The position numbers and the translations under genes are program-made. Positions 1 through 64,000 of a DNA stretch of 64,000 bases are shown piece by piece (position 1 is the stretch's first letter; each line of letters starts with the position of its first letter). A model generated the notes under the pieces. That model did not search any database. It was not told the DNA's origin and saw nothing but the letters and a program-made list of their open reading frames with translations. Source of the DNA: Commensalibacter papalotli (ex Servin-Garciduenas et al. 2014) (lineage in GTDB: Bacteria; Pseudomonadota; Alphaproteobacteria; Acetobacterales; Acetobacteraceae); assembly GCF_000527695.1 (NCBI RefSeq), contig NZ_ATSX01000001.1, forward strand, positions 1,364,001 through 1,428,000, given 5' to 3'.

Positions 1-1578
1 AATTCCGTCAATAGCCGCTGACATAATCCCCCCCGCATAACCTGCACCTTCACCAGCAGGATAAAGACCTCGAGTATTAATACTATTTCCATCTTCTCCC
101 CTTGGGATACGAATAGGAGAAGAAGTTCTCGTTTCAACACCTGTCATCACTGCGTCTGCAAAGCTGAACCCGGATAATTTACGGTTAAACGCTGGTAACG
201 CCTCCTTAATCGCATCTACAACAAAATTAGGTAAAATTTCAATGAGGTTACTTGGAGTAACACCAGGTTTATAAGAGGGGATTACATCACCCAAGGTTTT
301 ACTGGCACGTCCTGCCAAAAAATCTTCTACTCTTTGCACGGGTGCTTTGTAATCAGACCCACCCAGCACAAAAGCCTTTCGTTCAAGCTTTCTTTGAAAA
401 TCTATCCCAGCCAATGGATCATCTGGATAGTCTTTTTGCGGGTCAACACTCACAACCAAAGCCGCATTAGCATTTCTTTCAGCACGAGAATATTGGCTCA
501 TCCCGTTTGTAACCACACCACCTTGCTCTGAAGCAGCAGCAACCACAGTTCCCCCTGGACACATACAGAAAGAATAAACTCCACGATCATTACCTGCGTG
601 ATGAACTAGTTTATAATCCGCAGCCCCTAGTTTCTTGTGCCCTGCTTGCGGTCCAAAACGAACTTGGTCAATCATAGACTGAGGATGCTCTATTCGCACA
701 CCGACAGAAAATGGCTTGGCTTGAACAGACACACCATCATTATACAAAGAAACCATCATATCTCTGGCGCTATGCCCTGTAGCCAAAATCACATGACGCG
801 TTGCAATCTCTTCACCAGTCTTTAAACGCACCCCAACGACTTGGCGATCTTTATCCATTAAAATAGAGGTAACTTGGGTATTAAAACGATAGCTCCCACC
901 ACAGGATTCAATTTCAGAGCGGATATGTTCAACCATACTGACCAAACGAAACGTGCCAATATGTGGTTTGGAAACAAAAAGGATTTCCTCTGGTGCGCCT
1001 GCTTTCACAAATTCTATTAGAACTTTATGCCCATAATGATGAGGATCACTAATCTGCGTATAAAGCTTGCCATCTGAAAACGTTCCAGCGCCACCCTCTC
1101 CGTATTGAACATTACTTTCTGGATTAAATTCTGATTTGCGCCAAAATGCAAAAGTATCCGCCGTACGTTCACGAACCTCTTTACCACGCTCTAAAATTAG
1201 AGGACGCAGTCCCATTTGGGCTAATAAAAGCCCCGCCATAAAACCACAAGGACCTGAACCAATAATCACAGGACGTTGGTAACTTGACTGACCAGCTAGT
1301 TTTTCACCTGTTATACGATCTACAACAAACTGGTACTTCACTTGTGGTGCTTTATGTAAATGCTTATCTTGAGCATGTAAATTTAAACAAACATCATCAT
1401 CTTCAATTTCACAATCAATTGTATAGACTAGTAAAATATGCCCACGTTTACGTGCATCATATCCTCGCCTTACAATGTGGTATTGTTTAATATCCGTTAA
1501 AAGACGTTGTTTTAAAGCTTCTTTTAGCTCTTCATCGCTATGATTAAGGGGTAGTTTCAGTTCAGTGATTCGTATCAT
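1..1578 (-). CDS. NAD(P)/FAD-dependent oxidoreductase, partial (C-terminus cut by window edge)
   Basis: The reading frame is open from an ATG at 1578 down to base 1, giving 526 residues with no stop, so the last residues lie outside the window. The sequence has an N-terminal domain of about 100 residues, then a Rossmann dinucleotide-binding start (PVIIGSGPCGFMAGLLLAQMG) and, near the end, a second FAD-contacting stretch (GLYPAGEGAGYAGG). This layout matches the uncharacterised FAD-dependent dehydrogenase family COG2509, whose substrate is not known. It is divergent from the cation exporter at 1780, with 200 bases between them. The family call is firm; the reaction is not assigned. Confidence 0.85.
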   Translation of the reverse strand, partial: MIRITELKLPLNHSDEELKEALKQRLLTDIKQYHIVRRGYDARKRGHILLVYTIDCEIEDDDVCLNLHAQDKHLHKAPQVKYQFVVDRITGEKLAGQSSYQRPVIIGSGPCGFMAGLLLAQMGLRPLILERGKEVRERTADTFAFWRKSEFNPESNVQYGEGGAGTFSDGKLYTQISDPHHYGHKVLIEFVKAGAPEEILFVSKPHIGTFRLVSMVEHIRSEIESCGGSYRFNTQVTSILMDKDRQVVGVRLKTGEEIATRHVILATGHSARDMMVSLYNDGVSVQAKPFSVGVRIEHPQSMIDQVRFGPQAGHKKLGAADYKLVHHAGNDRGVYSFCMCPGGTVVAAASEQGGVVTNGMSQYSRAERNANAALVVSVDPQKDYPDDPLAGIDFQRKLERKAFVLGGSDYKAPVQRVEDFLAGRASKTLGDVIPSYKPGVTPSNLIEILPNFVVDAIKEALPAFNRKLSGFSFADAVMTGVETRTSSPIRIPRGEDGNSINTRGLYPAGEGAGYAGGIMSAAIDGI

Positions 1579-1708
1579 CGTTTTATATAACTATTAACAT
1601 ATTAAGAGGAAAAATAAGTCTATGATATGCATAGCACATACCTTATTAAAACTATAGAAAACTATATATATTTATAACAAGAATCAGTATACAGTAAACA
1701 CAAAGCGC

Positions 1709-1733
1709 ATAAATGCGCATTTATCATTATAAT
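1709..1733 (+). promoter_or_regulatory. 16-bp perfect palindrome next to a TATAAT -10 box, upstream of the CDF exporter
   Basis: ATAAATGCGCATTTAT at 1709-1724 is a perfect inverted repeat. Four bases later comes TATAAT at 1728-1733, a consensus -10 hexamer about 50 bases before the exporter start. The palindrome covers the spacer and -35 area of that promoter, as an operator for a metal-responsive repressor or activator would. No regulator gene is adjacent, so the binding protein is unknown. Confidence 0.45.
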
Positions 1734-1779
1734 TCAATATATACATAACTTAACATGATTGCCAAAGGATTGCCTGACC

Positions 1780-2766
1780 ATGTCCGATCACTCTGCTCAT
1801 CATCACGAACATGATCACAATCATGATGATCATCACCACGAACAAGAGTGCGGTGGGCACTCTCACAGTCATGGACATCACCATGTTCCGAAATCTTTTG
1901 GAAAGGCGTTTGCAATTGGCATCAGCCTTAATCTAATTTATGTTATTGCCGAAGCTGCTTGGGGGTTTTGGGGGAATTCACTGGCACTACTTGCAGATGC
2001 TGGTCATAATCTTTCAGATATCTTAGCACTGGCTTGCGCTTGGATCGCTGCAATTTTAAGCAAAAAAAGACCCACAGATAATTTTACCTATGGCTATCGC
2101 AGAACTTCTATTCTAGCTTCGTTAACCAATGCTGTTATTTTACTGATAGTAACAGGTGGTATTATATGGGAAGCCATTGAGCGCCTTTTTCATCCAGCAC
2201 CTGTTGCCGGATGGACGGTTATCATTGTTGCTGCGATTGGCGTTATTATAAATGGTTTAACCGCCATGATGTTTGTCTCTGGTCATAAAGAGGATCTTAA
2301 CATCAAAGGGGCTTTTTTACATATGGCATATGATGCCTTATTATCCTTGGCGGTCGTTATTACTGGTATTATTATCCTATTTACAGGGTTTAATATCCTA
2401 GACCCAATTATAAGTTTGGTTGTATCCATTATTATCATTATGGGAACATGGTCCTTATTAAAAGATTCAGTGGCCTTAGCTGTCGATGGCGTGCCAACCA
2501 ATATTAATCGTAAAGAAGTCGAAAGTTACTTACGTGCTTTACCTAGTATTTTAGATCTGCACGATCTACATATATGGGCAATGAGTACAACTGAGACTGC
2601 ATTAACCGTGCATTTAGTCAGTAATGTTGATCACCGTTTAGATGATTTTCTGTCGGTAACAGCTCAACAACTGCAAGATAAATTCAAAATTGGACATACA
2701 ACAATCCAAATTGAATTACAAAACGAAGCTAAATCTTGCGTTTTAGCAAATGCAGAAGCAGTTTGA
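1780..2766 (+). CDS. cation diffusion facilitator (Zn/Co/Cd exporter, CzcD/ZitB type)
   Basis: This is an inner-membrane metal/proton antiporter of the CDF family, 328 residues from the ATG at 1780. I prefer 1780 over the upstream in-frame TTG at 1759 because AAAGGA at 1764-1769 is placed as its ribosome binding site. The N-terminus is a cytosolic His/Asp-rich tail (repeated HDH and HHH groups, then GGHSHSHGHHH) that would bind incoming Zn(II)-type ions. Six hydrophobic segments follow. The transport-site pairs are visible as HNLSD in the second helix and HMAYD in the fifth, with a soluble C-terminal ferredoxin-like domain. A second CDF gene follows 46 bases downstream on the same strand. Zinc as substrate is inferred from family and His tail. 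Confidence 0.9.
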   Translation: MSDHSAHHHEHDHNHDDHHHEQECGGHSHSHGHHHVPKSFGKAFAIGISLNLIYVIAEAAWGFWGNSLALLADAGHNLSDILALACAWIAAILSKKRPTDNFTYGYRRTSILASLTNAVILLIVTGGIIWEAIERLFHPAPVAGWTVIIVAAIGVIINGLTAMMFVSGHKEDLNIKGAFLHMAYDALLSLAVVITGIIILFTGFNILDPIISLVVSIIIIMGTWSLLKDSVALAVDGVPTNINRKEVESYLRALPSILDLHDLHIWAMSTTETALTVHLVSNVDHRLDDFLSVTAQQLQDKFKIGHTTIQIELQNEAKSCVLANAEAV

Positions 2767-2812
2767 TCTCTTTTTATCAAGACTGATCTTTTAATAATAG
2801 AAATTTATATTT

Positions 2813-3715
2813 ATGATTCTTAGAGTTATTCAGGACAAAAAGATATTGTTCAGTATTGGCAGTATCTTTGTCAGTATTCTTGTTTTATATTTAAAATATT
2901 TTGCTTGGTACACCACTAACAGTATTGCCTTTTATTCTGATATGCTGGAAACACTCATAAATGTTGCAGCTGCAATCTTAGGATGTATTGCGTTAATTTT
3001 TGCTGCTCATCCTGCTGACAGACAACACCCTTATGGTCATCAAAAAGCCGAGTATATTTCGGCGGCTATTGAAGGGCTATTGGTTGTAACCACAGCTGGG
3101 TTAATCTTTTATGAATCTTTCTTAGCTTGGCAACATCCCAAACTCCCCACTGCTCCTTTTATTGGAATATTATTTAACGGCTCTGCGGGGATCGTTAATC
3201 TTATTTGGTGTATTGTTCTAATAAAAGTAGGAAAAAAATATTGCTCTCCTGCCCTTATCGCTGGAGGGCAACATATATTATCTGATGTTTGGAGCACTGT
3301 TGGGCTGATTTGTGGGTTTATTTTAATCCCTTTCATCCAATGGGCTCTTCTTGATGCAATATTAGGATTTTGTATTGCCCTGAATGTTTTACGTATGGGA
3401 TTTCAAGTTATAACAGAATCCTTTAACGGATTGATGGATCAGGCTCCACCTAAACAAGTCACAGAGCATATCTACGAGCTTATTAAAAAGAATGCTCCCG
3501 AAGCCCTTGATTTTCATATGGTCAGGTTTCGTCAAGTCGGTGCAATAACTTTTATTGATTTTCACTTGGTCGTTCCTGGCACAATGAATGTATATACAGC
3601 TCATAAAATCTGTGATCGCATTGAGCTTTCTATAAAAAATGCAATTGGATCTGTTTCAATCAATATTCATGTAGAACCAGAAGATGAATTAAAAAAAGAT
3701 AATCTTATATGGTAA
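2813..3715 (+). CDS. cation diffusion facilitator family transporter (FieF-like)
   Basis: A 300-residue CDF-family inner-membrane cation exporter without the His-rich tail of its neighbour. Helix 2 carries FYSDMLETL, where Asp and Glu replace the His/Asp pair of CzcD-type exporters, and helix 5 carries GGQHILSDVWS. This D-x3-E plus H-x3-D pattern resembles FieF/YiiP-like members that move Zn, Fe or Cd. The C-terminal cytosolic domain runs from about residue 210. It follows the first CDF gene by 46 bases with no obvious promoter of its own, so co-transcription is likely, giving two exporters of different metal-site chemistry in one unit. Confidence 0.88.
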   Translation: MILRVIQDKKILFSIGSIFVSILVLYLKYFAWYTTNSIAFYSDMLETLINVAAAILGCIALIFAAHPADRQHPYGHQKAEYISAAIEGLLVVTTAGLIFYESFLAWQHPKLPTAPFIGILFNGSAGIVNLIWCIVLIKVGKKYCSPALIAGGQHILSDVWSTVGLICGFILIPFIQWALLDAILGFCIALNVLRMGFQVITESFNGLMDQAPPKQVTEHIYELIKKNAPEALDFHMVRFRQVGAITFIDFHLVVPGTMNVYTAHKICDRIELSIKNAIGSVSINIHVEPEDELKKDNLIW

Positions 3716-3780
3716 AAAAGATATAACTAATTTTTTTAAAAAAAATGTTACCAACTCAAATTAAAAGGTGTTTTTTTTAA

Positions 3781-3801
3781 TATAATTCGCATATTATATG
3801 C
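3781..3801 (+). promoter_or_regulatory. putative promoter -10 and inverted repeat before the NYN-domain gene
   Basis: TATAAT lies at 3781-3786 and is followed by the inverted repeat GCATATTATATGC at 3789-3801, which would overlap the transcription start. There is no good -35 hexamer in the AT-rich upstream sequence. This is a weak regulatory candidate. Confidence 0.3.
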
Positions 3802-3816
3802 ACAATATTGAATAAC

Positions 3817-4404
3817 ATGGTTAATAAAATGCAAATTCCTTCTCGTTGTGCTATTCTTCTTGATGCTGGATATATTGAATATATTACACGGCAAGAATTT
3901 CCAAATATACAAATTAACTATGAAAAACTAGTTAAAGAAATTACTGGTGAATATCGTTTATTTAGAACTTTTTACTATAATTGCCTACCTCATCTAGATT
4001 TTTCAACTTCAGAAGATGATAAAAATCTTTATGAAGGAAAAATGAATTTTTTTGAGGCTCTTAAATTTTTACCCCGCTTTGAAGTTCGCCTTGGTGCTTT
4101 ATCACGCTATGAAGATCAAGATAGCAACGCACTTAGCTTTCATCAAAAACGTGTTGATATCCTTATGGTTGTTGACATGATGCAATTATCTATAACTAAA
4201 CAAATCGATCATCTCATTATCGCCACGGGCGATGGTGATTTAATCCCCGCTGTTCAAGCAGTGAAACAAGCAGGGATTTTAGTTTCTCTGTGGCATGGAT
4301 CTTTACGTGGGAAATCTGCGCCAAATAGAGAGCTTTTTCAACTTTGTGATGAGCGTCATGAACTTGGGCGCATTATTCATAAAATCCAAAAACAAGGTAG
4401 ATAA
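3817..4404 (+). CDS. NYN domain protein (LabA/DUF88 family, PIN-like nuclease fold)
   Basis: The protein has about 195 residues and the acidic positions of the NYN/LabA branch of the PIN-like fold: LLDAGY near the N-terminus, VDILMVVDMMQL in the middle and IIATGDGDLIPAV towards the end. These form a metal-binding acidic cluster typical of RNases of this superfamily. Bacterial LabA-like proteins are presumed RNA-processing factors; the substrate here is unknown. In-frame starts are possible at TTG 3808, ATG 3817 and ATG 3829. None has a clear Shine-Dalgarno, so the start is uncertain by a few residues. It converges with the WD40 gene 22 bases away. Confidence 0.82.
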   Translation: MVNKMQIPSRCAILLDAGYIEYITRQEFPNIQINYEKLVKEITGEYRLFRTFYYNCLPHLDFSTSEDDKNLYEGKMNFFEALKFLPRFEVRLGALSRYEDQDSNALSFHQKRVDILMVVDMMQLSITKQIDHLIIATGDGDLIPAVQAVKQAGILVSLWHGSLRGKSAPNRELFQLCDERHELGRIIHKIQKQGR

Positions 4405-4414
4405 TTAATCATTA

Positions 4415-4443
4415 CAGCATCAAAAATTATTCATTTGATGCTG
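4415..4443. terminator. 9-bp inverted repeat between convergent genes, possible bidirectional terminator
   Basis: CAGCATCAA at 4415-4423 and TTGATGCTG at 4435-4443 form a perfect 9-bp stem with an 11-nt loop. The stop codon of the WD40 gene sits in the loop. There is no strong T-run on either side, so termination efficiency is doubtful, but the position between convergent 3' ends supports the call. Confidence 0.4.
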
Positions 4444-5497
4444 ATAAATCAACCAACCCTATGACACCTTTTTCTGTACCGAAAAATAATAAGCTTCCTG
4501 CCATATCGAAATTTAAAGCAGTAATTGATCCAAAATCTTTATCCTGCCCTAACGTAATGGGTAAAACCTTTTCACCATCAGGGCTAATCAGTAAAATACT
4601 GCCATCAATAAAACCTGCGGCTAATAAGTCTCCATAAACAGGATGAAATTTAACAATGGTGCAATACCCTCCTGGAATACCAGGTAACTCTGTAGGGGGT
4701 TTTCCCATTGGGCCACCATCAAAAAATGGCCACATCACCACAGATTCTGCACCACTTGTTGCAAGCCATTTCCCATCATTAGAAAAATTTAAAGATTGCA
4801 CTTTTACAGGATACCCACTCATACGCATATTATGGGCGTCAGAAATACGCCACCCATGTAAATCATGATCTTGCATCGAAGTGACAATAGCTTCTTCTTT
4901 GGGGTGCAACGCAATAACAAGATGGCTGCCTTTCCATACAAAATCTTTAATTTTATCGGCTTTTTGATCTTTTATAGCCCATAATGTGGCGCCATTATAA
5001 TAAGAAGTTGCCAAATTTTGACCATCTTTACTAAACGTTAAATCACTAACCGTAGAATCATGTTCCAAAACACAAAGTGGTTTATTAAAATGATCTTGAT
5101 AAATATGAACTTGCTTTCCTTCTACGAAAGCAACCTTAGAAGATGAACCTTCTTTATCAAACCAAGTAACCATATGCTCTACCCAGCGCTTCGTTTTGAC
5201 TAATAACTCTGGCTCTTTCCCTGGGATTATTTGCACAATCTGATTATCATCCCCTGCTGTAATAAAACCAGATGGGGTTATATCTTGTGAAAGACATAAA
5301 ATGCCCCCTTCATGGGGTTGAATTTTCTGCCATAATTCAGCTTGTTGGATGTTTTTGCGCTCAACAAGCCACAAATCTCCATCAGCTGTAGCAAAAGCAA
5401 CATAGTGACCATTTTGTGAAACCACGGAACTAATAATATTCCCATCAGTTTGCTTGTATTTGCCTCGACTATCGATTAATTGTATTGGCGCTTGCAT
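4427..5497 (-). CDS. WD40-repeat beta-propeller protein linked to cobW
   Basis: A 356-residue protein without signal peptide or membrane segment. It consists of repeated beta-strand units with WD40-type spacing, such as SDLTFSKDGQNLATSYYNGATLWAI, QSLNFSNDGKWLATSGAESVVMWPF and TIVKFHPVYGDLLAAGFIDGSILLI-like blocks. It is likely a cytosolic seven-bladed propeller acting as a scaffold. It lies 18 bases downstream of the CobW GTPase gene on the same strand, so the two are almost surely co-transcribed. A role with CobW in metal delivery is inferred from this linkage only; no catalytic motif is seen. Confidence 0.8.
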   Translation of the reverse strand: MQAPIQLIDSRGKYKQTDGNIISSVVSQNGHYVAFATADGDLWLVERKNIQQAELWQKIQPHEGGILCLSQDITPSGFITAGDDNQIVQIIPGKEPELLVKTKRWVEHMVTWFDKEGSSSKVAFVEGKQVHIYQDHFNKPLCVLEHDSTVSDLTFSKDGQNLATSYYNGATLWAIKDQKADKIKDFVWKGSHLVIALHPKEEAIVTSMQDHDLHGWRISDAHNMRMSGYPVKVQSLNFSNDGKWLATSGAESVVMWPFFDGGPMGKPPTELPGIPGGYCTIVKFHPVYGDLLAAGFIDGSILLISPDGEKVLPITLGQDKDFGSITALNFDMAGSLLFFGTEKGVIGLVDLSASNE

Positions 5498-5515
5498 TTT
5501 TTTTCCTATATTAGC

Positions 5516-6553
5516 TTAGCGTGCGACACAATTTTTAAATCCATCGCGCAATTTTTTTTCATCTAAATGGCGACCAATAAAAACCAACCGAGAAGAACGT
5601 TTTTCTTGTGGTTTCCAAGAGCGAATAAAATCACCATCTGCCATCATATGAACAGCTTGAAAAGCATAACACTCATCAGAATTTGAAAAATTCAGTATTC
5701 CCTTGGTGCGCAATAATTCTGTACCAAATTGCTGTAAAACGGATCCAATCCAAAAATCAAATTTCTTAGCATCCAAAGGTTTATCCTCTAGCAAAGAAAT
5801 ACTTGTCACCCCATCCCCATGATGATGATGAACCGCATGACTATGATGATCGTGATCGTGATCGTGATCGTGATCGTGATCGTGATCGTGATCGTGATTA
5901 TCCTCAAGAAAATCAGGAGACAAAGTCAATGCTTTTTTAAGATCAAATCCACCTCGATCCAATATTTTATCCAAAGCAACCTGCCCTTTTTGTGTGTGAT
6001 ACAAAGCAACATAAGGGTTAATTGCTTTCAGTCGTTGCTCAACTTTTTTTAAAGCCTCTCTATCAACAAGATCAATTTTATTTAGTAAAATAACATCTGC
6101 AAAAGCAATTTGATTTACCGCTTCTTTACTCTCATCCAAAGTTTGCATCACATGCTGTGCATCCACCACAGCAATTACCGCATCCAACCTTGTTTTTTGT
6201 TTAACATCTTCATCAACAAAGAAAGTCTGAGCCACAGGTGCAGGGTCAGCAAGCCCCGTTGTTTCAACAATAATTCCATCAAATTTGGTGCGGCGTTTCA
6301 TTAAGGTGCCTAAAATACGCACAAGGTCTCCACGAATGGTGCAACACACACATCCATTATTCATTTCAAAGATTTCTTCATCAGCATCAACAACTAAATC
6401 ATTATCAATACCCAACTCTCCATATTCATTCACAATCACTGCATATTTTTTTCCATGCTGTTGCGTTAAAATATGATTGAGTAACGTTGTTTTTCCTGCG
6501 CCTAAATATCCCGTTAAAACGGTAACCGGAACTGTTTCTTTAATATCTGACAT
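5516..6553 (-). CDS. CobW/COG0523-family GTPase, putative metallochaperone with expanded His-Asp loop
   Basis: A G3E-family P-loop GTPase of 345 residues. Walker A (GYLGAGKTT) is at residues 15-23, the GCVCC metal-binding motif at residues 67-71, and NKID later in the GTPase domain. A C-terminal CobW_C domain follows the variable loop. That loop, near residues 218-245, is an uninterrupted His-Asp alternation followed by more His, encoded by a hexanucleotide repeat at 5848-5898. COG0523 proteins deliver Zn(II) or other metals to client enzymes. The ATG at 6553 has GAGAAGA upstream. The gene overlaps the O-antigen ligase 3' end by 14 bases and precedes the WD40 gene. The metal identity (Zn likely) is inferred. 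Confidence 0.9.
   Translation of the reverse strand: MSDIKETVPVTVLTGYLGAGKTTLLNHILTQQHGKKYAVIVNEYGELGIDNDLVVDADEEIFEMNNGCVCCTIRGDLVRILGTLMKRRTKFDGIIVETTGLADPAPVAQTFFVDEDVKQKTRLDAVIAVVDAQHVMQTLDESKEAVNQIAFADVILLNKIDLVDREALKKVEQRLKAINPYVALYHTQKGQVALDKILDRGGFDLKKALTLSPDFLEDNHDHDHDHDHDHDHDHDHHSHAVHHHHGDGVTSISLLEDKPLDAKKFDFWIGSVLQQFGTELLRTKGILNFSNSDECYAFQAVHMMADGDFIRSWKPQEKRSSRLVFIGRHLDEKKLRDGFKNCVAR
5848..5898. repeat. hexanucleotide tandem repeat (GATCGT)8 inside cobW
   Basis: Eight exact copies of GATCGT run from 5848 to 5895, followed by GAT. Read on the minus strand they encode alternating His and Asp. Because the unit is six bases, copy-number changes keep the frame and alter only the length of the metal-binding loop. 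The perfect nucleotide identity suggests recent slippage expansion rather than selection on protein sequence alone. Confidence 0.95.
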
Positions 6554-7865
6554 ACTGATCTTCTCTTTCTTTTAATTTTATTTGATAATCCCAACTATAA
6601 GCTAAACCCATCCCCAGCAATAGGAAAAACCATCCTCCTAATGGCATGTTTACAAAATTACTGGTTGATGCAAAAGGCCATTCATGGATAAAAACTGCCG
6701 CAAACAATCCAACACACCAAGCTTTACGTATTGCTTCTGCTTTTGTTGTGACTGTAATATTCAACCCTTTACACAATTCAACAAGCGCACTGATAATTGT
6801 TAAGATAAATAAAATTAATCCAAGAATACCCGCATCAATAAACGCTTGTAAATAATGATTATGTGGATGAGTTAAACAAATAATTCCCCCACCTCCATTT
6901 CCCGAGTTTATATCCCAAAAAGGCCACCCATGAAAATATATTGCATTACCACATGCATGTTTAAATGCATCGTACCCTAGGCCAGCCCAAGGATTCATTG
7001 CCCCCATCACCACAGCTCTGGTATAAACCAACCCATAAGGGCTAGAAGAAAAATGAGACATTTGGTCGATAAAATGGGTAACTAAGTGATTGAAACTTTC
7101 AGGCGATATAAATGCTGTGATCAAAATAATAATTGGAACAATCCCAACCGTTACCAAAGCCAAAATACGCAATGGTTTTAACCAAATAACAGCTATTCCT
7201 AATCCCATAATAAATAAACCAAAAGGCATTCTTTGGCCCGCCATAACCATCATAGCTACAGCAAACAACAAAGTGAATAACGCATATAGCTGCCCTTTAT
7301 ATCCTTTATACTGCCATATTAAATATGCGCAAGCCGCCAGCATCACTGGCAATAACATTCTAGATAACGGCGCCGCTGCTCTGGGGTGCTCGTAAGGTCC
7401 CGTCAAGGTTCCATCAAAATAACGCGGCATTCCTAAAATATTATAACCAATTATAAGTTGTGCCAACATATTCAAAAGAATGTATAGAGTACAAAATGCA
7501 ATTACATAGGCTAACCACCTACGATACTTATTTTCTTTTAAAACCCACTGTTGTAAAGCAATAACGAAAATAGGAAATCTGATGACACCCATTGCTTGCA
7601 ACAAATTCCCATTCGAGGTTTCTCCAAAAAAAGATCCAAAAGGAATCGTACAAATTACTAACCATCCCCACCAGACCAAAGCAAACATTACCCAAAGTTG
7701 TTTACTCCACTCCCACTCTTTTTCAAGGAAACAGTGAAATAAGAAACAAATAGCAACATAGCTGATCAATCCATCTGCTATGCCTCGAAAGTGAGTTAAA
7801 AAAATAGGTAAAACCAAGACAGCGCTCAGGGTAGTATAGTGCAGAAATCGACGAATAAAATTCAT
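6540..7865 (-). CDS. O-antigen ligase / Wzy-type membrane protein
   Basis: A 441-residue polytopic membrane protein with about eleven hydrophobic segments. It has the large periplasmic loop of the Wzy_C/WaaL family near the C-terminal half, including TRAVVMGAMNPWAGLGYDAF and the HPHNHYLQAFIDAG motif, which contains the His conserved in O-antigen ligases. Such proteins transfer undecaprenyl-linked polysaccharide to lipid A-core, or polymerise it, at the periplasmic face of the inner membrane. The GT4 gene lies 19 bases upstream on the same strand and cobW overlaps downstream by 14 bases. Ligase and polymerase cannot be told apart from sequence alone. Confidence 0.85.
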   Translation of the reverse strand: MNFIRRFLHYTTLSAVLVLPIFLTHFRGIADGLISYVAICFLFHCFLEKEWEWSKQLWVMFALVWWGWLVICTIPFGSFFGETSNGNLLQAMGVIRFPIFVIALQQWVLKENKYRRWLAYVIAFCTLYILLNMLAQLIIGYNILGMPRYFDGTLTGPYEHPRAAAPLSRMLLPVMLAACAYLIWQYKGYKGQLYALFTLLFAVAMMVMAGQRMPFGLFIMGLGIAVIWLKPLRILALVTVGIVPIIILITAFISPESFNHLVTHFIDQMSHFSSSPYGLVYTRAVVMGAMNPWAGLGYDAFKHACGNAIYFHGWPFWDINSGNGGGGIICLTHPHNHYLQAFIDAGILGLILFILTIISALVELCKGLNITVTTKAEAIRKAWCVGLFAAVFIHEWPFASTSNFVNMPLGGWFFLLLGMGLAYSWDYQIKLKEREDQYVRY

Positions 7866-7884
7866 AAAATTTTCTTACCGTTTT

Positions 7885-8991
7885 TTATAAATTACCCTGC
7901 AATTGAGGACAAATTTGTTTTCTAAAAGAGTTTAACGCTTGTAAAGCCTGCTCTGCATTATAGTGATATGCTTGTTCTTTTGCGTAGAGAGAAAGTTGCT
8001 CTCGTAAATCTTGATTCTTCACCAACCGTATTAGCTGTTGAAAAGCCTGCTCAATATTGGTTGGGTCCATTAACAAAGCACCATTTCCAACCACTTTCGG
8101 CAATGCACCAACCGCAGATACTAATAAAGGTGTTCCACAAGCCATTGCTTCCAAAGCTGTCATTCCAAACGGCTCAGGCCAACGACTAGGCATAATAATA
8201 ATTGATGCCTCTGAGATTTTTTGTAATACCTGATCATAAGGTAAATAACCGACCATTTTAATCTGTGTCTGTCGCAATTGATGACGTAACTTTTGAATAA
8301 AGGGCGTTTCTGGACTATTGGAATTAAAACGATCCGCACCAATAATTTCAATATTCCATGAGGGATCAACCTGTAGCAGCTTACAACAAAGTGCCACAAA
8401 GATATCTGCCCCTTTATCTGCGACAACTCGACCAACAAATAAAATATTTTTTTTTCGTTCGGAAATAGGGATATATTGAGGAAGCTTTTCAAAGTCAATG
8501 TAATTAGGCAATATCGTAACGCCTCCTTTGACCTGTCCTGATAAAAAGCGATCTTTTACCCACTCTGAGACTGCAACCACATGTAATTTTTCGATGATCT
8601 TCTGACGATCTATATCTTTTTTTAATCCCCTCATCGACAAAGGATCATTATGTAATGTCAGACTTACAGGAATATATGGATACTTTTGAGCAATGTATAA
8701 TGCAATTTCTGGGCGATTATGAATTTCTACTAAACGAGGTTGATATTTTTGAACTAGACGAGAAACACCATAACGATATGCATTGCTTTGAATAAAAAGA
8801 GAATGCCAACTTTTTGAAATTTCTAAATAATGCAAACCAACAAAAGGCAAACAATCTAGAGCTTTACCAACAATCAAATCTTGAGGTTGAGCCAAACATT
8901 GAACTAATAATCCAATTGCACCCACGCATCCAGGTGAAAACCCTTCTTTAGGCGGAAGAACCGTCATTATTCTTGATGTTTTACCCATCAT
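7885..8991 (-). CDS. glycosyltransferase family 4
   Basis: A 368-residue GT-B fold glycosyltransferase. The C-terminal nucleotide-sugar domain shows NILFVGRVVADKGADIF, then PSRWPEPFGMTALEAMACGTPLL, which holds the E-x7-E retaining-GT4 motif. The N-terminal acceptor domain starts with MTVLPPKEGFSPGCVGAIG. It adds a sugar to a lipid-linked or LPS-core acceptor at the cytosolic side of the membrane; donor and acceptor cannot be read from the sequence. Together with the downstream O-antigen ligase (19-base gap) it forms a small lipopolysaccharide unit. Confidence 0.87.
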   Translation of the reverse strand: MMGKTSRIMTVLPPKEGFSPGCVGAIGLLVQCLAQPQDLIVGKALDCLPFVGLHYLEISKSWHSLFIQSNAYRYGVSRLVQKYQPRLVEIHNRPEIALYIAQKYPYIPVSLTLHNDPLSMRGLKKDIDRQKIIEKLHVVAVSEWVKDRFLSGQVKGGVTILPNYIDFEKLPQYIPISERKKNILFVGRVVADKGADIFVALCCKLLQVDPSWNIEIIGADRFNSNSPETPFIQKLRHQLRQTQIKMVGYLPYDQVLQKISEASIIIMPSRWPEPFGMTALEAMACGTPLLVSAVGALPKVVGNGALLMDPTNIEQAFQQLIRLVKNQDLREQLSLYAKEQAYHYNAEQALQALNSFRKQICPQLQGNL

Positions 8992-9029
8992 GAGGGAACA
9001 GCTCCTCCGTTAATAACTATATAATATAA

Positions 9030-10058
9030 TTATTTAATTTTGGCATCATTAATGAAGCTTGGATAAATATAAATTAAATAATCAGATAACACATTATTCA
9101 TAACATTTAAACCACGTAAAAACAGTCCAATTTGATTTAAGTATCCAGGTAAATGACGTGTAAAAATAAGAGATTGCTCTCTTTGTCCAAAATATTCTTT
9201 ACCCTTTAATAAAGTCAGCGTGTCTTCTGGTGAAAGTTTTAATAATTGTGCAACACTAATAATATCTTGAGATTTAACTGTTAATTTATCTTTGTTTTGA
9301 TTGTATTCTTTAACCATTTTTAATGTAGCCTCTACAAAAGGCTGTAACCAATAAGGTTTCAACACAATCTCATTATCCATTACTACCCAAAAAGTATAAG
9401 TAGGACTTCCCCAATCTGCTACTTGTTGAGAAGTAACTAAAACATGACCATCTTTTTGGAAATGCAATAATGATATCCCATCCGCATAAACCCCATCAAT
9501 TTCATGCTTTTTCCATGCATCCTCAATTTTATTGGCAGGCATATTTATTATCTGGACTTGATGAAAGTCTATTTTCCAATGCTCTAATGCTTTTAATAAA
9601 CTATAATGAGCAGACGTTAAGAAAGGAACAGCAATTTTTTTACCAATCAGAGCCTCTGGCTTATCAATACCAGATTTGTTTTGTACAACTAATCCACTAC
9701 TGTTTCCATATTGAAAGCTAATCGCAATAATACGCACCTGAACTCCTGCAGTAACGGCAGAAGTCAAAGGGATTAACCCTACAGGGGCAATATCTAAAGT
9801 CTCAACAGCTAAATCATGAATCATTTTAAATTCATCATCATATTGTTGCCAATCAACACGCTCTCCCAGTGCTTTACGATATGTCCCATTAACTTGAGCA
9901 AGTTTAGCCAAGTCTACTTGATCAGTCCAACCAATCCGCACAGCAGCATTAGCATATTGAAAGCTAATACATCCAAAAAGTAACGTTAATAAAATTACAA
10001 TATAAAAAAACTGTAATTTTATTTGTGTTAATGATGATTTCAAAAACAATTGCGTCAT
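9030..10058 (-). CDS. ABC transporter substrate-binding protein, NMT1/THI5-TauA-like (orphan)
   Basis: A 342-residue exported protein. A basic N-terminus precedes a hydrophobic stretch (FFYIVILLTLLFGCISFQYANA) that reads as a signal peptide ending at Ala. The body has the NMT1/SsuA-type periplasmic binding fold: VRIGWTDQ at the start, IGKKIAVPFLTSAHYSLLKAL in the middle and ALEHWKIDFHQVQIINMPANKI. Family members bind taurine, alkanesulfonates, nitrate/bicarbonate or pyrimidine thiamin precursors. No permease or ATPase gene lies beside it, so the transporter partner must be elsewhere or absent. The ligand is unassigned. Confidence 0.82.
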   Translation of the reverse strand: MTQLFLKSSLTQIKLQFFYIVILLTLLFGCISFQYANAAVRIGWTDQVDLAKLAQVNGTYRKALGERVDWQQYDDEFKMIHDLAVETLDIAPVGLIPLTSAVTAGVQVRIIAISFQYGNSSGLVVQNKSGIDKPEALIGKKIAVPFLTSAHYSLLKALEHWKIDFHQVQIINMPANKIEDAWKKHEIDGVYADGISLLHFQKDGHVLVTSQQVADWGSPTYTFWVVMDNEIVLKPYWLQPFVEATLKMVKEYNQNKDKLTVKSQDIISVAQLLKLSPEDTLTLLKGKEYFGQREQSLIFTRHLPGYLNQIGLFLRGLNVMNNVLSDYLIYIYPSFINDAKIK

Positions 10059-10166
10059 CCAAATCTATAAAATTTAATTACTTACAACTAGAAAGCTTTT
10101 CTAATGTATTTTCTGTAATACAACAGCACCATATAGAAGAAAAGAAAAATTATTACTTTAAAGATT

Positions 10167-11234
10167 TTAAGCCAAAGTAATAAATCCACCACCAAGCACT
10201 CTTGTGCCTTGATAGAACACACAAGCTTGACCTGGTGCTGGATTTGCCGTTTCATCTAGCTCTACTTGGACACGTTGATCTGACAATATTCTGACCGTTG
10301 CAGAGCGCTCTTGTTCACGCGCACGAATTTGCACATTGCAACGCATTTCATACTCTGGAATAGGCATCAACCAATTTAAATCACGAAGGAAAAAAACTTT
10401 ACGCCCAGCATCTTGTTTAGCACCAATAATAATCCGTCTTGTTTGCGGATCAATCCGCAACACCATTTGTTTATCCCCTTGGCGCATCGCCAGATTTCCT
10501 AAACGTTTGGATTGACCAACTGTATAATGCGCAATGCCTTCATGCTGTCCTAAAACAGCACCTGTTTCATCAACGATTTCACCTTTTTCAAGACCTTCAG
10601 GGGATAATTTTTCCACAATCTGAATATAAGATTTATCAGTTACGAAACAAATATCTTGGCTATCGGATTTTTGTGCAACCGTTAAACCAAATCGCTCTGC
10701 TTCTTGGCGAACAACATCTTTATTCGCCATATCACCCAATGGAAAGCGCAAAAAATCCAATTGATCCGAGGTTGTTGCAAATAAAAACCAAGACTGATCA
10801 CGGCTCATATCAACGGGACGATGCAACTCTGCACCATTTATTCCATCAACCCTACGCACATAATGACCTGTTGCCATCGCATCTGCACCAAGTTCTCTGG
10901 CCATATTTAAAAGGTCTGTAAATTTAACCCCTTGATTACACTCAATGCATGGAACGGGCGTTTCCCCACGCGTGTATGATTGCGCAAAACGATCAATCAC
11001 CGTTTGGTGGAAACGATCTTCAGCATCAATCACATAATGTGGGATTCCCAGTTGATCAGAAACACGGCGAGCATCACGAATATCTTGCCCTGCACAACAA
11101 GACCCTTTTTTAACCACACCACGCGCATCATAAAGTTGTAATGTAGCACCAAAGACATCATGTCCTTGTTCTTTTAAAAGGGCAGCTGTTACAGAACTGT
11201 CAACGCCACCAGACATGGCAACCATAATACGCAT
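10167..11234 (-). CDS. mnmA: tRNA-specific 2-thiouridylase MnmA
   Basis: MnmA makes s2U34 in tRNA-Lys, -Glu and -Gln using ATP and persulfide sulfur. The ATP PP-loop SGGVDSS lies at the N-terminus. The catalytic Cys pair is in PVPCIECN and SDSQDICFV, and the C-terminal beta-barrel domain ends in CVFYQGTRVLGGG. I place the start at ATG 11234 (MRIMVAMSGG), about 355 residues, because an 11-codon extension to 11267 would overlap the ferredoxin gene. The start follows the ferredoxin stop by 4 bases. Being in one operon with two cysteine desulfurases and a ferredoxin fits sulfur relay to tRNA thiolation. Confidence 0.95.
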   Translation of the reverse strand: MRIMVAMSGGVDSSVTAALLKEQGHDVFGATLQLYDARGVVKKGSCCAGQDIRDARRVSDQLGIPHYVIDAEDRFHQTVIDRFAQSYTRGETPVPCIECNQGVKFTDLLNMARELGADAMATGHYVRRVDGINGAELHRPVDMSRDQSWFLFATTSDQLDFLRFPLGDMANKDVVRQEAERFGLTVAQKSDSQDICFVTDKSYIQIVEKLSPEGLEKGEIVDETGAVLGQHEGIAHYTVGQSKRLGNLAMRQGDKQMVLRIDPQTRRIIIGAKQDAGRKVFFLRDLNWLMPIPEYEMRCNVQIRAREQERSATVRILSDQRVQVELDETANPAPGQACVFYQGTRVLGGGFITLA

Positions 11235-11238
11235 TGAT

Positions 11239-11553
11239 TTATGACATTCTCGGCAAACGTACAACAAGACCGTCTAATTCTTCGGTCATAATAATTTGGC
11301 ATCCAAGGCGAGAAGTTTTTTCCAATCCAAATGCCATATCCAACATATCTTCTTCTTCTTCAGCTGCGGTTTTTAATTTATCCCACCATACTTCATCGAC
11401 AATAACATGACACGTCGCACAAGCCAAAGAGCCCTCACATGCACCTTCTAGATCTATGTCATTTTTATGTGCAATTTCTAAAACAGATAGTCCAACAGGC
11501 GCATCAACTTCGTGTGCTGTGCCATCACGTTCAATAAAAGTCATACGAGGCAT
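11239..11553 (-). CDS. [2Fe-2S] ferredoxin, adrenodoxin/ISC type
   Basis: A 104-residue vertebrate-type/ISC ferredoxin. Cluster ligands are Cys39, Cys45 and Cys48 in [10 protein letters not shown], and Cys85 in SRLGCQI, the spacing expected of adrenodoxin-like proteins. The acidic stretch [10 protein letters not shown] is the usual docking helix for reductase or cysteine desulfurase. It donates electrons for Fe-S cluster or persulfide chemistry in the cytosol. It lies between the cysteine desulfurase (26-base gap) and mnmA (4-base gap), consistent with one transcript. Confidence 0.93.
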
Positions 11554-11579
11554 TTTAATATTTCCTTAAACAAAAATGA

Positions 11580-12779
11580 TTATCTTCCTGCCATAAGTTC
11601 ACCATAAGCACAAGTCAAAGCATCAATAACTTGCTTTACTTGTGTATTTTTGGTCATACGTCCAAATGACAAACGAAAACTTTGCACAGCTTGTTCTGCC
11701 GAAATTCCCATTGCCGTTAAAACATAAGATGGCACCAAAGAAGATATCGTGCAAGCAGATCCTGTTGATAAATAAAGATGTGGAATCCTTTTGAAAAGAT
11801 CAAGGGCTCTGATCCCAGGAAAATATAAATTTATACTACCTGGCAACGAATTTTCAATGGAACCATTCACTTGTATCCTTGGAAACTCAGACTGTAACGC
11901 TTGAAGCAATTGATTCTTATAATGCTGTAACCTTAATGCTTCTTGAGGTCCTTCCCTTTTTACAATTTCACACGCCTTGCCCAAACCAACAATCAAAGGC
12001 ACGGGCAAAGTCCCTGAACGTAACCCTCTTTCTTGATACCCTCCATAAAATAAAGGAGACACCCTCACCCTTGGTTTTCTGCGGACATATAATGTACCAA
12101 TCCCTTTGGGACCATAAAACTTGTGCCCTGATATAGAAGCAAGATCGATATATTCCATAGAAAACCGATCAACCGTTTTTCCGATGATCTGTGCCATGTC
12201 ACAATGAAACAAAGCTCTATATTCATGCGCTAGTTGCGCTAGTCGTGTAATAGGCTGGAGCACACTGGTCTCATTATTCGCTGCCATAACACTGACCAAT
12301 AATGTAGGGATTTCCAGAGATTTTCTAAGGTTTTCTTGGTCAACTATACCCTCTCGATTAACAGGCAAGGTGACAATTTCAATACCCAATTCAGCAAGGC
12401 TATTTACGACTTCCAAAACAGATTTATGCTCTGAAACAATAGTAATGACACGCCTTGCCGTTGCTCCTTGTTTTAGTAAATATCTAACTGTGCCTTGAAT
12501 AGCAATATTATTCGCTTCTGTTGCACCCGAGGTAAAAACAATCTCTGATGGAGTAACTCCTAACAAATCAGCAACTTGCTGACGTGCATTTTCAACCCCT
12601 ATACTCGCTTGTTGTCCCAAAGCATGCTCAGAATGTGCATTCCCAAAAAGGTTAGAAAAATATGGAAGCATTTCCTCTACGACTCGTGGGTCACAAGGCG
12701 TCGTCGCTTGATAATCAAGATATATCGCGTGATCCAACAAGTTAATCCTTTGTCGCACTAGGCTACAATCATACGACAA
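11580..12779 (-). CDS. cysteine desulfurase (IscS/NifS class)
   Basis: A 399-residue PLP enzyme that takes sulfur from cysteine as enzyme-bound persulfide. Visible are the N-terminal IYLDYQATTPCDPRVVEEM signature, His119 in SEHKS, Asp194 in the cofactor pocket, PLP-lysine Lys220 in SGHKFYGPKG and catalytic Cys343 in LSTGSACTISS, on an IscS-like mobile loop. The ORF's first residues overlap the upstream desulfurase by 22 bases, so translation is probably coupled and the true start could be a few codons later. With ferredoxin and MnmA downstream it is the better candidate for general Fe-S and thiolation sulfur supply. Confidence 0.92.
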   Translation of the reverse strand: MSYDCSLVRQRINLLDHAIYLDYQATTPCDPRVVEEMLPYFSNLFGNAHSEHALGQQASIGVENARQQVADLLGVTPSEIVFTSGATEANNIAIQGTVRYLLKQGATARRVITIVSEHKSVLEVVNSLAELGIEIVTLPVNREGIVDQENLRKSLEIPTLLVSVMAANNETSVLQPITRLAQLAHEYRALFHCDMAQIIGKTVDRFSMEYIDLASISGHKFYGPKGIGTLYVRRKPRVRVSPLFYGGYQERGLRSGTLPVPLIVGLGKACEIVKREGPQEALRLQHYKNQLLQALQSEFPRIQVNGSIENSLPGSINLYFPGIRALDLFKRIPHLYLSTGSACTISSLVPSYVLTAMGISAEQAVQSFRLSFGRMTKNTQVKQVIDALTCAYGELMAGR

Positions 12780-13855
12780 TACGCATCAATAAATTGTTCT
12801 GCGTCAGCTTCAGTAATATTCCAAGGCAATGATATACGAATACTATACCCTGCCAAATGCTCCAACCCCATCGCTGTTAAAACAGGTGATTTCCCTACTT
12901 TACCTGATGAACATGCAGAGCCTGTTGAAACACAAAAACCAGCCATATCCAACGCCATTAACTGGCGCTGTGCCACTATGCCTTCAAAAGCCAAGCAAGA
13001 CGTATTATCTAATCGTGGCGCACCTTCACCACAAACCACCGCTCCTTTTTGCTTTGCTGCTGTCTCAATTAAATGACGCAGTTCCCCAATGATACGACGA
13101 TCTTGTATGTAAGAGGATCTGACCGCCTCTGCCATCCCTGTTATCATTGGCAAAGCTTGAGTTCCTCCTCTACGACCTTGCTCTTGACCACCACCAATAA
13201 ACAAAGGTTCCAGATATTTTGCGCCTCGGATATTTCCTGCTGCCAATAACAAAGCACCAACACCTTTAGGGCCACCCATTTTATGAGCAGAAATCGCCAA
13301 ACTATCCGCCCCTATTGTTGATAAATCGATCTTCATGCGTCCTGCTGCCTGCACAGCATCTATATGAAGCAAAGCCCCATATTCATGACATAGTTGCGCT
13401 GCTTGCTCTATAGGGTGGATAACCCCAGTTTCGCTATTGGCTAACATTAAACATACTAACGGTGGCGTTTCAGCTTGTTGTAAAAGCTGCTCTAAAAAGA
13501 CCAGATCTATAACGCCCTCTTTGGTCACTGGCAAAATCGTTTTAGGCAAATCAACTTGGCTGATTGCGGGATGTTCGGTCGCACCAATCCACAAAGGTCG
13601 TTTTTGTATCTGTCCATATATCGCTAAAATATCTGCCTCTGTTCCCCCTGAGGTAAAAATACAATTTTGCACATCTCCCCCAAAATGGTCTGCAACGACT
13701 TCTCTTGCATCTTCAATCATATGATAACAACGCCGACCCATCGCATGCACTGAGGAGGGATTGCCTGTTATTTGCAACGCTTTAACCATTTCAGATAACA
13801 CAGAATCCCTGACAGGTTCACTGGCATTGGCGTCTAGATAAACAGGTTGTTTCAT
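12758..13855 (-). CDS. second cysteine desulfurase-like class V aminotransferase
   Basis: A 365-residue paralogue of the downstream desulfurase, first gene of the operon. It keeps the PLP lysine (Lys192 in SAHKMGGPKG) and a Cys (Cys315 in STGSACSSGKV) on a short loop, plus VYLDANASEPVR at the N-terminus in place of the usual DYxATTP. It lacks the longer C-terminal tail that IscS uses to dock the scaffold IscU. It may be a specialised sulfur donor or act with its partner. Tandem pairs of this kind occur in acetic acid bacteria and relatives (family knowledge). Divergent from the hydrolase at 14117. Confidence 0.88.
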   Translation of the reverse strand: MKQPVYLDANASEPVRDSVLSEMVKALQITGNPSSVHAMGRRCYHMIEDAREVVADHFGGDVQNCIFTSGGTEADILAIYGQIQKRPLWIGATEHPAISQVDLPKTILPVTKEGVIDLVFLEQLLQQAETPPLVCLMLANSETGVIHPIEQAAQLCHEYGALLHIDAVQAAGRMKIDLSTIGADSLAISAHKMGGPKGVGALLLAAGNIRGAKYLEPLFIGGGQEQGRRGGTQALPMITGMAEAVRSSYIQDRRIIGELRHLIETAAKQKGAVVCGEGAPRLDNTSCLAFEGIVAQRQLMALDMAGFCVSTGSACSSGKVGKSPVLTAMGLEHLAGYSIRISLPWNITEADAEQFIDAYCRMIVA

Positions 13856-14116
13856 TTTAAATCTTTATCATTTCAATTTATTTGTAAAATCCCCTCGGAT
13901 TTTAACAAAATATAAAGAATTAAAAAAAGATATTTTTATAATATGTTTTAAAATTCTATAATAATTCAATTATTGTGTATTTTTATCATACAGAGAGTAT
14001 TAAATTCTAGAAAAATGCTTTTCCTTTATATAAAATGGTTTTATAGAGGTAAGTCTCTGTGATTATTTTTGAATACCCTAGATTAATCATTTTTCGTCAA
14101 ACTAACGGATAACCAT

Positions 14117-14779
14117 ATGCCAGAGGTAATGTTTGCAGGTCCTGCAGGTCGTCTTGAAGGGCGGTATCATCATTCTCATGAACCCAATGCCCCTCTTGCG
14201 CTAATTCTTCACCCCCATCCTTTACAAGGGGGGACTATGAATAATCGTATTACCTATACGATGTATCAAACTTTTCAAAATTTGGGTTTTTCCGTATTAC
14301 GTTATAATTCCCGGGGCGTTGGACGTTCTCAGGGAGAGTATGACGGTGGTATTGGCGAAATCTCTGATGCTGCTGCTGCACTGGATTGGTTGCAAATGGC
14401 TAATACAAACTCCAGAGAATTATGGATCAGTGGATATTCATTTGGAGCCTTTGTTGGAATGCAGCTTTTGATGCGTCGCCCTGAAATCCAGGGTTGGGTC
14501 AGCGTTGCTCCACTAGCTAATCATTATGACTTTAACTTTTTAGCACCCTGCCCTTGTGGTGGATTAATGATTGCTGGTGAGGCTGATACTGTGGTTCCTG
14601 TTGGGGAAATTGATAAACTCGTGGAAAAACTAAATGCGCAAAAAGGCATTTCTGTTGATTATCGCGTATTACCCAAAGCCAATCATATCTTTGCCAACGA
14701 AGCCGATAAAATTGGCCAAGCTATTGAAGAGCATGTCAAAGAAATCATCGAACGTCGAAAAGAAGCACCTTTAGATTAA
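14117..14779 (+). CDS. alpha/beta hydrolase (dienelactone-hydrolase-like)
   Basis: A 220-residue cytosolic alpha/beta-fold hydrolase. LILHPHPLQGGTMNN forms the oxyanion strand, VLRYNSRGVGRSQGEYDGG the next conserved loop, and GYSFGAFVG the nucleophile elbow. An Asp in IAGEADTVVP and the His in PKANHIFANE complete a Ser-Asp-His triad. The substrate is unknown. Its position, divergent from the cysteine desulfurase operon, is a recurring arrangement in alphaproteobacteria, but no functional link is shown by the sequence. Confidence 0.85.
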   Translation: MPEVMFAGPAGRLEGRYHHSHEPNAPLALILHPHPLQGGTMNNRITYTMYQTFQNLGFSVLRYNSRGVGRSQGEYDGGIGEISDAAAALDWLQMANTNSRELWISGYSFGAFVGMQLLMRRPEIQGWVSVAPLANHYDFNFLAPCPCGGLMIAGEADTVVPVGEIDKLVEKLNAQKGISVDYRVLPKANHIFANEADKIGQAIEEHVKEIIERRKEAPLD

Positions 14780-14833
14780 GATTATTGAAGAATTTTCAAT
14801 ATCTTCTTTGATTTTATCCTTTTAATATTCTGC

Positions 14834-14861
14834 AAACCAACTATCAAAAGATAGTTGGTTT
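14834..14861 (+). terminator. Rho-independent terminator after the alpha/beta hydrolase
   Basis: AAACCAACTATC (14834-14845), loop AAAA, GATAGTTGGTTT (14850-14861) is a perfect 12-bp stem followed by CTTT. It lies 55 bases after the hydrolase stop. It also overlaps an in-frame TTG at 14855 that would otherwise extend the next gene, arguing against that start. Confidence 0.7.
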
Positions 14862-14884
14862 CTTTGCTGATTCGATCATTAAGT

Positions 14885-16399
14885 ATGTCTCTTTTTTCAA
14901 AACGCAAATCTCTTGAACAAATTACCCAAGAAGCCAATTCACATGGTTTAAAACGTTGCCTGGGTCCTTGGCAATTAACGACTATTGGGGTAGGTGCTAC
15001 AATTGGGGCTGGGATTTTCGTTATGACGGGAACTGCTGCTGCTAATTATGCAGGGCCTGCGGTTGTTTTATCATTTATTGTTGCGGCCATTGCTTGCCTT
15101 TTTACCGCTTTTTCCTATGGCGAGCTTTCTTCCACTATTCCTGTAGCAGGTTCTGCCTACAGTTATGCTTATACATCTTTGGGGGAAAAATTCGCATGGG
15201 CTGTTGGGTGGTTACTTTTACTGGAATATGGAGTAACTGCAATTTCTGTTGCCTCTGGTTTTTCCAGTTATAGTGCATCTTTACTTCAAAATTTTCACAT
15301 TGAAATCCCTTCTTTTTTATACCACCCCATGTTTCAACCCTCACCAGAGGGATATAGCAAAGGGATTATCATCACAAAATCAATTGATCTTATAGGTGCT
15401 ATTTCTGTTTTAATTGGCTCTGTTGCTTTACTCTTTGGGGTTTCTGAATCTACAACAATCAATGCAATTATTATTACGTTAAAAGTCAGTATTCTAATTC
15501 TCTTTATCGTAATTGGCTTTTTTTATATAAACCCAGCCAACTTAACCCCTTTCATCCCTGAATCCACTGGAACGATGAATTTTGGTGTTACGGGCATTTT
15601 TCGAGCGGCATCAACGATTTTCTTTGCTTATATTGGTTTTGAAGCCGTCTCTACAGCTGCATCAGAGGCCAAAAATCCCCAAAAAGATATTCCTTTTGGT
15701 ATTATTGCATCTCTTGTTATTTCGACTTTGATTTATATCGGCGTGGCTTTGGTCTTAGTGGGGGTCGTTCCTTATAAACAACTGAATGTTTCTGATCCTT
15801 TAGCTGTGGCAACTAATTTTATCAATATTCCGTTTTTAACATGGACCTTAAAAATAAGCGCTGTTATTGGTTTATGTTCTGTCATGTTGGTTTTGTTATA
15901 TGGACAAACCCGTATTTTTTTTATTATGGCCAAAGATGGATTATTACCCCCCGCTTTTTGTAATTTACATCCTCGTTATAAAACACCTTGGCTTGGCACG
16001 TTAATTTTGGGAATATCCGTTTCCATTGCTACTGCCATTTTACCCATAGATATTGTCAGTGATTTGGTAAGTCTTGGAACGTCTACAGCCTTTGGCATTG
16101 TCTGTTTTACCGTTATTTGGCAGCGTAATGCGCATCCTGATTTACCCCGCCCATTCAAGGTACCCTTTGGTGGATTTAAAATCAAAGGGGTATGGATTGG
16201 GTATATTCCATTACTTGGAATTATTTGTTGCATGGCAATGATTGTTCCATTACTTTTTGATATGGTTGCCTCTATTTTTTACCATAACCCTATTCCAATC
16301 ATTTTATTAATTATTTATGCACTTGTTGGTTTTTTTGGTTATTATTGCTATGGTCGCAAGCACTCTCTTTTAAATCAAACATCAGAAAAATCTGAATAA
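14885..16399 (+). CDS. APC-family amino acid permease (CAT/YfnA-like)
   Basis: An inner-membrane amino acid permease of about 504 residues with 12 to 14 hydrophobic segments. The first helix carries the substrate-binding GVGATIGAGIFV motif of the APC superfamily, and helix 6 carries FFAYIGFEAVSTAASEAKNPQKDIP, typical of the cationic amino acid transporter group. The start is put at ATG 14885, after the terminator hairpin. A small secreted-protein gene follows 36 bases downstream. The substrate cannot be fixed; basic or branched amino acids are usual for this branch. Confidence 0.88.
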   Translation: MSLFSKRKSLEQITQEANSHGLKRCLGPWQLTTIGVGATIGAGIFVMTGTAAANYAGPAVVLSFIVAAIACLFTAFSYGELSSTIPVAGSAYSYAYTSLGEKFAWAVGWLLLLEYGVTAISVASGFSSYSASLLQNFHIEIPSFLYHPMFQPSPEGYSKGIIITKSIDLIGAISVLIGSVALLFGVSESTTINAIIITLKVSILILFIVIGFFYINPANLTPFIPESTGTMNFGVTGIFRAASTIFFAYIGFEAVSTAASEAKNPQKDIPFGIIASLVISTLIYIGVALVLVGVVPYKQLNVSDPLAVATNFINIPFLTWTLKISAVIGLCSVMLVLLYGQTRIFFIMAKDGLLPPAFCNLHPRYKTPWLGTLILGISVSIATAILPIDIVSDLVSLGTSTAFGIVCFTVIWQRNAHPDLPRPFKVPFGGFKIKGVWIGYIPLLGIICCMAMIVPLLFDMVASIFYHNPIPIILLIIYALVGFFGYYCYGRKHSLLNQTSEKSE

Positions 16400-16435
16400 C
16401 TCATCAAGAGAACAGCCAAAAGGAATATCTTTACT

Positions 16436-16924
16436 ATGAAAAAAATAATCCCAGCAATAATTGGTATTCTTTTTCCTTTGGCTGCCCAAGCCGTTCCTGC
16501 ACCTGTTGCGATGTTGCCTTTGACAATAAATACCGCGATTAAGCAATTCTCTCCTCCTTTTTGTCAAAAAGGACTACAGGGATTAGCTAGCGCTGTTGAA
16601 AAATGTTATGAAAATACCAAAGATACAAGTGTCACAATGGATATGTGTATTTTGGGTGATATTACGATTGCCAAAATTTTAATCCAAGAAAAAAAGGCTG
16701 ATCTTTCTATTCTAGATAGAAAACCCTCCGAAATTATAATAGATAAATCTATTCCTGTTAGTGGCTTGGATTCTTACTTAAATTTTGCCTCTATTATCAA
16801 GCGCTTGCAAATGCTGGGGGATATGCCACGCTTTTATGTTTATAATGGCCCTCAAATCCTTGCTTATCTTCAACAAGGTGCTGATCCTGTTTATAAAGGC
16901 ATTACAGAGAGTTGTAAGCAATAA
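16436..16924 (+). CDS. small exported protein of unknown function
   Basis: A 162-residue protein not recognised. The N-terminus (MKKIIPAIIGILFPLAAQA) is a clear Sec signal peptide with an AQA cleavage site, leaving about 143 residues in the periplasm. The mature part has several Cys (FCQKGLQG, EKCYENT, DMCIL, ESCKQ), so disulfides are plausible, and an alpha-helical pattern. It lies between an amino-acid permease and a DUF4186 gene on the same strand with short gaps. The frame is supported by its signal peptide and codon usage like its neighbours. Confidence 0.7.
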   Translation: MKKIIPAIIGILFPLAAQAVPAPVAMLPLTINTAIKQFSPPFCQKGLQGLASAVEKCYENTKDTSVTMDMCILGDITIAKILIQEKKADLSILDRKPSEIIIDKSIPVSGLDSYLNFASIIKRLQMLGDMPRFYVYNGPQILAYLQQGADPVYKGITESCKQ

Positions 16925-16936
16925 AAATCATTCATT

Positions 16937-17305
16937 ATGACTTTACCAAAGCCTGAATTTATTCTGAACCGTTTAAACCATTCCTCTTTTCGCTCTCGTT
17001 TTACTTTGAAAGAGAAAGAGCTTTCTTATTTTCAACAACAAGGTATGGAAAAAATTATCTCTCATGGCAAGGATTTTATCGCCCAACGCCTTGCCCCAGC
17101 AGAGCCTAAGAATGATGGTAAACAAACCCCATGGAAAGGCCATCCTATCTTTATCGCTCAGCACGCAACAGCAACTTGTTGTAGAGGATGTTTAGAAAAA
17201 TGGTATAAAATACCTAAAAAACAACCTTTAACTCAAGAGGAACAAACTTATATCTTATCTGTTATTCAAGCTTGGCTGACACAAGATTTACAAAAACATC
17301 AATGA
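16937..17305 (+). CDS. DUF4186 family protein
   Basis: A 122-residue protein with the features of DUF4186: LNRLNHSSFRSRFTL near the start, HPIFIAQHATATCCRGCLEKWYKIPK in the middle and a C-terminal helix ending in IQAWL. The conserved His and the CCRGC cluster could bind a metal. The family has no established function. It starts 12 bases after the small exported protein and ends 2 bases from the convergent glycosyltransferase gene. Confidence 0.8.
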   Translation: MTLPKPEFILNRLNHSSFRSRFTLKEKELSYFQQQGMEKIISHGKDFIAQRLAPAEPKNDGKQTPWKGHPIFIAQHATATCCRGCLEKWYKIPKKQPLTQEEQTYILSVIQAWLTQDLQKHQ

Positions 17306-17307
17306 TA

Positions 17308-18450
17308 TTATTTATAATTTGAGAGTAATGCTTTTACCGCTTTGCCCAGCTGTTCTTGTTCAGTGAAATAATTTAATCCACGCTCACGACCTGCTTTTCC
17401 CATTACTTGACGCTCTTTAGGATTGTTAATCATCCAAAGCATAGCTTTTGCAAGCTCTTTTACAGAGCCCGCTGGCACTAACAAACCCGTTTTTTGATGA
17501 TCTACCTGCTCTCTTGGACCACGAATATTCGTACTAATAACAGGTAATCCTGATAACATAGCCTCGGCAATTGACATGGGGAGCCCTTCAAAATGGCTGG
17601 GCAATACAAACACATCTGCAGCTTTCATCAGCTGATCAATATCCTCTCTATATCCCAAAAACCGTATTTGTTGACCAAGCTTCTCTTTGGCAACATCAAA
17701 AGCACGATCTAACGCATGCCCATGATCAGAAGGTAACCTTTCCCCGACAATCCATAATTCTATATTTTTATTACGAGCAGCAATCGCTATAAAAGCCGCT
17801 AAAAGCTCTGGATACCCCTTGTGACGTACTAAACGAGATACAATCAAAAAAACAGTCTTTCCTTGATTAATCTGCATAATATTACGCATTGTGGTTCGAA
17901 TTTCATCATCAGGTGAAAATTTCAAATCATCCCTACCATTACCAATATAAACTGGAAAAGAATGAATTTTTAATCTCTTAGCATCTTTGGCTTCTTCCAA
18001 AGATACGGTCATATAAATATCAGTAACCTTACCTGCCGACCATTCCAAAGCAAAAGATAAAGCTCGCCTAACCCAAGATTTAAACCCTTGCCCTGATTGA
18101 TTAAATAAATATCCATGACATGTATAAGCAATAATCGGAGTTTTGCATAAAAAAGCAGCAATACGCGTTAAAAACCCACTGATTGGCATATGGGCATGCA
18201 CAATATCAGGCTTTTCCTGTTTGATAATTTTATAAATTGCAAATAAAGCACGTAACTGCCCCACTGGCGCATAAGAGCGCACAAAAGGCACTGTTCTTAT
18301 TTGAAAACCCTCAGCTCTGACTTTTTGTAATAAGTCACCTTCCGCACAAACACCAATAACCTCGTGCTTTTCTGCCCTTAAGGCACGCATTAACGGTAAT
18401 AAAAACTGGTATAACGAAAAATCAACATTGGTGACTTCAAGGATTTTCAT
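17308..18450 (-). CDS. glycosyltransferase family 4
   Basis: A 380-residue GT-B glycosyltransferase. The N-terminal part has the Glyco_transf_4 pattern (VTNVDFSLYQFLLPLMRAL and PDIVHAHMPISGFLTRIA). The C-terminal GT1 domain has FLIVSRLVRHKGYPELL and the E-x7-E motif in PSHFEGLPMSIAEAMLSG. This resembles the enzymes acting early in exopolysaccharide repeat-unit assembly at the cytoplasmic membrane. It lies 9 bases after the heparinase II/III-like gene and is probably co-transcribed with it. Confidence 0.87.
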   Translation of the reverse strand: MKILEVTNVDFSLYQFLLPLMRALRAEKHEVIGVCAEGDLLQKVRAEGFQIRTVPFVRSYAPVGQLRALFAIYKIIKQEKPDIVHAHMPISGFLTRIAAFLCKTPIIAYTCHGYLFNQSGQGFKSWVRRALSFALEWSAGKVTDIYMTVSLEEAKDAKRLKIHSFPVYIGNGRDDLKFSPDDEIRTTMRNIMQINQGKTVFLIVSRLVRHKGYPELLAAFIAIAARNKNIELWIVGERLPSDHGHALDRAFDVAKEKLGQQIRFLGYREDIDQLMKAADVFVLPSHFEGLPMSIAEAMLSGLPVISTNIRGPREQVDHQKTGLLVPAGSVKELAKAMLWMINNPKERQVMGKAGRERGLNYFTEQEQLGKAVKALLSNYK

Positions 18451-18459
18451 TGATCAAAC

Positions 18460-20370
18460 TTATAATTTACGGTGTAAAGCCCATCGAATGACTTGAGATT
18501 GATTTTCTTGTTGCACAAGATCCTCTTTTGGCTCAATTATATTTTCTTGCTCTTGGGCTTGCTTTACGTCGACTATTTGCGTGTCTTGTTGCACAATTGC
18601 TTGAGGCACAGTTTCAGAATATATAGCGCTATCGCTTTCTTCCCCAGATCCTTGACGATTGTCTTTACTATGAAAAATAGCCACATAATCAGAGCTCTCC
18701 TGTACTTGTTCACTTAATAATATGGTATCATCAGCCTTATTAGACTGTAACACATCCTCCTCTTTGGTTAGAGGTATTTCTTTTTTTACTTCTGGCAAAG
18801 ACACATACAAAACTATTTGCTTGCTGACAACTCGACTGCCACGACCAAAATAAACACTTTCTTCTATTTTTGCCTGTGCTCCTGAAAAACGAAACCACCA
18901 AATTTGCCGCCCTTCATGGGGATTATTAGCCATCAAGGCATATATTTTCTCAGGCTTACCTTTTGTAAATTCTATAAATTCTTCCTCAACACTAATAGAA
19001 GGATGCAAATGAAATCTTACTTTAAATGGAAACTGTTGAGGGCCATCAATACGCTCTTCACCTTTTAGATTCTGACCATTAGCAGATAAATACAAAGTGC
19101 GTTGATAAATAACACCAAATCGTTTTAACCAACCATTATGACCCATTTCCAGTAAATGAGCCCCTTCCTCACTGTGGCGTCGTGCAACAGCTTCAAAATC
19201 AGAACTCACTTTACCCTTAACGAACTCTACAGAGTCCGTGCCGTTTAAATCAAGCACAGAATGTGCTGCTGTACATCCCAAAATAGACTGCCAAGCCTTT
19301 GTTTCACCCGCTCCACAATTTACAAAAAGACGCTGTTTTCCAACAGAAAATTCCAAAGATAGGCACCCTGCATGTTTACTTCTGCGCCCAATATCAGCTG
19401 GGGTTCCACTATCGACTAGCAACGTCGCTCTGTTTGCGTAACAACGAACATATCCCCCTTTGGTCATATTTGTCATAGCAACCCGTTTTTGTGTTGCATG
19501 AAACAAAATACGATCAATCAACTCTGGATCAGATTCATTAGAACCATTAAACAGCGCAAGCCCCCCATCACCATGACGCAAAGCACGCAAAGCACGGCTG
19601 ATATTATCCAATGCATTAACAAGATCATGAGGTGGACGACGATGTATCAATTGATACATTAATTTTATTTCCACCAAATCTTGTAATACCATCAGTTGGA
19701 TTTCAGCATTACGTTCGATGTGGACACCGTCATCTAGGATCTGATTGGTCAATTCATCTTTTAAAAAACGTGTTACCTTTAACACTGAATCAAATTGTTC
19801 TGGCATGCACAATGAAACGGCCATCACACCTTTAAGCATTGCAAAAGCATAATAAATTTGTGGTTCAGGGGGCAACATCGCGACGATATACCGTCCCTCT
19901 AACATTACACGATGCATAAATTGACGTTTAAATGCCTCATCGGCAGATGCGGCAAAAAAATCATAATGCCCCAACCAGTTTGCCAGCCTGCGACCCAAAA
20001 CATCTCCTCGATAAGCAACTTTATGTTGTGCTTCGGGTGGGCGGCTAATCCAATCTACCATTAATGCACGAGCCGCTAATCTTGCATTATCTGTGCCCAG
20101 CTCTCGCATGTCACGAAGCCAAGAAAAATCATAAATTTTACATAATCCATCAATAGGAAGGCTGCGTTTACCCCATAATCCAGGTTGCAATGGTATAATA
20201 TAATCCTTGTAGATTAACTCCCCTTTAACCAAATGCATGCCATAAATAGAATTACCTTTCCATAAATCTCGCAAAAAATACGCAGGGGTCAGTGGAAGCT
20301 TACCATACCCAACAGCAGGCAGACGTGCCAAAGAAAGCCGCATTTTACGTAGCATGCTTTGTAAAGCCAT
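18460..20370 (-). CDS. heparinase II/III family protein
   Basis: A 636-residue protein of the heparinase II/III-like class. An N-terminal all-alpha region (about 1-290, with YDFSWLRDMRELG and WISRPPE) precedes the C-terminal beta-sandwich domain (about 300-530), where SKHAGCLSLEFSVGKQRLFVNCGAGE is the recognisable core. The last 100 residues are acidic, Gln/Glu-rich and probably disordered. Family members cleave acidic polysaccharides by beta-elimination. In alphaproteobacteria this class usually sits with surface-polysaccharide genes, as here with the GT4 gene. No signal peptide is evident, which is unusual for a periplasmic lyase. Confidence 0.82.
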   Translation of the reverse strand: MALQSMLRKMRLSLARLPAVGYGKLPLTPAYFLRDLWKGNSIYGMHLVKGELIYKDYIIPLQPGLWGKRSLPIDGLCKIYDFSWLRDMRELGTDNARLAARALMVDWISRPPEAQHKVAYRGDVLGRRLANWLGHYDFFAASADEAFKRQFMHRVMLEGRYIVAMLPPEPQIYYAFAMLKGVMAVSLCMPEQFDSVLKVTRFLKDELTNQILDDGVHIERNAEIQLMVLQDLVEIKLMYQLIHRRPPHDLVNALDNISRALRALRHGDGGLALFNGSNESDPELIDRILFHATQKRVAMTNMTKGGYVRCYANRATLLVDSGTPADIGRRSKHAGCLSLEFSVGKQRLFVNCGAGETKAWQSILGCTAAHSVLDLNGTDSVEFVKGKVSSDFEAVARRHSEEGAHLLEMGHNGWLKRFGVIYQRTLYLSANGQNLKGEERIDGPQQFPFKVRFHLHPSISVEEEFIEFTKGKPEKIYALMANNPHEGRQIWWFRFSGAQAKIEESVYFGRGSRVVSKQIVLYVSLPEVKKEIPLTKEEDVLQSNKADDTILLSEQVQESSDYVAIFHSKDNRQGSGEESDSAIYSETVPQAIVQQDTQIVDVKQAQEQENIIEPKEDLVQQENQSQVIRWALHRKL

Positions 20371-20409
20371 CCTGATCTGCCCCTTTCTTGCTTAACAGAC
20401 ATCAAATAA

Positions 20410-21081
20410 TTATTTTTTATCTGTTCCACGCAGAGCATTCATTGCTTGACGATAATCTTGTTGGCCATACACAGACGTCCCAGCCACCAAAACATCTGCT
20501 CCAGCTTTGATAACTAATGGCGCAGTTTCCTTGGTAATTCCACCATCAACACTGACACGAATATCGCGGCCAGTTGCATCAGCCATTTGACGGATTTGTT
20601 TGATTTTTGGTAATTGGCTAGAAATAAATTTCTGTCCACCAAAGCCAGGATTGACCGTCATAATCAAAATCGTATCGACCATATCCAACAATTCAGATAT
20701 CGCCTGTGCTGGTGTTGCAGGACACAAAACAATGCCTGCTTTGATTCCAAAAGATTTGATCGTTTGTAACGTGCGATGTGCGTGTGGACCTGCTTCTATA
20801 TGAAATAAAATTTGATCTGCCCCTGCCTTCACAAACGGTTCAATAAACAAATCAACAGGCTCAATCATTAAATGAACATCAAAGCACAGTTTACTGTAAG
20901 GGCGCAAAGCTTTTACGATTACTGGTCCAAAAGTTATATTAGGAACAAAATGACCATCCATTACATCAAGATGAATCCAATCCGCACCTTGTTCATCAAC
21001 CGCCTTGATTTCTTCACCAAAACGAGCTGCATCTGCAGAAAGAATACTAGGAGCAATTAAAGGAACGGTTAAAGCTGGCAT
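20410..21081 (-). CDS. rpe: ribulose-phosphate 3-epimerase
   Basis: A 223-residue TIM-barrel enzyme interconverting D-ribulose 5-phosphate and D-xylulose 5-phosphate in the pentose phosphate pathway, central in acetic acid bacteria. It shows APSILSADAARFG, DWIHLDVMDGHFVPN with the metal-binding His/Asp, MTVNPGFGGQKF, and VDGGI near the end. A 40-codon upstream extension in frame is rejected because the conserved start MPALTVPLIAPSIL has GGAG seven bases upstream of ATG 21081, and the extension is an AT-rich hydrophobic run. Confidence 0.95.
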   Translation of the reverse strand: MPALTVPLIAPSILSADAARFGEEIKAVDEQGADWIHLDVMDGHFVPNITFGPVIVKALRPYSKLCFDVHLMIEPVDLFIEPFVKAGADQILFHIEAGPHAHRTLQTIKSFGIKAGIVLCPATPAQAISELLDMVDTILIMTVNPGFGGQKFISSQLPKIKQIRQMADATGRDIRVSVDGGITKETAPLVIKAGADVLVAGTSVYGQQDYRQAMNALRGTDKK

Positions 21082-21240
21082 ATACACTCCAATTTTATAA
21101 AATAAAAGGATCCAAACTATATCATAGTAAAATGACACTAAATCGAAGAAAAAGAAATATGATATTCCTGTAAATATACATTTTAATATGCAATTTATCA
21201 ATTTTTACAGTAAAATATTACTTATATCACAATATATTCG

Positions 21241-22503
21241 TTATAATTTTTTAAATCTTGCCACAAAAAAACCATCCAAACCTCCTTTTTCAGACCACAT
21301 AAAAGGTAATGTGCGGATCCATCCCTCTTCAGTCAGACTTTCTGGTAAAAAAGGAATATCTTCGGAAGTAAACGGTTGGGCAGTAACCCCTGGTAAGGTT
21401 GCAATATATCGTGCTTGCTCTTCAGCTTCTTGGGCTTGCAAAGAGCAAACGCTGTACATTAACCGTCCCCCAGGTTTTAAATATTGTAACGCTGCTTCAA
21501 TAAGCTCACGTTGTATTTTCACCAAAGCGCCAACTTCTTTTGATTTTTTAATGTGTAAAACATCAGGGTGTCGGCGAAAAATACCCGTCGCAGAGCAAGG
21601 CGCATCTAATAATATTGCATCAAATTCTGCTTTGTAATTCAATTGTGCTGCATCAGATTGCACAATTTTTGCTTGTAATTGTAGACGATCCAAATTTTCT
21701 TTAAGACGTTTAATCCGTTTTGGGTCTTTCTCGACAGCAACGACTTGACCACCTGCAATAATCAGCTGTGCTGTTTTCCCTCCTGGAGCTGCGCATAAAT
21801 CGGCAACCTTTTCACCGTTTTGAACACGTAATAAAAAAGCAGGTAAAGAGGCTGCCACATCTTGCACCCAAAATTGGCCATCATTAAAACCTGGTAGAGT
21901 ATTAACTTTGGTACCAACAGGATAACGATAACTGTCCGCACATAAAAACGTTCCCCCTTCAGGAGGCGTTATCCCAGCCTTAACCGATAAATCTAAAGGC
22001 ACTTCATAAGAAAGACATTGTGCCAGCTTTCTGGGATTAAAACCTGCTTTGTCCCATTCTTGCCAAAGCCAAGTTGGTAGATTAAGGCGTTCTTGGTCCA
22101 GCCCTTCCAAAGATTCTTGACCTTTATCAGCGACTTTTCTTAAAACCGCATTCACCAACCCTGTAAAACCAGAAAATCCATTTTTGCGTGTTAAATTAAC
22201 CGTCGTATTAATCGCTGCATGTCTAGGGGTTTCAAGGAAAATAATTTGTGCCACCCCTAAAAGCAAAATCCACAAAACCTTTTGTGGGGGCGCTCGACGG
22301 AGCAAAGGCTCAATAATAGCTTCCAACACACCTTTTTGTCGCAAGCAACACACAATCAATCGATAAGCCGCAGCTTTGTCACGCGCATCAGCATGTCGTG
22401 ACAGCAATTGGTCTAAAACCACATCCAAAGAGCGATTCTTTTCCAAAACTTGACTAATTGCTTCAAAAGCAATTTGACGTGTGTCATCTTTTTCTTTATT
22501 CAT
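21241..22503 (-). CDS. rsmB: 16S rRNA m5C methyltransferase, RsmB/NOP family
   Basis: A 420-residue RNA cytosine-5 methyltransferase. An N-terminal NusB-like RNA-binding domain (about 1-140: RQIAFEAISQVLEKN, HAAINTTVNLTRK) precedes the SAM-dependent domain with VADLCAAPGGKTAQL, DAILLDAPCSATGIFRRHPD and the catalytic SVCSLQAQEAEEQ. Two conserved Cys, in APCSATG and SVCS, are the release and nucleophile residues. This matches RsmB, which modifies C967 of 16S rRNA. It is 159 bases upstream of rpe on the same strand, a linkage also seen in other alphaproteobacteria. Confidence 0.93.
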   Translation of the reverse strand: MNKEKDDTRQIAFEAISQVLEKNRSLDVVLDQLLSRHADARDKAAAYRLIVCCLRQKGVLEAIIEPLLRRAPPQKVLWILLLGVAQIIFLETPRHAAINTTVNLTRKNGFSGFTGLVNAVLRKVADKGQESLEGLDQERLNLPTWLWQEWDKAGFNPRKLAQCLSYEVPLDLSVKAGITPPEGGTFLCADSYRYPVGTKVNTLPGFNDGQFWVQDVAASLPAFLLRVQNGEKVADLCAAPGGKTAQLIIAGGQVVAVEKDPKRIKRLKENLDRLQLQAKIVQSDAAQLNYKAEFDAILLDAPCSATGIFRRHPDVLHIKKSKEVGALVKIQRELIEAALQYLKPGGRLMYSVCSLQAQEAEEQARYIATLPGVTAQPFTSEDIPFLPESLTEEGWIRTLPFMWSEKGGLDGFFVARFKKL

Positions 22504-22665
22504 TATCTCGAACTTAAACTTAACAATTTATTATTGAACAGGATTTTCTTGTTTTACAATTTATATATTAATTTAAAATCATATATAATCTTAGATATGC
22601 CATATTTATGCATATTATAGTATCTTTATTTTACCATTCTATCACAAGAAACGTTACTTGCTATA

Positions 22666-23475
22666 ATGAAAAACTGGTCAATTATCCTTCCTTATTATAA
22701 TGAAGAAAAATTCCTTCCCGGCACCCTTGAATCAATTTGCGCTCAACATTTAAAAGATTTCACTCTTATTCTAGTTAACAATGCCTCGAATGATCAGTCC
22801 GAAGAAATCACAAAAAAAACTTTATCTCGTTATCCAGATATTGACGTTCTTTATCTATATGAGCCTAACCCTGGAAAAACAAATGCATTACAAACTGGGT
22901 TAAATGCAGTTACTACCCCGTATGTTGCAACAATTGATGCTGATACATATTATCCCCCTTATTATCTTTATTTTTGCAATTCTATTCTTGAAAAACGCCC
23001 AGAAATTCATGGGGTTATGGCGTGTGATATTTATGCACCTTATGAAGATCATAAAAGCCAAAAACGATGCCGAAAAATCTATAGAAAATCTCTTCTTTTC
23101 AGCAAACAATGCCATGCTGGTGGTTATGCTCAAACCTTCCGTACTAAAAGTTTGAGACAAGTCGGAGGGTTTGACCAAAATTTATGGCCTTATGTCTTGA
23201 TGGATCATGAAATTGTTCATCGTTTATTAAGAGTTGGTAAAACTTATTACTCTTCTAAACATTGGTGTATGCCCTCTGAACGCAGAAGCGATAGAACAAA
23301 AGTACAGTGGAATAAACTTGAGAAAATACTTTATGAATTTAGTCCATATTTCCTCAAAGACTGGTTTTTTTATCGTTTCCTTAAAAAACGTTTTGAACAA
23401 CGTAAAGCAACCATTACGCAATTACGTGAGCATAAATGGGAAAAAAACATAGATAAAGATGCTCATCTATCGTAA
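22666..23475 (+). CDS. glycosyltransferase family 2
   Basis: A 269-residue GT-A fold transferase. WSIILPYYNEEKFLPGTLESI opens the nucleotide-binding domain, VATIDADTYYPP carries the DxD-type metal site, and GGYAQTFRTKSLRQVGGFDQNLWPYVLMDHEIVHRLLRVG is the acceptor-side block with the catalytic acidic pair. No membrane helix is present. Donor and acceptor are unknown. It precedes the YggS-family gene by 38 bases on the same strand. Confidence 0.85.
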   Translation: MKNWSIILPYYNEEKFLPGTLESICAQHLKDFTLILVNNASNDQSEEITKKTLSRYPDIDVLYLYEPNPGKTNALQTGLNAVTTPYVATIDADTYYPPYYLYFCNSILEKRPEIHGVMACDIYAPYEDHKSQKRCRKIYRKSLLFSKQCHAGGYAQTFRTKSLRQVGGFDQNLWPYVLMDHEIVHRLLRVGKTYYSSKHWCMPSERRSDRTKVQWNKLEKILYEFSPYFLKDWFFYRFLKKRFEQRKATITQLREHKWEKNIDKDAHLS

Positions 23476-23513
23476 TATAAAATATTCTTTTCATTTTGTA
23501 CTGATAGCCTTTT

Positions 23514-24194
23514 ATGAATAGTTTAGAAATTCAACAAAATCTATACAATATTAGACAGCGTATTGAAAAAGCAGCCAGTGTTTGTGATCGTAATTCCAAA
23601 GAAATACAACTTGTTGCTGTTTCTAAATTTCATCCGATCACGGCGGTGCAAGCTGCTTTATCGCATAATCAATTCATATTCGGAGAAAATCGAATACAAG
23701 AAGCCAAAGAGAAATTTACACCTCTATTGGAGATAAATCCTGATATTCGTCTGCATATTATCGGCCCTATACAAACCAATAAAATTATTGATGCTGTGAA
23801 AATAGCCAACGTCATTGAAACCATTGACCGCGTTGCTTTATTAGATCCTTTGCAAAAAGCAATCGATAAAACAGGACGATGCCCTAAATTATTTATTCAA
23901 ATCAATGTTGGCCAAGAACCTCAAAAAGCTGGGATAATGCCATCAGAGGCTAATGATTTTATTGAAACTTGCATAAAGAAATTTGGTAAAAAAATTCAAG
24001 GGATTATGGGAATCCCCCCTGTTGAACAAAACCCCACCCCTTATTTCCAACAACTGACAAGTTTTGCTCGTCAATATCATTTACCAGAAATCTCAATGGG
24101 TATGTCAGCTGATTTTGAGCAAGCTATTGCTTGTGGTGCAACTTTGGTAAGAGTAGGCTCTGCTATTTTTGGAAACCGTCCTCCTAAATTATAA
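23514..24194 (+). CDS. PLP homeostasis protein (YggS/PROSC family)
   Basis: A 226-residue TIM-barrel-like PLP-binding protein. LVAVSKFHP carries the PLP lysine, FGENRIQEAKEKF and LHIIGPIQTNK are family signatures, and ISMGMSADFEQAIACGATLVRVGSAIFG is the phosphate-binding end. This family has no known catalytic activity and buffers pyridoxal 5'-phosphate, affecting amino-acid and keto-acid pools. It follows the GT2 gene and precedes kup by 123 bases. Confidence 0.93.
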   Translation: MNSLEIQQNLYNIRQRIEKAASVCDRNSKEIQLVAVSKFHPITAVQAALSHNQFIFGENRIQEAKEKFTPLLEINPDIRLHIIGPIQTNKIIDAVKIANVIETIDRVALLDPLQKAIDKTGRCPKLFIQINVGQEPQKAGIMPSEANDFIETCIKKFGKKIQGIMGIPPVEQNPTPYFQQLTSFARQYHLPEISMGMSADFEQAIACGATLVRVGSAIFGNRPPKL

Positions 24195-24317
24195 AATAGT
24201 TCACCACACAAAAAACTTTTCAAAAATAACAAAAAGCTATATTTGTTTTCTATTTTAAATTAAAGCTGTTTTTGAATAATCAAGCAAAGATTATAAATAA
24301 ACACGGAGTCCCCCTAC

Positions 24318-26399
24318 ATGACTGATTCTTCAAACGAGGAAGATACTCATAAAAAAGACGAACCTTCGTCTGAAAATACAGATACAACCACCTATGTATC
24401 CTCTATTCATGATAATACTGAACTTAAAAATGAAGATGAAATGTTACAAGGCGGTGTTGCAGTTTTACCTTCATTAAGTGAAGAAAGCCCAATCACCGAA
24501 TTTGGAACTGATCAACCTGAACATAAGATCAAACCTTTAAACGCAGCAATTTTAATGACTGTTCTTGGGGTTGTGTATGGCGATATCGGAACCAGTCCGA
24601 TCTATGCATTCAAATCCACGATGTGGGTTATTTCTAATCATCATACAGACGTGCAACGCTGGGAAGTTTTCGGTATTGTCAGCCTTATTTTCTGGGCTTT
24701 GATATTAGTTGTTACTATTAAATATGTAATGTTAGTCATGCGTGCCGACCATAATGGTGAGGGTGGTATTCTAGCATTAATGTCGTTGGCACAACGTGTT
24801 ACGAAAAATATCAGAGGCAAAGTCCTCTTAGGGATTGTCGGGATTGCAGGAACTTGCCTTTTCTTTGGCGATGGAATGATTACCCCTGCGGTCTCGGTGC
24901 TTTCTGCTATTGAGGGGCTTGAAGTTTCCATCCCTCAAACCCAAGAATTTATCGTGCCAATGGCTTTGATTATCTTGTTTGGCTTATTTAGTATGCAAAG
25001 CAAGGGAACAGAACGTATTGGTAAAATATTCGGACCCGTTATGTTTTTGTGGTTCGGCACCATCGGTGCCCTGGGATTATTACAAGTCATCCAACATCCC
25101 TTTATTTTGGCAGCCTTGTCTCCATATTATGCAATAACCTTTATTATTCAACACGAATGGATGGCATTTCTGGCCCTTGGTTCTGTTGTTTTGGCCGTTA
25201 CAGGTGCCGAAGCGTTATATGCAGATATGGGACATTTCGGCAGAAACCCAATTCGCTATGCGTGGATTTTCTTTGTATTGCCTTGTTTGACCTTAAACTA
25301 TATGGGACAAGGTGCTTTGGTATTAAGCGATGCTAAGGCGCTAAGTAATCCTTTTTTCTACTTAGCACCTCATTGGTTTAATATTCCTTTGGTTATTTTA
25401 TCAACCTTTGCCACAGTTATCGCCAGCCAAGCAGGAATCTCTGGTGGTTTTTCTTTAGCCAGACAACTAACATTACTGGGATATTTCCCAAGACTGCGTA
25501 TATTACATACAAATGCCGAAGAAGAAGGGCAAATCTATGTGCCTGATGTTAATCATGCTTTAATGTTGGGATCTTTATTATTAATTGTAAGCTTTAGATC
25601 CTCTGAAGCTTTGGCTGCGGCTTATGGTATCGCAGTGACAGGAACTTTCCTTTGTACCACAACCTTATCCTGTGTTGTATTTAATAAACTTTATAAATGG
25701 CCAGTTTATAAAGTGGCTTTAATTTTTGGTATTTTCTTCTGTATCGATATTCCATTCTTTGCCGCAAACGCCTTGAAAATTCCTCAAGGAGGTTGGGTGC
25801 CATTACTCCTTGGTATTTGTTTAACGATTATGATGACCTCTTGGAACAAAGGGCGTAATATTATCATAAAAAAACGTGAACAAGGGGCTTTGCCTATTGC
25901 TTCTTTCCTAGCTCGGCTACCACAAGGAAAAATTACTCGCGTTTCTGGAACTGCTATTTTCATGACGCCAGACCCTATGTCTATTCCCAATTCTTTGATT
26001 CATAATTTGCGTCATAACAAAGTTTTACATGATCATGTGTTATTTGTAACGATTGAGAACTTAAAACAGCCAGAAGCAGAATACGGACATCGTATTGCCA
26101 TGCGTAAACTTGCACCTAATATTTATCAAGTCATCGTGCGTTATGGCTTTATGGAAATGCCAAACTTACCTAAAGTCTTGGAGCTTTTGAAATCACAACC
26201 ACAGCTGGGCTTTTTTGATCCTTTACAAGCATCTTATTTTACCACCAGAGAACAAATTGTTCCTGCTGCTATTCCTAAGATGAGCAGATGGAGATTAAAT
26301 ATCTACATGTTTATGAATAGAAACGCCAGTCCTGTCACCGACTTTTTGCGTATTCCCGCAGATCGTGTGGTTGAATTAGCCGTTCGTGTATCTATCTGA
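24318..26399 (+). CDS. kup: Kup-type low-affinity potassium transporter
   Basis: A 693-residue K+/H+ symporter of the KUP/HAK/KT family. The conserved GVVYGDIGTSPIYAFKS begins near residue 85, about 12 transmembrane helices follow (GDGMITPAVSVLSAIEGLE, VTGAEALYADMGHFG), and a C-terminal cytosolic domain ends the protein. The first ~75 residues form an acidic, Ser/Thr/Glu-rich, probably disordered extension that E. coli Kup lacks. CGGAGTC precedes the ATG. hemW starts 5 bases after the stop, so the two are co-transcribed. Confidence 0.93.
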   Translation: MTDSSNEEDTHKKDEPSSENTDTTTYVSSIHDNTELKNEDEMLQGGVAVLPSLSEESPITEFGTDQPEHKIKPLNAAILMTVLGVVYGDIGTSPIYAFKSTMWVISNHHTDVQRWEVFGIVSLIFWALILVVTIKYVMLVMRADHNGEGGILALMSLAQRVTKNIRGKVLLGIVGIAGTCLFFGDGMITPAVSVLSAIEGLEVSIPQTQEFIVPMALIILFGLFSMQSKGTERIGKIFGPVMFLWFGTIGALGLLQVIQHPFILAALSPYYAITFIIQHEWMAFLALGSVVLAVTGAEALYADMGHFGRNPIRYAWIFFVLPCLTLNYMGQGALVLSDAKALSNPFFYLAPHWFNIPLVILSTFATVIASQAGISGGFSLARQLTLLGYFPRLRILHTNAEEEGQIYVPDVNHALMLGSLLLIVSFRSSEALAAAYGIAVTGTFLCTTTLSCVVFNKLYKWPVYKVALIFGIFFCIDIPFFAANALKIPQGGWVPLLLGICLTIMMTSWNKGRNIIIKKREQGALPIASFLARLPQGKITRVSGTAIFMTPDPMSIPNSLIHNLRHNKVLHDHVLFVTIENLKQPEAEYGHRIAMRKLAPNIYQVIVRYGFMEMPNLPKVLELLKSQPQLGFFDPLQASYFTTREQIVPAAIPKMSRWRLNIYMFMNRNASPVTDFLRIPADRVVELAVRVSI

Positions 26400-26404
26400 T
26401 TGGT

Positions 26405-27577
26405 ATGGAACCTACAATTGAACATCAACAACAAGGCATTGCACTTTATATTCATTGGCCATTTTGTTTGGCCAAATGCCCTTATTGCGATTTTAATAGC
26501 CACGTTGCCCAACAAATTCCTCAAGAGGCATATGCCAATGCCCTTGTTCAGGAATTAATAACTTCACTGACAGATATTCCTAAAAAACCCCTCACCTCTA
26601 TTTTCTTTGGTGGGGGAACTCCTTCCTTAATGCTTCCCTCAACGGTGCAAACTTTAATTGATACTGCAACCAGCTTGCTTCCTGTATCTAATGACATTGA
26701 AATTACCCTTGAGGCCAACCCTACCAGTGTTGAAAACCAAAAATTGAAAGATTTTCAAAAAGCAGGTGTTAACCGTGTATCTTTGGGTATTCAAAGCCTT
26801 AACCCCACCGCTTTGAAAGCTTTGGGTCGAGAACATTCTGTTGCTGGGGCGATTGAAGCATTAAGTTTAGCCAAAAAAATATTTAGTCGTATTTCATTTG
26901 ATCTGATTTATGCTCGTGAAGGACAAAGCGTTTATGAATGGGAAAATGAGTTAAAAGAAGCTCTATCATTGGCAAATGATCATTTATCCTTGTATCAATT
27001 AACTATTGAGCCTGGAACCCTGTTTGCCAAACAATATCAACAAGGTAAAATTACTTTACCTAATGAAGAAATCAGTACAACGCTTTTGAATATGACTGAA
27101 ACCATAACAGGACAATATGGACTGCAAGCTTATGAAGTTTCTAATTATGCCAAAATAGGTGCACAGAGCAGGCATAATTTAACCTATTGGCGTTATCAAG
27201 ACTATATCGGTATCGGCCCTGGGGCGCATGGGCGCGTAACAATAGATCAAACTTTATATGCCACTGAACGCCATAAAAACCCGCAAAAATGGTTGAAATC
27301 TGTACAAGAAAATGGGCATGCTTTATGTGTCAAAGAGGCTTTGACCTCAAAGGACAAAGCCCAAGAAATGTTACTTATGGGATTACGATTAACTGAAGGC
27401 GTTCAAGCCGAGGCTTTTGCGCAACGTTGTGGCGTTGATTTGATGGATGCTATTAACCAATCAATGCTCACAGCTTTACTTGAAGAAAATTATCTTTCTT
27501 GGGATAATAATTACCTTAAAACAACACCTCAAGGACGTTTACGTCTCAACGCAATACTGGACGTTTTACTTCAATAA
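26405..27577 (+). CDS. hemW: HemW, heme chaperone of the radical SAM superfamily
   Basis: A 390-residue protein related to coproporphyrinogen III oxidase HemN but of the HemW type. The [4Fe-4S] ligands Cys21, Cys25 and Cys28 lie in CLAKCPYCDF, where the final motif residue is followed by the HemW-typical DF rather than HemN's CxxxCxxCxC. IFFGGGTPSLM and GIQSLNPTALKALGREHS are the usual SAM-binding blocks. HemW binds heme and helps load it into respiratory proteins. It begins 5 bases after kup. Confidence 0.9.
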   Translation: MEPTIEHQQQGIALYIHWPFCLAKCPYCDFNSHVAQQIPQEAYANALVQELITSLTDIPKKPLTSIFFGGGTPSLMLPSTVQTLIDTATSLLPVSNDIEITLEANPTSVENQKLKDFQKAGVNRVSLGIQSLNPTALKALGREHSVAGAIEALSLAKKIFSRISFDLIYAREGQSVYEWENELKEALSLANDHLSLYQLTIEPGTLFAKQYQQGKITLPNEEISTTLLNMTETITGQYGLQAYEVSNYAKIGAQSRHNLTYWRYQDYIGIGPGAHGRVTIDQTLYATERHKNPQKWLKSVQENGHALCVKEALTSKDKAQEMLLMGLRLTEGVQAEAFAQRCGVDLMDAINQSMLTALLEENYLSWDNNYLKTTPQGRLRLNAILDVLLQ

Positions 27578-27607
27578 TATACTCTTAGATATAGAAAAGG
27601 ATAATCC

Positions 27608-28030
27608 ATGCTTCATATCATGAAAGTTGCAGTTGGTATTACAGATATTGAAGAGTTACAACAAGTAAATCTATTTTATGCCAAAGACAATCAAGGCTAT
27701 CCGTATGTATACACACGTTATCCACCCAAAGAGGCAGAGAAAATTCTCAATGATGGTGGTTCTTTATACCGTGTAATCAAAGGGTCTTTGTGTTGTCGTC
27801 AAATTATCAAAGATTTTACACCCAGTATCCGAGAAAATGGAAACCCCTGCATCAAAATCTCGCTGGAACCTGAAATTATACGCACACAGTCCATTGCAAT
27901 GCGTCCATTTCAAGGGTGGCGTTACCTTAAACCAGAGAATGCTCCTCAAGATCTAAACACAAGCAACATGCAGTTACTGGACTTACCCATTAAACTTCGT
28001 AAAGAACTTGAAGAGCTTGCTTTGCTCTGA
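27608..28030 (+). CDS. DUF1489 family protein
   Basis: A 140-residue protein matching DUF1489, an alphaproteobacteria-restricted family: MLHIMKVAVGITDIEEL at the start, YTRYPPKEAEKIL, then GSLYRVIKGSLCCRQII, and the C-terminal RPFQGWRYLKPENAP. No function is established. It lies 30 bases downstream of hemW on the same strand and has AAAAGGAT before its ATG. Confidence 0.88.
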   Translation: MLHIMKVAVGITDIEELQQVNLFYAKDNQGYPYVYTRYPPKEAEKILNDGGSLYRVIKGSLCCRQIIKDFTPSIRENGNPCIKISLEPEIIRTQSIAMRPFQGWRYLKPENAPQDLNTSNMQLLDLPIKLRKELEELALL

Positions 28031-28128
28031 GTATATAAAAGCTATTAAAACATAAAAATGATTTGAAGAAATATCTTTCTTTCTGGTATAAATAATAAGT
28101 TCAGTTCGTTATTATAAAGAGTCTCATA

Positions 28129-28668
28129 ATGGTTATTATCAATAAAATTTTGACTACACATCCATTATACTTCGTCCGCTTTATTCCTGTGGCTGCTTTA
28201 TTATTTTTTACCGCATGTGGTGGTGATGATTTTGCAAATAAACCGTTAACCGTCACCCCTAACGAACATGTCATTGCATCACCTGTTGCAAATGAACCCC
28301 CTATTATTATCCTCTCCCCCAACACAAGTAGTTCTGACGCTTACACACCAACAAAAAAAACATCAAAACCAATAAGAAAAAAAACTTCTTCCATCGATTA
28401 TAATGCTTCAAATATAGTTGCTAATTCAGGAAACTATGCTGTACAAATTGGTGCTTTTTCATCTAACTCTATCGCCAACAAAGCAGCTAAACAAGCCCAA
28501 CAACAAGCATCAAGTTTACTTGCCTCTGCAAAAACAGACATCGATACCATCCAAAAAAATGGGAAACCTTTATATCGCGTTAAACTGACAGGGCTTAGTG
28601 CCTATACGGCGGCACAAGCTTGTTCTGAACTAAAACAAAAACAGCTTTCTTGTATTATCACACAATAA
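28129..28668 (+). CDS. SPOR-domain lipoprotein
   Basis: A 179-residue putative outer-membrane lipoprotein. The signal peptide ends in a lipobox (LLFFTAC) with the lipidated Cys at residue 30, followed by GGDD and a low-complexity linker. A C-terminal SPOR domain (about 103-179) begins NYAVQIGAFSSNSIANKAAKQAQ and ends in IITQ. SPOR domains bind denuded glycan strands at the division septum. Its N-terminus and SPOR domain closely resemble those of the transglycosylase lipoprotein at 30227, so the two are probably duplicates, this one lacking the catalytic domain. Confidence 0.87.
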   Translation: MVIINKILTTHPLYFVRFIPVAALLFFTACGGDDFANKPLTVTPNEHVIASPVANEPPIIILSPNTSSSDAYTPTKKTSKPIRKKTSSIDYNASNIVANSGNYAVQIGAFSSNSIANKAAKQAQQQASSLLASAKTDIDTIQKNGKPLYRVKLTGLSAYTAAQACSELKQKQLSCIITQ

Positions 28669-28673
28669 ACCAA

Positions 28674-30038
28674 TTAAATAATCGCAAACTGTTCCCATTC
28701 CCTAGGCTTGTTAGGATAAAAGTTACCATTCCCTTGTAGGTCGACCTGAAAACAAAGCTTACGATCTTTACTGTAAATAATTGCTATATTTTCTTGCTTT
28801 TCGACTACAATAATATCTTCTTGTTGATCCTCAAAAACAAAAGGGGTAATCAATATTTCCCCTTTACGATAATGTAATTTAAACAATACATCTTCCCACA
28901 CGCATACTAACCGATAACCAGACTGATCCCCATATAACCTTACTGGTAGACAATGCGTATTATATATAAAATCACGTACTGGGATAATTTTTTTCTTGGC
29001 CTGATCGTAAACTAAAATATAGTAATTATGTGCAATTAAATAAGGTAAGTGGGATAACGAGTTATTATCATCCATATTATGACGTGAATTAATTTGATCA
29101 GCCTCGTAAAAACTACATTTTAAATATGCTCTTAAAAAACACAACCTCAATAAATTACGGCTTTGTTGATGATGATTATTTTTGCATAGACTATAAATTA
29201 ATAGTAAATTATTCTCGTTATCGTCAAATATGATATGATTATTTTTAACTGTTGAAAAAACTTTACTGGCAAGCAGTTTAAAAACAAGTAAAGGATAACG
29301 ATGTCTTAACAGTTTAATCTTAGAATAAATATTATGAATATGATGTCTACGAATTTTAACAACTTGTTGTATAACATCCTGATCATTTCCTGCGATCAGC
29401 ATATCAAGAATAGATTTAAATTCTTCAGAACCTTTCAAACTATTAATAACTAGATGATGAGCAAATAAAACAGGAACAAGAACTGTATTGGGCAGATTTT
29501 CTCTAATTTTATCAATATGTTCATGATCAATTGCATTATATCCAACACTCCCTTGATAAGTATCATGAGCAATATATATCTTGCCCGAAACTTCATGAGA
29601 TTGGATCGTTGTCTGCACGATAGAATGTGGGTCTAATCTATCTACTGTCCTTTGCATAATTCCACTGACCGAAGCAATATTTGCATCTAGCGTATAACGT
29701 GCACCCATCGCAAAAACAACATCTGCGTTTAGCGATGCCGAGAATTTTAAAGCAGCATATGCAGCCATCGAAAGCCCTGTAACGAGTATCTTCTTATATT
29801 TTATGGCAATTTCATTACATAATGGAATAATATGATACATATCAGAATGCTGATAATAATTATCGAATTTGGTTGTTATCCCCAAGCAAGACAAATCATA
29901 TTTCTCAACAATTGGTTTTAAAAAATAATTATTTTGCGCTTGTTCAGTCTGATCTGCGGATGTGAAAGTAATTAAAATATAATCACTTGTTCCTTCATGA
30001 TAATGCAGTAACAATTCCTCACCTTCAAAAATAATCAT
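28674..30038 (-). CDS. protein of unknown function with alpha/beta-hydrolase-like N-terminal domain
   Basis: A 454-residue protein. The N-terminal ~230 residues look like an alpha/beta-hydrolase fold: DYILITFTSADQTEQAQ, KKILVTGLSMAAYAALKFSAS with a GLSMA elbow, GKIYIAHDTYQGSVGYNAIDHEHI carrying a possible acid residue, and a His-rich VPVLFAHHLVIN. The rest is a helical stretch followed by a beta-rich C-terminus. No signal peptide. Such proteins occur near polysaccharide genes in acetic acid bacteria; no reaction can be assigned. It lies inverted between the two SPOR lipoprotein genes, which are likely duplicates. Confidence 0.7.
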   Translation of the reverse strand: MIIFEGEELLLHYHEGTSDYILITFTSADQTEQAQNNYFLKPIVEKYDLSCLGITTKFDNYYQHSDMYHIIPLCNEIAIKYKKILVTGLSMAAYAALKFSASLNADVVFAMGARYTLDANIASVSGIMQRTVDRLDPHSIVQTTIQSHEVSGKIYIAHDTYQGSVGYNAIDHEHIDKIRENLPNTVLVPVLFAHHLVINSLKGSEEFKSILDMLIAGNDQDVIQQVVKIRRHHIHNIYSKIKLLRHRYPLLVFKLLASKVFSTVKNNHIIFDDNENNLLLIYSLCKNNHHQQSRNLLRLCFLRAYLKCSFYEADQINSRHNMDDNNSLSHLPYLIAHNYYILVYDQAKKKIIPVRDFIYNTHCLPVRLYGDQSGYRLVCVWEDVLFKLHYRKGEILITPFVFEDQQEDIIVVEKQENIAIIYSKDRKLCFQVDLQGNGNFYPNKPREWEQFAII

Positions 30039-30226
30039 CCTTGATCCTTAACCATACATCATTGCTTTAGATTACAAGTATAATATAGTTCTTTTTATAA
30101 AAAACTGTTACCAATATCTTAATAGACAGAATAACTCTTTATAAATATAGAGATTATGCCTTTAACAAAATAATATTCATCTGTTATAAATAAAAAACGC
30201 ATTTAATCACTTCAGGATAAAAAGTA

Positions 30227-31330
30227 ATGAAAATCTATAAAAATATGAAAAAGGATTCATTCTTATATTTTTTACGTTTTTCTCCTGTCTTGATTTTATT
30301 ATGCATGACTGCTTGTGGAGGTGGAGGAAGTAAAAATAAAGGTGGCGCTGTGGTCTCTTCTCGTTACAGTAATTATATGTCCAGCCATCCCAATTGGAAA
30401 CCACCCGGACCTCCTGCTGATCCTTGGGGGCCTTATATTAATCAATCATCACAACGTTTTAATGTACCTGACCAATGGATTCGTGCTGTGATGATGCAAG
30501 AATCTCGTGGATATCAATATTATAATAAACGTCCCATCACCTCTCCTCATGGGGCAAAAGGATTAATGCAACTTAAAACACCTGCATATAAAGATATGGC
30601 CAAACGTTATAAATTGGGTAAAGACCCTTATAATCCTTCGGATAATATCATGGCTGGAACAGCTTACATTCGTATTTTATACAACAAATTCGGAGCCCCA
30701 GGATTTGTTGCAGCCTATCATGGAGGGCCTGGAACATTAAGCAATCATTTAAATAAAGGTTCTTCTTTACCTAAAGAAACCAAAAAATATCTAGCAGCTG
30801 TTTCACAAAAACTTGGTAATGATGTACCAATGAGTGGCCCTTTTGCAAAATATGCTAGTGGCTCTTCCAGACGTTCAAACTCCAAAACCCCTTTACCCTT
30901 AGAAGCCTATTATACCCCTAAATCATATGCACCAACGACTATGGTTGCACAAAATACTGCTCAACATAAACACGTGAAAAATACTGTTGGTAAAAACGCT
31001 TATAAACCTATGACGCCTATTTATCCCGCGCAACGCCAAGCAACACCTGATATTGTGCAAGTTGCTTATGTACCTGACACCAATACGGGGGGAAATTGGG
31101 GAATACAAGTGGGTGCTTATTCCTCTGCCAGTTTAGCTCAACAAGCAACCTCCAGAGCACAACGTAATGCTGGGGGCTCTTTGTTATCTGCCAGCCAATC
31201 TATACAAACTGTTCATAAAAATGGATCAACTTTATACCGAGCACGATTAACTGGCGTTAACCAAATCGCCGCTATACAAGCTTGTCGTCAATTAAAACAA
31301 AAAGGAATGAATTGCGTTACAGTCCAATAA
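30227..31330 (+). CDS. lytic transglycosylase lipoprotein with C-terminal SPOR domain
   Basis: A 367-residue outer-membrane lipoprotein (lipobox LLCMTAC, Cys30) with an SLT domain at about 70-205. Glu92 in MMQESRGYQYY is the catalytic acid, followed by PHGAKGLMQLKTPAY and GFVAAYHGGPGTL. This cleaves peptidoglycan between MurNAc and GlcNAc with 1,6-anhydro product formation. A linker precedes a SPOR domain (about 288-367, NWGIQVGAYSSASLAQQATSRAQ) for septal targeting. The ATG at 30227 has AGGA nine bases upstream. The DUF3142 gene starts inside its last codons. Confidence 0.9.
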   Translation: MKIYKNMKKDSFLYFLRFSPVLILLCMTACGGGGSKNKGGAVVSSRYSNYMSSHPNWKPPGPPADPWGPYINQSSQRFNVPDQWIRAVMMQESRGYQYYNKRPITSPHGAKGLMQLKTPAYKDMAKRYKLGKDPYNPSDNIMAGTAYIRILYNKFGAPGFVAAYHGGPGTLSNHLNKGSSLPKETKKYLAAVSQKLGNDVPMSGPFAKYASGSSRRSNSKTPLPLEAYYTPKSYAPTTMVAQNTAQHKHVKNTVGKNAYKPMTPIYPAQRQATPDIVQVAYVPDTNTGGNWGIQVGAYSSASLAQQATSRAQRNAGGSLLSASQSIQTVHKNGSTLYRARLTGVNQIAAIQACRQLKQKGMNCVTVQ

Positions 31331-32493
31331 AATATGGCAAGTGCTTCATCAAGATTACTATTGTTATTTTGTTATTTTCCCTAACCCAAAGCACTCATAT
31401 CAACCGTATTTTACCCCAAGAAGTTTATATTTGGCAGAAAAAATGGGTTGCTAGCTTAAAACCTGCAATAGAACAAACCACCCCTTATATTACAGGCTGG
31501 AGATTTTTAGCAGGAGAGTACGAACCCGATGGGCAAGTTATTTACTCTGTTATTTCATTTGAGTGGTTACAGCAATCGCACTTGCCTTTAACGGCAGTTT
31601 TTCGTTTTGATCGATTGCGTCCATTGCCATCTATTGATGAAATTTTATCTCTGATTCAGAAATCATCTGTTTATCAAAATAATCATATTCGCAATATAGA
31701 GCTGGATTTGGACTGGCCAACTGCAAAATTAAATCTTTATATTGCCCTGTTAAAATCACTCAGGGAAAAACTTCCTAAAAATATCCAACTCAACATTACC
31801 ATGATACCAGATTGGCTGCGTTCACCTCAATTCCCAGAGCTAAGTGAACAGGTTCCTTATCTTGTTCTACAAGTTCACAGTGTAGATAATCCTCAAACAG
31901 GTTTATTCAATCCAAAGAATGCCATAGCCTATATTCATAAAATGAATCGTCTCAGTCACCATCCTTTTTATGTTGCTTTACCTACTTATGGTTTGAAAAT
32001 TCAAACATCGTCAACAGGAAGAATTTACGCAATAGAAGGAGAAAACAACTTTAAGTCAGGACAATTTGGCAAGGAATTATATAGCGACCCCCAACAGATA
32101 AGAAAGTTAATCCAAGAGCTACAACAAAATACCCCTGCGCATTTACAAGGAATAATCTGGTTTCGTTTACCCATAAGCAAAGATCAACGTAACTGGAGCA
32201 AAGATACATGGATAGCCATGTTGTGCCATCATCCTTTAAATGGAAAAATTATAACCCAAGAAATTCCTGCCCCCAACAATCCTGGAACCATTCAACTTAT
32301 CTTGGTTAATAAAGGCAATATAACCTTACCTTTACCTAAAATCGTTCCATTACGATGTCCAACAGCTGATGGTTTTTATCCATACCAATTAACTATAAAT
32401 GCTCATAATAAATACGAATTATCATTAACCCAACAAACAGCCCCTTTAAATACAAATCAACAACGTGCTATTGGTTGGATGCGCTGCAATTGA
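31312..32493 (+). CDS. DUF3142 domain protein, exported
   Basis: About 393 residues, matching the DUF3142 family: an N-terminal hydrophobic signal/anchor (FIKITIVILLFSLTQST), PQEVYIWQKKWV, and later IELDLDWPTAKLNLYIALLKSLREKLP with the acidic residues of a glycoside-hydrolase-like TIM barrel, then FYVALPTYGLKI. The family is uncharacterised. The longest frame begins at TTG 31282, but TTG 31312 is better supported because AAAAGGA precedes it; either way it overlaps the transglycosylase gene, suggesting translational coupling and a shared envelope role. Confidence 0.75.
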   Translation: MRYSPIKYGKCFIKITIVILLFSLTQSTHINRILPQEVYIWQKKWVASLKPAIEQTTPYITGWRFLAGEYEPDGQVIYSVISFEWLQQSHLPLTAVFRFDRLRPLPSIDEILSLIQKSSVYQNNHIRNIELDLDWPTAKLNLYIALLKSLREKLPKNIQLNITMIPDWLRSPQFPELSEQVPYLVLQVHSVDNPQTGLFNPKNAIAYIHKMNRLSHHPFYVALPTYGLKIQTSSTGRIYAIEGENNFKSGQFGKELYSDPQQIRKLIQELQQNTPAHLQGIIWFRLPISKDQRNWSKDTWIAMLCHHPLNGKIITQEIPAPNNPGTIQLILVNKGNITLPLPKIVPLRCPTADGFYPYQLTINAHNKYELSLTQQTAPLNTNQQRAIGWMRCN

Positions 32494-32536
32494 AACTTTT
32501 CTTTCTCTAAAACTCATCAGAAAGCACGTCTTTTTT

Positions 32537-33508
32537 ATGCAACATCAGTTACAATCTGCCTCTATTGTTATACCCATCATTCTCATTTTAATATTTGGTT
32601 TTATTTCAGCCAAAAGAAATATATTTGGAAATAATGCAACAACAATCTCAACTTTAAGCAAGCTGGTTCTTACTATAACACTGCCACCACTTTTATTTGC
32701 TGGCACACTTAGTATATCTAAGGATCAATTACATAATGCGCTCTCATTATTTGGCGCATTATTATTTAGCAATATAGGATTATATTTAATTTGTTTTTTT
32801 ATAGCTCGAATTTTCTTTAAACGAAATATCACCGAAGCCGCACTGGCTGGTTTAGCAGGCAGCTTTTCAGCAGGTCCTTTTTATGGCCCAGCATTGTTAG
32901 AGCCCCTTTACGGTAACAGCAGCAGTGTTTCAATCAGTATGATCGCAATTGTTATCAATATGGCCTTAATCCCTTTGGCAACGATCATGATTGAAATTGA
33001 TCAAGAGAAAAAAAGCACAACTACTAATAAACCTATACATAAACTGTTATTGAGCTCAATATATCACGCGATTATAGATTGTCCTTATGTATGGGCACCT
33101 TTGTTGGCTATTATTCTGTTACTTTGTGGGGTTCAACTGCCTCAATTTATCAATAATACATGTTTATTAATCGGCAAAGCAACCTCTGGTATTGCTGTAT
33201 TCGTGGCAGGAATGACAATTGCTGTAAATCGATTTAAATTGACCAAAGAATGTATCAGCTTTGCTTTAATTAAAGATATTGGTTTGCCTGCCCTGTTTTT
33301 TTGCACTGCGTCTTTATTCTTTCTAGAAAAAGGAACCCCTATTTTTAATGAAGGGCTTTTATTATGCGCTATGCCCTCGGGCCCTATGATTATTTTGTTC
33401 AGTAATCAATATAAACAATATCAGCAAGAAGCAGCTTCTATCTTAGCCATTTCAACTTTTTCAATGATTATCACTGTCACTATATTAATTGGATTATTGG
33501 GTTTATAA
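32537..33508 (+). CDS. AEC-family transporter (auxin efflux carrier type)
   Basis: A 323-residue inner-membrane carrier with ten hydrophobic segments in two inverted repeats, as in MdcF/AEC proteins that move malonate, malate or similar anions. Visible are FGFISAKRNIFG, KLVLTITLPPLLFAGTLSI in the first repeat and LPALFFCTASLFF plus LLCAMPSGPMIILFSNQY in the second. The start is placed at ATG 32537; a GTG at 32465 overlaps the DUF3142 gene and encodes an unlikely extension. The substrate is unknown. Confidence 0.85.
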   Translation: MQHQLQSASIVIPIILILIFGFISAKRNIFGNNATTISTLSKLVLTITLPPLLFAGTLSISKDQLHNALSLFGALLFSNIGLYLICFFIARIFFKRNITEAALAGLAGSFSAGPFYGPALLEPLYGNSSSVSISMIAIVINMALIPLATIMIEIDQEKKSTTTNKPIHKLLLSSIYHAIIDCPYVWAPLLAIILLLCGVQLPQFINNTCLLIGKATSGIAVFVAGMTIAVNRFKLTKECISFALIKDIGLPALFFCTASLFFLEKGTPIFNEGLLLCAMPSGPMIILFSNQYKQYQQEAASILAISTFSMIITVTILIGLLGL

Positions 33509-33535
33509 AGTGAAATAACTTTCCTCCCAGCATCT

Positions 33536-34132
33536 TTATTTAATCCGTAACCAATAAGCTGAATACCCAATCATTTCCCTTGGGACAGAGAAAAAATCTC
33601 GCCAAGAGGCATAAGATGGAGACGCCTGTCCAATCTCATTGATCCCTACTGCATGAAAAGCCAAGCGAATACGAGGAATATGATAGTATTGAGAAACAAC
33701 AATAACTGATTTAAAATGATTGCTAACCATATATTGCCAAGTGTTTTTTGCTGTTGCCCTTGTATTAACACCCAACTCATCTTGAATAATTACTTGTTTA
33801 GGAATGCCATGCACAATTAAATAATCTGCCATAATTTGGGGTTCACTATACCCCTCTTTTCCCGTGCCACCACTCACCAAAATTAAAGGCGCATAACCCT
33901 GTCTATATACATTAATAGCTTCATTTAAACGTGCAGCCAAACCTACACTAGGGGTACCGTCCAGTTCCACTTTGGTTCCTAACACAACAATCAAATCTGC
34001 TTGAAATAAATGATTTTTTATTCCTCCTAAAACAATCATAAACATGACCATAAAATACAAAATAAATAGAAAAAACACCAACTTGATTTTATGAATATAA
34101 AAAAATTTCATCATTAAACTATTAAAACTCAA
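33536..34132 (-). CDS. YdcF family protein (DUF218)
   Basis: A 198-residue protein with one N-terminal membrane helix (IKLVFFLFILYFMVMFMIVLGG) and a periplasmic or cytosolic DUF218 domain: DLIVVLGTKVELDGTPSVGLAARLNEA, LILVSGGTGKEGYSEPQIMADYL, DELGVNTRATAKN and SQYYHIPRIRLAF. DUF218 proteins such as SanA and ElyC affect envelope integrity or lipid-linked sugar pools; the reaction is unresolved. It converges with the AEC transporter gene. Confidence 0.88.
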   Translation of the reverse strand: MSFNSLMMKFFYIHKIKLVFFLFILYFMVMFMIVLGGIKNHLFQADLIVVLGTKVELDGTPSVGLAARLNEAINVYRQGYAPLILVSGGTGKEGYSEPQIMADYLIVHGIPKQVIIQDELGVNTRATAKNTWQYMVSNHFKSVIVVSQYYHIPRIRLAFHAVGINEIGQASPSYASWRDFFSVPREMIGYSAYWLRIK

Positions 34133-34457
34133 CTATTTAAAAGCTATTTATTCGTAAAATAATCACTACTTCTTATATTTCTAAATATTAAGATAACCAT
34201 GTAATATTTTACAGATCTTATGCTTACTCTTTAATTTTAGAATATTCAAATTAATCAATACATCAATCAATGGTGGTTTATCGCGTCTGTTGAATTTAAC
34301 GAAATTAGAATTTTTATGAAAAATTTATTCATTTAAAACGTATGCAGATTTATACATAAACAAAGTCAAAGGATTACAGTTTATATTTATGGTTTTATTC
34401 CATTGCTTTTTACTGTGAACATACCCATATCAGTGCTGTTTATATAGGAGATCAAAG
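34133..34457. other. 325-nt AT-rich intergenic region upstream of umuD
   Basis: No open frame of useful size. The final 100 bases are the umuD leader, with AGGAG at about 34446 for its ribosome binding site. A search by eye for the alphaproteobacterial LexA box (GTTC-N7-GTTC) found only single half-sites, for example GAAC at 34417-34420. Confidence 0.6.
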
Positions 34458-34901
34458 ATGGCACAGACAATTGTTACTGAAATCAGAACCATACATTTCA
34501 ATACACAAAAACGACTTATTCCCTTTGTCGATGTCAATGTATGTGCTGGATTTCCATCCCCTGCATCTGATTATTTAGAGAAGCCACTGGATCTTACAGA
34601 ACATCTGGTTGCCCATCCAGCAGCCACCTATTATATCCGAGTATCAGGGGATTCAATGATTGGTCATGGGATATATAACGGTGATTTACTTATCGTGGAT
34701 CGATCCTTAGAGCCCCATCAAGGAGATATCGTTATCGTTGCGCTAGACGGGGAATTAACCTGCAAGCAGTTAGCTTTTAAAAACAATATCCCTTATCTAA
34801 AATCTGGTAACCCAGATTATCCCCCCATAGAAATGAAAGATAAAGAAACTTATATATGGGGTATCGTAATCCACAGGATACACTCTTTTAGAAAAAGATA
34901 G
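34458..34901 (+). CDS. umuD: UmuD-like S24 autoprotease (SOS mutagenesis subunit) without UmuC
   Basis: A 147-residue S24 peptidase of the UmuD type, with no DNA-binding domain. The self-cleavage site is Ala30-Gly31 (NVCAGFPSPASDYLE); E. coli UmuD cuts Cys24-Gly25 at the aligned place. The catalytic dyad is Ser66 in VSGDSMIG and Lys103 in DGELTCKQ, the same spacing as Ser60/Lys97 of E. coli. RecA-stimulated cleavage gives UmuD', which pairs with UmuC to form DNA polymerase V. No umuC follows; downstream is a noncoding stretch with a small peptide gene. No clear LexA box is visible. It may partner a polymerase encoded elsewhere. Confidence 0.9.
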   Translation: MAQTIVTEIRTIHFNTQKRLIPFVDVNVCAGFPSPASDYLEKPLDLTEHLVAHPAATYYIRVSGDSMIGHGIYNGDLLIVDRSLEPHQGDIVIVALDGELTCKQLAFKNNIPYLKSGNPDYPPIEMKDKETYIWGIVIHRIHSFRKR

Positions 34902-34904
34902 TCT

Positions 34905-35030
34905 TTGTCGCGCTCTGAGAAAATACTACAATATATCACTGCCCTTTTTTCTCAATATAATTCAAGCATAGAAAGGACCTTGAATATCTCGCATCGTTTG
35001 CTACATCGACTTAAAAATAAATGTAACTAA
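34905..35030 (+). CDS. possible 41-codon ORF directly after umuD
   Basis: A TTG-initiated frame starting 3 bases after the umuD stop encodes 41 residues (begins LSRSEKILQYITALFSQ, rich in helix formers, ends KNKCN). It has no Shine-Dalgarno of its own and no recognisable family. It may be translationally coupled to umuD, a decayed remnant, or chance. Confidence 0.2.
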   Translation: MSRSEKILQYITALFSQYNSSIERTLNISHRLLHRLKNKCN

Positions 35031-35120
35031 TCAAATTTAAAACTCTAAATTTATACCAAAAATAACGTATAACAAATTTGCATTTATATGATTAAAACTT
35101 GATCACAATTAAATAACCTA

Positions 35121-35151
35121 TTGACTATATTGCATAGTTAGGCATTAATAT
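35121..35151 (+). promoter_or_regulatory. putative sigma-70 promoter for the double-glycine peptide gene
   Basis: TTGACT at 35121-35126 and TAATAT at 35146-35151 are good -35 and -10 matches, though the 19-bp spacer is longer than ideal. They lie 40 to 70 bases before the peptide start at 35192, the right place for an independent transcript. Confidence 0.4.
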
Positions 35152-35191
35152 TTCTATATAAGAATTTTTACATAATCGAAAGGAATACTAT

Positions 35192-35362
35192 ATGTCTAAA
35201 AATATTAAAATCCCTTCTATGCCTAAAATTCGTGAACTTACGCTAATAGAAATCAAAAATGTGTCTGGTGGGCGAGTTAGCCTTGTTAGCGTCGGAAAAA
35301 ATCCAAATATATCATACATATACCCTGGAAAAAAACAAAATAAACCCGTCCTCAGATCTTAA
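35192..35362 (+). CDS. double-glycine leader peptide, putative microcin/bacteriocin-like precursor
   Basis: A 56-residue gene with AAAGGA at 35178-35183 before ATG 35192. Residues 14-27 read RELTLIEIKNVSGG, a textbook double-glycine leader (compare RTLTLNELDSVSGG of colicin V) recognised and cut by C39-peptidase ABC exporters. The predicted mature core, residues 28-56, is 29 residues long, has four Lys and two Arg and no acidic residue or Cys (net about +6), and contains a YPGKKQNKP stretch. The leader is longer than usual, with 13 basic residues-rich positions before the motif. No exporter or immunity gene was found in this window. It may be antimicrobial or a signalling peptide; the leader call is strong, the function is inferred. 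Confidence 0.75.
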   Translation: MSKNIKIPSMPKIRELTLIEIKNVSGGRVSLVSVGKNPNISYIYPGKKQNKPVLRS

Positions 35363-35384
35363 TTTTAAAATTTTTTATATAAAA

Positions 35385-35411
35385 GGCGAGTAAGACTCAT
35401 TCTTCCTCGCC
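35385..35411. terminator. hairpin downstream of the double-glycine peptide gene
   Basis: GGCGAGTAAGA (35385-35395) and TCTTCCTCGCC (35401-35411) form an 11-position stem with one T/C mismatch and a 5-nt loop. A T-rich run follows it only on the minus strand, so it terminates minus transcripts better than plus ones; it may also protect the peptide mRNA 3' end. Confidence 0.45.
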
Positions 35412-35750
35412 AAATCCTCATTAACATATAAACAAATACAACTAATCATAAATTATAATTTCATAGATTAGCTAAGAAGAATGTAAGAAACATTTGTTAT
35501 AAGTTCATCAAGTTTCTCTATTATATTCAATAATTTTTCTCCACAAGCCATAAAAACGTATGGCAACAGTTAGAGAATGACCATTTCAGAACAAGAAAAG
35601 CTATATTTAAAAACGCTTATATATAATCTTTCTTACAAAAAGAAAATACTAAGCTGATATAAACGTCTTTCTTTCACTCAAAAATTATTGGACGCAAAGG
35701 CCAAAGGACAATTAATCATCAAATTAATTTTATTAAAATCCAATTCGAAT

Positions 35751-35813
35751 TTAAAAACCTTTTCGCTTTACAAACCATCCAACTCGTCCAATAATCATAA
35801 CCTCATTATTGAC
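35751..35813 (-). pseudogene. possible remnant of an S24/LexA-like repressor C-terminus
   Basis: The minus-strand frame ends VMIIGRVGWFVKRKGF before a stop at 35751. This resembles the last strand of S24 peptidases (typically IIGRVVW followed by basic residues). Only 21 codons are open and the upstream part is missing, so this is either a fragment left by a deletion or chance resemblance. Confidence 0.25.
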
Positions 35814-35836
35814 TTACAACATGCAAAGTTATTCTC

Positions 35837-36565
35837 TTATAACTCTTGTGCTAAGGGTTGAATAACGATATCTCTGATTGCAACATGACGTGGTCGTGTT
35901 AACATAAACAAAACAGCTTCTGCAACTTCAGATGGCTCCATAAGGCTGCCAAGTTCTTTTGCTTTTTTCAAGTTTTCTTCTGGCCAGTCTGCTAATAAGG
36001 CACTAATTACAGGACCAGGAGAAACAGAACCAATACGAATACCATGTTGACTGACTTGACGACGCATTGTCTGAACAAAAGAATTGGTTGCCCATTTTGA
36101 TGCACAATAAACAGGTTCCCAGTGTATTGGTAAATGTCCCGCAATAGAACTGGTTACAATAATATCCCCTGTTTTTTGTTTAATCATATGGGGTATGACA
36201 TCACGAATATTTTTCATAACAACAGATACGTTAAGGTCAATTAACCGATCAATATCATTAGGATCTGAATCAATTAAATCCCCCCCGATATAACATCCTG
36301 CATTAGCATGAAATATATCAATTTTACCTGTTTTTTCGATGATACTAGGAACCATTTGTGCACAACTAGCTGGATCGATAAGATTTGTAACACAAGGTAT
36401 AATTTTATCTTTATATTTTGCTTGTATTTTTTCCATTGTTGCAACATCACGATCAACCATGACAACGGTCGCACCATTGGCAACTAAGATTTCTGTAGAA
36501 GCAAGTCCAATACCTGATGCTGCACCTGTGATGACAGCAACTTTATTTTGTAATGAGTTAGACAT
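35837..36565 (-). CDS. short-chain dehydrogenase/reductase, polyol or ketose oxidation
   Basis: A 242-residue SDR with the cofactor motif TGAASGIG near residue 14, the NAG motif at 88-90, and the catalytic set Ser140, Tyr153 and Lys157 (SSIAGHLPIHWEPVYCASK). Asp38 after the second strand (VVMVDRD) favours NAD(H). It is the last gene of the minus-strand half of a polyol/ketose cassette, 34 bases after the GatZ-like gene. By context it oxidises the imported polyol to a ketose. The exact substrate is not set by the sequence. Confidence 0.87.
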   Translation of the reverse strand: MSNSLQNKVAVITGAASGIGLASTEILVANGATVVMVDRDVATMEKIQAKYKDKIIPCVTNLIDPASCAQMVPSIIEKTGKIDIFHANAGCYIGGDLIDSDPNDIDRLIDLNVSVVMKNIRDVIPHMIKQKTGDIIVTSSIAGHLPIHWEPVYCASKWATNSFVQTMRRQVSQHGIRIGSVSPGPVISALLADWPEENLKKAKELGSLMEPSEVAEAVLFMLTRPRHVAIRDIVIQPLAQEL

Positions 36566-36599
36566 TTTATTAATCCTTTTAAAAATAAAAGAGGGAAAC

Positions 36600-37871
36600 T
36601 TAATCGAGATGGCATGCTTTATGATAAGATTTCAGAACTTTTTGAACATACCAAATTATAACTTCTTCAGGATCAAAGCTTTTTTTAGAAAAATGTTCTG
36701 CTCCTGGTAAATATTGCATCATTAAAGGTGCTGGAACGGTTGCACCTTTAATTTTTGATAGTAACGTTTGAACATACTCGTTGGCTTTGGGATCTGCCCA
36801 ATAATAACGAATACGATCAGATAAAGAATAATGACGCAATAAATAACATTCATGTGCGTTACCATGATAATGGCTATTCCAATAATTGGGTTTCGCTAGC
36901 ATTAAATTTTCGAGACCATTTTGTAAATAACGGTACGAATAATCAGAAAAAACTTCACTTGCTATATGATCCAGAGCAAACAAACATTCTCTGACTGCAA
37001 AAGTTAATTCAGGGCCAACTTTTAAAATCGCATAGCCATCTTCAACTAATTGAGATAAATAATGCACCCCTTGATAATCCGTTGAATGCGCTTCAAAAAC
37101 AAGATTAGACTCAGTATCTAATGAATTGGATAAAGATCGTGCTTTTTCTCGATCATAATAAACGATATCCCAATTTCCATATTCTACACCAGGTTGAACA
37201 ACCAATCCAAGCAATCGATGCGTTACGTCTTCCAATCCTATTGCACATAAAGCATCTTGATGAATTTTTAATGTTTGTGCTGCTGCTTCTGCTTTTGTTG
37301 GTTCAAGAGAGGTAATCACATGATCTGCTCCACCTGGAGGGGGAACTTCTGTGCCTATAATATAAAGTGGTTTCTTTTTATCACTATCAGCCGCGACTTT
37401 TTCTGCAGCTTGAATTAAACGCACGGCACGTTGTGAAACAATCTGATCGTCCAATGCAGGTGGCTCACCTTTACATCCCATAGACGTATCAATATGAATT
37501 TTACGAAAACCTGCTTTGATATAAGCAATAACCATTTTTTCAGCCTCATCCATGGCCTCATTTGCAGATAAATGCTTCCAAGGATTTGGCCCTAAATGAT
37601 CCCCACCAAGAGTAATTAAATCTTCGGGGCATTGTTCAGTTTTTGCTAGAGAGAATACCAAATGAGCAAAATCATCTGGTTTCATCCCAGTATATCCACC
37701 TTGATGGTTAACCTGATTACAAGTTGCCTCGATTAAGACACTACTTTGATGATCGCGCCCTAATCTTAACGCTGCTTTTAAAACCAGAGGATGGGCGGAA
37801 CAGACGGACGTAATTCCTTTTGGATTTCCTTGCGTTCTATATTTCTTTAGTTCTTCAAGGGTTACTTTCAT
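36600..37871 (-). CDS. gatZ: GatZ/KbaZ-like protein (D-tagatose bisphosphate aldolase non-catalytic subunit or D-tagatose 6-phosphate 4-epimerase)
   Basis: A 423-residue protein of the GatZ/KbaZ family. Diagnostic are GITSVCSAHPLVLKAAL, LITLGGDHLGPNPWKHLSANEAM, IHIDTSMGCKGEP and VFEAHSTDYQ. In enterobacteria GatZ stabilises the aldolase GatY; in Agrobacterium galactitol use a GatZ homologue acts alone as D-tagatose 6-phosphate 4-epimerase giving fructose 6-phosphate. No gatY is present here, favouring the stand-alone epimerase role (inference). Its ATG overlaps the kinase stop by one base (TAATG), indicating tight coupling. Confidence 0.88.
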   Translation of the reverse strand: MKVTLEELKKYRTQGNPKGITSVCSAHPLVLKAALRLGRDHQSSVLIEATCNQVNHQGGYTGMKPDDFAHLVFSLAKTEQCPEDLITLGGDHLGPNPWKHLSANEAMDEAEKMVIAYIKAGFRKIHIDTSMGCKGEPPALDDQIVSQRAVRLIQAAEKVAADSDKKKPLYIIGTEVPPPGGADHVITSLEPTKAEAAAQTLKIHQDALCAIGLEDVTHRLLGLVVQPGVEYGNWDIVYYDREKARSLSNSLDTESNLVFEAHSTDYQGVHYLSQLVEDGYAILKVGPELTFAVRECLFALDHIASEVFSDYSYRYLQNGLENLMLAKPNYWNSHYHGNAHECYLLRHYSLSDRIRYYWADPKANEYVQTLLSKIKGATVPAPLMMQYLPGAEHFSKKSFDPEEVIIWYVQKVLKSYHKACHLD

Positions 37872-38854
37872 TATATTTTCCTAGGAGTGTTTTGAATAAA
37901 CTTGTGAAGTTCTTTTAAGGTTGATGTTCCTTCCATAGGGCCAGTAAACTGTACGTTTCGAGCACCTGCTGCGTTTGCGAGTGTTAAAGACTCATTTAAA
38001 CTCATTCCTAGCCGTCTACAGCTGACATAAGTTGCTCCAAAACAATCGCCAGCACCTGTAGGATCAATTTCTTTAATTTGAAAAGCTTGACCAGAGACAG
38101 TTTTACCATTGCGATGATAAGAGGTTGCCCCTTCTTTTCCTTGTTTTAAAACAATTTCAATGACACCTGCTGCAAATGTTTTTTTAACCGCATCCGTCAA
38201 ATTAGAGCTTTCGGTGATGGTTAGGATCTCTTCACCAGAAGGAAGAAGTAAGTCTGTTTTCCCTAATAAATATGCAAGACGTTGTGTAAACACGTCATCT
38301 GTTATTAACTCTTTGCGAATATTAGGATCAAAGGAGAGAGTACCTCCTCGACTTTTAATTACATTTATTGCATATTCTGCCATTTCCCAAGCACCAGGAA
38401 TGGATAATAACGTGCCCATAATATGAATATGACCTGCTTTTGCAATTAATGTATCTGTATTTTGGTTTTTAACAATTTTTCCTGCAGCAGAGGCAACAAT
38501 ATTAAAGACAAAATCACGTTCACCATCATCTCGATATCTTACAAACGCACTTCCAGTTGGTAAATGCGTATCTACGGAGATAGCAGAGATATCCACGCCA
38601 TCTTGTTGTAAACGATTTACATTAATTTCCCCAAAAGCATCTTTTCCGACGGTTGCAATGATCCCTGCATTATTTGTTAATTTTGCACATTGATCAATAA
38701 ATATAGCTGGGGCACCACTTGGATATGGTCCTGTAAAAGTTAATGGTGGAGAAAACCCATTTCCCGTTTCAGTCGCCATGATTTCAACCAAAATTTCACC
38801 AATCGTGATGGTGGGTCCTAAGTCATTAGATGCTAAAATATGATCAATAGACAT
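37871..38854 (-). CDS. PfkB-family sugar kinase, probable ketohexose 6-kinase
   Basis: A 327-residue ribokinase-type kinase. N-terminal TITIGEILVEIMATETG and a Gly-rich sugar-binding region (APAIFIDQCAKLTNNAGIIATVGKDAFG) precede the C-terminal ATP/active-site motif IKEIDPTGAGDCFGATYV with the catalytic Asp. Sugar kinases of this subgroup next to GatZ-like proteins phosphorylate tagatose or a related ketose at C6. It starts the tagatose-type part of the operon, 45 bases downstream of the ROK gene. Confidence 0.87.
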   Translation of the reverse strand: MSIDHILASNDLGPTITIGEILVEIMATETGNGFSPPLTFTGPYPSGAPAIFIDQCAKLTNNAGIIATVGKDAFGEINVNRLQQDGVDISAISVDTHLPTGSAFVRYRDDGERDFVFNIVASAAGKIVKNQNTDTLIAKAGHIHIMGTLLSIPGAWEMAEYAINVIKSRGGTLSFDPNIRKELITDDVFTQRLAYLLGKTDLLLPSGEEILTITESSNLTDAVKKTFAAGVIEIVLKQGKEGATSYHRNGKTVSGQAFQIKEIDPTGAGDCFGATYVSCRRLGMSLNESLTLANAAGARNVQFTGPMEGTSTLKELHKFIQNTPRKI

Positions 38855-38899
38855 AAAATATACTCCGAATAAGATGGATAGGCATATGACAAATGTTTA

Positions 38900-40072
38900 T
38901 TAAGTTATAGACATAAATTTTTGATGTAATATACAAGCGGCTCCATATGCTGAACCTAACTCTGGATTTTGATTTAAAATAATCTCTGGAACTGGAAATG
39001 GTGTATCTCTATACAACTCGATATATGTATTAACCCGAGTAGAAATTAAGTCATATAATTTTGCCATTGATCCTCCTAAAATAACTTTATTAGGGTCAAT
39101 CATGCGACAAGCTTGAACCAAAGCAAAACCCAAATATTTTGCCCATTCATCAGCCAAACTTACGGCCATTGGTTCACGATCATTTACATATTGAATGAAC
39201 ATATCAATGGTTATATTATCTTTGCCTGATAAATCATGATAACGAGACAATAGTTGTTCTAAACTAATAACCGCCTCTAGTGTTTTATGTTCTTTATGGT
39301 GATCTTGAATGGTCAGATGCCCGATTTCTCCAGCAAGTCCATTTCCACCACGAAATAACTTACCATCAATAACAATACCACCTCCAACACCGCTTTCTAG
39401 GACTAAAAAAAGAGTAACCCCTTCTGAGATATTTGATTGATAAATAGCGCCAATTGCAAAAGCATTTGCGTCATTTTCTATGGCTATTGGTAAGCTTGAT
39501 AATAATTTACTTTTGGCGATCTCTAAGAAATCAACATTCGACCATTTAAGTAATGCTGCATCAAAAATATACCCTTTATCATTCATTTGTGCAGGGATTG
39601 AAAAACCAATTCCTTCAAGCTTATTCATGATGTCTTCATTACACATAGAATATGCTAATTTAATAGATTCATCTATTGCATTTTCAACACCCATTTCACT
39701 GCATGTAAATACTTGATGGCGCATATCGACAATTGATGCAGTCAGATCAATAAGAATGGTCGTAATATATGTAACCCCGATTTCAATACCAAGAAAATAC
39801 ACAGCCTCAGGAACAAGCTCTAGTAATATCCCAGGACGCCCACGATTACTATTTTCAGCTATTTGATCATCAGATTTTCTAATTTCTCTAACAAAGCCAC
39901 TATTAACTAAATTAACAATAATATGACCCGAAGACGAACGATTTAATCCCATTTGTCTGGCTATGTCCGCACGGCTAAGCGCACCAAACTGGTATAAAAC
40001 CTGAAGGGCTATCTGACCATTACTTTGCCTGACTTGTTTATGAATATTAGAATATAAATTTAAATCGTTCAT
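38900..40072 (-). CDS. ROK-family transcriptional repressor
   Basis: About 390 residues. An N-terminal winged helix-turn-helix (about 20-75, GALSRADIARQMGLNRSSSGHIIVNLVNSG) is followed by the ROK sugar-kinase-like domain (VYFLGIEIGVTYITTILIDLT, ESGVGGGIVIDGKLFRGGNGLAGEIGHLTI). The usual Cys-rich zinc motif of ROK proteins (GHxxxxxCxCGxxGC) is replaced here by GHLTIQDHHKEH without Cys, so the structural zinc site is probably absent or changed. The start is set at ATG 40072. It likely senses the ketose or its phosphate and represses the divergent halves through the palindromes at 40226-40273. Confidence 0.88.
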   Translation of the reverse strand: MNDLNLYSNIHKQVRQSNGQIALQVLYQFGALSRADIARQMGLNRSSSGHIIVNLVNSGFVREIRKSDDQIAENSNRGRPGILLELVPEAVYFLGIEIGVTYITTILIDLTASIVDMRHQVFTCSEMGVENAIDESIKLAYSMCNEDIMNKLEGIGFSIPAQMNDKGYIFDAALLKWSNVDFLEIAKSKLLSSLPIAIENDANAFAIGAIYQSNISEGVTLFLVLESGVGGGIVIDGKLFRGGNGLAGEIGHLTIQDHHKEHKTLEAVISLEQLLSRYHDLSGKDNITIDMFIQYVNDREPMAVSLADEWAKYLGFALVQACRMIDPNKVILGGSMAKLYDLISTRVNTYIELYRDTPFPVPEIILNQNPELGSAYGAACILHQKFMSIT

Positions 40073-40225
40073 TAAATTGCTTTGATAGTTGATACACAAC
40101 GTTAATATATTATAATTACACGCAACAAAATACCATTAATTTTATAGTTTTATACAGTTTATATAAAATTATCATACCTTAATTTTTAATTATTAATATA
40201 ATTTGTTTTTCATTGCAACAAATTT

Positions 40226-40241
40226 ATTATTGATCAATAAT
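40226..40241. promoter_or_regulatory. 16-bp perfect palindrome, candidate operator
   Basis: ATTATTGATCAATAAT is its own reverse complement. It lies about 150 bases upstream of the ROK start, in the region shared by both divergent transcripts, and 6 bases from the second inverted repeat at 40248. Confidence 0.45.
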
Positions 40242-40247
40242 CACGAA

Positions 40248-40273
40248 TATTTTACTAAAATTATAGTAAATTA
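40248..40273. promoter_or_regulatory. inverted repeat resembling a NagC/Mlc-type ROK operator
   Basis: TATTTTACTA at 40248-40257 and TAGTAAATTA at 40264-40273 are arms matching at 8 of 10 positions, the inner seven (TTTACTA/TAGTAAA) perfectly, around a 6-nt centre. ROK repressors such as NagC and Mlc bind AT-rich inverted repeats of similar layout. It is the best operator candidate for the adjacent ROK gene. Confidence 0.5.
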
Positions 40274-40448
40274 CTGTTTTTAATTTTGAATAAATAAATT
40301 ATTTCTATACATAATATCAGTATATTCAGATAAAAAATATTTTTTAATATAAATTTGTACAAAAGATTCCTTTTATTTAGAATATGTAATTTTTAAGATT
40401 ATATTTAGTCAGTTATTTTCTGTATGAATATAAAATCAGGAGTGAGTT

Positions 40449-41333
40449 ATGAAGTTTGGAACACTATATTCTTATTGGGGGAATGAATGGGATTGCAATT
40501 TAGAAGCATATATAAAGCTTATCCAAAAAGTATCTTCAATCGGTTTTGATATTCTTGAAGTAAGTGCTGATCATATTTATCAAATGTCTGAAACAGATCT
40601 GCAAACATTAAATGATGTTCGCAAACAAAATGGATTGGTTTTTACTTTAAATAGTGGTCCAACCAAAGAGTTCGATTTGGCATCTGCTGATGAATATATT
40701 CGTCAACAAGGCATTCACTATTACACTAAAATTATAGAGAAAATGCCTCTTATAGAATCAAATATGCTGATTGGCGCGTTATATTCATACTGGCCAAGTG
40801 ATTTTATCAGTATTAATAAAAAAAATGCATGGGAACGCAGTATAAATTGTTTAAAACAAATAGGAAAAGTTGCCGAATCCTTAAATATAACCATTGCTTT
40901 AGAAGTTTTAAATCGTAATGAAACTTATATCCTTACTAACTGTGAAGAAGCAGTAGAATATTGTAAAAAAATAAACAGCAGTGCTGTTAAAATTCTACTT
41001 GATACATATCACATGAATATTGAAGAGGATAATATTCCTGACGCCATTCGGTATGCTGGAGATTGGCTGGCTCATCTTCATGTTGGGGAGAACAATCGCA
41101 AACTTCCTGGGATGAATAATACAATAAATTGGCCAGCTATTGGTCAAGCTTTGCATGATATTGGATATGACAAAGGTGTTGTTATGGAACCATTTTTATT
41201 AAAGGGTGGTTCTGTTGGTAATGCCATTCGCGTGTGGCGAGATCTAAGCAATAATGCATCTCCTGCACAAATGGATGAGTATATTTCTCAATCTTTATCC
41301 TTTTTAAGAAATACGTTCTCTATCCAAAACTAG
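40449..41333 (+). CDS. ketose 3-epimerase (D-tagatose/D-allulose 3-epimerase family)
   Basis: A 294-residue TIM-barrel epimerase. Metal ligands are Glu152 (ALEVLNRNE), Asp185 (LLDTYHMNIEED), His211 (AHLHVGE) and Glu247 (VMEPF); numbering nearly equals that reported for Pseudomonas cichorii D-tagatose 3-epimerase (152, 185, 211, 246). The enzyme interconverts ketohexose C3 epimers such as D-tagatose/D-sorbose or D-fructose/D-allulose. It has a strong AGGAGTGA site and opens the plus-strand half of the cassette, before the polyol transporter. Which epimer pair is physiological is not known. Confidence 0.9.
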   Translation: MKFGTLYSYWGNEWDCNLEAYIKLIQKVSSIGFDILEVSADHIYQMSETDLQTLNDVRKQNGLVFTLNSGPTKEFDLASADEYIRQQGIHYYTKIIEKMPLIESNMLIGALYSYWPSDFISINKKNAWERSINCLKQIGKVAESLNITIALEVLNRNETYILTNCEEAVEYCKKINSSAVKILLDTYHMNIEEDNIPDAIRYAGDWLAHLHVGENNRKLPGMNNTINWPAIGQALHDIGYDKGVVMEPFLLKGGSVGNAIRVWRDLSNNASPAQMDEYISQSLSFLRNTFSIQN

Positions 41334-41434
41334 CCAATAAAAGATATTAAGCAATCAGACCCAAATCTCCGCATGCTTAATTCTATTAAACGCTTAATAA
41401 AATCATAATTATTCTGACAGAATAGGTTTTTTTT

Positions 41435-42682
41435 ATGAAATCACAAAAACTATTATTTGGTTTTATGCCCTCTTCGTTGATTTGGGGATATATAGCTATT
41501 GCTATCTTTATGGCTGGTGACGGTTTTGAAGCTGCTTTTTTATCTAAATATATAACCGATATGGGTTATACAGAAGCTCAATCGGCTTTTATATTCACTG
41601 CATATGGATTGCTGGTCGCAATTTCGGCTTGGTGTTCAGGAGTAGTCGCAGAGATTATTACACCGCAAAAGGCAATGTGTATAGGATTCATATTATGGTC
41701 AGTTATGCATGTTTGCTTCATGATCTTTGGTATTGGAATGCATAATTATCCATTAATGGTTATTTGCTATGGTATTCGTGGGCTTGGCTATCCATTATTT
41801 TTATATTCTTTTGTAATCCTGATTATTCAAAATGTTTCTGAAAGTAAAGTCTCAACAGCAATGGGATGGTTTTGGGCAGCTTACTCCATTGGTTTCGGGG
41901 TATTAGGAGGTTATTTGCCAGGATATATTAACCCAATTATTGGTGAATATCATACTTTATGGATGTCATTAATCTGGGTTATTGTGGGTGGTTTAATTTC
42001 GTTAATTACTTTACGTAATGTGAAAACAGACAAATCAAAGGCAAATCTTTCTTTTAAAGAAAAAACAGAAGAACTTACCAAAGCAGTTACTATTTTATTT
42101 TCAAATAAAAATATTTTTATGTCAGCTTTAGTACGTATTATTAACACAACACCAATTTTTGGATTTGCTGTAATTATGCCTTGGTTACTTGTTGGTACGA
42201 ATGTCACAGATCAGGGTTTAGGGTTTTCAAAAACTGAATGGCAAAACATTTGGACCGTATTCATGGTGGTTACAATCTTTACCAATATTATATGGGGAAT
42301 CTTAGGGGACCATATTGGTTGGTTACGCCAAGCACGTTGGTTCGGCTGTATTGGTGGTGCAATTGCTTGCTTTGCTTTTTATTATATACCTGTATCTTTT
42401 GGTCATAACTATTTAATGGCAATGATCCCTGCTGTTATGTTTGGATTTACTGTTGCTGCATTTGTGCCAATGACTGCTGTTTTTGCTGCATTAGAGCCTA
42501 ACCATAAAGGGGCTGCGATTTCTATTTATAACTTGTCTGCGGGTTTAAGTAATTTTGTTGGTCCAGCTATAGCAACAATTATGGTGCCTTTATTTGGTAT
42601 TGTTGGGGCAATTTGGGCATATATTGCGTTATATATATTTGCTGCTATCTTAACTTTATTTATCAAAGTGGATCAAAAATAA
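41435..42682 (+). CDS. MFS polyol transporter (RbtT/DalT-like)
   Basis: A 415-residue 12-helix MFS permease. Helices 1-2 carry IFMAGDGFEAAFLSKYITDMG and SAWCSGVVAEIITPQKAMCIGF, strongly like the ribitol and D-arabinitol transporters RbtT and DalT of Klebsiella. It would import the polyol by proton symport. It lies 101 bases after the epimerase on the same strand. With the divergent SDR, kinase and GatZ-like genes it completes a self-contained import, oxidation and phosphorylation route. Confidence 0.9.
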   Translation: MKSQKLLFGFMPSSLIWGYIAIAIFMAGDGFEAAFLSKYITDMGYTEAQSAFIFTAYGLLVAISAWCSGVVAEIITPQKAMCIGFILWSVMHVCFMIFGIGMHNYPLMVICYGIRGLGYPLFLYSFVILIIQNVSESKVSTAMGWFWAAYSIGFGVLGGYLPGYINPIIGEYHTLWMSLIWVIVGGLISLITLRNVKTDKSKANLSFKEKTEELTKAVTILFSNKNIFMSALVRIINTTPIFGFAVIMPWLLVGTNVTDQGLGFSKTEWQNIWTVFMVVTIFTNIIWGILGDHIGWLRQARWFGCIGGAIACFAFYYIPVSFGHNYLMAMIPAVMFGFTVAAFVPMTAVFAALEPNHKGAAISIYNLSAGLSNFVGPAIATIMVPLFGIVGAIWAYIALYIFAAILTLFIKVDQK

Positions 42683-42967
42683 AAATATACTCATTATTAA
42701 AACAATATTTGAAACATCAGATCTTGGATTTTATTATAATAACGAAAAATAAAATTTATAATCTTAACTTTTTAAATATTGTTTTCTTAATAGTTAAATC
42801 TATAAGCATTTTTAAAATACCCCACGGTTTTTTAAATATACCCTCAACTATCCCCCACTTTTCTTTTATTTAAATTGATTCTATTTAATACTATTTGAGT
42901 AGCAATCGTTATATTCAGCTATTTATGGGTATTTTTAAAGTTTGTTTAACACTATTTTGATTGTTAA

Positions 42968-43267
42968 TGGTGTCTACGGCGGGATTCGAACCCACGGCCC
43001 CAGGATTCATCTCACTACGATTTTCATCGCCATTGTGCTTGGCACAATGTTTGTAAGCTGGACTGTCTCTTTACCCTAGGATAAAATCCCGTAGGCACCA
43101 CCCGTACAGTCTCTACACCTTCCCTGTAAACAGGGCTTGGCTCGGGATTGGCATGGCAAGATCGCCGAAACGTTCCCCGAATTTGAGCGGATCCACTTTA
43201 TCGTTTCCCTATAAAGCGCCCAATTAGTTTAGGAATCCTGTGCTCTATCCTGCTGAGCTACGCAGAC
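42968..43267 (-). tRNA. tRNA-Arg(CCU), interrupted by a group I intron
   Basis: Read on the minus strand, the 5' exon (43267-43231) gives acceptor GTCTGCG, TA, D-arm GCTC...GAGC, anticodon stem CAGGA and loop start TTCCT. The 3' exon (43007-42968) gives AA, TCCTG, GGGCC, T-arm GTGGG-TTCGAAT-CCCGC, acceptor CGTAGAC, discriminator A and encoded CCA. Joined, they form a 77-nt tRNA with anticodon CCU, one G-U pair in the acceptor stem and standard loops. The intron lies directly after the anticodon. The gene is 23 bases downstream of holA on the same strand. CCU reads the AGG codon. Confidence 0.95.
43008..43230 (-). ncRNA. group I self-splicing intron in tRNA-Arg(CCU)
   Basis: A 223-nt intron. 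The 5' exon ends in U, the intron ends in G, and GGGAA in the intron pairs with the exon UUCCU including the splice-site U-G wobble. Core elements are present in order: AATTCGGGGAACG (P), AATCCCGAGCCAAG (Q), AGAGACTGTACG (R) and AAAGAGACAGTCC (S). P7 forms between bases 43106-43111 and 43061-43066. Peripheral hairpins are seen at 43122-43135, 43075-43095 and 43031-43049. No homing endonuclease ORF is inside. It resembles the tRNA-Arg(CCU) intron of Agrobacterium and the tRNA-Ile intron of Azoarcus. Confidence 0.93.
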
Positions 43268-43290
43268 ACATTCTTTCTTGTAACCTGTCT

Positions 43291-44355
43291 TTATAAATTT
43301 GAAAAGAGCTTGCGTTCATCTAATGATATTTTTTTACCTTGAACATGCCCAGAAACCGTTAACATAAAATGCTGACATAAAACCTCTGCGGGGGTTGCTG
43401 TTTGTTTACACAAATATTCCAGCTTTTGCACATAACGCAATAACAATGACAAGGATTGAGAATTCCAACTATCTAATGCTTTTAAAAAACTGTCCGTTCG
43501 TTTAAAAAAAACAGGGGGACTTAACTTAGAAATCGCTAGTTTTGCTGGCGTCCCTTCCTCTAATAAAAAACGAGCCTGTAATAAACGATCTGTGTGCTGT
43601 AATAAACTGCGCGTCAAAGCAATCATATTAACCCCTTCTTTAAGGGCTTTATTAAGGGCTTTGTCAGCGATTGCTGTTTGACCACTCATAACCGCATAAA
43701 CAACATCATCAACAGAATATTCTCCAGCATCTCCAATTGCTTGCTGCACATGAATAAGAGTAATTTCTGAGTCTTGACCTACATATAACAGTAATTTTTC
43801 TATTTCATTACGAATAAGGGCCCTATCCGCTCCTAAAATCGCAACTAAATAACGAAAAGCATCTGATCCAATTCTCTTTTTTCCTAATAAAAAACGAACT
43901 GTCTCTTCCAAAGAGCGTCCAGTTTCTGCGTAACAAGGGATAGAAGCTATAAGCGGATGTTTTTCAGCTAAGATACGTAATGGTGATTTAGGGGACAGAC
44001 TGCCAGCCTCGATAATAATTATAGAATCAAAGCTTGATGGATCAATAATATCCGTCGAGTATAGATTACAAAATAATTCTAAAGGCTTATTAAGACTATC
44101 TACAGCTTCTCTAACCCAAATAGCACGCTGTCCTCCCATTAAAGAAAGCGCTGTTGCCTCCTCTCTCAATCGTTCGTGACTCTCTTTATTTAGTACACAA
44201 ATTTGAAAAGGATCATCTAAACGACCTGCAACTTTTTTAACAAGTTGGCTTGCTCTTTCACGAACCAAACCACTATTTTCACCATAAATCAAATAGACAC
44301 GAAATTTTATAGGGCCTTGTAAAAGACTCATAATATTTCGTGCATCTATTTTCAT
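43291..44355 (-). CDS. holA: DNA polymerase III subunit delta
   Basis: A 354-residue clamp-loader subunit. The AAA+-like N-domain starts with GPIKFRVYLIYGENSGLVRERA, followed by GQRAIWVREAVDSLNKPLE, a lid region and the C-terminal collar domain. It opens the beta sliding clamp together with tau/gamma and delta prime in the DNA polymerase III holoenzyme. It follows lptE by 18 bases in the DUF3576-leuS-lptE-holA gene set, a conserved alphaproteobacterial order, and precedes the intron-bearing tRNA gene. Confidence 0.92.
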   Translation of the reverse strand: MKIDARNIMSLLQGPIKFRVYLIYGENSGLVRERASQLVKKVAGRLDDPFQICVLNKESHERLREEATALSLMGGQRAIWVREAVDSLNKPLELFCNLYSTDIIDPSSFDSIIIIEAGSLSPKSPLRILAEKHPLIASIPCYAETGRSLEETVRFLLGKKRIGSDAFRYLVAILGADRALIRNEIEKLLLYVGQDSEITLIHVQQAIGDAGEYSVDDVVYAVMSGQTAIADKALNKALKEGVNMIALTRSLLQHTDRLLQARFLLEEGTPAKLAISKLSPPVFFKRTDSFLKALDSWNSQSLSLLLRYVQKLEYLCKQTATPAEVLCQHFMLTVSGHVQGKKISLDERKLFSNL

Positions 44356-44373
44356 AATAATAATCCAACACTA

Positions 44374-45087
44374 TTAATTACCAGGTGCATCTTCTGGTTT
44401 CATATTATCCATACCTACAGGAATCATCGTATTTCGCCCCGTTGCCATCGCAGGGAAACCATCAGAACCAGCACTTTGCGTTGCAGCACCGTTTGTACCA
44501 GGATTCATACTTGGTAACATATAATTGGGCTTTGGTGTATCTGGTGTTGCTGCTTTGGTTTGATAAGTATCGTTATTTCTGAACCATGTTGCAACCTGTT
44601 GGGTTACTTCATCGGCTAAATTTTTAGCAACACGCGCTTGTGCTGTTTCGTCATTTAGACTTTGTGCAAAATATTGCTCGTACGTTACCGTATATCCGTC
44701 CATTGCCTGTGCATCACCTTGCGCAATAACAACGGGATTGATAGAAATGGTCTTTAGTGCCCAATGTGCCCTACCAATCATTCTTGCACGACCAGAAGAG
44801 TTATCATGATGAATATCAATTGCCTCTTCATTTAAGCTTGGAGAAACATCCAATTGGTACGTTTTAGGATCTTCGGGTCCTGCTCCAGCAAGATTTTGTT
44901 GCAATGATTGGCGCACTAGCTGTCCATAACGGTCAGACAATACAGGAACATAAATTTTCTGTAATTCGCTATTTACATCCAGATTAGCGCTTTTGCCATA
45001 CATGGGTTTAAATCCACATCCTGACAACATCACTCCAATCCCTAACAATACGCCAGAGGTTTTTAATAATTGACTAATTCGTTTCAT
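44374..45087 (-). CDS. lptE: LPS-assembly lipoprotein LptE
   Basis: A 237-residue outer-membrane lipoprotein with lipobox LSGC and lipidated Cys24, then GFKPMYGKS, the LptE signature start. The fold core ([60 protein letters not shown]) is standard; the C-terminal ~60 residues are a low-complexity Pro/Asn/Gly/Met tail. LptE plugs the LptD barrel for lipopolysaccharide delivery to the surface. Its ATG overlaps the leuS stop by 4 bases (ATGA), so it is translationally coupled. Confidence 0.9.
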
Positions 45088-47696
45088 CCGCTTACCACAA
45101 AGTTAACGATTTTATTAGGAACATGAATGGTCTTAATAATAGTTTTCCCATCCAAGAATTTCGCAACTGCCTTTTCTGAACGTGCCAGCTCTATAACAGC
45201 ATCTTTATCCATATCAGGAGCAACCTCAATCGTTGCCCTTAATTTCCCTTTGATTTGCACCGCAATGATAACCCGTGTTGCCGCCAACAATGCATCATCA
45301 GCTATTGGCCAAGGGGTTTGTGCAACCAATTCTTGAACACCAAGTAATCGCACCATATCTTCGGCCATATGCGGAACCAAAGGTCCAGATAATAGGCTTA
45401 ACATATAAGCTGCTTCACGACGGGCAAAATCCACCCCGACTTCTTTGGCTTGCTTTTCAGCATCTGCAACTGCGTTTGTCAGCTCATGCAAGCGGGCAAT
45501 CGCCACATTCATTGCAAACCCATCCAATGCCTCTGTCACAGCCACAATGGTGCGATGCGTCATACGACGCAAATCATCTGCGCTTTGTGCAATTTGCTCC
45601 GGCAAAGAAACGTCAACTGGAACATCTTGTGCAATAATAGACACAACACGATATAGACGTTGCAAGAAACGAGAGGTTGCAACAGCGCCCTCTTCTGTCC
45701 ATTCCATATCCCGTTCTGGTGGATTATCAGACAAAATAAACCAACGCGCGGTATCCGCACCAAAACGTTCTATGATCGCAGAAGGCGCAATCGTATTTTT
45801 CTTAGATTTGGACATTTTTTCAATACGTCCAACCATAACTGCTTCGCCAGTATCACGGGTTACAAAACCAGCATCTGTTTTTTTGATTTCATCAGGGGAT
45901 AACCACTCACCCGCAGCATCTTTATAGCTTTCATGCATTACCATGCCTTGGGTAAACAATGCCTTGAAAGGCTCTTGCATTCCCACTTCATCAATGGTGT
46001 TTAAAGCACGGGTAAAAAAACGTGCATAAAGCAAATGAAGAATAGCATGTTCAATCCCACCGATATATTGATCGACTGGCATCCAGCGGTTTACCGCTTC
46101 ATGATCAATTGGATCGGAGGAATGCGGTGCCGTAAAACGTGCAAAATACCAAGAACTGTCAACGAATGTATCACAGGTATCGGTTTCTCTTTGTGCCTTG
46201 CCATGACATTTTGGACAGTCAACATGCTTCCAGGTCGGATGATTATCCAAAGGGTTTCCAGACAAAGAAAAATCAACATCTTCTGGTAAAATCACTGGCA
46301 ATTGATCTTCTGGAACAGGCACAACACCACAAGTTGGGCAGTGAATTACAGGAATTGGGCAGCCCCAATAACGTTGACGAGATAATCCCCAATCCCGTAA
46401 ACGCCAATTAACAATCTTTTCACCAATGCCCATTTCTTCCAAACGTGCAATCGCTGCTTTCTTGGCTTTGGCAATCGTCAAACCATTTAAAAAATCGGAA
46501 TTAATTAATACACCATCACCCGCATGTGGCTTGTCTGTAACCACGAATTGTGTTGGATCTTCACCTTGCGGCATCACCACGGTTTTAAAAGCAAGGTTAT
46601 ATTTACGGGCAAAATCAATATCGCGTTGATCGCCTGATGGGCATCCGAAAACAGCACCTGTGCCATAATCCATCAACACAAAATTAGCAATCCAAACAGG
46701 GAATTTTTGATTAGGTATAAAAGGATGAATGACTTGCAAGCCTGTATCCACGCCTTTTTTCTCTGCCTTTTCGATAACTTCTTCAGAAGTACCCATGCGG
46801 TGGCATTCTGCTATAAACTCACCAAGTTTAGAGTTGTTTTTAGCCAATTTTGCAGCGATTGGATGATCAGGAGAAATCGCTAAAAACGCCATTCCAAATA
46901 ACGTATCTGGGCGTGTGGTAAAGACTTCAACGGATTGTAAAGCTTCTTCGAAATCAGATGGTGCATGATCCAAAGTAAACCGAACTTTTGCGCCTTCTGA
47001 ACGTCCTAACCAGCGTTCTTGCATGGTTTTAACGCGTTCTGGCCAATTATCTAATGTTTTTAAACCATCCAACAAAGGCTGGGCAAATTTGGTAATTTTA
47101 AAGAACCATTGAAAGAGTTGTTTCTTTTCAATTAACGCACCAGAACGCCAACCTCTTCCATCAATAACTTGCTCATTGGCCAGCACTGTTTGATCTTCTG
47201 GATCCCAATTAACCCAACTTTCACGGCGCTCCAACAAGCCTTCCTTCATCAAACGAAGGATTAATTTTTGCTGCTGTCCGTAATATTCAGGTTGGCATGT
47301 TGCAAATTCACGATCCCAATTCAAGGAAAAGCCCAAACGTTTGAGCTCTGCTCGCATCGCAGCAATATTTTCCATTGTCCATTTTGCTGGTGATACACCA
47401 CGGCTTTTTGCTGCATTTTCAGCAGGCAATCCAAAAGCATCCCATCCCATAGGATGTAAAACACTATATCCACGGGCACGCTTATACCGAGCAACCACGT
47501 CCCCCAGTGTGTAATTCCGCACATGGCCCATATGTAATTGCCCCGAAGGATATGGAAACATCTCTAGGACATAGTATTTGGGCAAATTAGGGTCAGGAAC
47601 ATTGGGAACGTCAAACAAGCGACGCTTTTCCCATTCTTGTTGCCAAAATGGTTCAGTGTGTTGGAAATTATACGAAAAAGAAGAAGAGTCGCTCAT
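45084..47696 (-). CDS. leuS: leucyl-tRNA synthetase
   Basis: An 870-residue class Ia synthetase of full length. HIGH-type motif [19 protein letters not shown] is near residue 45, the CP1 editing domain contains [14 protein letters not shown] and [17 protein letters not shown], and the catalytic KMSKS loop is in [14 protein letters not shown]. The zinc-ribbon insertion ([26 protein letters not shown]) and the C-terminal tRNA-binding domain are present. The ATG at 47696 follows DUF3576 with a 24-base gap. lptE overlaps its stop codon. Confidence 0.97.
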
Positions 47697-47720
47697 AATA
47701 TTTTAATCAGTATCTGTTAA

Positions 47721-48212
47721 TTATTTTTTATATTTATCGGCACGTAACTCACGCGCACGGACTTGGATCTTGCTGGTAATGTCTGAAGCTGTATTCGCTG
47801 TTACTGGCGCATCAACCCACTGACCATTTTCTTGAACTTGTCTATGAACAACAACGCTGATTGAATCAGAACGCAAGCGGCGATCTAAGATTGCACAAAT
47901 AATCTGAAAACGTTCTTTGTTAGCAGGAACAGGTTGATACCAATCGGTTACAAGAGTTCCCCCTACTGCATCAGCAGACAAAAGAGGCATAAAAGATAAT
48001 GTATCAACAGCACCTCGCCATAAATACGCATTTACACCACCTTGCAAGTTGTCATCACCCCCCACAGCAGAACGATCTACTCCCACTAAGCGTTGGTCTG
48101 GAAATGCCAAGTTGTCTTGTTTTTTATCTTTTGAACAAGCAACAAGGCCTAAAGACAAAGCACTTGCCACTAACAAAAGTCGAGAAAACGACAATGAGGA
48201 TACAAAATTCAT
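47721..48212 (-). CDS. DUF3576 lipoprotein
   Basis: A 163-residue protein with a lipoprotein signal (LGLVAC, Cys26) and the DUF3576 body: VNAYLWRGAVDTLSFMPLLSADAVGGTLVTDWYQP, then FQIICAILDRRLRSDSISVVVHRQ. DUF3576 members precede leuS in many alphaproteobacteria; the function is unknown, but an outer-membrane role with LptE is plausible because both are lipoproteins in the same operon. Confidence 0.9.
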   Translation of the reverse strand: MNFVSSLSFSRLLLVASALSLGLVACSKDKKQDNLAFPDQRLVGVDRSAVGGDDNLQGGVNAYLWRGAVDTLSFMPLLSADAVGGTLVTDWYQPVPANKERFQIICAILDRRLRSDSISVVVHRQVQENGQWVDAPVTANTASDITSKIQVRARELRADKYKK

Positions 48213-48328
48213 AGGTTATGGCCTCTCCACTATTACCAAATCAGTGATCTGACGTTGATGATTTTTACAAAAAACGTTACAATAATATTGTCGTTCGTTA
48301 TACAGAATTTAAATCTTTTTTTAAATCT

Positions 48329-49591
48329 TTATTCTTTATAATATGAGTTTTTTGCTGTTAAAAAAAGTCTTTTTACTGTTTTACTGATCTGATCAGGGTG
48401 TAAATCATGTTTTTGAGCAACAGATTGGCAAGTTTGCAAATCTGGAATCACGGAAATAATTTTATTATCTAATAATTGCCCAACCTGAACTTTGATTTTC
48501 CCCCAAGGGCTTAATACCAACTCATCATAATGCGTTAATCCTTCGTAATGCTCTGTACGCCAATGCACTGTATGTAACGCTATTTGAGAGAATAAATGAT
48601 GCCGTATAGAGGTCGCAAATTCAGGTAAAGAAACAATAACTAATTTATGTGTTACTTGATTCGTCGTAAAAATAGGCATTATATAAACAAGCTGCGCCTC
48701 TTTTTGGTAAAGTTCTTGCTGTAAAATCTCAATTTGTTCTGGTTGTAGATTTGTAAATTCTGCTTGAGTTATAACAACATTATTATCGATATTATGTTTT
48801 CTGCCGTCTGTTACGTGACCAATACATAGTCTTAAAAAATTAGGAAGATTATCATATTCTATTCTTCCTGCTCCATAACCAACACGGTCAATACATAATG
48901 GAGGGCAAGGGGAAAAACAAACATTTAATGCTTTAATTAATGCTGCACAAGTAGAGGTTAATAACTCTTTTTGCGGACCAGAGGATATAATAGGAGTTTC
49001 ATCACCCAATAATTGTAATGTCGCAGGCGTTGGTACTGGTAAAGAGCCTTGTGGGTATTTCAACATACCAGATCCTACATTTAAAGGAGACGCATACCAT
49101 TGATCAATATTTAACCAATCGCACCCTGTACAACACAAAACCACTGTAACAACAGTATTTAAGGCTCTAATTTTATGAAAATAGATTTCCTCTATGGGTA
49201 AAGCACGCACCTGTGCCTCTGCCACCGCAAGATAAGTAAAACAATTAATAGCTAGATCTTTCGCTTTTTCAGATAGATTTGCGTTGGAGATCAATGCAAT
49301 AATCGTACTCAGTAACTGCAAATCTTCAGGAGCAGAATATTTATCTACGAAAATTGGTAGCTCGTAATAAGGAATCGATTCCAAATCAGTATCTTTAGAA
49401 GTAAGACTGATATGAGCCTTGGTTGTTTCAATCCCATTGCGCTTAATACGCATTAAATCTAACCGTGCACCAACATCTAATGCTTGCAATGCATCGTGCA
49501 AAATTTCTTGTGGCACCCCAGCATCAACCAGAGCACCAATAAACCTGCTGCTGCTCATTCCTGCAAAACAATCTAGATAGCCAATCTTCAC
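48329..49591 (-). CDS. larC: LarC-like nickel-insertion protein (DUF111 family)
   Basis: A 420-residue protein matching LarC, which inserts nickel into the pincer cofactor of lactate racemase with CTP. The N-terminus YLDCFAGMSSSRFIGALVDAGV aligns with the family's DCFSGISGDMFLGALLDLG, but Gly-Asp-Met is changed to Ser-Ser-Arg, so a conserved Asp is lost. The rest has typical LarC blocks such as DWLNIDQWYASPLNVGSG, GDETPIISSGPQ and DRVGYGAGRIEYDNLPN. No larA, larB or larE gene is in this window. Activity may be altered. Confidence 0.82.
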   Translation of the reverse strand: MKIGYLDCFAGMSSSRFIGALVDAGVPQEILHDALQALDVGARLDLMRIKRNGIETTKAHISLTSKDTDLESIPYYELPIFVDKYSAPEDLQLLSTIIALISNANLSEKAKDLAINCFTYLAVAEAQVRALPIEEIYFHKIRALNTVVTVVLCCTGCDWLNIDQWYASPLNVGSGMLKYPQGSLPVPTPATLQLLGDETPIISSGPQKELLTSTCAALIKALNVCFSPCPPLCIDRVGYGAGRIEYDNLPNFLRLCIGHVTDGRKHNIDNNVVITQAEFTNLQPEQIEILQQELYQKEAQLVYIMPIFTTNQVTHKLVIVSLPEFATSIRHHLFSQIALHTVHWRTEHYEGLTHYDELVLSPWGKIKVQVGQLLDNKIISVIPDLQTCQSVAQKHDLHPDQISKTVKRLFLTAKNSYYKE

Positions 49592-49709
49592 CGAATAATT
49601 CTTTCGTTACTTTAAATTAACAGTATTTTAATTACTTTAATGATATTAAAAAATCCACTTAGACAATTCAACAGTTCTTTACTAACGATTTATACCTTAG
49701 CTGAAAATC

Positions 49710-51911
49710 TTACTGCCCTTTCAAAAAATGAAAAGAGGATCTTAATTTTTTCCAAAATAAATCACGCTTTACCTTGGTAACTGCACCAAATTGGGGCTCT
49801 GGACAATTATAACCAAAATGGGTAGCAAAAGATACTACAGGACCGTTTTTCAAATAGAGATTATAAAGCGCTACAGATTTTGCATTCGCATACGAAGAAT
49901 TTTTCCATAAACTTACTTGTGCATGCTCTTCAGCAGATTCATATGAATCTGAATTAGGATAATAATATATAGCAGGAGGAGAACCATAATTTGATGTATC
50001 TTGCATCCAACCATTAGCATGACATAAAATAGCTGCGTATGCCTGTGATTGATGAGGTATTAGACTGGCCGCATATAAAACATCTTGTGTGGCCAAATAC
50101 CGATAATGAAAGCGATGATTAGGAATTGGCCAAGAAGCCCCTGTTCGAACTTGTTCTGTGGAAACGCTCCATGGTTTATTGTTAGAGTTATGCACAGGCC
50201 CCATCATTTGGCTGATACCATATGCATAATCACCTGGATTTTGATCTGGATAACCAGACGTTCCCATCAGCGCCATACCGTGGCGACGCAAAATTACTGC
50301 TGCTTTCCATGCTGCCTTGGCACGATCTGTTGCCCAAAAACTGCGACGCATATCCGTTGTTGCCTTAATATAATCGCGCTCTAGTTGAACATGCTGAGGT
50401 ATCCCTTTACAATTAGCATCCGCTGAAGTGACAAAATAAGGAATAGCTTCTTGTATACGTCCAGCCCGCATTAATCTACGAGCAAGCAAATGGCGCAATG
50501 CCATAGAGCGTCCAGCTAAATTATATCCGTAATATTTATCAGTATCTTGATCGTAATAATTTTCATTGCTGACCTCTTGATCACATACAGCCTGTCTATC
50601 TCTGGGGACAGTCGTATGAATATTAACAAATCGCTTTAGCTCATCAGGCGTTAATACATTTTCAGCGAGATAAACGACATCTCCCCAATAACTATCTCGA
50701 ACTGGCCATAATTCTTCCAAAGCTTGAACAAAATTACCTTGAGACAATGTTAAAACTGCACGTTCCCCTTGTACACGCTGTATATTATCTTTTCGTAAAC
50801 TTCCGTCATTAAAATGAGCAATCGCTTGGTGGTAAAATTCTTGCCCTTTTTCTTTATCACCTTTTCTCAGGGCAATCTTGGCCAAAACCCAAGCATCAAG
50901 TGCCTTTTGATTCTTTTGCCAATCATACTGGGCAAAAACCTGTGCTTTATCCATATCATTATTTTGATATGCAAAAGCCCCCAAAGATCCCAAATCATCA
51001 TAATGATTTTTCTGATCTATTCCAGCCTTTACAAAAGCTTGTAAGATATTTTGCGTTTGTTCTTTCGAATAAGTTCTATAGTCGATTTCATCCGTTAATA
51101 CATAAGCCAACAAAATTTTACGTAACAAAGGATTATGAACAGCCTGATCTAACAATAATTTAGCATCAGGATTCTTGGGGTCACTCAACCCTTTTAGAAT
51201 AATGACAATCGAACTTAAACCACTATTCTCACCCAGTTTAACTTGTTTTAAATATAGCTCTACTGCTCTTTGTAATTGTAATAAACTATCCTCTTTAACA
51301 CCACCAACATTCCATAGTGTTATACCACCTGAATCATCTTTGGGATTATATGGCGTTGTTATTCGCTTGCCAATTTGATCAAGAATTACACCCGCAGCCT
51401 CTCCATAAGCAGCAATTCCAAGATGCAAAGGATCTGGCGCACCATTTGCAACTAAATATGCTGTACCATTAAAGGATTGCACCGCATCTTCAAAATGTCC
51501 TAACTCTTTTTCAATACGACCTAATGTGTATTTCGCACAAACTTGCTGTGCAGCATTTTTGTCATTATAAGCCAGCAGAGCAAAAGCTGAGCGTGCTTCT
51601 TCCCATTGTTTATCGTGAAATAATGTTGCTGCCTTTTTATAAGCTTCGTCCGTATTAGGACAAGTCGTTTGTTCTGAAGCTAAAAGATTTACGTTATCAG
51701 CTGAAAACAGATTTTGCTTTTCTTGTGCAGTGACGACACCAAGATTTTTTATCTTTTGAGAAAAAGTATCCGTTGAGGGTAAATCTAATAATGTCTGCTT
51801 GCGATTATCCAATAACTGCCATGGGAAAAAAGGGCCACATGCAATTACCACCGTAGAAGTCAATACAGTCAGCCCCACGCAATAACACAAAACCCTTACT
51901 GACTGCTTCAT
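49710..51911 (-). CDS. large exported repeat protein of unknown function
   Basis: A 733-residue protein with an N-terminal export signal (VLCYCVGLTVLTSTVVIACGPFFP). The Cys in IACGPFFP could be a lipidation site, or the start of a CGPxF-type mature region. The interior is mainly alpha-helical with TPR/Sel1-like units (YKKAATLFHDKQWEEARSAFALLAYN, YNLAGRSMALRHLLARRLMRAG). The C-terminal half is Tyr/Trp/Pro-rich and ends in a basic tail. No catalytic motif is recognised. It is transcribed alone, with long gaps either side. Confidence 0.75.
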   Translation of the reverse strand: MKQSVRVLCYCVGLTVLTSTVVIACGPFFPWQLLDNRKQTLLDLPSTDTFSQKIKNLGVVTAQEKQNLFSADNVNLLASEQTTCPNTDEAYKKAATLFHDKQWEEARSAFALLAYNDKNAAQQVCAKYTLGRIEKELGHFEDAVQSFNGTAYLVANGAPDPLHLGIAAYGEAAGVILDQIGKRITTPYNPKDDSGGITLWNVGGVKEDSLLQLQRAVELYLKQVKLGENSGLSSIVIILKGLSDPKNPDAKLLLDQAVHNPLLRKILLAYVLTDEIDYRTYSKEQTQNILQAFVKAGIDQKNHYDDLGSLGAFAYQNNDMDKAQVFAQYDWQKNQKALDAWVLAKIALRKGDKEKGQEFYHQAIAHFNDGSLRKDNIQRVQGERAVLTLSQGNFVQALEELWPVRDSYWGDVVYLAENVLTPDELKRFVNIHTTVPRDRQAVCDQEVSNENYYDQDTDKYYGYNLAGRSMALRHLLARRLMRAGRIQEAIPYFVTSADANCKGIPQHVQLERDYIKATTDMRRSFWATDRAKAAWKAAVILRRHGMALMGTSGYPDQNPGDYAYGISQMMGPVHNSNNKPWSVSTEQVRTGASWPIPNHRFHYRYLATQDVLYAASLIPHQSQAYAAILCHANGWMQDTSNYGSPPAIYYYPNSDSYESAEEHAQVSLWKNSSYANAKSVALYNLYLKNGPVVSFATHFGYNCPEPQFGAVTKVKRDLFWKKLRSSFHFLKGQ

Positions 51912-52362
51912 TTAACGATTGTCCTTATATCAAAAAATCTTACCTACCAAGAGCATAGTGACATAAAATAAGACGTGAATATAGTAACAATTAACAAGTA
52001 TTAATTTCAATCAAGTTAACCTTTAAAATGCTGTTACTTAATCATATTAGATGATAGCTTAAATGCAAGAGCCGGTAATTCTACTCTTACTTGTGACACA
52101 AAGATAAATCTGTTTTTATTTCCCAAAACAGATATTACTGGGGGAATATTATCACCGATTTTACAGTATCTAAAGATAGTCATATCGCTATCTTGCACTA
52201 TGAGTGAATCGCAAACCTCTTAAAATGATACTCTAAATGATGCCATATTAAACCCAGATAAATTGTTCATGATATTCAAGCTGATTAAATCTTAGTCAAC
52301 TTAAATATACACAAATGAATATCCACTCATAAATTATTAATAAAACGCTCTCAATATCAGGG
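51912..52362. other. 451-nt intergenic region upstream of the exported repeat protein
   Basis: The region holds the promoter side of the repeat-protein gene and the downstream side of the MFS gene. The only open frame worth noting is the 49-codon minus-strand frame at 52034-52183. No tRNA, riboswitch-like fold or transposon end is seen. Confidence 0.5.
52034..52183 (-). CDS. possible 49-codon ORF, identity unknown
   Basis: An ATG at 52183 opens a frame that begins MTIFRYCKIGDNIPPVISV and ends SSNMIK. Its residue composition looks protein-like, without the long A/T homopolymers of the surrounding spacer. The first residues loosely recall N-termini of fumarylacetoacetate-hydrolase-fold enzymes, so it may be a truncated fragment. 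No ribosome binding site is evident. Confidence 0.25.
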   Translation of the reverse strand: MTIFRYCKIGDNIPPVISVLGNKNRFIFVSQVRVELPALAFKLSSNMIK

Positions 52363-53517
52363 TTATAAACTGCCCTGATTAGCATTCATAACTTTTTGCA
52401 AAGCTATTGTTAAAAGCAAAACAATCACCATCAACAATGCTACAAATATAAATGCATGAGATAAAGAACTGTGATGTGCAATAAACCCAACCATCGCAGG
52501 TCCTGCTAAAATACCAATATATCCCAACGTAGAAACAGCAGGCACAGCAACCATTTGTGACATCGTCGTTTGTTTACCAATCTGATTAAACATCACAGGC
52601 ACAATATTAGAACAACCAGCACCAATTAAAAAATACCCTGTTAATAATATAGATAAATCAATCCCTGTAATGACAAAGTAAAAGCCTAACAAAGCGATAA
52701 TGCTACCTATGATAACAACACGCAAAGCTCCAAATTTATTGACAATATAATCACCTGTAAGCCTTCCCCCTGTCATTGCTGTTGCAAAGGCCGTAAAACC
52801 TATACCTCCCAAAGAATCTGAGATATGTTTTGAATCAACTAAATACACAGCACTCCAATCTAATGCCGTTCCCTCGACTAAAAAAACAACAAAACAAATA
52901 ATCCCTAAAACCAAAACGATCCCTTTCGGAATAGCAAAAGCAGGCCCTTCAGCAGGATTGGCATAAGGTAAAAAATGTCGAAAGCTAATACCAAAAAGAA
53001 AAATAATAATAAATAAAATTAAAAAAGTTGAAGCAATAATATTAACGCCCAAGGCAAGAAACCCTGTCATTAATCCTGCCCCGACTATACCACCTAGACT
53101 AAACATGCCATGAAATCCAGACATTAAGGCTTTTTTTTCTTTTTTCTCTACAATAATGGCTTGAACATTAATGGCACAATCCGTCATGCCAACACCCACA
53201 CCAAAAATTAACAAAAAGAACGCCAAAAGAATTGGATGAGAGATAAAAGACAAAAAGGGCGCAGCAACCACCATGATAATGGTTGAAACGATAATAACAT
53301 TTTTACACCCATAACGAGATGTCAAAGGTCCTGCCATAGGCATTGAAATAATAGCCCCTGCGCCTAAACAAAGTAATAATGTTCCCAAGACAGCATCATT
53401 AATTCCCGTATTCATTTTTGCAAAAGGGACAATGACTGCCCACATAGCGGTAATCATCCCTGCAATCAAGAAAATAACACGGGTGGCAATTTTATCATTC
53501 ATATAATGTTGAAGCAT
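52363..53517 (-). CDS. MFS transporter, YbjJ/fucose-permease-like
   Basis: A 384-residue MFS permease with 12 hydrophobic segments. Helices 1-3 contain AMWAVIVPFAKMNTGINDAVLGTLLLCLGAGAIISMPMAGPLTSRYGCKNVI, like E. coli YbjJ, and MSGFHGMFSLGGIVGAGLM lies mid-protein. An alternative start five codons downstream, at MNDKIATRV (53502), is possible. It follows the phosphatase gene by 5 bases, so the pair forms an operon, suggesting transport of a phosphorylated product's precursor. The substrate is unknown. Confidence 0.85.
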   Translation of the reverse strand: MLQHYMNDKIATRVIFLIAGMITAMWAVIVPFAKMNTGINDAVLGTLLLCLGAGAIISMPMAGPLTSRYGCKNVIIVSTIIMVVAAPFLSFISHPILLAFFLLIFGVGVGMTDCAINVQAIIVEKKEKKALMSGFHGMFSLGGIVGAGLMTGFLALGVNIIASTFLILFIIIFLFGISFRHFLPYANPAEGPAFAIPKGIVLVLGIICFVVFLVEGTALDWSAVYLVDSKHISDSLGGIGFTAFATAMTGGRLTGDYIVNKFGALRVVIIGSIIALLGFYFVITGIDLSILLTGYFLIGAGCSNIVPVMFNQIGKQTTMSQMVAVPAVSTLGYIGILAGPAMVGFIAHHSSLSHAFIFVALLMVIVLLLTIALQKVMNANQGSL

Positions 53518-53522
53518 AACAA

Positions 53523-54323
53523 CTATTCTTCTGTATTTAAGATCTGCAAAACATCTTGATGTAATTGTGCATTAGCACTGGCAATAATAGCACCACCTTG
53601 CTCTGGTCTATGTCCCTCGATTGTTGTTACAACTCCACCTGCATGTTCAATAATTGGAATAAGGGCTGCAATATCATAAGGTTGTAAAGAATACTCTACA
53701 CAAATATCAATATGTCCAGCCGCCAACATCGCCATAGCATAACATTCACCACCGTAACGGGTCATTAAAACTTGTTTTTTAAGTAATCCAAAATTATTTT
53801 TTGGATAAATATCTACAGACTCAGGCGAGGTTGTATGTAAAATTGCTTGATTTAAAGGAACAGATTGTCTTGTTTTTATTTGTACCGTTCCTAAACGGCC
53901 TGCAAACCAAGATGCCTGTCCATCAGACCAAAATCGATCCCCTGTATAAGGTTGACTCATTATTCCCATGACGGCTTTACTATCATATAGCAACCCAATT
54001 AAACATCCCCATACTGGTAATCCACATAGAAAAGGTCGCGTCCCATCAATTGGATCAATAACCCACTCAAACAGGCTATCCCCCTGAGTTCTTCCAAATT
54101 CTTCACCCATAATAGAATGTTCTGGATATTGCTGCGAGATCGCTTGTCGTAGCAATTTTTCTGTATCACGATCAATATTAGTCACAGGATCAAACCGAAA
54201 TCCCTCTTTGACTTTGGTACTAATATCTATTGTTTGGTTATTTAAATATGATTGTAACGTTTTTTGTTCAGCAACTTTAGCCAAACCATGTAAAAATTCT
54301 GGCGATGGTAAGGCAATATTCAT
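53523..54323 (-). CDS. inositol monophosphatase family phosphatase (histidinol-phosphatase-like)
   Basis: A 266-residue Mg2+-dependent phosphatase. Visible are the metal-site motif GEEFG, the DPIDGTRPFLCGLPVWGCLIGL loop, and the C-terminal YDIAALIPIIEHAGGVVTTIEG. This pattern covers inositol-1-phosphatase, HisN-type histidinol-phosphatase and fructose-1,6-bisphosphatase-like members; the sequence does not separate them, though the extended Arg-Pro-Phe after DGT is typical of histidinol-phosphatase annotations. It is the first gene of a pair with the MFS transporter. Confidence 0.85.
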   Translation of the reverse strand: MNIALPSPEFLHGLAKVAEQKTLQSYLNNQTIDISTKVKEGFRFDPVTNIDRDTEKLLRQAISQQYPEHSIMGEEFGRTQGDSLFEWVIDPIDGTRPFLCGLPVWGCLIGLLYDSKAVMGIMSQPYTGDRFWSDGQASWFAGRLGTVQIKTRQSVPLNQAILHTTSPESVDIYPKNNFGLLKKQVLMTRYGGECYAMAMLAAGHIDICVEYSLQPYDIAALIPIIEHAGGVVTTIEGHRPEQGGAIIASANAQLHQDVLQILNTEE

Positions 54324-54504
54324 AATACCCTCTTATGGCTCATCGTTATATACAGCAAAAAATATAAGCTGTTGTATTTCTGAACAATAACCAAAATAAA
54401 AACCTATTTCCATATAAAATAACGATTATTATTTATTTAACAAAGCAATCCATTACCAATTTTATACAGTATATCTCTTTGATATTTACGAACTCGTTAC
54501 TATC

Positions 54505-57500
54505 TTATTGATTCTTGTCGAACGGAATAAGGTCAAAATAAGGTTTCCCTTGGCGTGCAAAAGAAGGACTATAAAAAGGATCATTATCAAGTAATTTTCC
54601 CCATCTTTTCCGCATTACTTTCACTTCCTTTTCAAATCTATCTAATTTTTCCTTGGTATCATCTAACCCTCTACTGAGAGATTCATGGTGTTCAGCAACA
54701 AAATCTGGCGTGATAATGATTTTATATCCCAACTGCGTAATTTTTAAACATAAATCAATATCATTAAAAGCAACCTTCAATGTTTTAGCATCAAACCCAC
54801 CAACTTCTTCAAATACCTTTCGAGGAACCAACATACATGCTGCTGTAACAGCTGATACTTGATGAGGAAGCCATGCACGAGCACCATACCCAGGGTAAAA
54901 CTCTGATTCATGCGAAAAAGCATGACCTGCCACACCCATCCAACCTAAAACAACCCCACAATGTTGGATCATTCTATTTTGATATAAAAATTTTCCACCA
55001 ACAGCACCAACATTAGCGTCAATGACCATTTCTCCAAGCATGGTATCTAACCATAACTCATCCTGTACAAATAAATCATTATTTAAAAAAACAATATAGT
55101 CAGATGATGTTCTTTTTACCGCTAAATTATTAATTTTTGAATAATTAAATGCATACGGATAATTGATAATTTTTACTTTCTCATTTTTAGAGATTTTCTC
55201 TAAATATAAAAGAGTTTCCTGTTCTTTAGAGTTATTGTTAACCAGAACAATTTGTATGTTATGCCGTTTAGTGTACTTTAAAACATGTTCAACACATTTT
55301 TGTGTAAAATGAACCTGATCTTTAAACGGAATAATAATAGCAACAGACTGATTTGGTTCAACAGACGCTGTTATATGATACATACTATGTTTACCATAGC
55401 TATCCACCGTTGCCTTTACATTTAAACGGCTTAAATGATCAGATACAGCTTTAATTCCAGCACCTATAACATAAGGCTTTGTCTCTGTAGATGAGGCTGT
55501 TGAAGTCGCCGTTTTACGCCAATGATACAATATTTCAGGAACATGAACAATTTGATGGGGCTGCACCAGTTCAATACAACGCAAAAGAAAATCATGATCT
55601 TGTGCACCATTATATTGTGTATCTAAATAACCAACTTGCTGAACCAAAGTTCGACGAACCATTGTTAAATGGTTTATATAGTTACAACCTAATAAATATC
55701 GATAGTTCCATTCTGGTTTGAACATAGGATCTGATATAATCCCATCATCATCGATCTTATCTTCATCAGAATATAAAATATTTACTTGATTATGAGGGTC
55801 GAATGCCAACATTCTTTCTATAGCACAATCAACAAGCACATCATCATGATCAAAAAAAGCAATCCATTCACCTTGTGCTAGATCAAGACAAGCATTCGTT
55901 GCCTCAGATATTCCTCTATTTTTCTCAGCAATAATATATTTAACTCGTGAATCTTTTTTTGCTATTTTTTTAATCTCTGCAACAATAATACTATCCCCTC
56001 CACCATCATCACAAAGAATAAGCTCTATATTTTTATATGTCTGATTTAACACAGAGTAAACAGCTGCTTGGAAGTCCTTTAAAACTGGTCGATACACAGG
56101 ACATACAACAGAAACTAACGGTCTTACTTTAAGTGACGTAGTCTTAATTTTTTTGTGCAACTCTAAATGATGTTGATAAAACCAAGACGCATAGTTCAAA
56201 ACAGTTCCACCGTCATAAGGGAGAACTTCTTCTACATTTCTTAAAGCATGTTGTATTGCTTCAGTTAGAATATTATCCTTTATTTTTATTTTCTCTAGGT
56301 GACGATCTATATCTTTGATCTTATTAGCAACAGAAACTATTTTGTCAATTTGATCATTCAGCGCAACACCAAATAAAGCAGGACTACCTGGTAGTTCAAT
56401 CATTTCAGGTAATAAATAAAAACGATAAACTTTATCAGTTCCATCTCTTAACTCTGTAGGGATAGAATATGAAAACCCAGAATATAAATCTATACCATGA
56501 GCATCATATACATCTTTCCGAGGTTCATCGGCCAATACACTTGCGATCGGGCGATGACCTAAACAAATAAGAACATGACACTTTGTTTCAAAATTTGCGT
56601 AACTACAATCTCGTGCAATTGACACCCATCCCCTAAGATTACCATTAATAGGATCATCAACATGCCCAATAACCCGAGGTTGAAATGCTATTTCAAAAGG
56701 ATGTTCTTTAACTTTTTTCCCATTTACATAAAATTTAATATAATAATCATGTTGATCACGAATCATTATGATATGTTTCTGACCATCAAGGTAATGCGTT
56801 GGTAACTTATAAGAAAAACCTACGAACTCTTTATTTATTTTAGATTTTTTAACATCTGAGCGAGATTTATTACATTGTAAAGAGCCAACCAACTTCCTAT
56901 CAATATAAATAGACAAATTAACAGGCTCATCTACCAATACATCACAAGCCCATCCTTTTATTTCATTCGCATTAACTTCATCTAAAAAACATAATATATT
57001 AGATGAAATTTGAACTGGACCATCATAAGTAGATGGAATAGCTGAAAGAGGTTTATAATTTTGACCTAGTTGAGATAACTTGTCCCAAACTTTCTGTGCG
57101 GCATCATATGCTGTATAATCAAGGATATCATTTTGATCATAATCTTGAAAAATACTCCATTCTCTTACACTTCCCCCAGGCTGTTTTCTTGCAATACGCC
57201 GTTGCCAATGCTCTCTGCTACGAATAATATAATGATGAATACGCCATTTAGCCTGCAAAATAGCATTCGATGCCACAATCCCATCAGATGACCATTGAAT
57301 AATTTTATTATCTAAATTAACAATAGGCTCTCCTACATCTACAAAATGAGGATTAACAACTTTTTTTGCAAAAGCTGTCTTGAAAAACATTTTAACATGT
57401 CTGTTAATGTTTTCCGTATCCGCTCCTCTTAAAGTATACGCTTCAAGAACTAAACGTTCCTTAGAATCCTCCAAATTAGAAGAACCAAAAGTCATCCAGT

Positions 57501-57873
57501 TTAATGCAAAACCTTTAGAGCCCGACATTTGATTCAAAAGGTCATTTAAATTCTCATCTTTAGGAGGAATTAGAAATTCATCAGCATCTAAAAAACACAT
57601 CCATTCCGCAGAGTCACGATATTTTTTTATTGCATGAGTGTATGCTGCACCTTGTTTTGTAAGACCTTTAATAGGATGCATACCATCTTTCCATAAGACG
57701 TAATCTACAGGAAAATATCGACTGGCATATTTTATTATTTCAGATGTACGATCTGTTGATTCATTGTCATAAATAACAATTTTTTCAAAACCAATTAGAG
57801 CGTGATGACATATCCATTCAAGGATGTCATTTTCTTCATTTTTAACAATAAGAACTAGGAGACTTTGAAACAT
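54505..57873 (-). CDS. triple-domain glycosyltransferase (GT2-like fusion)
   Basis: A 1122-residue protein with no signal peptide. Residues 1-290 form a GT92/Glyco_tranf_2_4-like domain (LLVLIVKNEENDILEWI, FLDADEFLIPP). Residues 300-520 hold two copies of a beta-rich module with GWACD/GWVSI, SRSDV/PRKDV and GFSYKLP/GFSYSIP signatures. A GT2 domain starts near 583 (LVSVVCPVYRPVLKDFQAAV, FFDHDDVL), and a second GT2 near 843 (VAIIIPFKDQVHFTQKCVEHV, FLNNDLFVQDELW, GGFDAKTLKVAFNDIDLCLKI). It likely assembles several linkages of a surface glycan. It is unlinked to other glycan genes here. Confidence 0.87.
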   Translation of the reverse strand: MFQSLLVLIVKNEENDILEWICHHALIGFEKIVIYDNESTDRTSEIIKYASRYFPVDYVLWKDGMHPIKGLTKQGAAYTHAIKKYRDSAEWMCFLDADEFLIPPKDENLNDLLNQMSGSKGFALNWMTFGSSNLEDSKERLVLEAYTLRGADTENINRHVKMFFKTAFAKKVVNPHFVDVGEPIVNLDNKIIQWSSDGIVASNAILQAKWRIHHYIIRSREHWQRRIARKQPGGSVREWSIFQDYDQNDILDYTAYDAAQKVWDKLSQLGQNYKPLSAIPSTYDGPVQISSNILCFLDEVNANEIKGWACDVLVDEPVNLSIYIDRKLVGSLQCNKSRSDVKKSKINKEFVGFSYKLPTHYLDGQKHIIMIRDQHDYYIKFYVNGKKVKEHPFEIAFQPRVIGHVDDPINGNLRGWVSIARDCSYANFETKCHVLICLGHRPIASVLADEPRKDVYDAHGIDLYSGFSYSIPTELRDGTDKVYRFYLLPEMIELPGSPALFGVALNDQIDKIVSVANKIKDIDRHLEKIKIKDNILTEAIQHALRNVEEVLPYDGGTVLNYASWFYQHHLELHKKIKTTSLKVRPLVSVVCPVYRPVLKDFQAAVYSVLNQTYKNIELILCDDGGGDSIIVAEIKKIAKKDSRVKYIIAEKNRGISEATNACLDLAQGEWIAFFDHDDVLVDCAIERMLAFDPHNQVNILYSDEDKIDDDGIISDPMFKPEWNYRYLLGCNYINHLTMVRRTLVQQVGYLDTQYNGAQDHDFLLRCIELVQPHQIVHVPEILYHWRKTATSTASSTETKPYVIGAGIKAVSDHLSRLNVKATVDSYGKHSMYHITASVEPNQSVAIIIPFKDQVHFTQKCVEHVLKYTKRHNIQIVLVNNNSKEQETLLYLEKISKNEKVKIINYPYAFNYSKINNLAVKRTSSDYIVFLNNDLFVQDELWLDTMLGEMVIDANVGAVGGKFLYQNRMIQHCGVVLGWMGVAGHAFSHESEFYPGYGARAWLPHQVSAVTAACMLVPRKVFEEVGGFDAKTLKVAFNDIDLCLKITQLGYKIIITPDFVAEHHESLSRGLDDTKEKLDRFEKEVKVMRKRWGKLLDNDPFYSPSFARQGKPYFDLIPFDKNQ

Positions 57874-58140
57874 CAGAATTTTATCACAAACAGCTATTAG
57901 ATAAGCGAATATAACTTTATACTAGGCCAATTTAGTAACATACTTTTGAAATTAAACCAAAACTAATCGTTAATAAACTTAATCAATACTCTTTTTTTCA
58001 TTTACTTTTCCCACCAATCACTATAGTCACTTTAATGTTTAATACATATATCCTTTTTCACCAAGAACTGTTTCAATAACCAATTATAACTTATTCGTGT
58101 TTAATTAAACACTGGAAAGCGCTTTAAAAATTTTAGATTA

Positions 58141-58524
58141 TTATTTCCTTAAAGGATCTAATAATTTTATTTCAGATAATTTTTGTTGATTAGCCACATC
58201 CCACATCACAATACGATCTGGTAAACCTCCCCCACTAAGAGATATTACCATCATTTGATCTGATTGTCGAAAGATTTGGGTAATATGCGTTCCATTCGGT
58301 TCTTGTAAAACACTTACAGGGCGCATCACCGAAGCGGGTACAGATGATGTCGGTATTGTCGACATTACAGTTGCTGGATGATCATTTTTATGAATAAGTC
58401 GACTGACAATAACGAAAATTAAAACTGTTGTTGCCACAACAATTAAAACCCCTAGAAAAATAACTAACGCTAACATTCCTTTATTTTTTTGTGTTAAAGG
58501 TTCTGTTGTCTGTTCTGGCAGCAT
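58141..58524 (-). CDS. DUF6476 family membrane protein
   Basis: About 127 residues with a single transmembrane helix (GMLALVIFLGVLIVVATTVLIFVIVSRL) and a C-terminal periplasmic beta domain ending VISLSGGGLPDRIVMWDVANQQKLSEIKL. This matches DUF6476, a short family that lies beside rluD in many alphaproteobacteria. The ATG at 58524 is preferred over GTG 58533 because AGTGAAG precedes it. It is divergent from rluD with 27 bases between starts. Function unknown. Confidence 0.82.
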   Translation of the reverse strand: MLPEQTTEPLTQKNKGMLALVIFLGVLIVVATTVLIFVIVSRLIHKNDHPATVMSTIPTSSVPASVMRPVSVLQEPNGTHITQIFRQSDQMMVISLSGGGLPDRIVMWDVANQQKLSEIKLLDPLRK

Positions 58525-58551
58525 ATTCTTCACTTTTTTGGAACTTTCTTT

Positions 58552-59541
58552 ATGTCTGATACAAATAATAAAACTGAGTCTTCTTTTGTAGCCCTAGTTG
58601 CAAGAGAAAACAATAATATCCGTCTTGATCGTTTCCTTGCTCAAACTTACCATGACTATTCTAGATCTCGCCTTAAATCGCTAATAGAGCAAGGACTGTG
58701 CCAACGCAATCATTTAATAGTACGTGATCCATCAACTTCAGTCAAAGAAAACGATCATATAGAATTACACATTCCTCAAGCTAAACCTTACGCTCTAGAA
58801 GCCCAAAAAATTGATTTAGACATTTTATACGAAGATCACGATTTAATTGTTGTTAACAAATCCGCAGGCCTAGTCGTCCATCCTGCACCAGGCAATGAAG
58901 ATGGAACCCTAGTTAACGCGCTTTTAGCACATTGTGGAGATACCCTTACAGGAATTGGTGGGGAAAAACGTCCAGGTATTGTGCATAGGTTGGACAAAGA
59001 TACTTCAGGGATTATTGTCGTTGCCAAAACAGAGCAAGCTTTAACTAAATTATCAGAAGATTTCGCCAACAGAAATATTGACCGTTTATATCTTGCTTTG
59101 TGTTGGGGGATCTTAAGCCCCACCAAAGGCAGTATTGAAGGAAATATCGGCCGAGATCCATATGATCGCAAAAGAATGGCCGTGGTTAAAAGAGGTGGAA
59201 AATTTGCCAGAACACATTATAAAACCCTTCAACTCATTAATCCTGCTATCAGTTTAATCCAATGTAAACTCGACACAGGGCGGACTCATCAGATACGTGT
59301 TCACCTTTCAAAAGAAGGCCACCCTTTAATCGGTGATCCTGTTTATTTAAAACGCGTTCCAACGATATCTAAACAGCTTTCGGATGAACAAAGAAATATT
59401 ACGTTGGACTTTCCTCGACAAGCTCTACATGCAACCTTTTTAGGATTTTCCCATCCTATCACAGGGAAATATTTACAATTTGAAACCGAGTTACCTAAAG
59501 ATATGCAAGATTTAATTAAAAATATAATTGTCAATATATAA
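58552..59541 (+). CDS. rluD: 23S rRNA pseudouridine synthase RluD
   Basis: A 329-residue RluA-family enzyme. An S4 RNA-binding domain is at the N-terminus (IRLDRFLAQTYHDYSRSRLKSLIEQGLC), followed by the catalytic domain with VVNKSAGLVVHPAPGNEDGTLVNALL and HRLDKDTSGIIVVAKT carrying the catalytic Asp. RluD modifies U1911, U1915 and U1917 of 23S rRNA helix 69. It is followed 447 bases later by rpoH, a common alphaproteobacterial order. Confidence 0.92.
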   Translation: MSDTNNKTESSFVALVARENNNIRLDRFLAQTYHDYSRSRLKSLIEQGLCQRNHLIVRDPSTSVKENDHIELHIPQAKPYALEAQKIDLDILYEDHDLIVVNKSAGLVVHPAPGNEDGTLVNALLAHCGDTLTGIGGEKRPGIVHRLDKDTSGIIVVAKTEQALTKLSEDFANRNIDRLYLALCWGILSPTKGSIEGNIGRDPYDRKRMAVVKRGGKFARTHYKTLQLINPAISLIQCKLDTGRTHQIRVHLSKEGHPLIGDPVYLKRVPTISKQLSDEQRNITLDFPRQALHATFLGFSHPITGKYLQFETELPKDMQDLIKNIIVNI

Positions 59542-59833
59542 AAATTCACAATTGAAAAAATTCATATTCCTTTTACATCTTATTTAATACCTAAATTCAA
59601 CACGATATGACGATTCGTTCCATAGCGAATCGATTTAACACTTCGAATTCGTTATAAAACCCTTTAAAAATATTAATTTTTTTCGTTAATTTTTTATTAA
59701 CAAAAACTTTACTTTATGCCATAAGCATATTTAAAATCTAACCTTACAGGGTGCAATTTATTAACAATCAATTTTATTGCATATTTAAATCGTTTTTCTC
59801 GATGAAAAGGCAACAAAAAAAGATGTTATTTTT

Positions 59834-59862
59834 TTGACAGGACCATTTTGGTCTGATATTAA
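59834..59862 (+). promoter_or_regulatory. sigma-70 promoter of rpoH
   Basis: A perfect -35 TTGACA at 59834-59839, a 17-bp spacer and a -10 TATTAA at 59857-59862 (four of six matches). Transcription would begin near 59869. A small hairpin (GACCA/TGGTC) lies in the spacer. Confidence 0.65.
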
Positions 59863-59867
59863 ATAAT

Positions 59868-59890
59868 TGTTAGGTAACAATCACCTAGCA
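59868..59890 (+). promoter_or_regulatory. hairpin at the predicted 5' end of the rpoH leader
   Basis: TGTTAGGT (59868-59875) pairs with ACCTAGCA (59883-59890) through 8 positions including one T-G pair, with a 7-nt loop. It would fold at the very 5' end of the rpoH transcript and could affect stability. Evidence for thermosensing is lacking. Confidence 0.3.
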
Positions 59891-59988
59891 ACATAAAAGC
59901 AGCAAATAAAGCTGTATTATAAATAAGTATAAAGATCTACAAATCTATTTTGCAATAGCAGAATACAATATCATAAGGAGCATATGTT

Positions 59989-60897
59989 ATGGTGTCGTCA
60001 ATGTTAAAAATAAGTCCAGATACTAATCTTACTCAATATATGCAATATACACGTAAGTTTCCTCTATTAACTCTTGAGGAAGAATACAAATATGCAAAAA
60101 AATGGAAAGATGAAGGCGATATAGAAGCTGCACATCGTTTAGTTTCTGCTCATCTAAGATTAGTAATCAAAATTGCTGCTGGTTATAAAGGTTATGGTCT
60201 ACCTTTGAACGAGTTGATCAGCGAAGGAAATATTGGGATGTTACAAGCAATACAACGCTTTGATCCTGAAAGAGGTTTTCGCTTTACAACTTACGCAATT
60301 TGGTGGATTAAGGCCGCTATACAAGAATACATCTTGCACAGCTGGTCTTTGGTTAAAATTGGCACAACAGCAACTCAAAAGAAGCTTTTCTTTAACCTAC
60401 GTCGCGTTAAAAGTCAGATTAGAGCTTTGGGTGAAAATGATTTAGATCCAGAGCAACTTGAGGCAATTTCCAAAGCATTAGGCGTTGCCAAAGAAGAGGT
60501 TCAAAATATGAATCAACGCTTAAGCGCTCACGATCACAGTCTAAACACACCAATCGGTAATGACAGTGATTATGACGAGTGGCAAAGTATGTTAGTTGAT
60601 GACAGTATCAATCAAGAGGAGAGTTATGCTGAAGAACAAGAACTTTCAAATCGTAGAACACTTTTGCATGAAGCAATGCAATCTTTAAAACCCAGAGAAC
60701 GTGAAATCTTGGTTGAAAGAAGACTAAAAGAAAAACCTGCAACGTTAGAGGAGTTGTCTCAAGTCTATAACATTTCAAGAGAGCGTATCAGACAAATCGA
60801 AGTCAGAGCTTTTGAAAAACTTCAAGAGGTAATACAAGCTTCTACTTTTTTTTCTGATAATAGTAGTAGCCATATCCAAAGACATGCTATTGCTTGA
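59989..60897 (+). CDS. rpoH: heat-shock sigma factor RpoH (sigma-32)
   Basis: A 302-residue group 3 sigma-70 family factor. Region 2 carries RLVSAHLRLVIKIAAGYKGYGLPLNELISEGNIGMLQAIQRFDPERGFRFTTYAIWWIKAAIQEYI; the RpoH box follows as TQKKLFFNLRRVKSQI, which controls FtsH/DnaK-mediated turnover. Region 4 has the helix-turn-helix RRTLLHEAMQSLKPRERE...YNISRERIRQIEVRAFEKL. It directs transcription of chaperones and proteases during heat stress. It has its own strong promoter and terminator. Confidence 0.96.
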   Translation: MVSSMLKISPDTNLTQYMQYTRKFPLLTLEEEYKYAKKWKDEGDIEAAHRLVSAHLRLVIKIAAGYKGYGLPLNELISEGNIGMLQAIQRFDPERGFRFTTYAIWWIKAAIQEYILHSWSLVKIGTTATQKKLFFNLRRVKSQIRALGENDLDPEQLEAISKALGVAKEEVQNMNQRLSAHDHSLNTPIGNDSDYDEWQSMLVDDSINQEESYAEEQELSNRRTLLHEAMQSLKPREREILVERRLKEKPATLEELSQVYNISRERIRQIEVRAFEKLQEVIQASTFFSDNSSSHIQRHAIA

Positions 60898-60937
60898 CTG
60901 TAAACTTCACTTTTTACTTCAGACACTTTTTAATATC

Positions 60938-60971
60938 AGAGGATTATATATAAATATAATCCTCTTTTTTT
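60938..60971 (+). terminator. Rho-independent terminator of rpoH
   Basis: AGAGGATTATA (60938-60948) and TATAATCCTCT (60955-60965) form a perfect 11-bp stem with a 6-nt loop, immediately followed by a run of seven T. It lies 40 bases after the rpoH stop and just before the convergent azlD end, a textbook intrinsic terminator. Confidence 0.9.
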
Positions 60972-60976
60972 GTTAT

Positions 60977-61297
60977 TTAATGTAAGATCATTGGTAAAAA
61001 AAATCGTAAAATTCCTGCTGACCCTATACCGACGACTAATGTTACTAAAAAAGAAAAACGCATCGCGGTAATAATTGTTAAAGTAACCGCGATTAAATCT
61101 GATAATTTTCCTGTTACAAAAATTGGGGCAATCAAAGAGATCATAACGCAACCAGGTAAAATTTCTAACACTCTCGTTAACTTGGGATAATCTTTATTCC
61201 TAAGTAAAAGGTACCCACTAATCCGTGTTAGGTATGTTACAAATCCCATACCAACAATCGTTAAAAACGAATGTTCATTAATCAGATTATTCAGCAT
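60977..61297 (-). CDS. azlD: AzlD-family subunit of a branched-chain amino acid exporter
   Basis: A 106-residue small membrane protein with three to four hydrophobic segments (FLTIVGMGFVTYLTRISGYLLL, VLEILPGCVMISLIAPIFV, ITAMRFSFLVTLVVGIGSAG), the AzlD pattern. It pairs with AzlC to export branched-chain or related amino acids. Its start overlaps azlC's end by 11 bases, so it is translationally coupled. Confidence 0.88.
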   Translation of the reverse strand: MLNNLINEHSFLTIVGMGFVTYLTRISGYLLLRNKDYPKLTRVLEILPGCVMISLIAPIFVTGKLSDLIAVTLTIITAMRFSFLVTLVVGIGSAGILRFFLPMILH

Positions 61298-62045
61298 GTT
61301 TTACCTCAAAAAAACGCGAGGGCATACATAATACCATAAGCAACCCTGTCATTGTTCCTGCGATAACATACCAGGCACCAGGCACCATTAAATGTACAAT
61401 GCAAGCAACTAACAAACTACATATCCATGGAATTCCTCGACGCCATCCATTCCACATACCCCGTAATAGTACAATAAAAACTGCGGGAAAGGCCATATCA
61501 AACCCATATTGGGTTAAATCCCCCAATAATGGTCCCACAAACATTCCTAAGACTGCAGAAACAATCCAAGTTATATAAAAAGAAACAGCAATCGTAATAT
61601 AAAAAGGATAACTAAATGGTTCTCTGTATCCTTCTTCCATCCGACGATAACTATCCTGCAAAGAAAGCGCCCATGTTTCATCGCAAAGCAGAAAGAACGA
61701 TAATAACATTTTACGCACAGGCTGCCTGCGACAAATAGGGATCATTGTTGCTCCCATCAAAATATGACGGCAATTTACCAACAAAGTCATACAAACAATC
61801 AAAAGTAAAGGTGGTATTTGTTGCCACAGGCCAATAGCGACAAACTCAGACCCACCTGCAAAATTTAGCCCGCACATTAAAACCAGTTCTAATAAGCTCA
61901 TCCCTTTAATTTTGGCTTGTGCCCCAAGCATCATTCCAAATGGAATAAAACTGATAATCAAAGGAATAGCTACTTTAAATGCCCTTACGCATTCTTTATA
62001 TGTATGATGTTTTAATTTCTGTTGTGCAACAGAGGAAACTGACAT
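61287..62045 (-). CDS. azlC: AzlC-family permease, branched-chain amino acid exporter
   Basis: A 252-residue membrane protein with about seven hydrophobic segments and AzlC motifs: IPFGMMLGAQAKIKGMSLLELVLMCGLNFAGGSEFVAIGLW near the start and CDETWALSLQD in the middle. It exports amino acids such as valine, leucine or azaleucine with AzlD. AAGGAA precedes its ATG. It lies 90 bases downstream of the LysR gene on the same strand and could be controlled by it. Confidence 0.88.
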   Translation of the reverse strand: MSVSSVAQQKLKHHTYKECVRAFKVAIPLIISFIPFGMMLGAQAKIKGMSLLELVLMCGLNFAGGSEFVAIGLWQQIPPLLLIVCMTLLVNCRHILMGATMIPICRRQPVRKMLLSFFLLCDETWALSLQDSYRRMEEGYREPFSYPFYITIAVSFYITWIVSAVLGMFVGPLLGDLTQYGFDMAFPAVFIVLLRGMWNGWRRGIPWICSLLVACIVHLMVPGAWYVIAGTMTGLLMVLCMPSRFFEVKHAE

Positions 62046-62135
62046 TTCCTTTTCCTATTTTTAAAGTGAAGAAAAATCTTAGTCAGTTAAATTTAAGATG
62101 TAAACCAATTTCCTTTTATTTTAATAGACCTAACA

Positions 62136-63035
62136 TTAATTTCCCCCATTCTGCCACATAACTTGGCGTAACCATTGTTGCCTGGGATCTTTATGATTGC
62201 GTTCATGCCACGCCATAATCTTGGTATATCCTTTTACTTCGATCGGGGGATCAATTAATATAATATTTTTGAAATTCTTAACAACCCGCTCTGGCGCCAC
62301 AGCGATAAAATCGCTTTTTTCCAAAACACATGGCAATAATAAAAAACTGGTAACCGATAAAGCAACCTTTCGACTTAATCCTAATTGTTTTAATGCTTCA
62401 TCCGTAACCCCGCAAAATTGTCCCCCATGATGAGAGACCAATACATGCTCATAAGCACAAAAATTTTCTAAACTTATTTTGCCCAAGCTTACCAAAGGAT
62501 GATCTTTTCTCATAACACAAACATAACGCTCTTGATACAAAACACGTTGGTATAAAAAATCAGATATATTTTCTGGAGACGTTAAAAGCACATCCAACTC
62601 TCCGCGCTCAAGCATTAACTGTACATCAAGTTGATGATAAGAAAGGAAAGCCACATTCACATGAGGCGCTTGTTGTTTTAAAGCCATAACAAAAGGAACT
62701 CCTGTAACCAGCATATCATTATCATTGGCGGCAATATTAAACGTCATTTCCAGATCAACAGGATTAAACTGTGGTGGTTGCATTAACATATGAATATCTG
62801 ATAAAATTTTCTTGATAGGCTCTGCCAAACTTAACGCACGATCCGTCGGCACCACTCCATGTGGCGCACGAATAAATAATGGATCCTTGAATTGCTCTCT
62901 TAATCGGCCTAACATAATACTGACCGCAGGTTGTGTAAGAGATAATGTCCTGGCTGCACGTGTGACATTACGCTCATCCAGCAACGCGTTCATAACTTTA
63001 AGCAAATTAAAATCCAAAGAACTGATATTATCCAT
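62136..63035 (-). CDS. LysR-family transcriptional regulator
   Basis: A 299-residue LysR regulator. The N-terminal winged HTH (LDFNLLKVMNALLDERNVTRAARTLSLTQPAVSIMLGRLREQFKDPLFIR) is followed by the co-inducer domain (MTFNIAANDNDMLVTGVPF..., GELDVLLTSPENI, DHPLVSLGKISLENF). LysR proteins of this NodD/LinR-like type bind near divergent promoters. It is divergent from the flavin oxidoreductase gene at 63129 and upstream of azlCD, so either set may be its target. Confidence 0.92.
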   Translation of the reverse strand: MDNISSLDFNLLKVMNALLDERNVTRAARTLSLTQPAVSIMLGRLREQFKDPLFIRAPHGVVPTDRALSLAEPIKKILSDIHMLMQPPQFNPVDLEMTFNIAANDNDMLVTGVPFVMALKQQAPHVNVAFLSYHQLDVQLMLERGELDVLLTSPENISDFLYQRVLYQERYVCVMRKDHPLVSLGKISLENFCAYEHVLVSHHGGQFCGVTDEALKQLGLSRKVALSVTSFLLLPCVLEKSDFIAVAPERVVKNFKNIILIDPPIEVKGYTKIMAWHERNHKDPRQQWLRQVMWQNGGN

Positions 63036-63050
63036 TTTTATAATCTTTAT

Positions 63051-63072
63051 ATAAATTATTAATTATATTTAT
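63051..63072. promoter_or_regulatory. inverted repeat in the LysR/flavin oxidoreductase divergent region
   Basis: ATAAAT (63051-63056) and ATTTAT (63067-63072) are inverted around a 10-nt spacer, compatible with the T-N11-A pattern of LysR boxes. The region is so AT-rich that chance repeats are expected. Confidence 0.25.
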
Positions 63073-63128
63073 ATCTAATTTATTCCTATGATGAAAACAA
63101 TCAATCATTCTTAGATAAAGAGATTCAA

Positions 63129-64000
63129 ATGACAAAATTATATAGTTTAAATACACCCTATCAAATCAAAGGGCTTTCTTTGAAAAACCGTGTTGTTATG
63201 CCTCCAATGTGCCAATATCAAGCTCAAAATGGTATTGTCAATCAATGGCACCACATTCATTATGCCTCTCGCGCAGTTGGAGGGGTTGGATTGATTATTG
63301 TTGAAATGACCAGCGTTGCTGAAAATGGAAGAATTTCCCCATATTGCCTGGGATTATGGAACGATGCACAACGTGATGCATTCAAACCTATTATTGATGC
63401 AGTGCATGCACAAGATGCAAAGATCGCTATTCAAATTGCACATTCTGGACGCAAAGCTTTGGGTGAAAAAAATGTCGTATCTTCCTCGCCTATAATTTAC
63501 GATGGCAGTGTCGATGCTGGTGAAGGAAAATGGGAATATAAAACCCCAAAAGAACTTACAAAATCTGAAATATTAGACCTTGTACAAGCATTCCAAAATA
63601 CTGCGAAACGCGCAATAGAGGCTGGGTTTGATGCCATTGAACTGCATGGGGCTCATGGATATTTAATTCACCAATTTCATTCTCCTAAAATGAATCTGCG
63701 TACAGATGAATATGGACAAGACAAATTTCTGTTTGGTAAGCAAATCATTAAAGCAGTTAAAGATATTATGCCTGCAGAGATGCCTTTAATCATTCGAATT
63801 TCTGCTCAAGAATTCAGTAAAAATGGGTATGATGTTACTTATGGTTGTAAAATCGCCAAAGAATATGTCGATGCTGGTATAGACGTGATACATGTGAGTG
63901 GCGGTGGAGATGGGCCACTTGATAACAATCATCGCCCCTCTTTTCATGCAGGTTATCAAGTGTATCTTGCCAAAGCAGTTAAACAAACGGTTAATGTTCC
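63129..64000 (+). CDS. old-yellow-enzyme type NADH:flavin oxidoreductase (YqjM/NamA-like), partial
   Basis: The ATG at 63129 opens a frame running past the window end, giving 290 residues of an expected ~340-370. It is an FMN TIM barrel: LKNRVVMPPMCQYQA at the first strand, IQIAHSGRKAL, and GFDAIELHGAHGYLIHQFHSPKMNLRTDEYG, where the His and Tyr/Arg residues bind substrate. YqjM-type enzymes reduce activated alkenes with NAD(P)H. It is divergent from the LysR regulator, which probably controls it. Confidence 0.92.
   Translation, partial: MTKLYSLNTPYQIKGLSLKNRVVMPPMCQYQAQNGIVNQWHHIHYASRAVGGVGLIIVEMTSVAENGRISPYCLGLWNDAQRDAFKPIIDAVHAQDAKIAIQIAHSGRKALGEKNVVSSSPIIYDGSVDAGEGKWEYKTPKELTKSEILDLVQAFQNTAKRAIEAGFDAIELHGAHGYLIHQFHSPKMNLRTDEYGQDKFLFGKQIIKAVKDIMPAEMPLIIRISAQEFSKNGYDVTYGCKIAKEYVDAGIDVIHVSGGGDGPLDNNHRPSFHAGYQVYLAKAVKQTVNV

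Follow-up and report, generated by a model that had tools for sequence, protein, structure and literature searches.

The question raised by this locus is whether a short stretch of the Commensalibacter papalotli genome, in which annotation tools at their default settings see no RNA gene, holds a tRNA-Arg(CCU) gene split by a group I intron, and, if so, how the intron came to be there. The window, by which we mean the whole stretch of 64,000 nucleotides that was analysed, is C3:1364001-1428000 of a 2.33-Mb draft genome in 12 contigs. ARAGORN with default settings called no tRNA gene in the whole window, and Rfam at its curated cut-offs listed nothing for it. With introns allowed, ARAGORN called one gene in the whole window, tRNA-Arg c[42968,43267] (cct) i(38,223), with limits identical to those given in an earlier note on this DNA. 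The silence of both programs at default settings is what would speak for a chance resemblance or an assembly artefact, a possibility so small as to be practically negligible: the intron mode made no call in 20 mononucleotide shuffles of the window, and the occurrence of the same gene in congeners and in named relatives refutes it.

The gene is a tRNA-Arg(CCU) on the minus strand (43267..42968), 77 nt long once joined and with its CCA encoded. The 5' exon (43231..43267, 37 nt) ends in the anticodon CCU (34-36), and the 3' exon (42968..43007, 40 nt) starts with A37 A38 and carries the T-arm and the encoded CCA. Between them, also on the minus strand, lies a group I intron of 223 nt (43008..43230) whose last base is a G (omega-G, 43008), so that the insertion point falls between U36 and A37 in the anticodon loop, directly after CCU. 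Joining the exons gives a complete cloverleaf with the anticodon stem CAGGA/TCCTG and an acceptor stem that has one G-T and no mismatch. A search of the window for a second tRNA 3' end found only the tRNA-Arg(CCU) itself. The complete tRNA, the 223-nt intron with a U.G pair at the splice site and a terminal G, and the lack of an endonuclease ORF were all claimed in the earlier note and all hold (the longest ORF wholly within the intron is 27 aa); the strand, which that note did not give, is minus.

The identity as a group I intron in tRNA-Arg(CCU) is supported by the ARAGORN call with introns, by an Rfam score just below the cut-off, and by covariation among homologues. On 801 bases around the gene, the Rfam model Intron_gpI (RF00028), the check that the earlier note had proposed for 43008-43230, scored 49.7 bits (E 1.5e-11), which falls short of its gathering cut-off of 50 by 0.3. 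Each of the nine genomes of the genus contains a group I match with an E-value of 0.001 or lower, and eight of them lie above the Rfam cut-off; the window genome is the sole congener under it and has the lowest score of the nine. Two Rfam matches elsewhere in the window genome, L002 (E 0.011) and L003 (E 0.47), were gone in a repeat search at E 0.1.

On the window sequence we drew P1 to P9, including the P3/P7 pseudoknot, all on the minus strand. P1 (43219..43233) pairs the exon CCU and intron AA (43233-43229) with the guide UUGGG (43223-43219), which places a U.G at the 5' splice site; the AA of the 3' exon can pair with the same UU of the guide as P10. The pseudoknotted P3-P7 core with P4, P6, and P8 is present. 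P3 (43098..43190) joins CCGCUC at 43190-43185 with GGGUGG at 43103-43098, and P7 (43061..43111), which forms the pseudoknot with P3 and encloses P8, joins GACUGU at 43111-43106 with ACAGUC at 43066-43061; by analogy, P7 would be the guanosine site. P4 (43142..43180; UCGGG at 43180-43176 with CCCGA at 43146-43142) encloses P5 and P5a. P6 and P6a (43117..43141) consist of GCC/GGU (43141-43139 with 43119-43117) and CCCUG/CAGGG, respectively, and P9, P9a, and P9b (43011..43057) of CUUAC/GUGAG, CAUUGUG/CACAAUG, and CGAU-GAAA-AUCG.

The drawn helices were examined for covariation in an alignment (A1) of 50 of the 54 parsed introns, all from Acetobacteraceae, with 49 distinct rows and 66 drawn pairs. 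Four long introns were left out by hand (L066, 259 nt; L068, 314 nt; L082, 288 nt; L111, 266 nt), and L056 (265 nt) was retained. Of the 3182 cells in these 49 rows, 92.5% were paired vs. 79.7% in shuffled alignments and 30.6 to 42.3% after displacement by one to three columns, with the qualification that P4 and P5 were redrawn after the alignment had been viewed, which favours the structure, especially in P5. Cells with a change on both sides numbered 475 vs. 148.7 in shuffled alignments, and the covariation score was 0.421 vs. 0.171. Counted by pairs, 35 of the 66 have changes on both sides, little over the shuffle mean of 30.0, and one of 500 shuffles reached 35. These changes are distributed over P2 (6 of 8 pairs), P3 (3 of 6), P5 (2 of 2), P5a (3 of 3), P6a (5 of 5), P9a (6 of 7), and P9b (4 of 4). 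P4, P6, and five of the six P7 pairs are invariant among the homologues, and the sixth P7 pair is unpaired in 26 of 49 rows; P3, P4, and P6 are paired in 100% of cells, and P8 as drawn pairs poorly (62.2, 74.7, and 44.0% of the cells of its three segments). The U-G pair at the splice site is found in 48 of the 49 distinct rows, the lone C-G being that of L045, in which the alignment displaces CCU by one column. A covariance model (R1) was built from the 50 introns of A1 and hence from Acetobacteraceae only; its score of 229.2 bits for the window intron is not independent, as that intron is one of the 50 training rows.

There are 42 tRNA matches in the draft genome (one, at a contig end, without an ARAGORN call), and among them ARAGORN called no uninterrupted tRNA-Arg(CCU); the other arginine tRNAs called in the genome are UCU, CCG, and ACG. 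The earlier note had named another intact tRNA-Arg(CCU) gene, together with a lack of splicing of the split one, as what would speak against its reading; no such gene was found in the draft, which has gaps. Because neither tRNA-Ile(GAU) nor tRNA-Ala(UGC) was called in the draft genome and one tRNA is cut at a contig end, the tRNA set is incomplete, and a second CCU gene may lie in a gap. AGG is rare, as had been supposed: it makes up 43 of 17,767 codons in the 47 window ORFs of 150 aa or more and is the third-rarest sense codon among them. By textbook wobble, tRNA-Arg(UCU) could also read AGG. With the gene missed by ARAGORN and Rfam defaults, AGG decoding would seem dependent on tRNA-Arg(UCU) alone, and an intron-aware search restores the tRNA.

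On one hand, the existence of tRNA-Arg(UCU), the rarity of AGG, and an Rfam score lower than that of any congener would fit a degenerate intron that no longer splices, in which case wobble would serve AGG and the locus would be a pseudogene. However, pairing is complete in the exon stems, the base pairs of the drawn structure are present in the window sequence and show covariation among homologues, and gene and intron persist in congeners, so that we consider a pseudogene extremely unlikely. We are instead very confident that the locus is a compact, endonuclease-free group I ribozyme lodged in the anticodon loop of a tRNA-Arg(CCU) gene, the only one found.

The surroundings of the gene offer a plausible source of its precursor. 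The ORF of holA (DNA polymerase III delta; 43291..44355, minus strand) ends 23 nt upstream of the tRNA on the same strand. Further upstream are a 237-aa ORF without a Pfam match (44374..45087, minus strand), which occupies the place of lptE and is called by that name here, and leuS (leucyl-tRNA synthetase; 45084..47696, minus strand). Since the holA ORF ends so close by and on the same strand, co-transcription of the tRNA with leuS-lptE-holA is plausible. In 22 of 25 Acetobacteraceae, leuS is on the same contig as the tRNA at 0.8 to 3.4 kb, and in 10 of those 22 the orientation and distance (1.8-2.0 kb) are as in the window; in the other three the two genes lie on different contigs of fragmented assemblies. 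Among five genomes of other families, the tRNA is away from leuS in four and on a separate contig in the fifth. Between 42600 and 43600, there are six promoter-like sites vs. a shuffle mean of 3.1 (sd 1.8) and one terminator-like site, on the plus strand, vs. a shuffle mean of 1.0. One of the promoter-like sites, on the minus strand within holA upstream of the tRNA (43351..43323), is weak (9 of 12 matches), and a promoter of the tRNA's own at this site is conceivable.

Group I splicing uses guanosine, and the anatomy of the locus lends itself to the usual order of events. The precursor may form the 3' end of a transcript that runs from leuS through lptE and holA to the tRNA. In it, the guide UUGGG would pair with the end of the 5' exon in P1, where the U.G would mark the 5' splice site, and exogenous guanosine docked in P7 would cleave after U36. 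P10 (AA with UU) and the terminal G would define the 3' site, the exons would be joined at the terminal G, and the joined exons would undergo ordinary tRNA maturation. We infer activity and the use of guanosine from the splicing of the Bartonella homologue (PMC7717549) and from general knowledge of group I introns.

Much of this is already known from other bacteria. The introns of Azoarcus tRNA-Ile and cyanobacterial tRNA-Leu(UAA), which belong to group IC3, are likewise compact, are located in the anticodon loop, and have a GAAA loop in the P9 region (P9b in the window), yet differ from the window's intron in tRNA and insertion point. Closer is the family of tRNA-Arg(CCU) introns first found in Agrobacterium tumefaciens, so that the earlier note was right that the same tRNA carries an intron in Agrobacterium (PMC7717549). 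Its member in Bartonella bacilliformis, BbgpI, interrupts the same tRNA and is reported to splice in vivo and to self-splice in vitro (PMC7717549). The family resembles the window intron in its tRNA, in the CCU at the splice sites, and in its P1-P9 structure; it differs in its host family. Two named Bartonella loci scored 207.3 and 208.9 bits with the Acetobacteraceae-only model R1. Within the window's own family, footnote c of Table 1 in PMC4596401 records a tRNA (Arg) interrupted by sequence with homology to group I introns and marks Asaia, Acetobacter, Gluconobacter, a vinegar genome (Komagataeibacter by the text), and Gluconacetobacter; the footnote itself gives no anticodon, structure, or distribution, and Commensalibacter is not among the rows considered. 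In the titles and abstracts listed, which leave subscription journals mostly uncovered, nothing was found on this intron in Commensalibacter or on bacterial tRNA-Thr or tRNA-Asn hosts. The tRNA-Arg(CCU) intron family is thus already known from Agrobacterium, Bartonella, and five acetic acid bacteria, and its mechanism is well known; what is added here is a Commensalibacter member, a covariation test, and family counts, for what is a well-formed but ordinary example.

In eight of the nine congeners, the locus reads as a tRNA-Arg(CCU) interrupted at this same position, and both splice sites agree (L001, L045, L047-L052; by eye and exon pattern). The ninth, G008 (L046, contig C9), gives 69.4 bits for its group I match, and its 5' exon and intron resemble the same tRNA and site; its contig ends in the P9 region before the 3' exon, and the locus is without a parse and so is left out of the eight. 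The closest among 80 named loci is that of Commensalibacter intestini A911, at 92.2% over 308 columns for the tRNA and intron and 81.0% over 4459 columns for the leuS-holA stretch, both against the window.

The sporadic occurrence of such introns is the subject of a 1999 paper cited in PMC7717549. R1 has matches in 116 of 249 family genomes (105 of the 210 good-quality ones; 54 of 102 genera). RF00028 has matches in 68 of the 249, only 14 of them above its cut-off, and its curated cut-off thus misses many introns of this lineage. With respect to the state of tRNA-Arg(CCU), 97 of the 249 genomes are interrupted, 120 are intact, 32 have no state call, and none has both. The interrupted cases were read by exon pattern (52), by ARAGORN on joined exons (40), or by eye where the splice limits of the model were shifted (five: L187, L191, L198, L213, and L214); 48 of them are R1 training rows and 49 are not. 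The 120 intact cases are BLAST rows of the spliced tRNA at 86.9 bits or more, copied by hand with their genus numbers from a listing that goes down to 67.1 bits; when 20 of the weakest were fetched, 19 were CCU and one, an extra row of G140, was CCG. The comparison across relatives that the earlier note had proposed gives the same site in eight of nine congeners and an interrupted gene in 97 of the 217 family genomes with a state call. Seven of 50 genera with at least two such genomes are mixed, vs. a mean of 38.5 under permuted states. These counts (97, 120, 32, and 0) form a usable data set on intron gain and loss in a seemingly sole-copy tRNA gene.

Beyond the family set, a pattern scan of named genomes gave at least 118 stretches, and 116 of the 118 among those listed parse as split tRNA-Arg(CCU); of the exceptions, L328 is cut by the locus end and L365 is without a parse. 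By NCBI family, the 116 include 83 Acetobacteraceae, 11 Bartonellaceae, seven Azospirillaceae, and six Aurantimonadaceae, with the remainder in others or unnamed; the scan totals are lower bounds, and since the pattern fixes an Acetobacteraceae-like exon, other hosts are undercounted.

A sole CCU gene, a rare codon, and guanosine-dependent splicing are also what one would expect of a regulatory switch, in which the splicing rate, as a function of guanosine, Mg2+, or temperature, would set the supply of the AGG-reading tRNA. The earlier note had likewise raised the idea that the splicing rate could limit translation of genes that contain AGG. Against a switch, the gene is intact in 120 of the 217 genomes and seven genera are mixed, and other tRNAs also harbour this lineage, all of which a neutral mobile element fits better; we judge a switch very unlikely. 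Most likely, the intron is a selfish element that is tolerated and for the most part inherited.

Descent was assessed from distances because the intron tree is poorly resolved beyond the genus: three of 27 inner branches are starred, and the signal becomes too small past that level. The four genomes of the window's genus form one starred clade (98/87). Within the family, intron distance follows LeuS distance (Spearman 0.570, with none of 5000 permutations as high), also when one genome of the window's genus is retained (0.476, 1 of 5000), and over all 30 genomes the correlation is weaker (0.351, 12 of 5000). The introns of two genomes of one other family (f51) show median distances of 0.279 and 0.283 to the 25 from Acetobacteraceae, the nearest being at 0.189 and 0.175, vs. 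a median of 0.314 among the Acetobacteraceae introns themselves; the LeuS proteins of these two genomes differ from those of the nearest ones by 0.42-0.43. This comparison, from two genomes only, suggests transfer of the intron across families. The earlier note had proposed that the intron is either old or repeatedly spread, and each half stands in part: age agrees with the matches in nine of nine congeners and with intron distances that track host distances within the family, and repeated spread with the mixed genera and with the two other-family introns close to those of Acetobacteraceae. Within the genus the intron has been inherited; within the family there has at times been gain or loss, and transfer between families has probably occurred at times.

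The same intron lineage is not confined to one tRNA. The 129 family matches of R1 comprise 97 in Arg(CCU), 16 in Leu(UAA), six in Thr(GGU), two in Leu(CAA), two in Arg(UCU), two in odd Leu-like tRNAs, one in a Lys-like tRNA, one in Asn(GUU), one truncated copy, and one probable false match. Judgement by eye against the ARAGORN call was applied to L221 and L227 (two of the six in Thr(GGU)), to L078 (Lys-like), and to L106 and L223 (odd Leu-like), and R1 covers only part of the Asn(GUU) case (L053). The Thr(GGU), Arg(UCU), Lys-like, and Asn(GUU) hosts are found at L079, L088, L092, L229, L221, L227, L110, L115, L078, and L053. L106 and L223, both from genus g25, are class II Leu-like tRNAs with an odd joined anticodon loop (unknown and UAG according to ARAGORN), and L109 is a class II tRNA that reads as Leu(CAA). 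In 385 genomes of the class, R1 has matches in 50 (58 places), and the 25 outside the family among the best 30 of the 58 places are in Leu(UAA) (16), Arg(CCU) (five), Thr, Lys, and Gln (one each), and one cut locus.

One reading of these hosts, which we put forward tentatively and at somewhat less than an even chance, is that a single endonuclease-free lineage moved repeatedly among Acetobacteraceae tRNA genes, presumably by P1-guided reverse splicing, and so reached Leu(UAA), Leu(CAA), Thr(GGU), Arg(UCU), Lys-like, Asn(GUU), and odd Leu-like hosts besides Arg(CCU). If true, the Acetobacteraceae would be a natural experiment in protein-free intron transposition. The truncated copy, L230 (G175:C1:1816798-1817160), is a second one that lacks its 5' portion; it keeps the intron's 3' part together with the whole 3' tRNA-Arg exon, and resembles the duplicate expected at an integration site.

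A member of the lineage was also encountered on resistance plasmids. On NZ_CP023816.1 there is a tRNA-Leu(UAA) gene that lacks annotation, seems complete, and contains a group I intron of the same lineage (L044:2433-2733; 172.7 bits with R1 and 36.6 bits with Rfam), in the order DUF3883/hypothetical block, tRNA-Leu(UAA), AAA ATPase, and then aac(3)-IId. NC_004464.2 (L401) has a core match at the same place, and the tRNA is beside aac(3)-IId in both plasmids examined. No mention of this plasmid intron was found in the literature titles and abstracts listed. At least 80% of the tRNA-Leu(UAA) is contained in 1257 of 72,556 plasmid records, and 1276 of 1280 matching records are at 99% or more. Its best match among the 385 alphaproteobacterial genomes is 86% over 298 bases (G316), and in the available flanks of the five best, similarity stops at the tRNA save for one 65-base match (E 5e-4, L404). 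The sequence comparison suggests that the plasmid segment was captured from an alphaproteobacterial chromosome.
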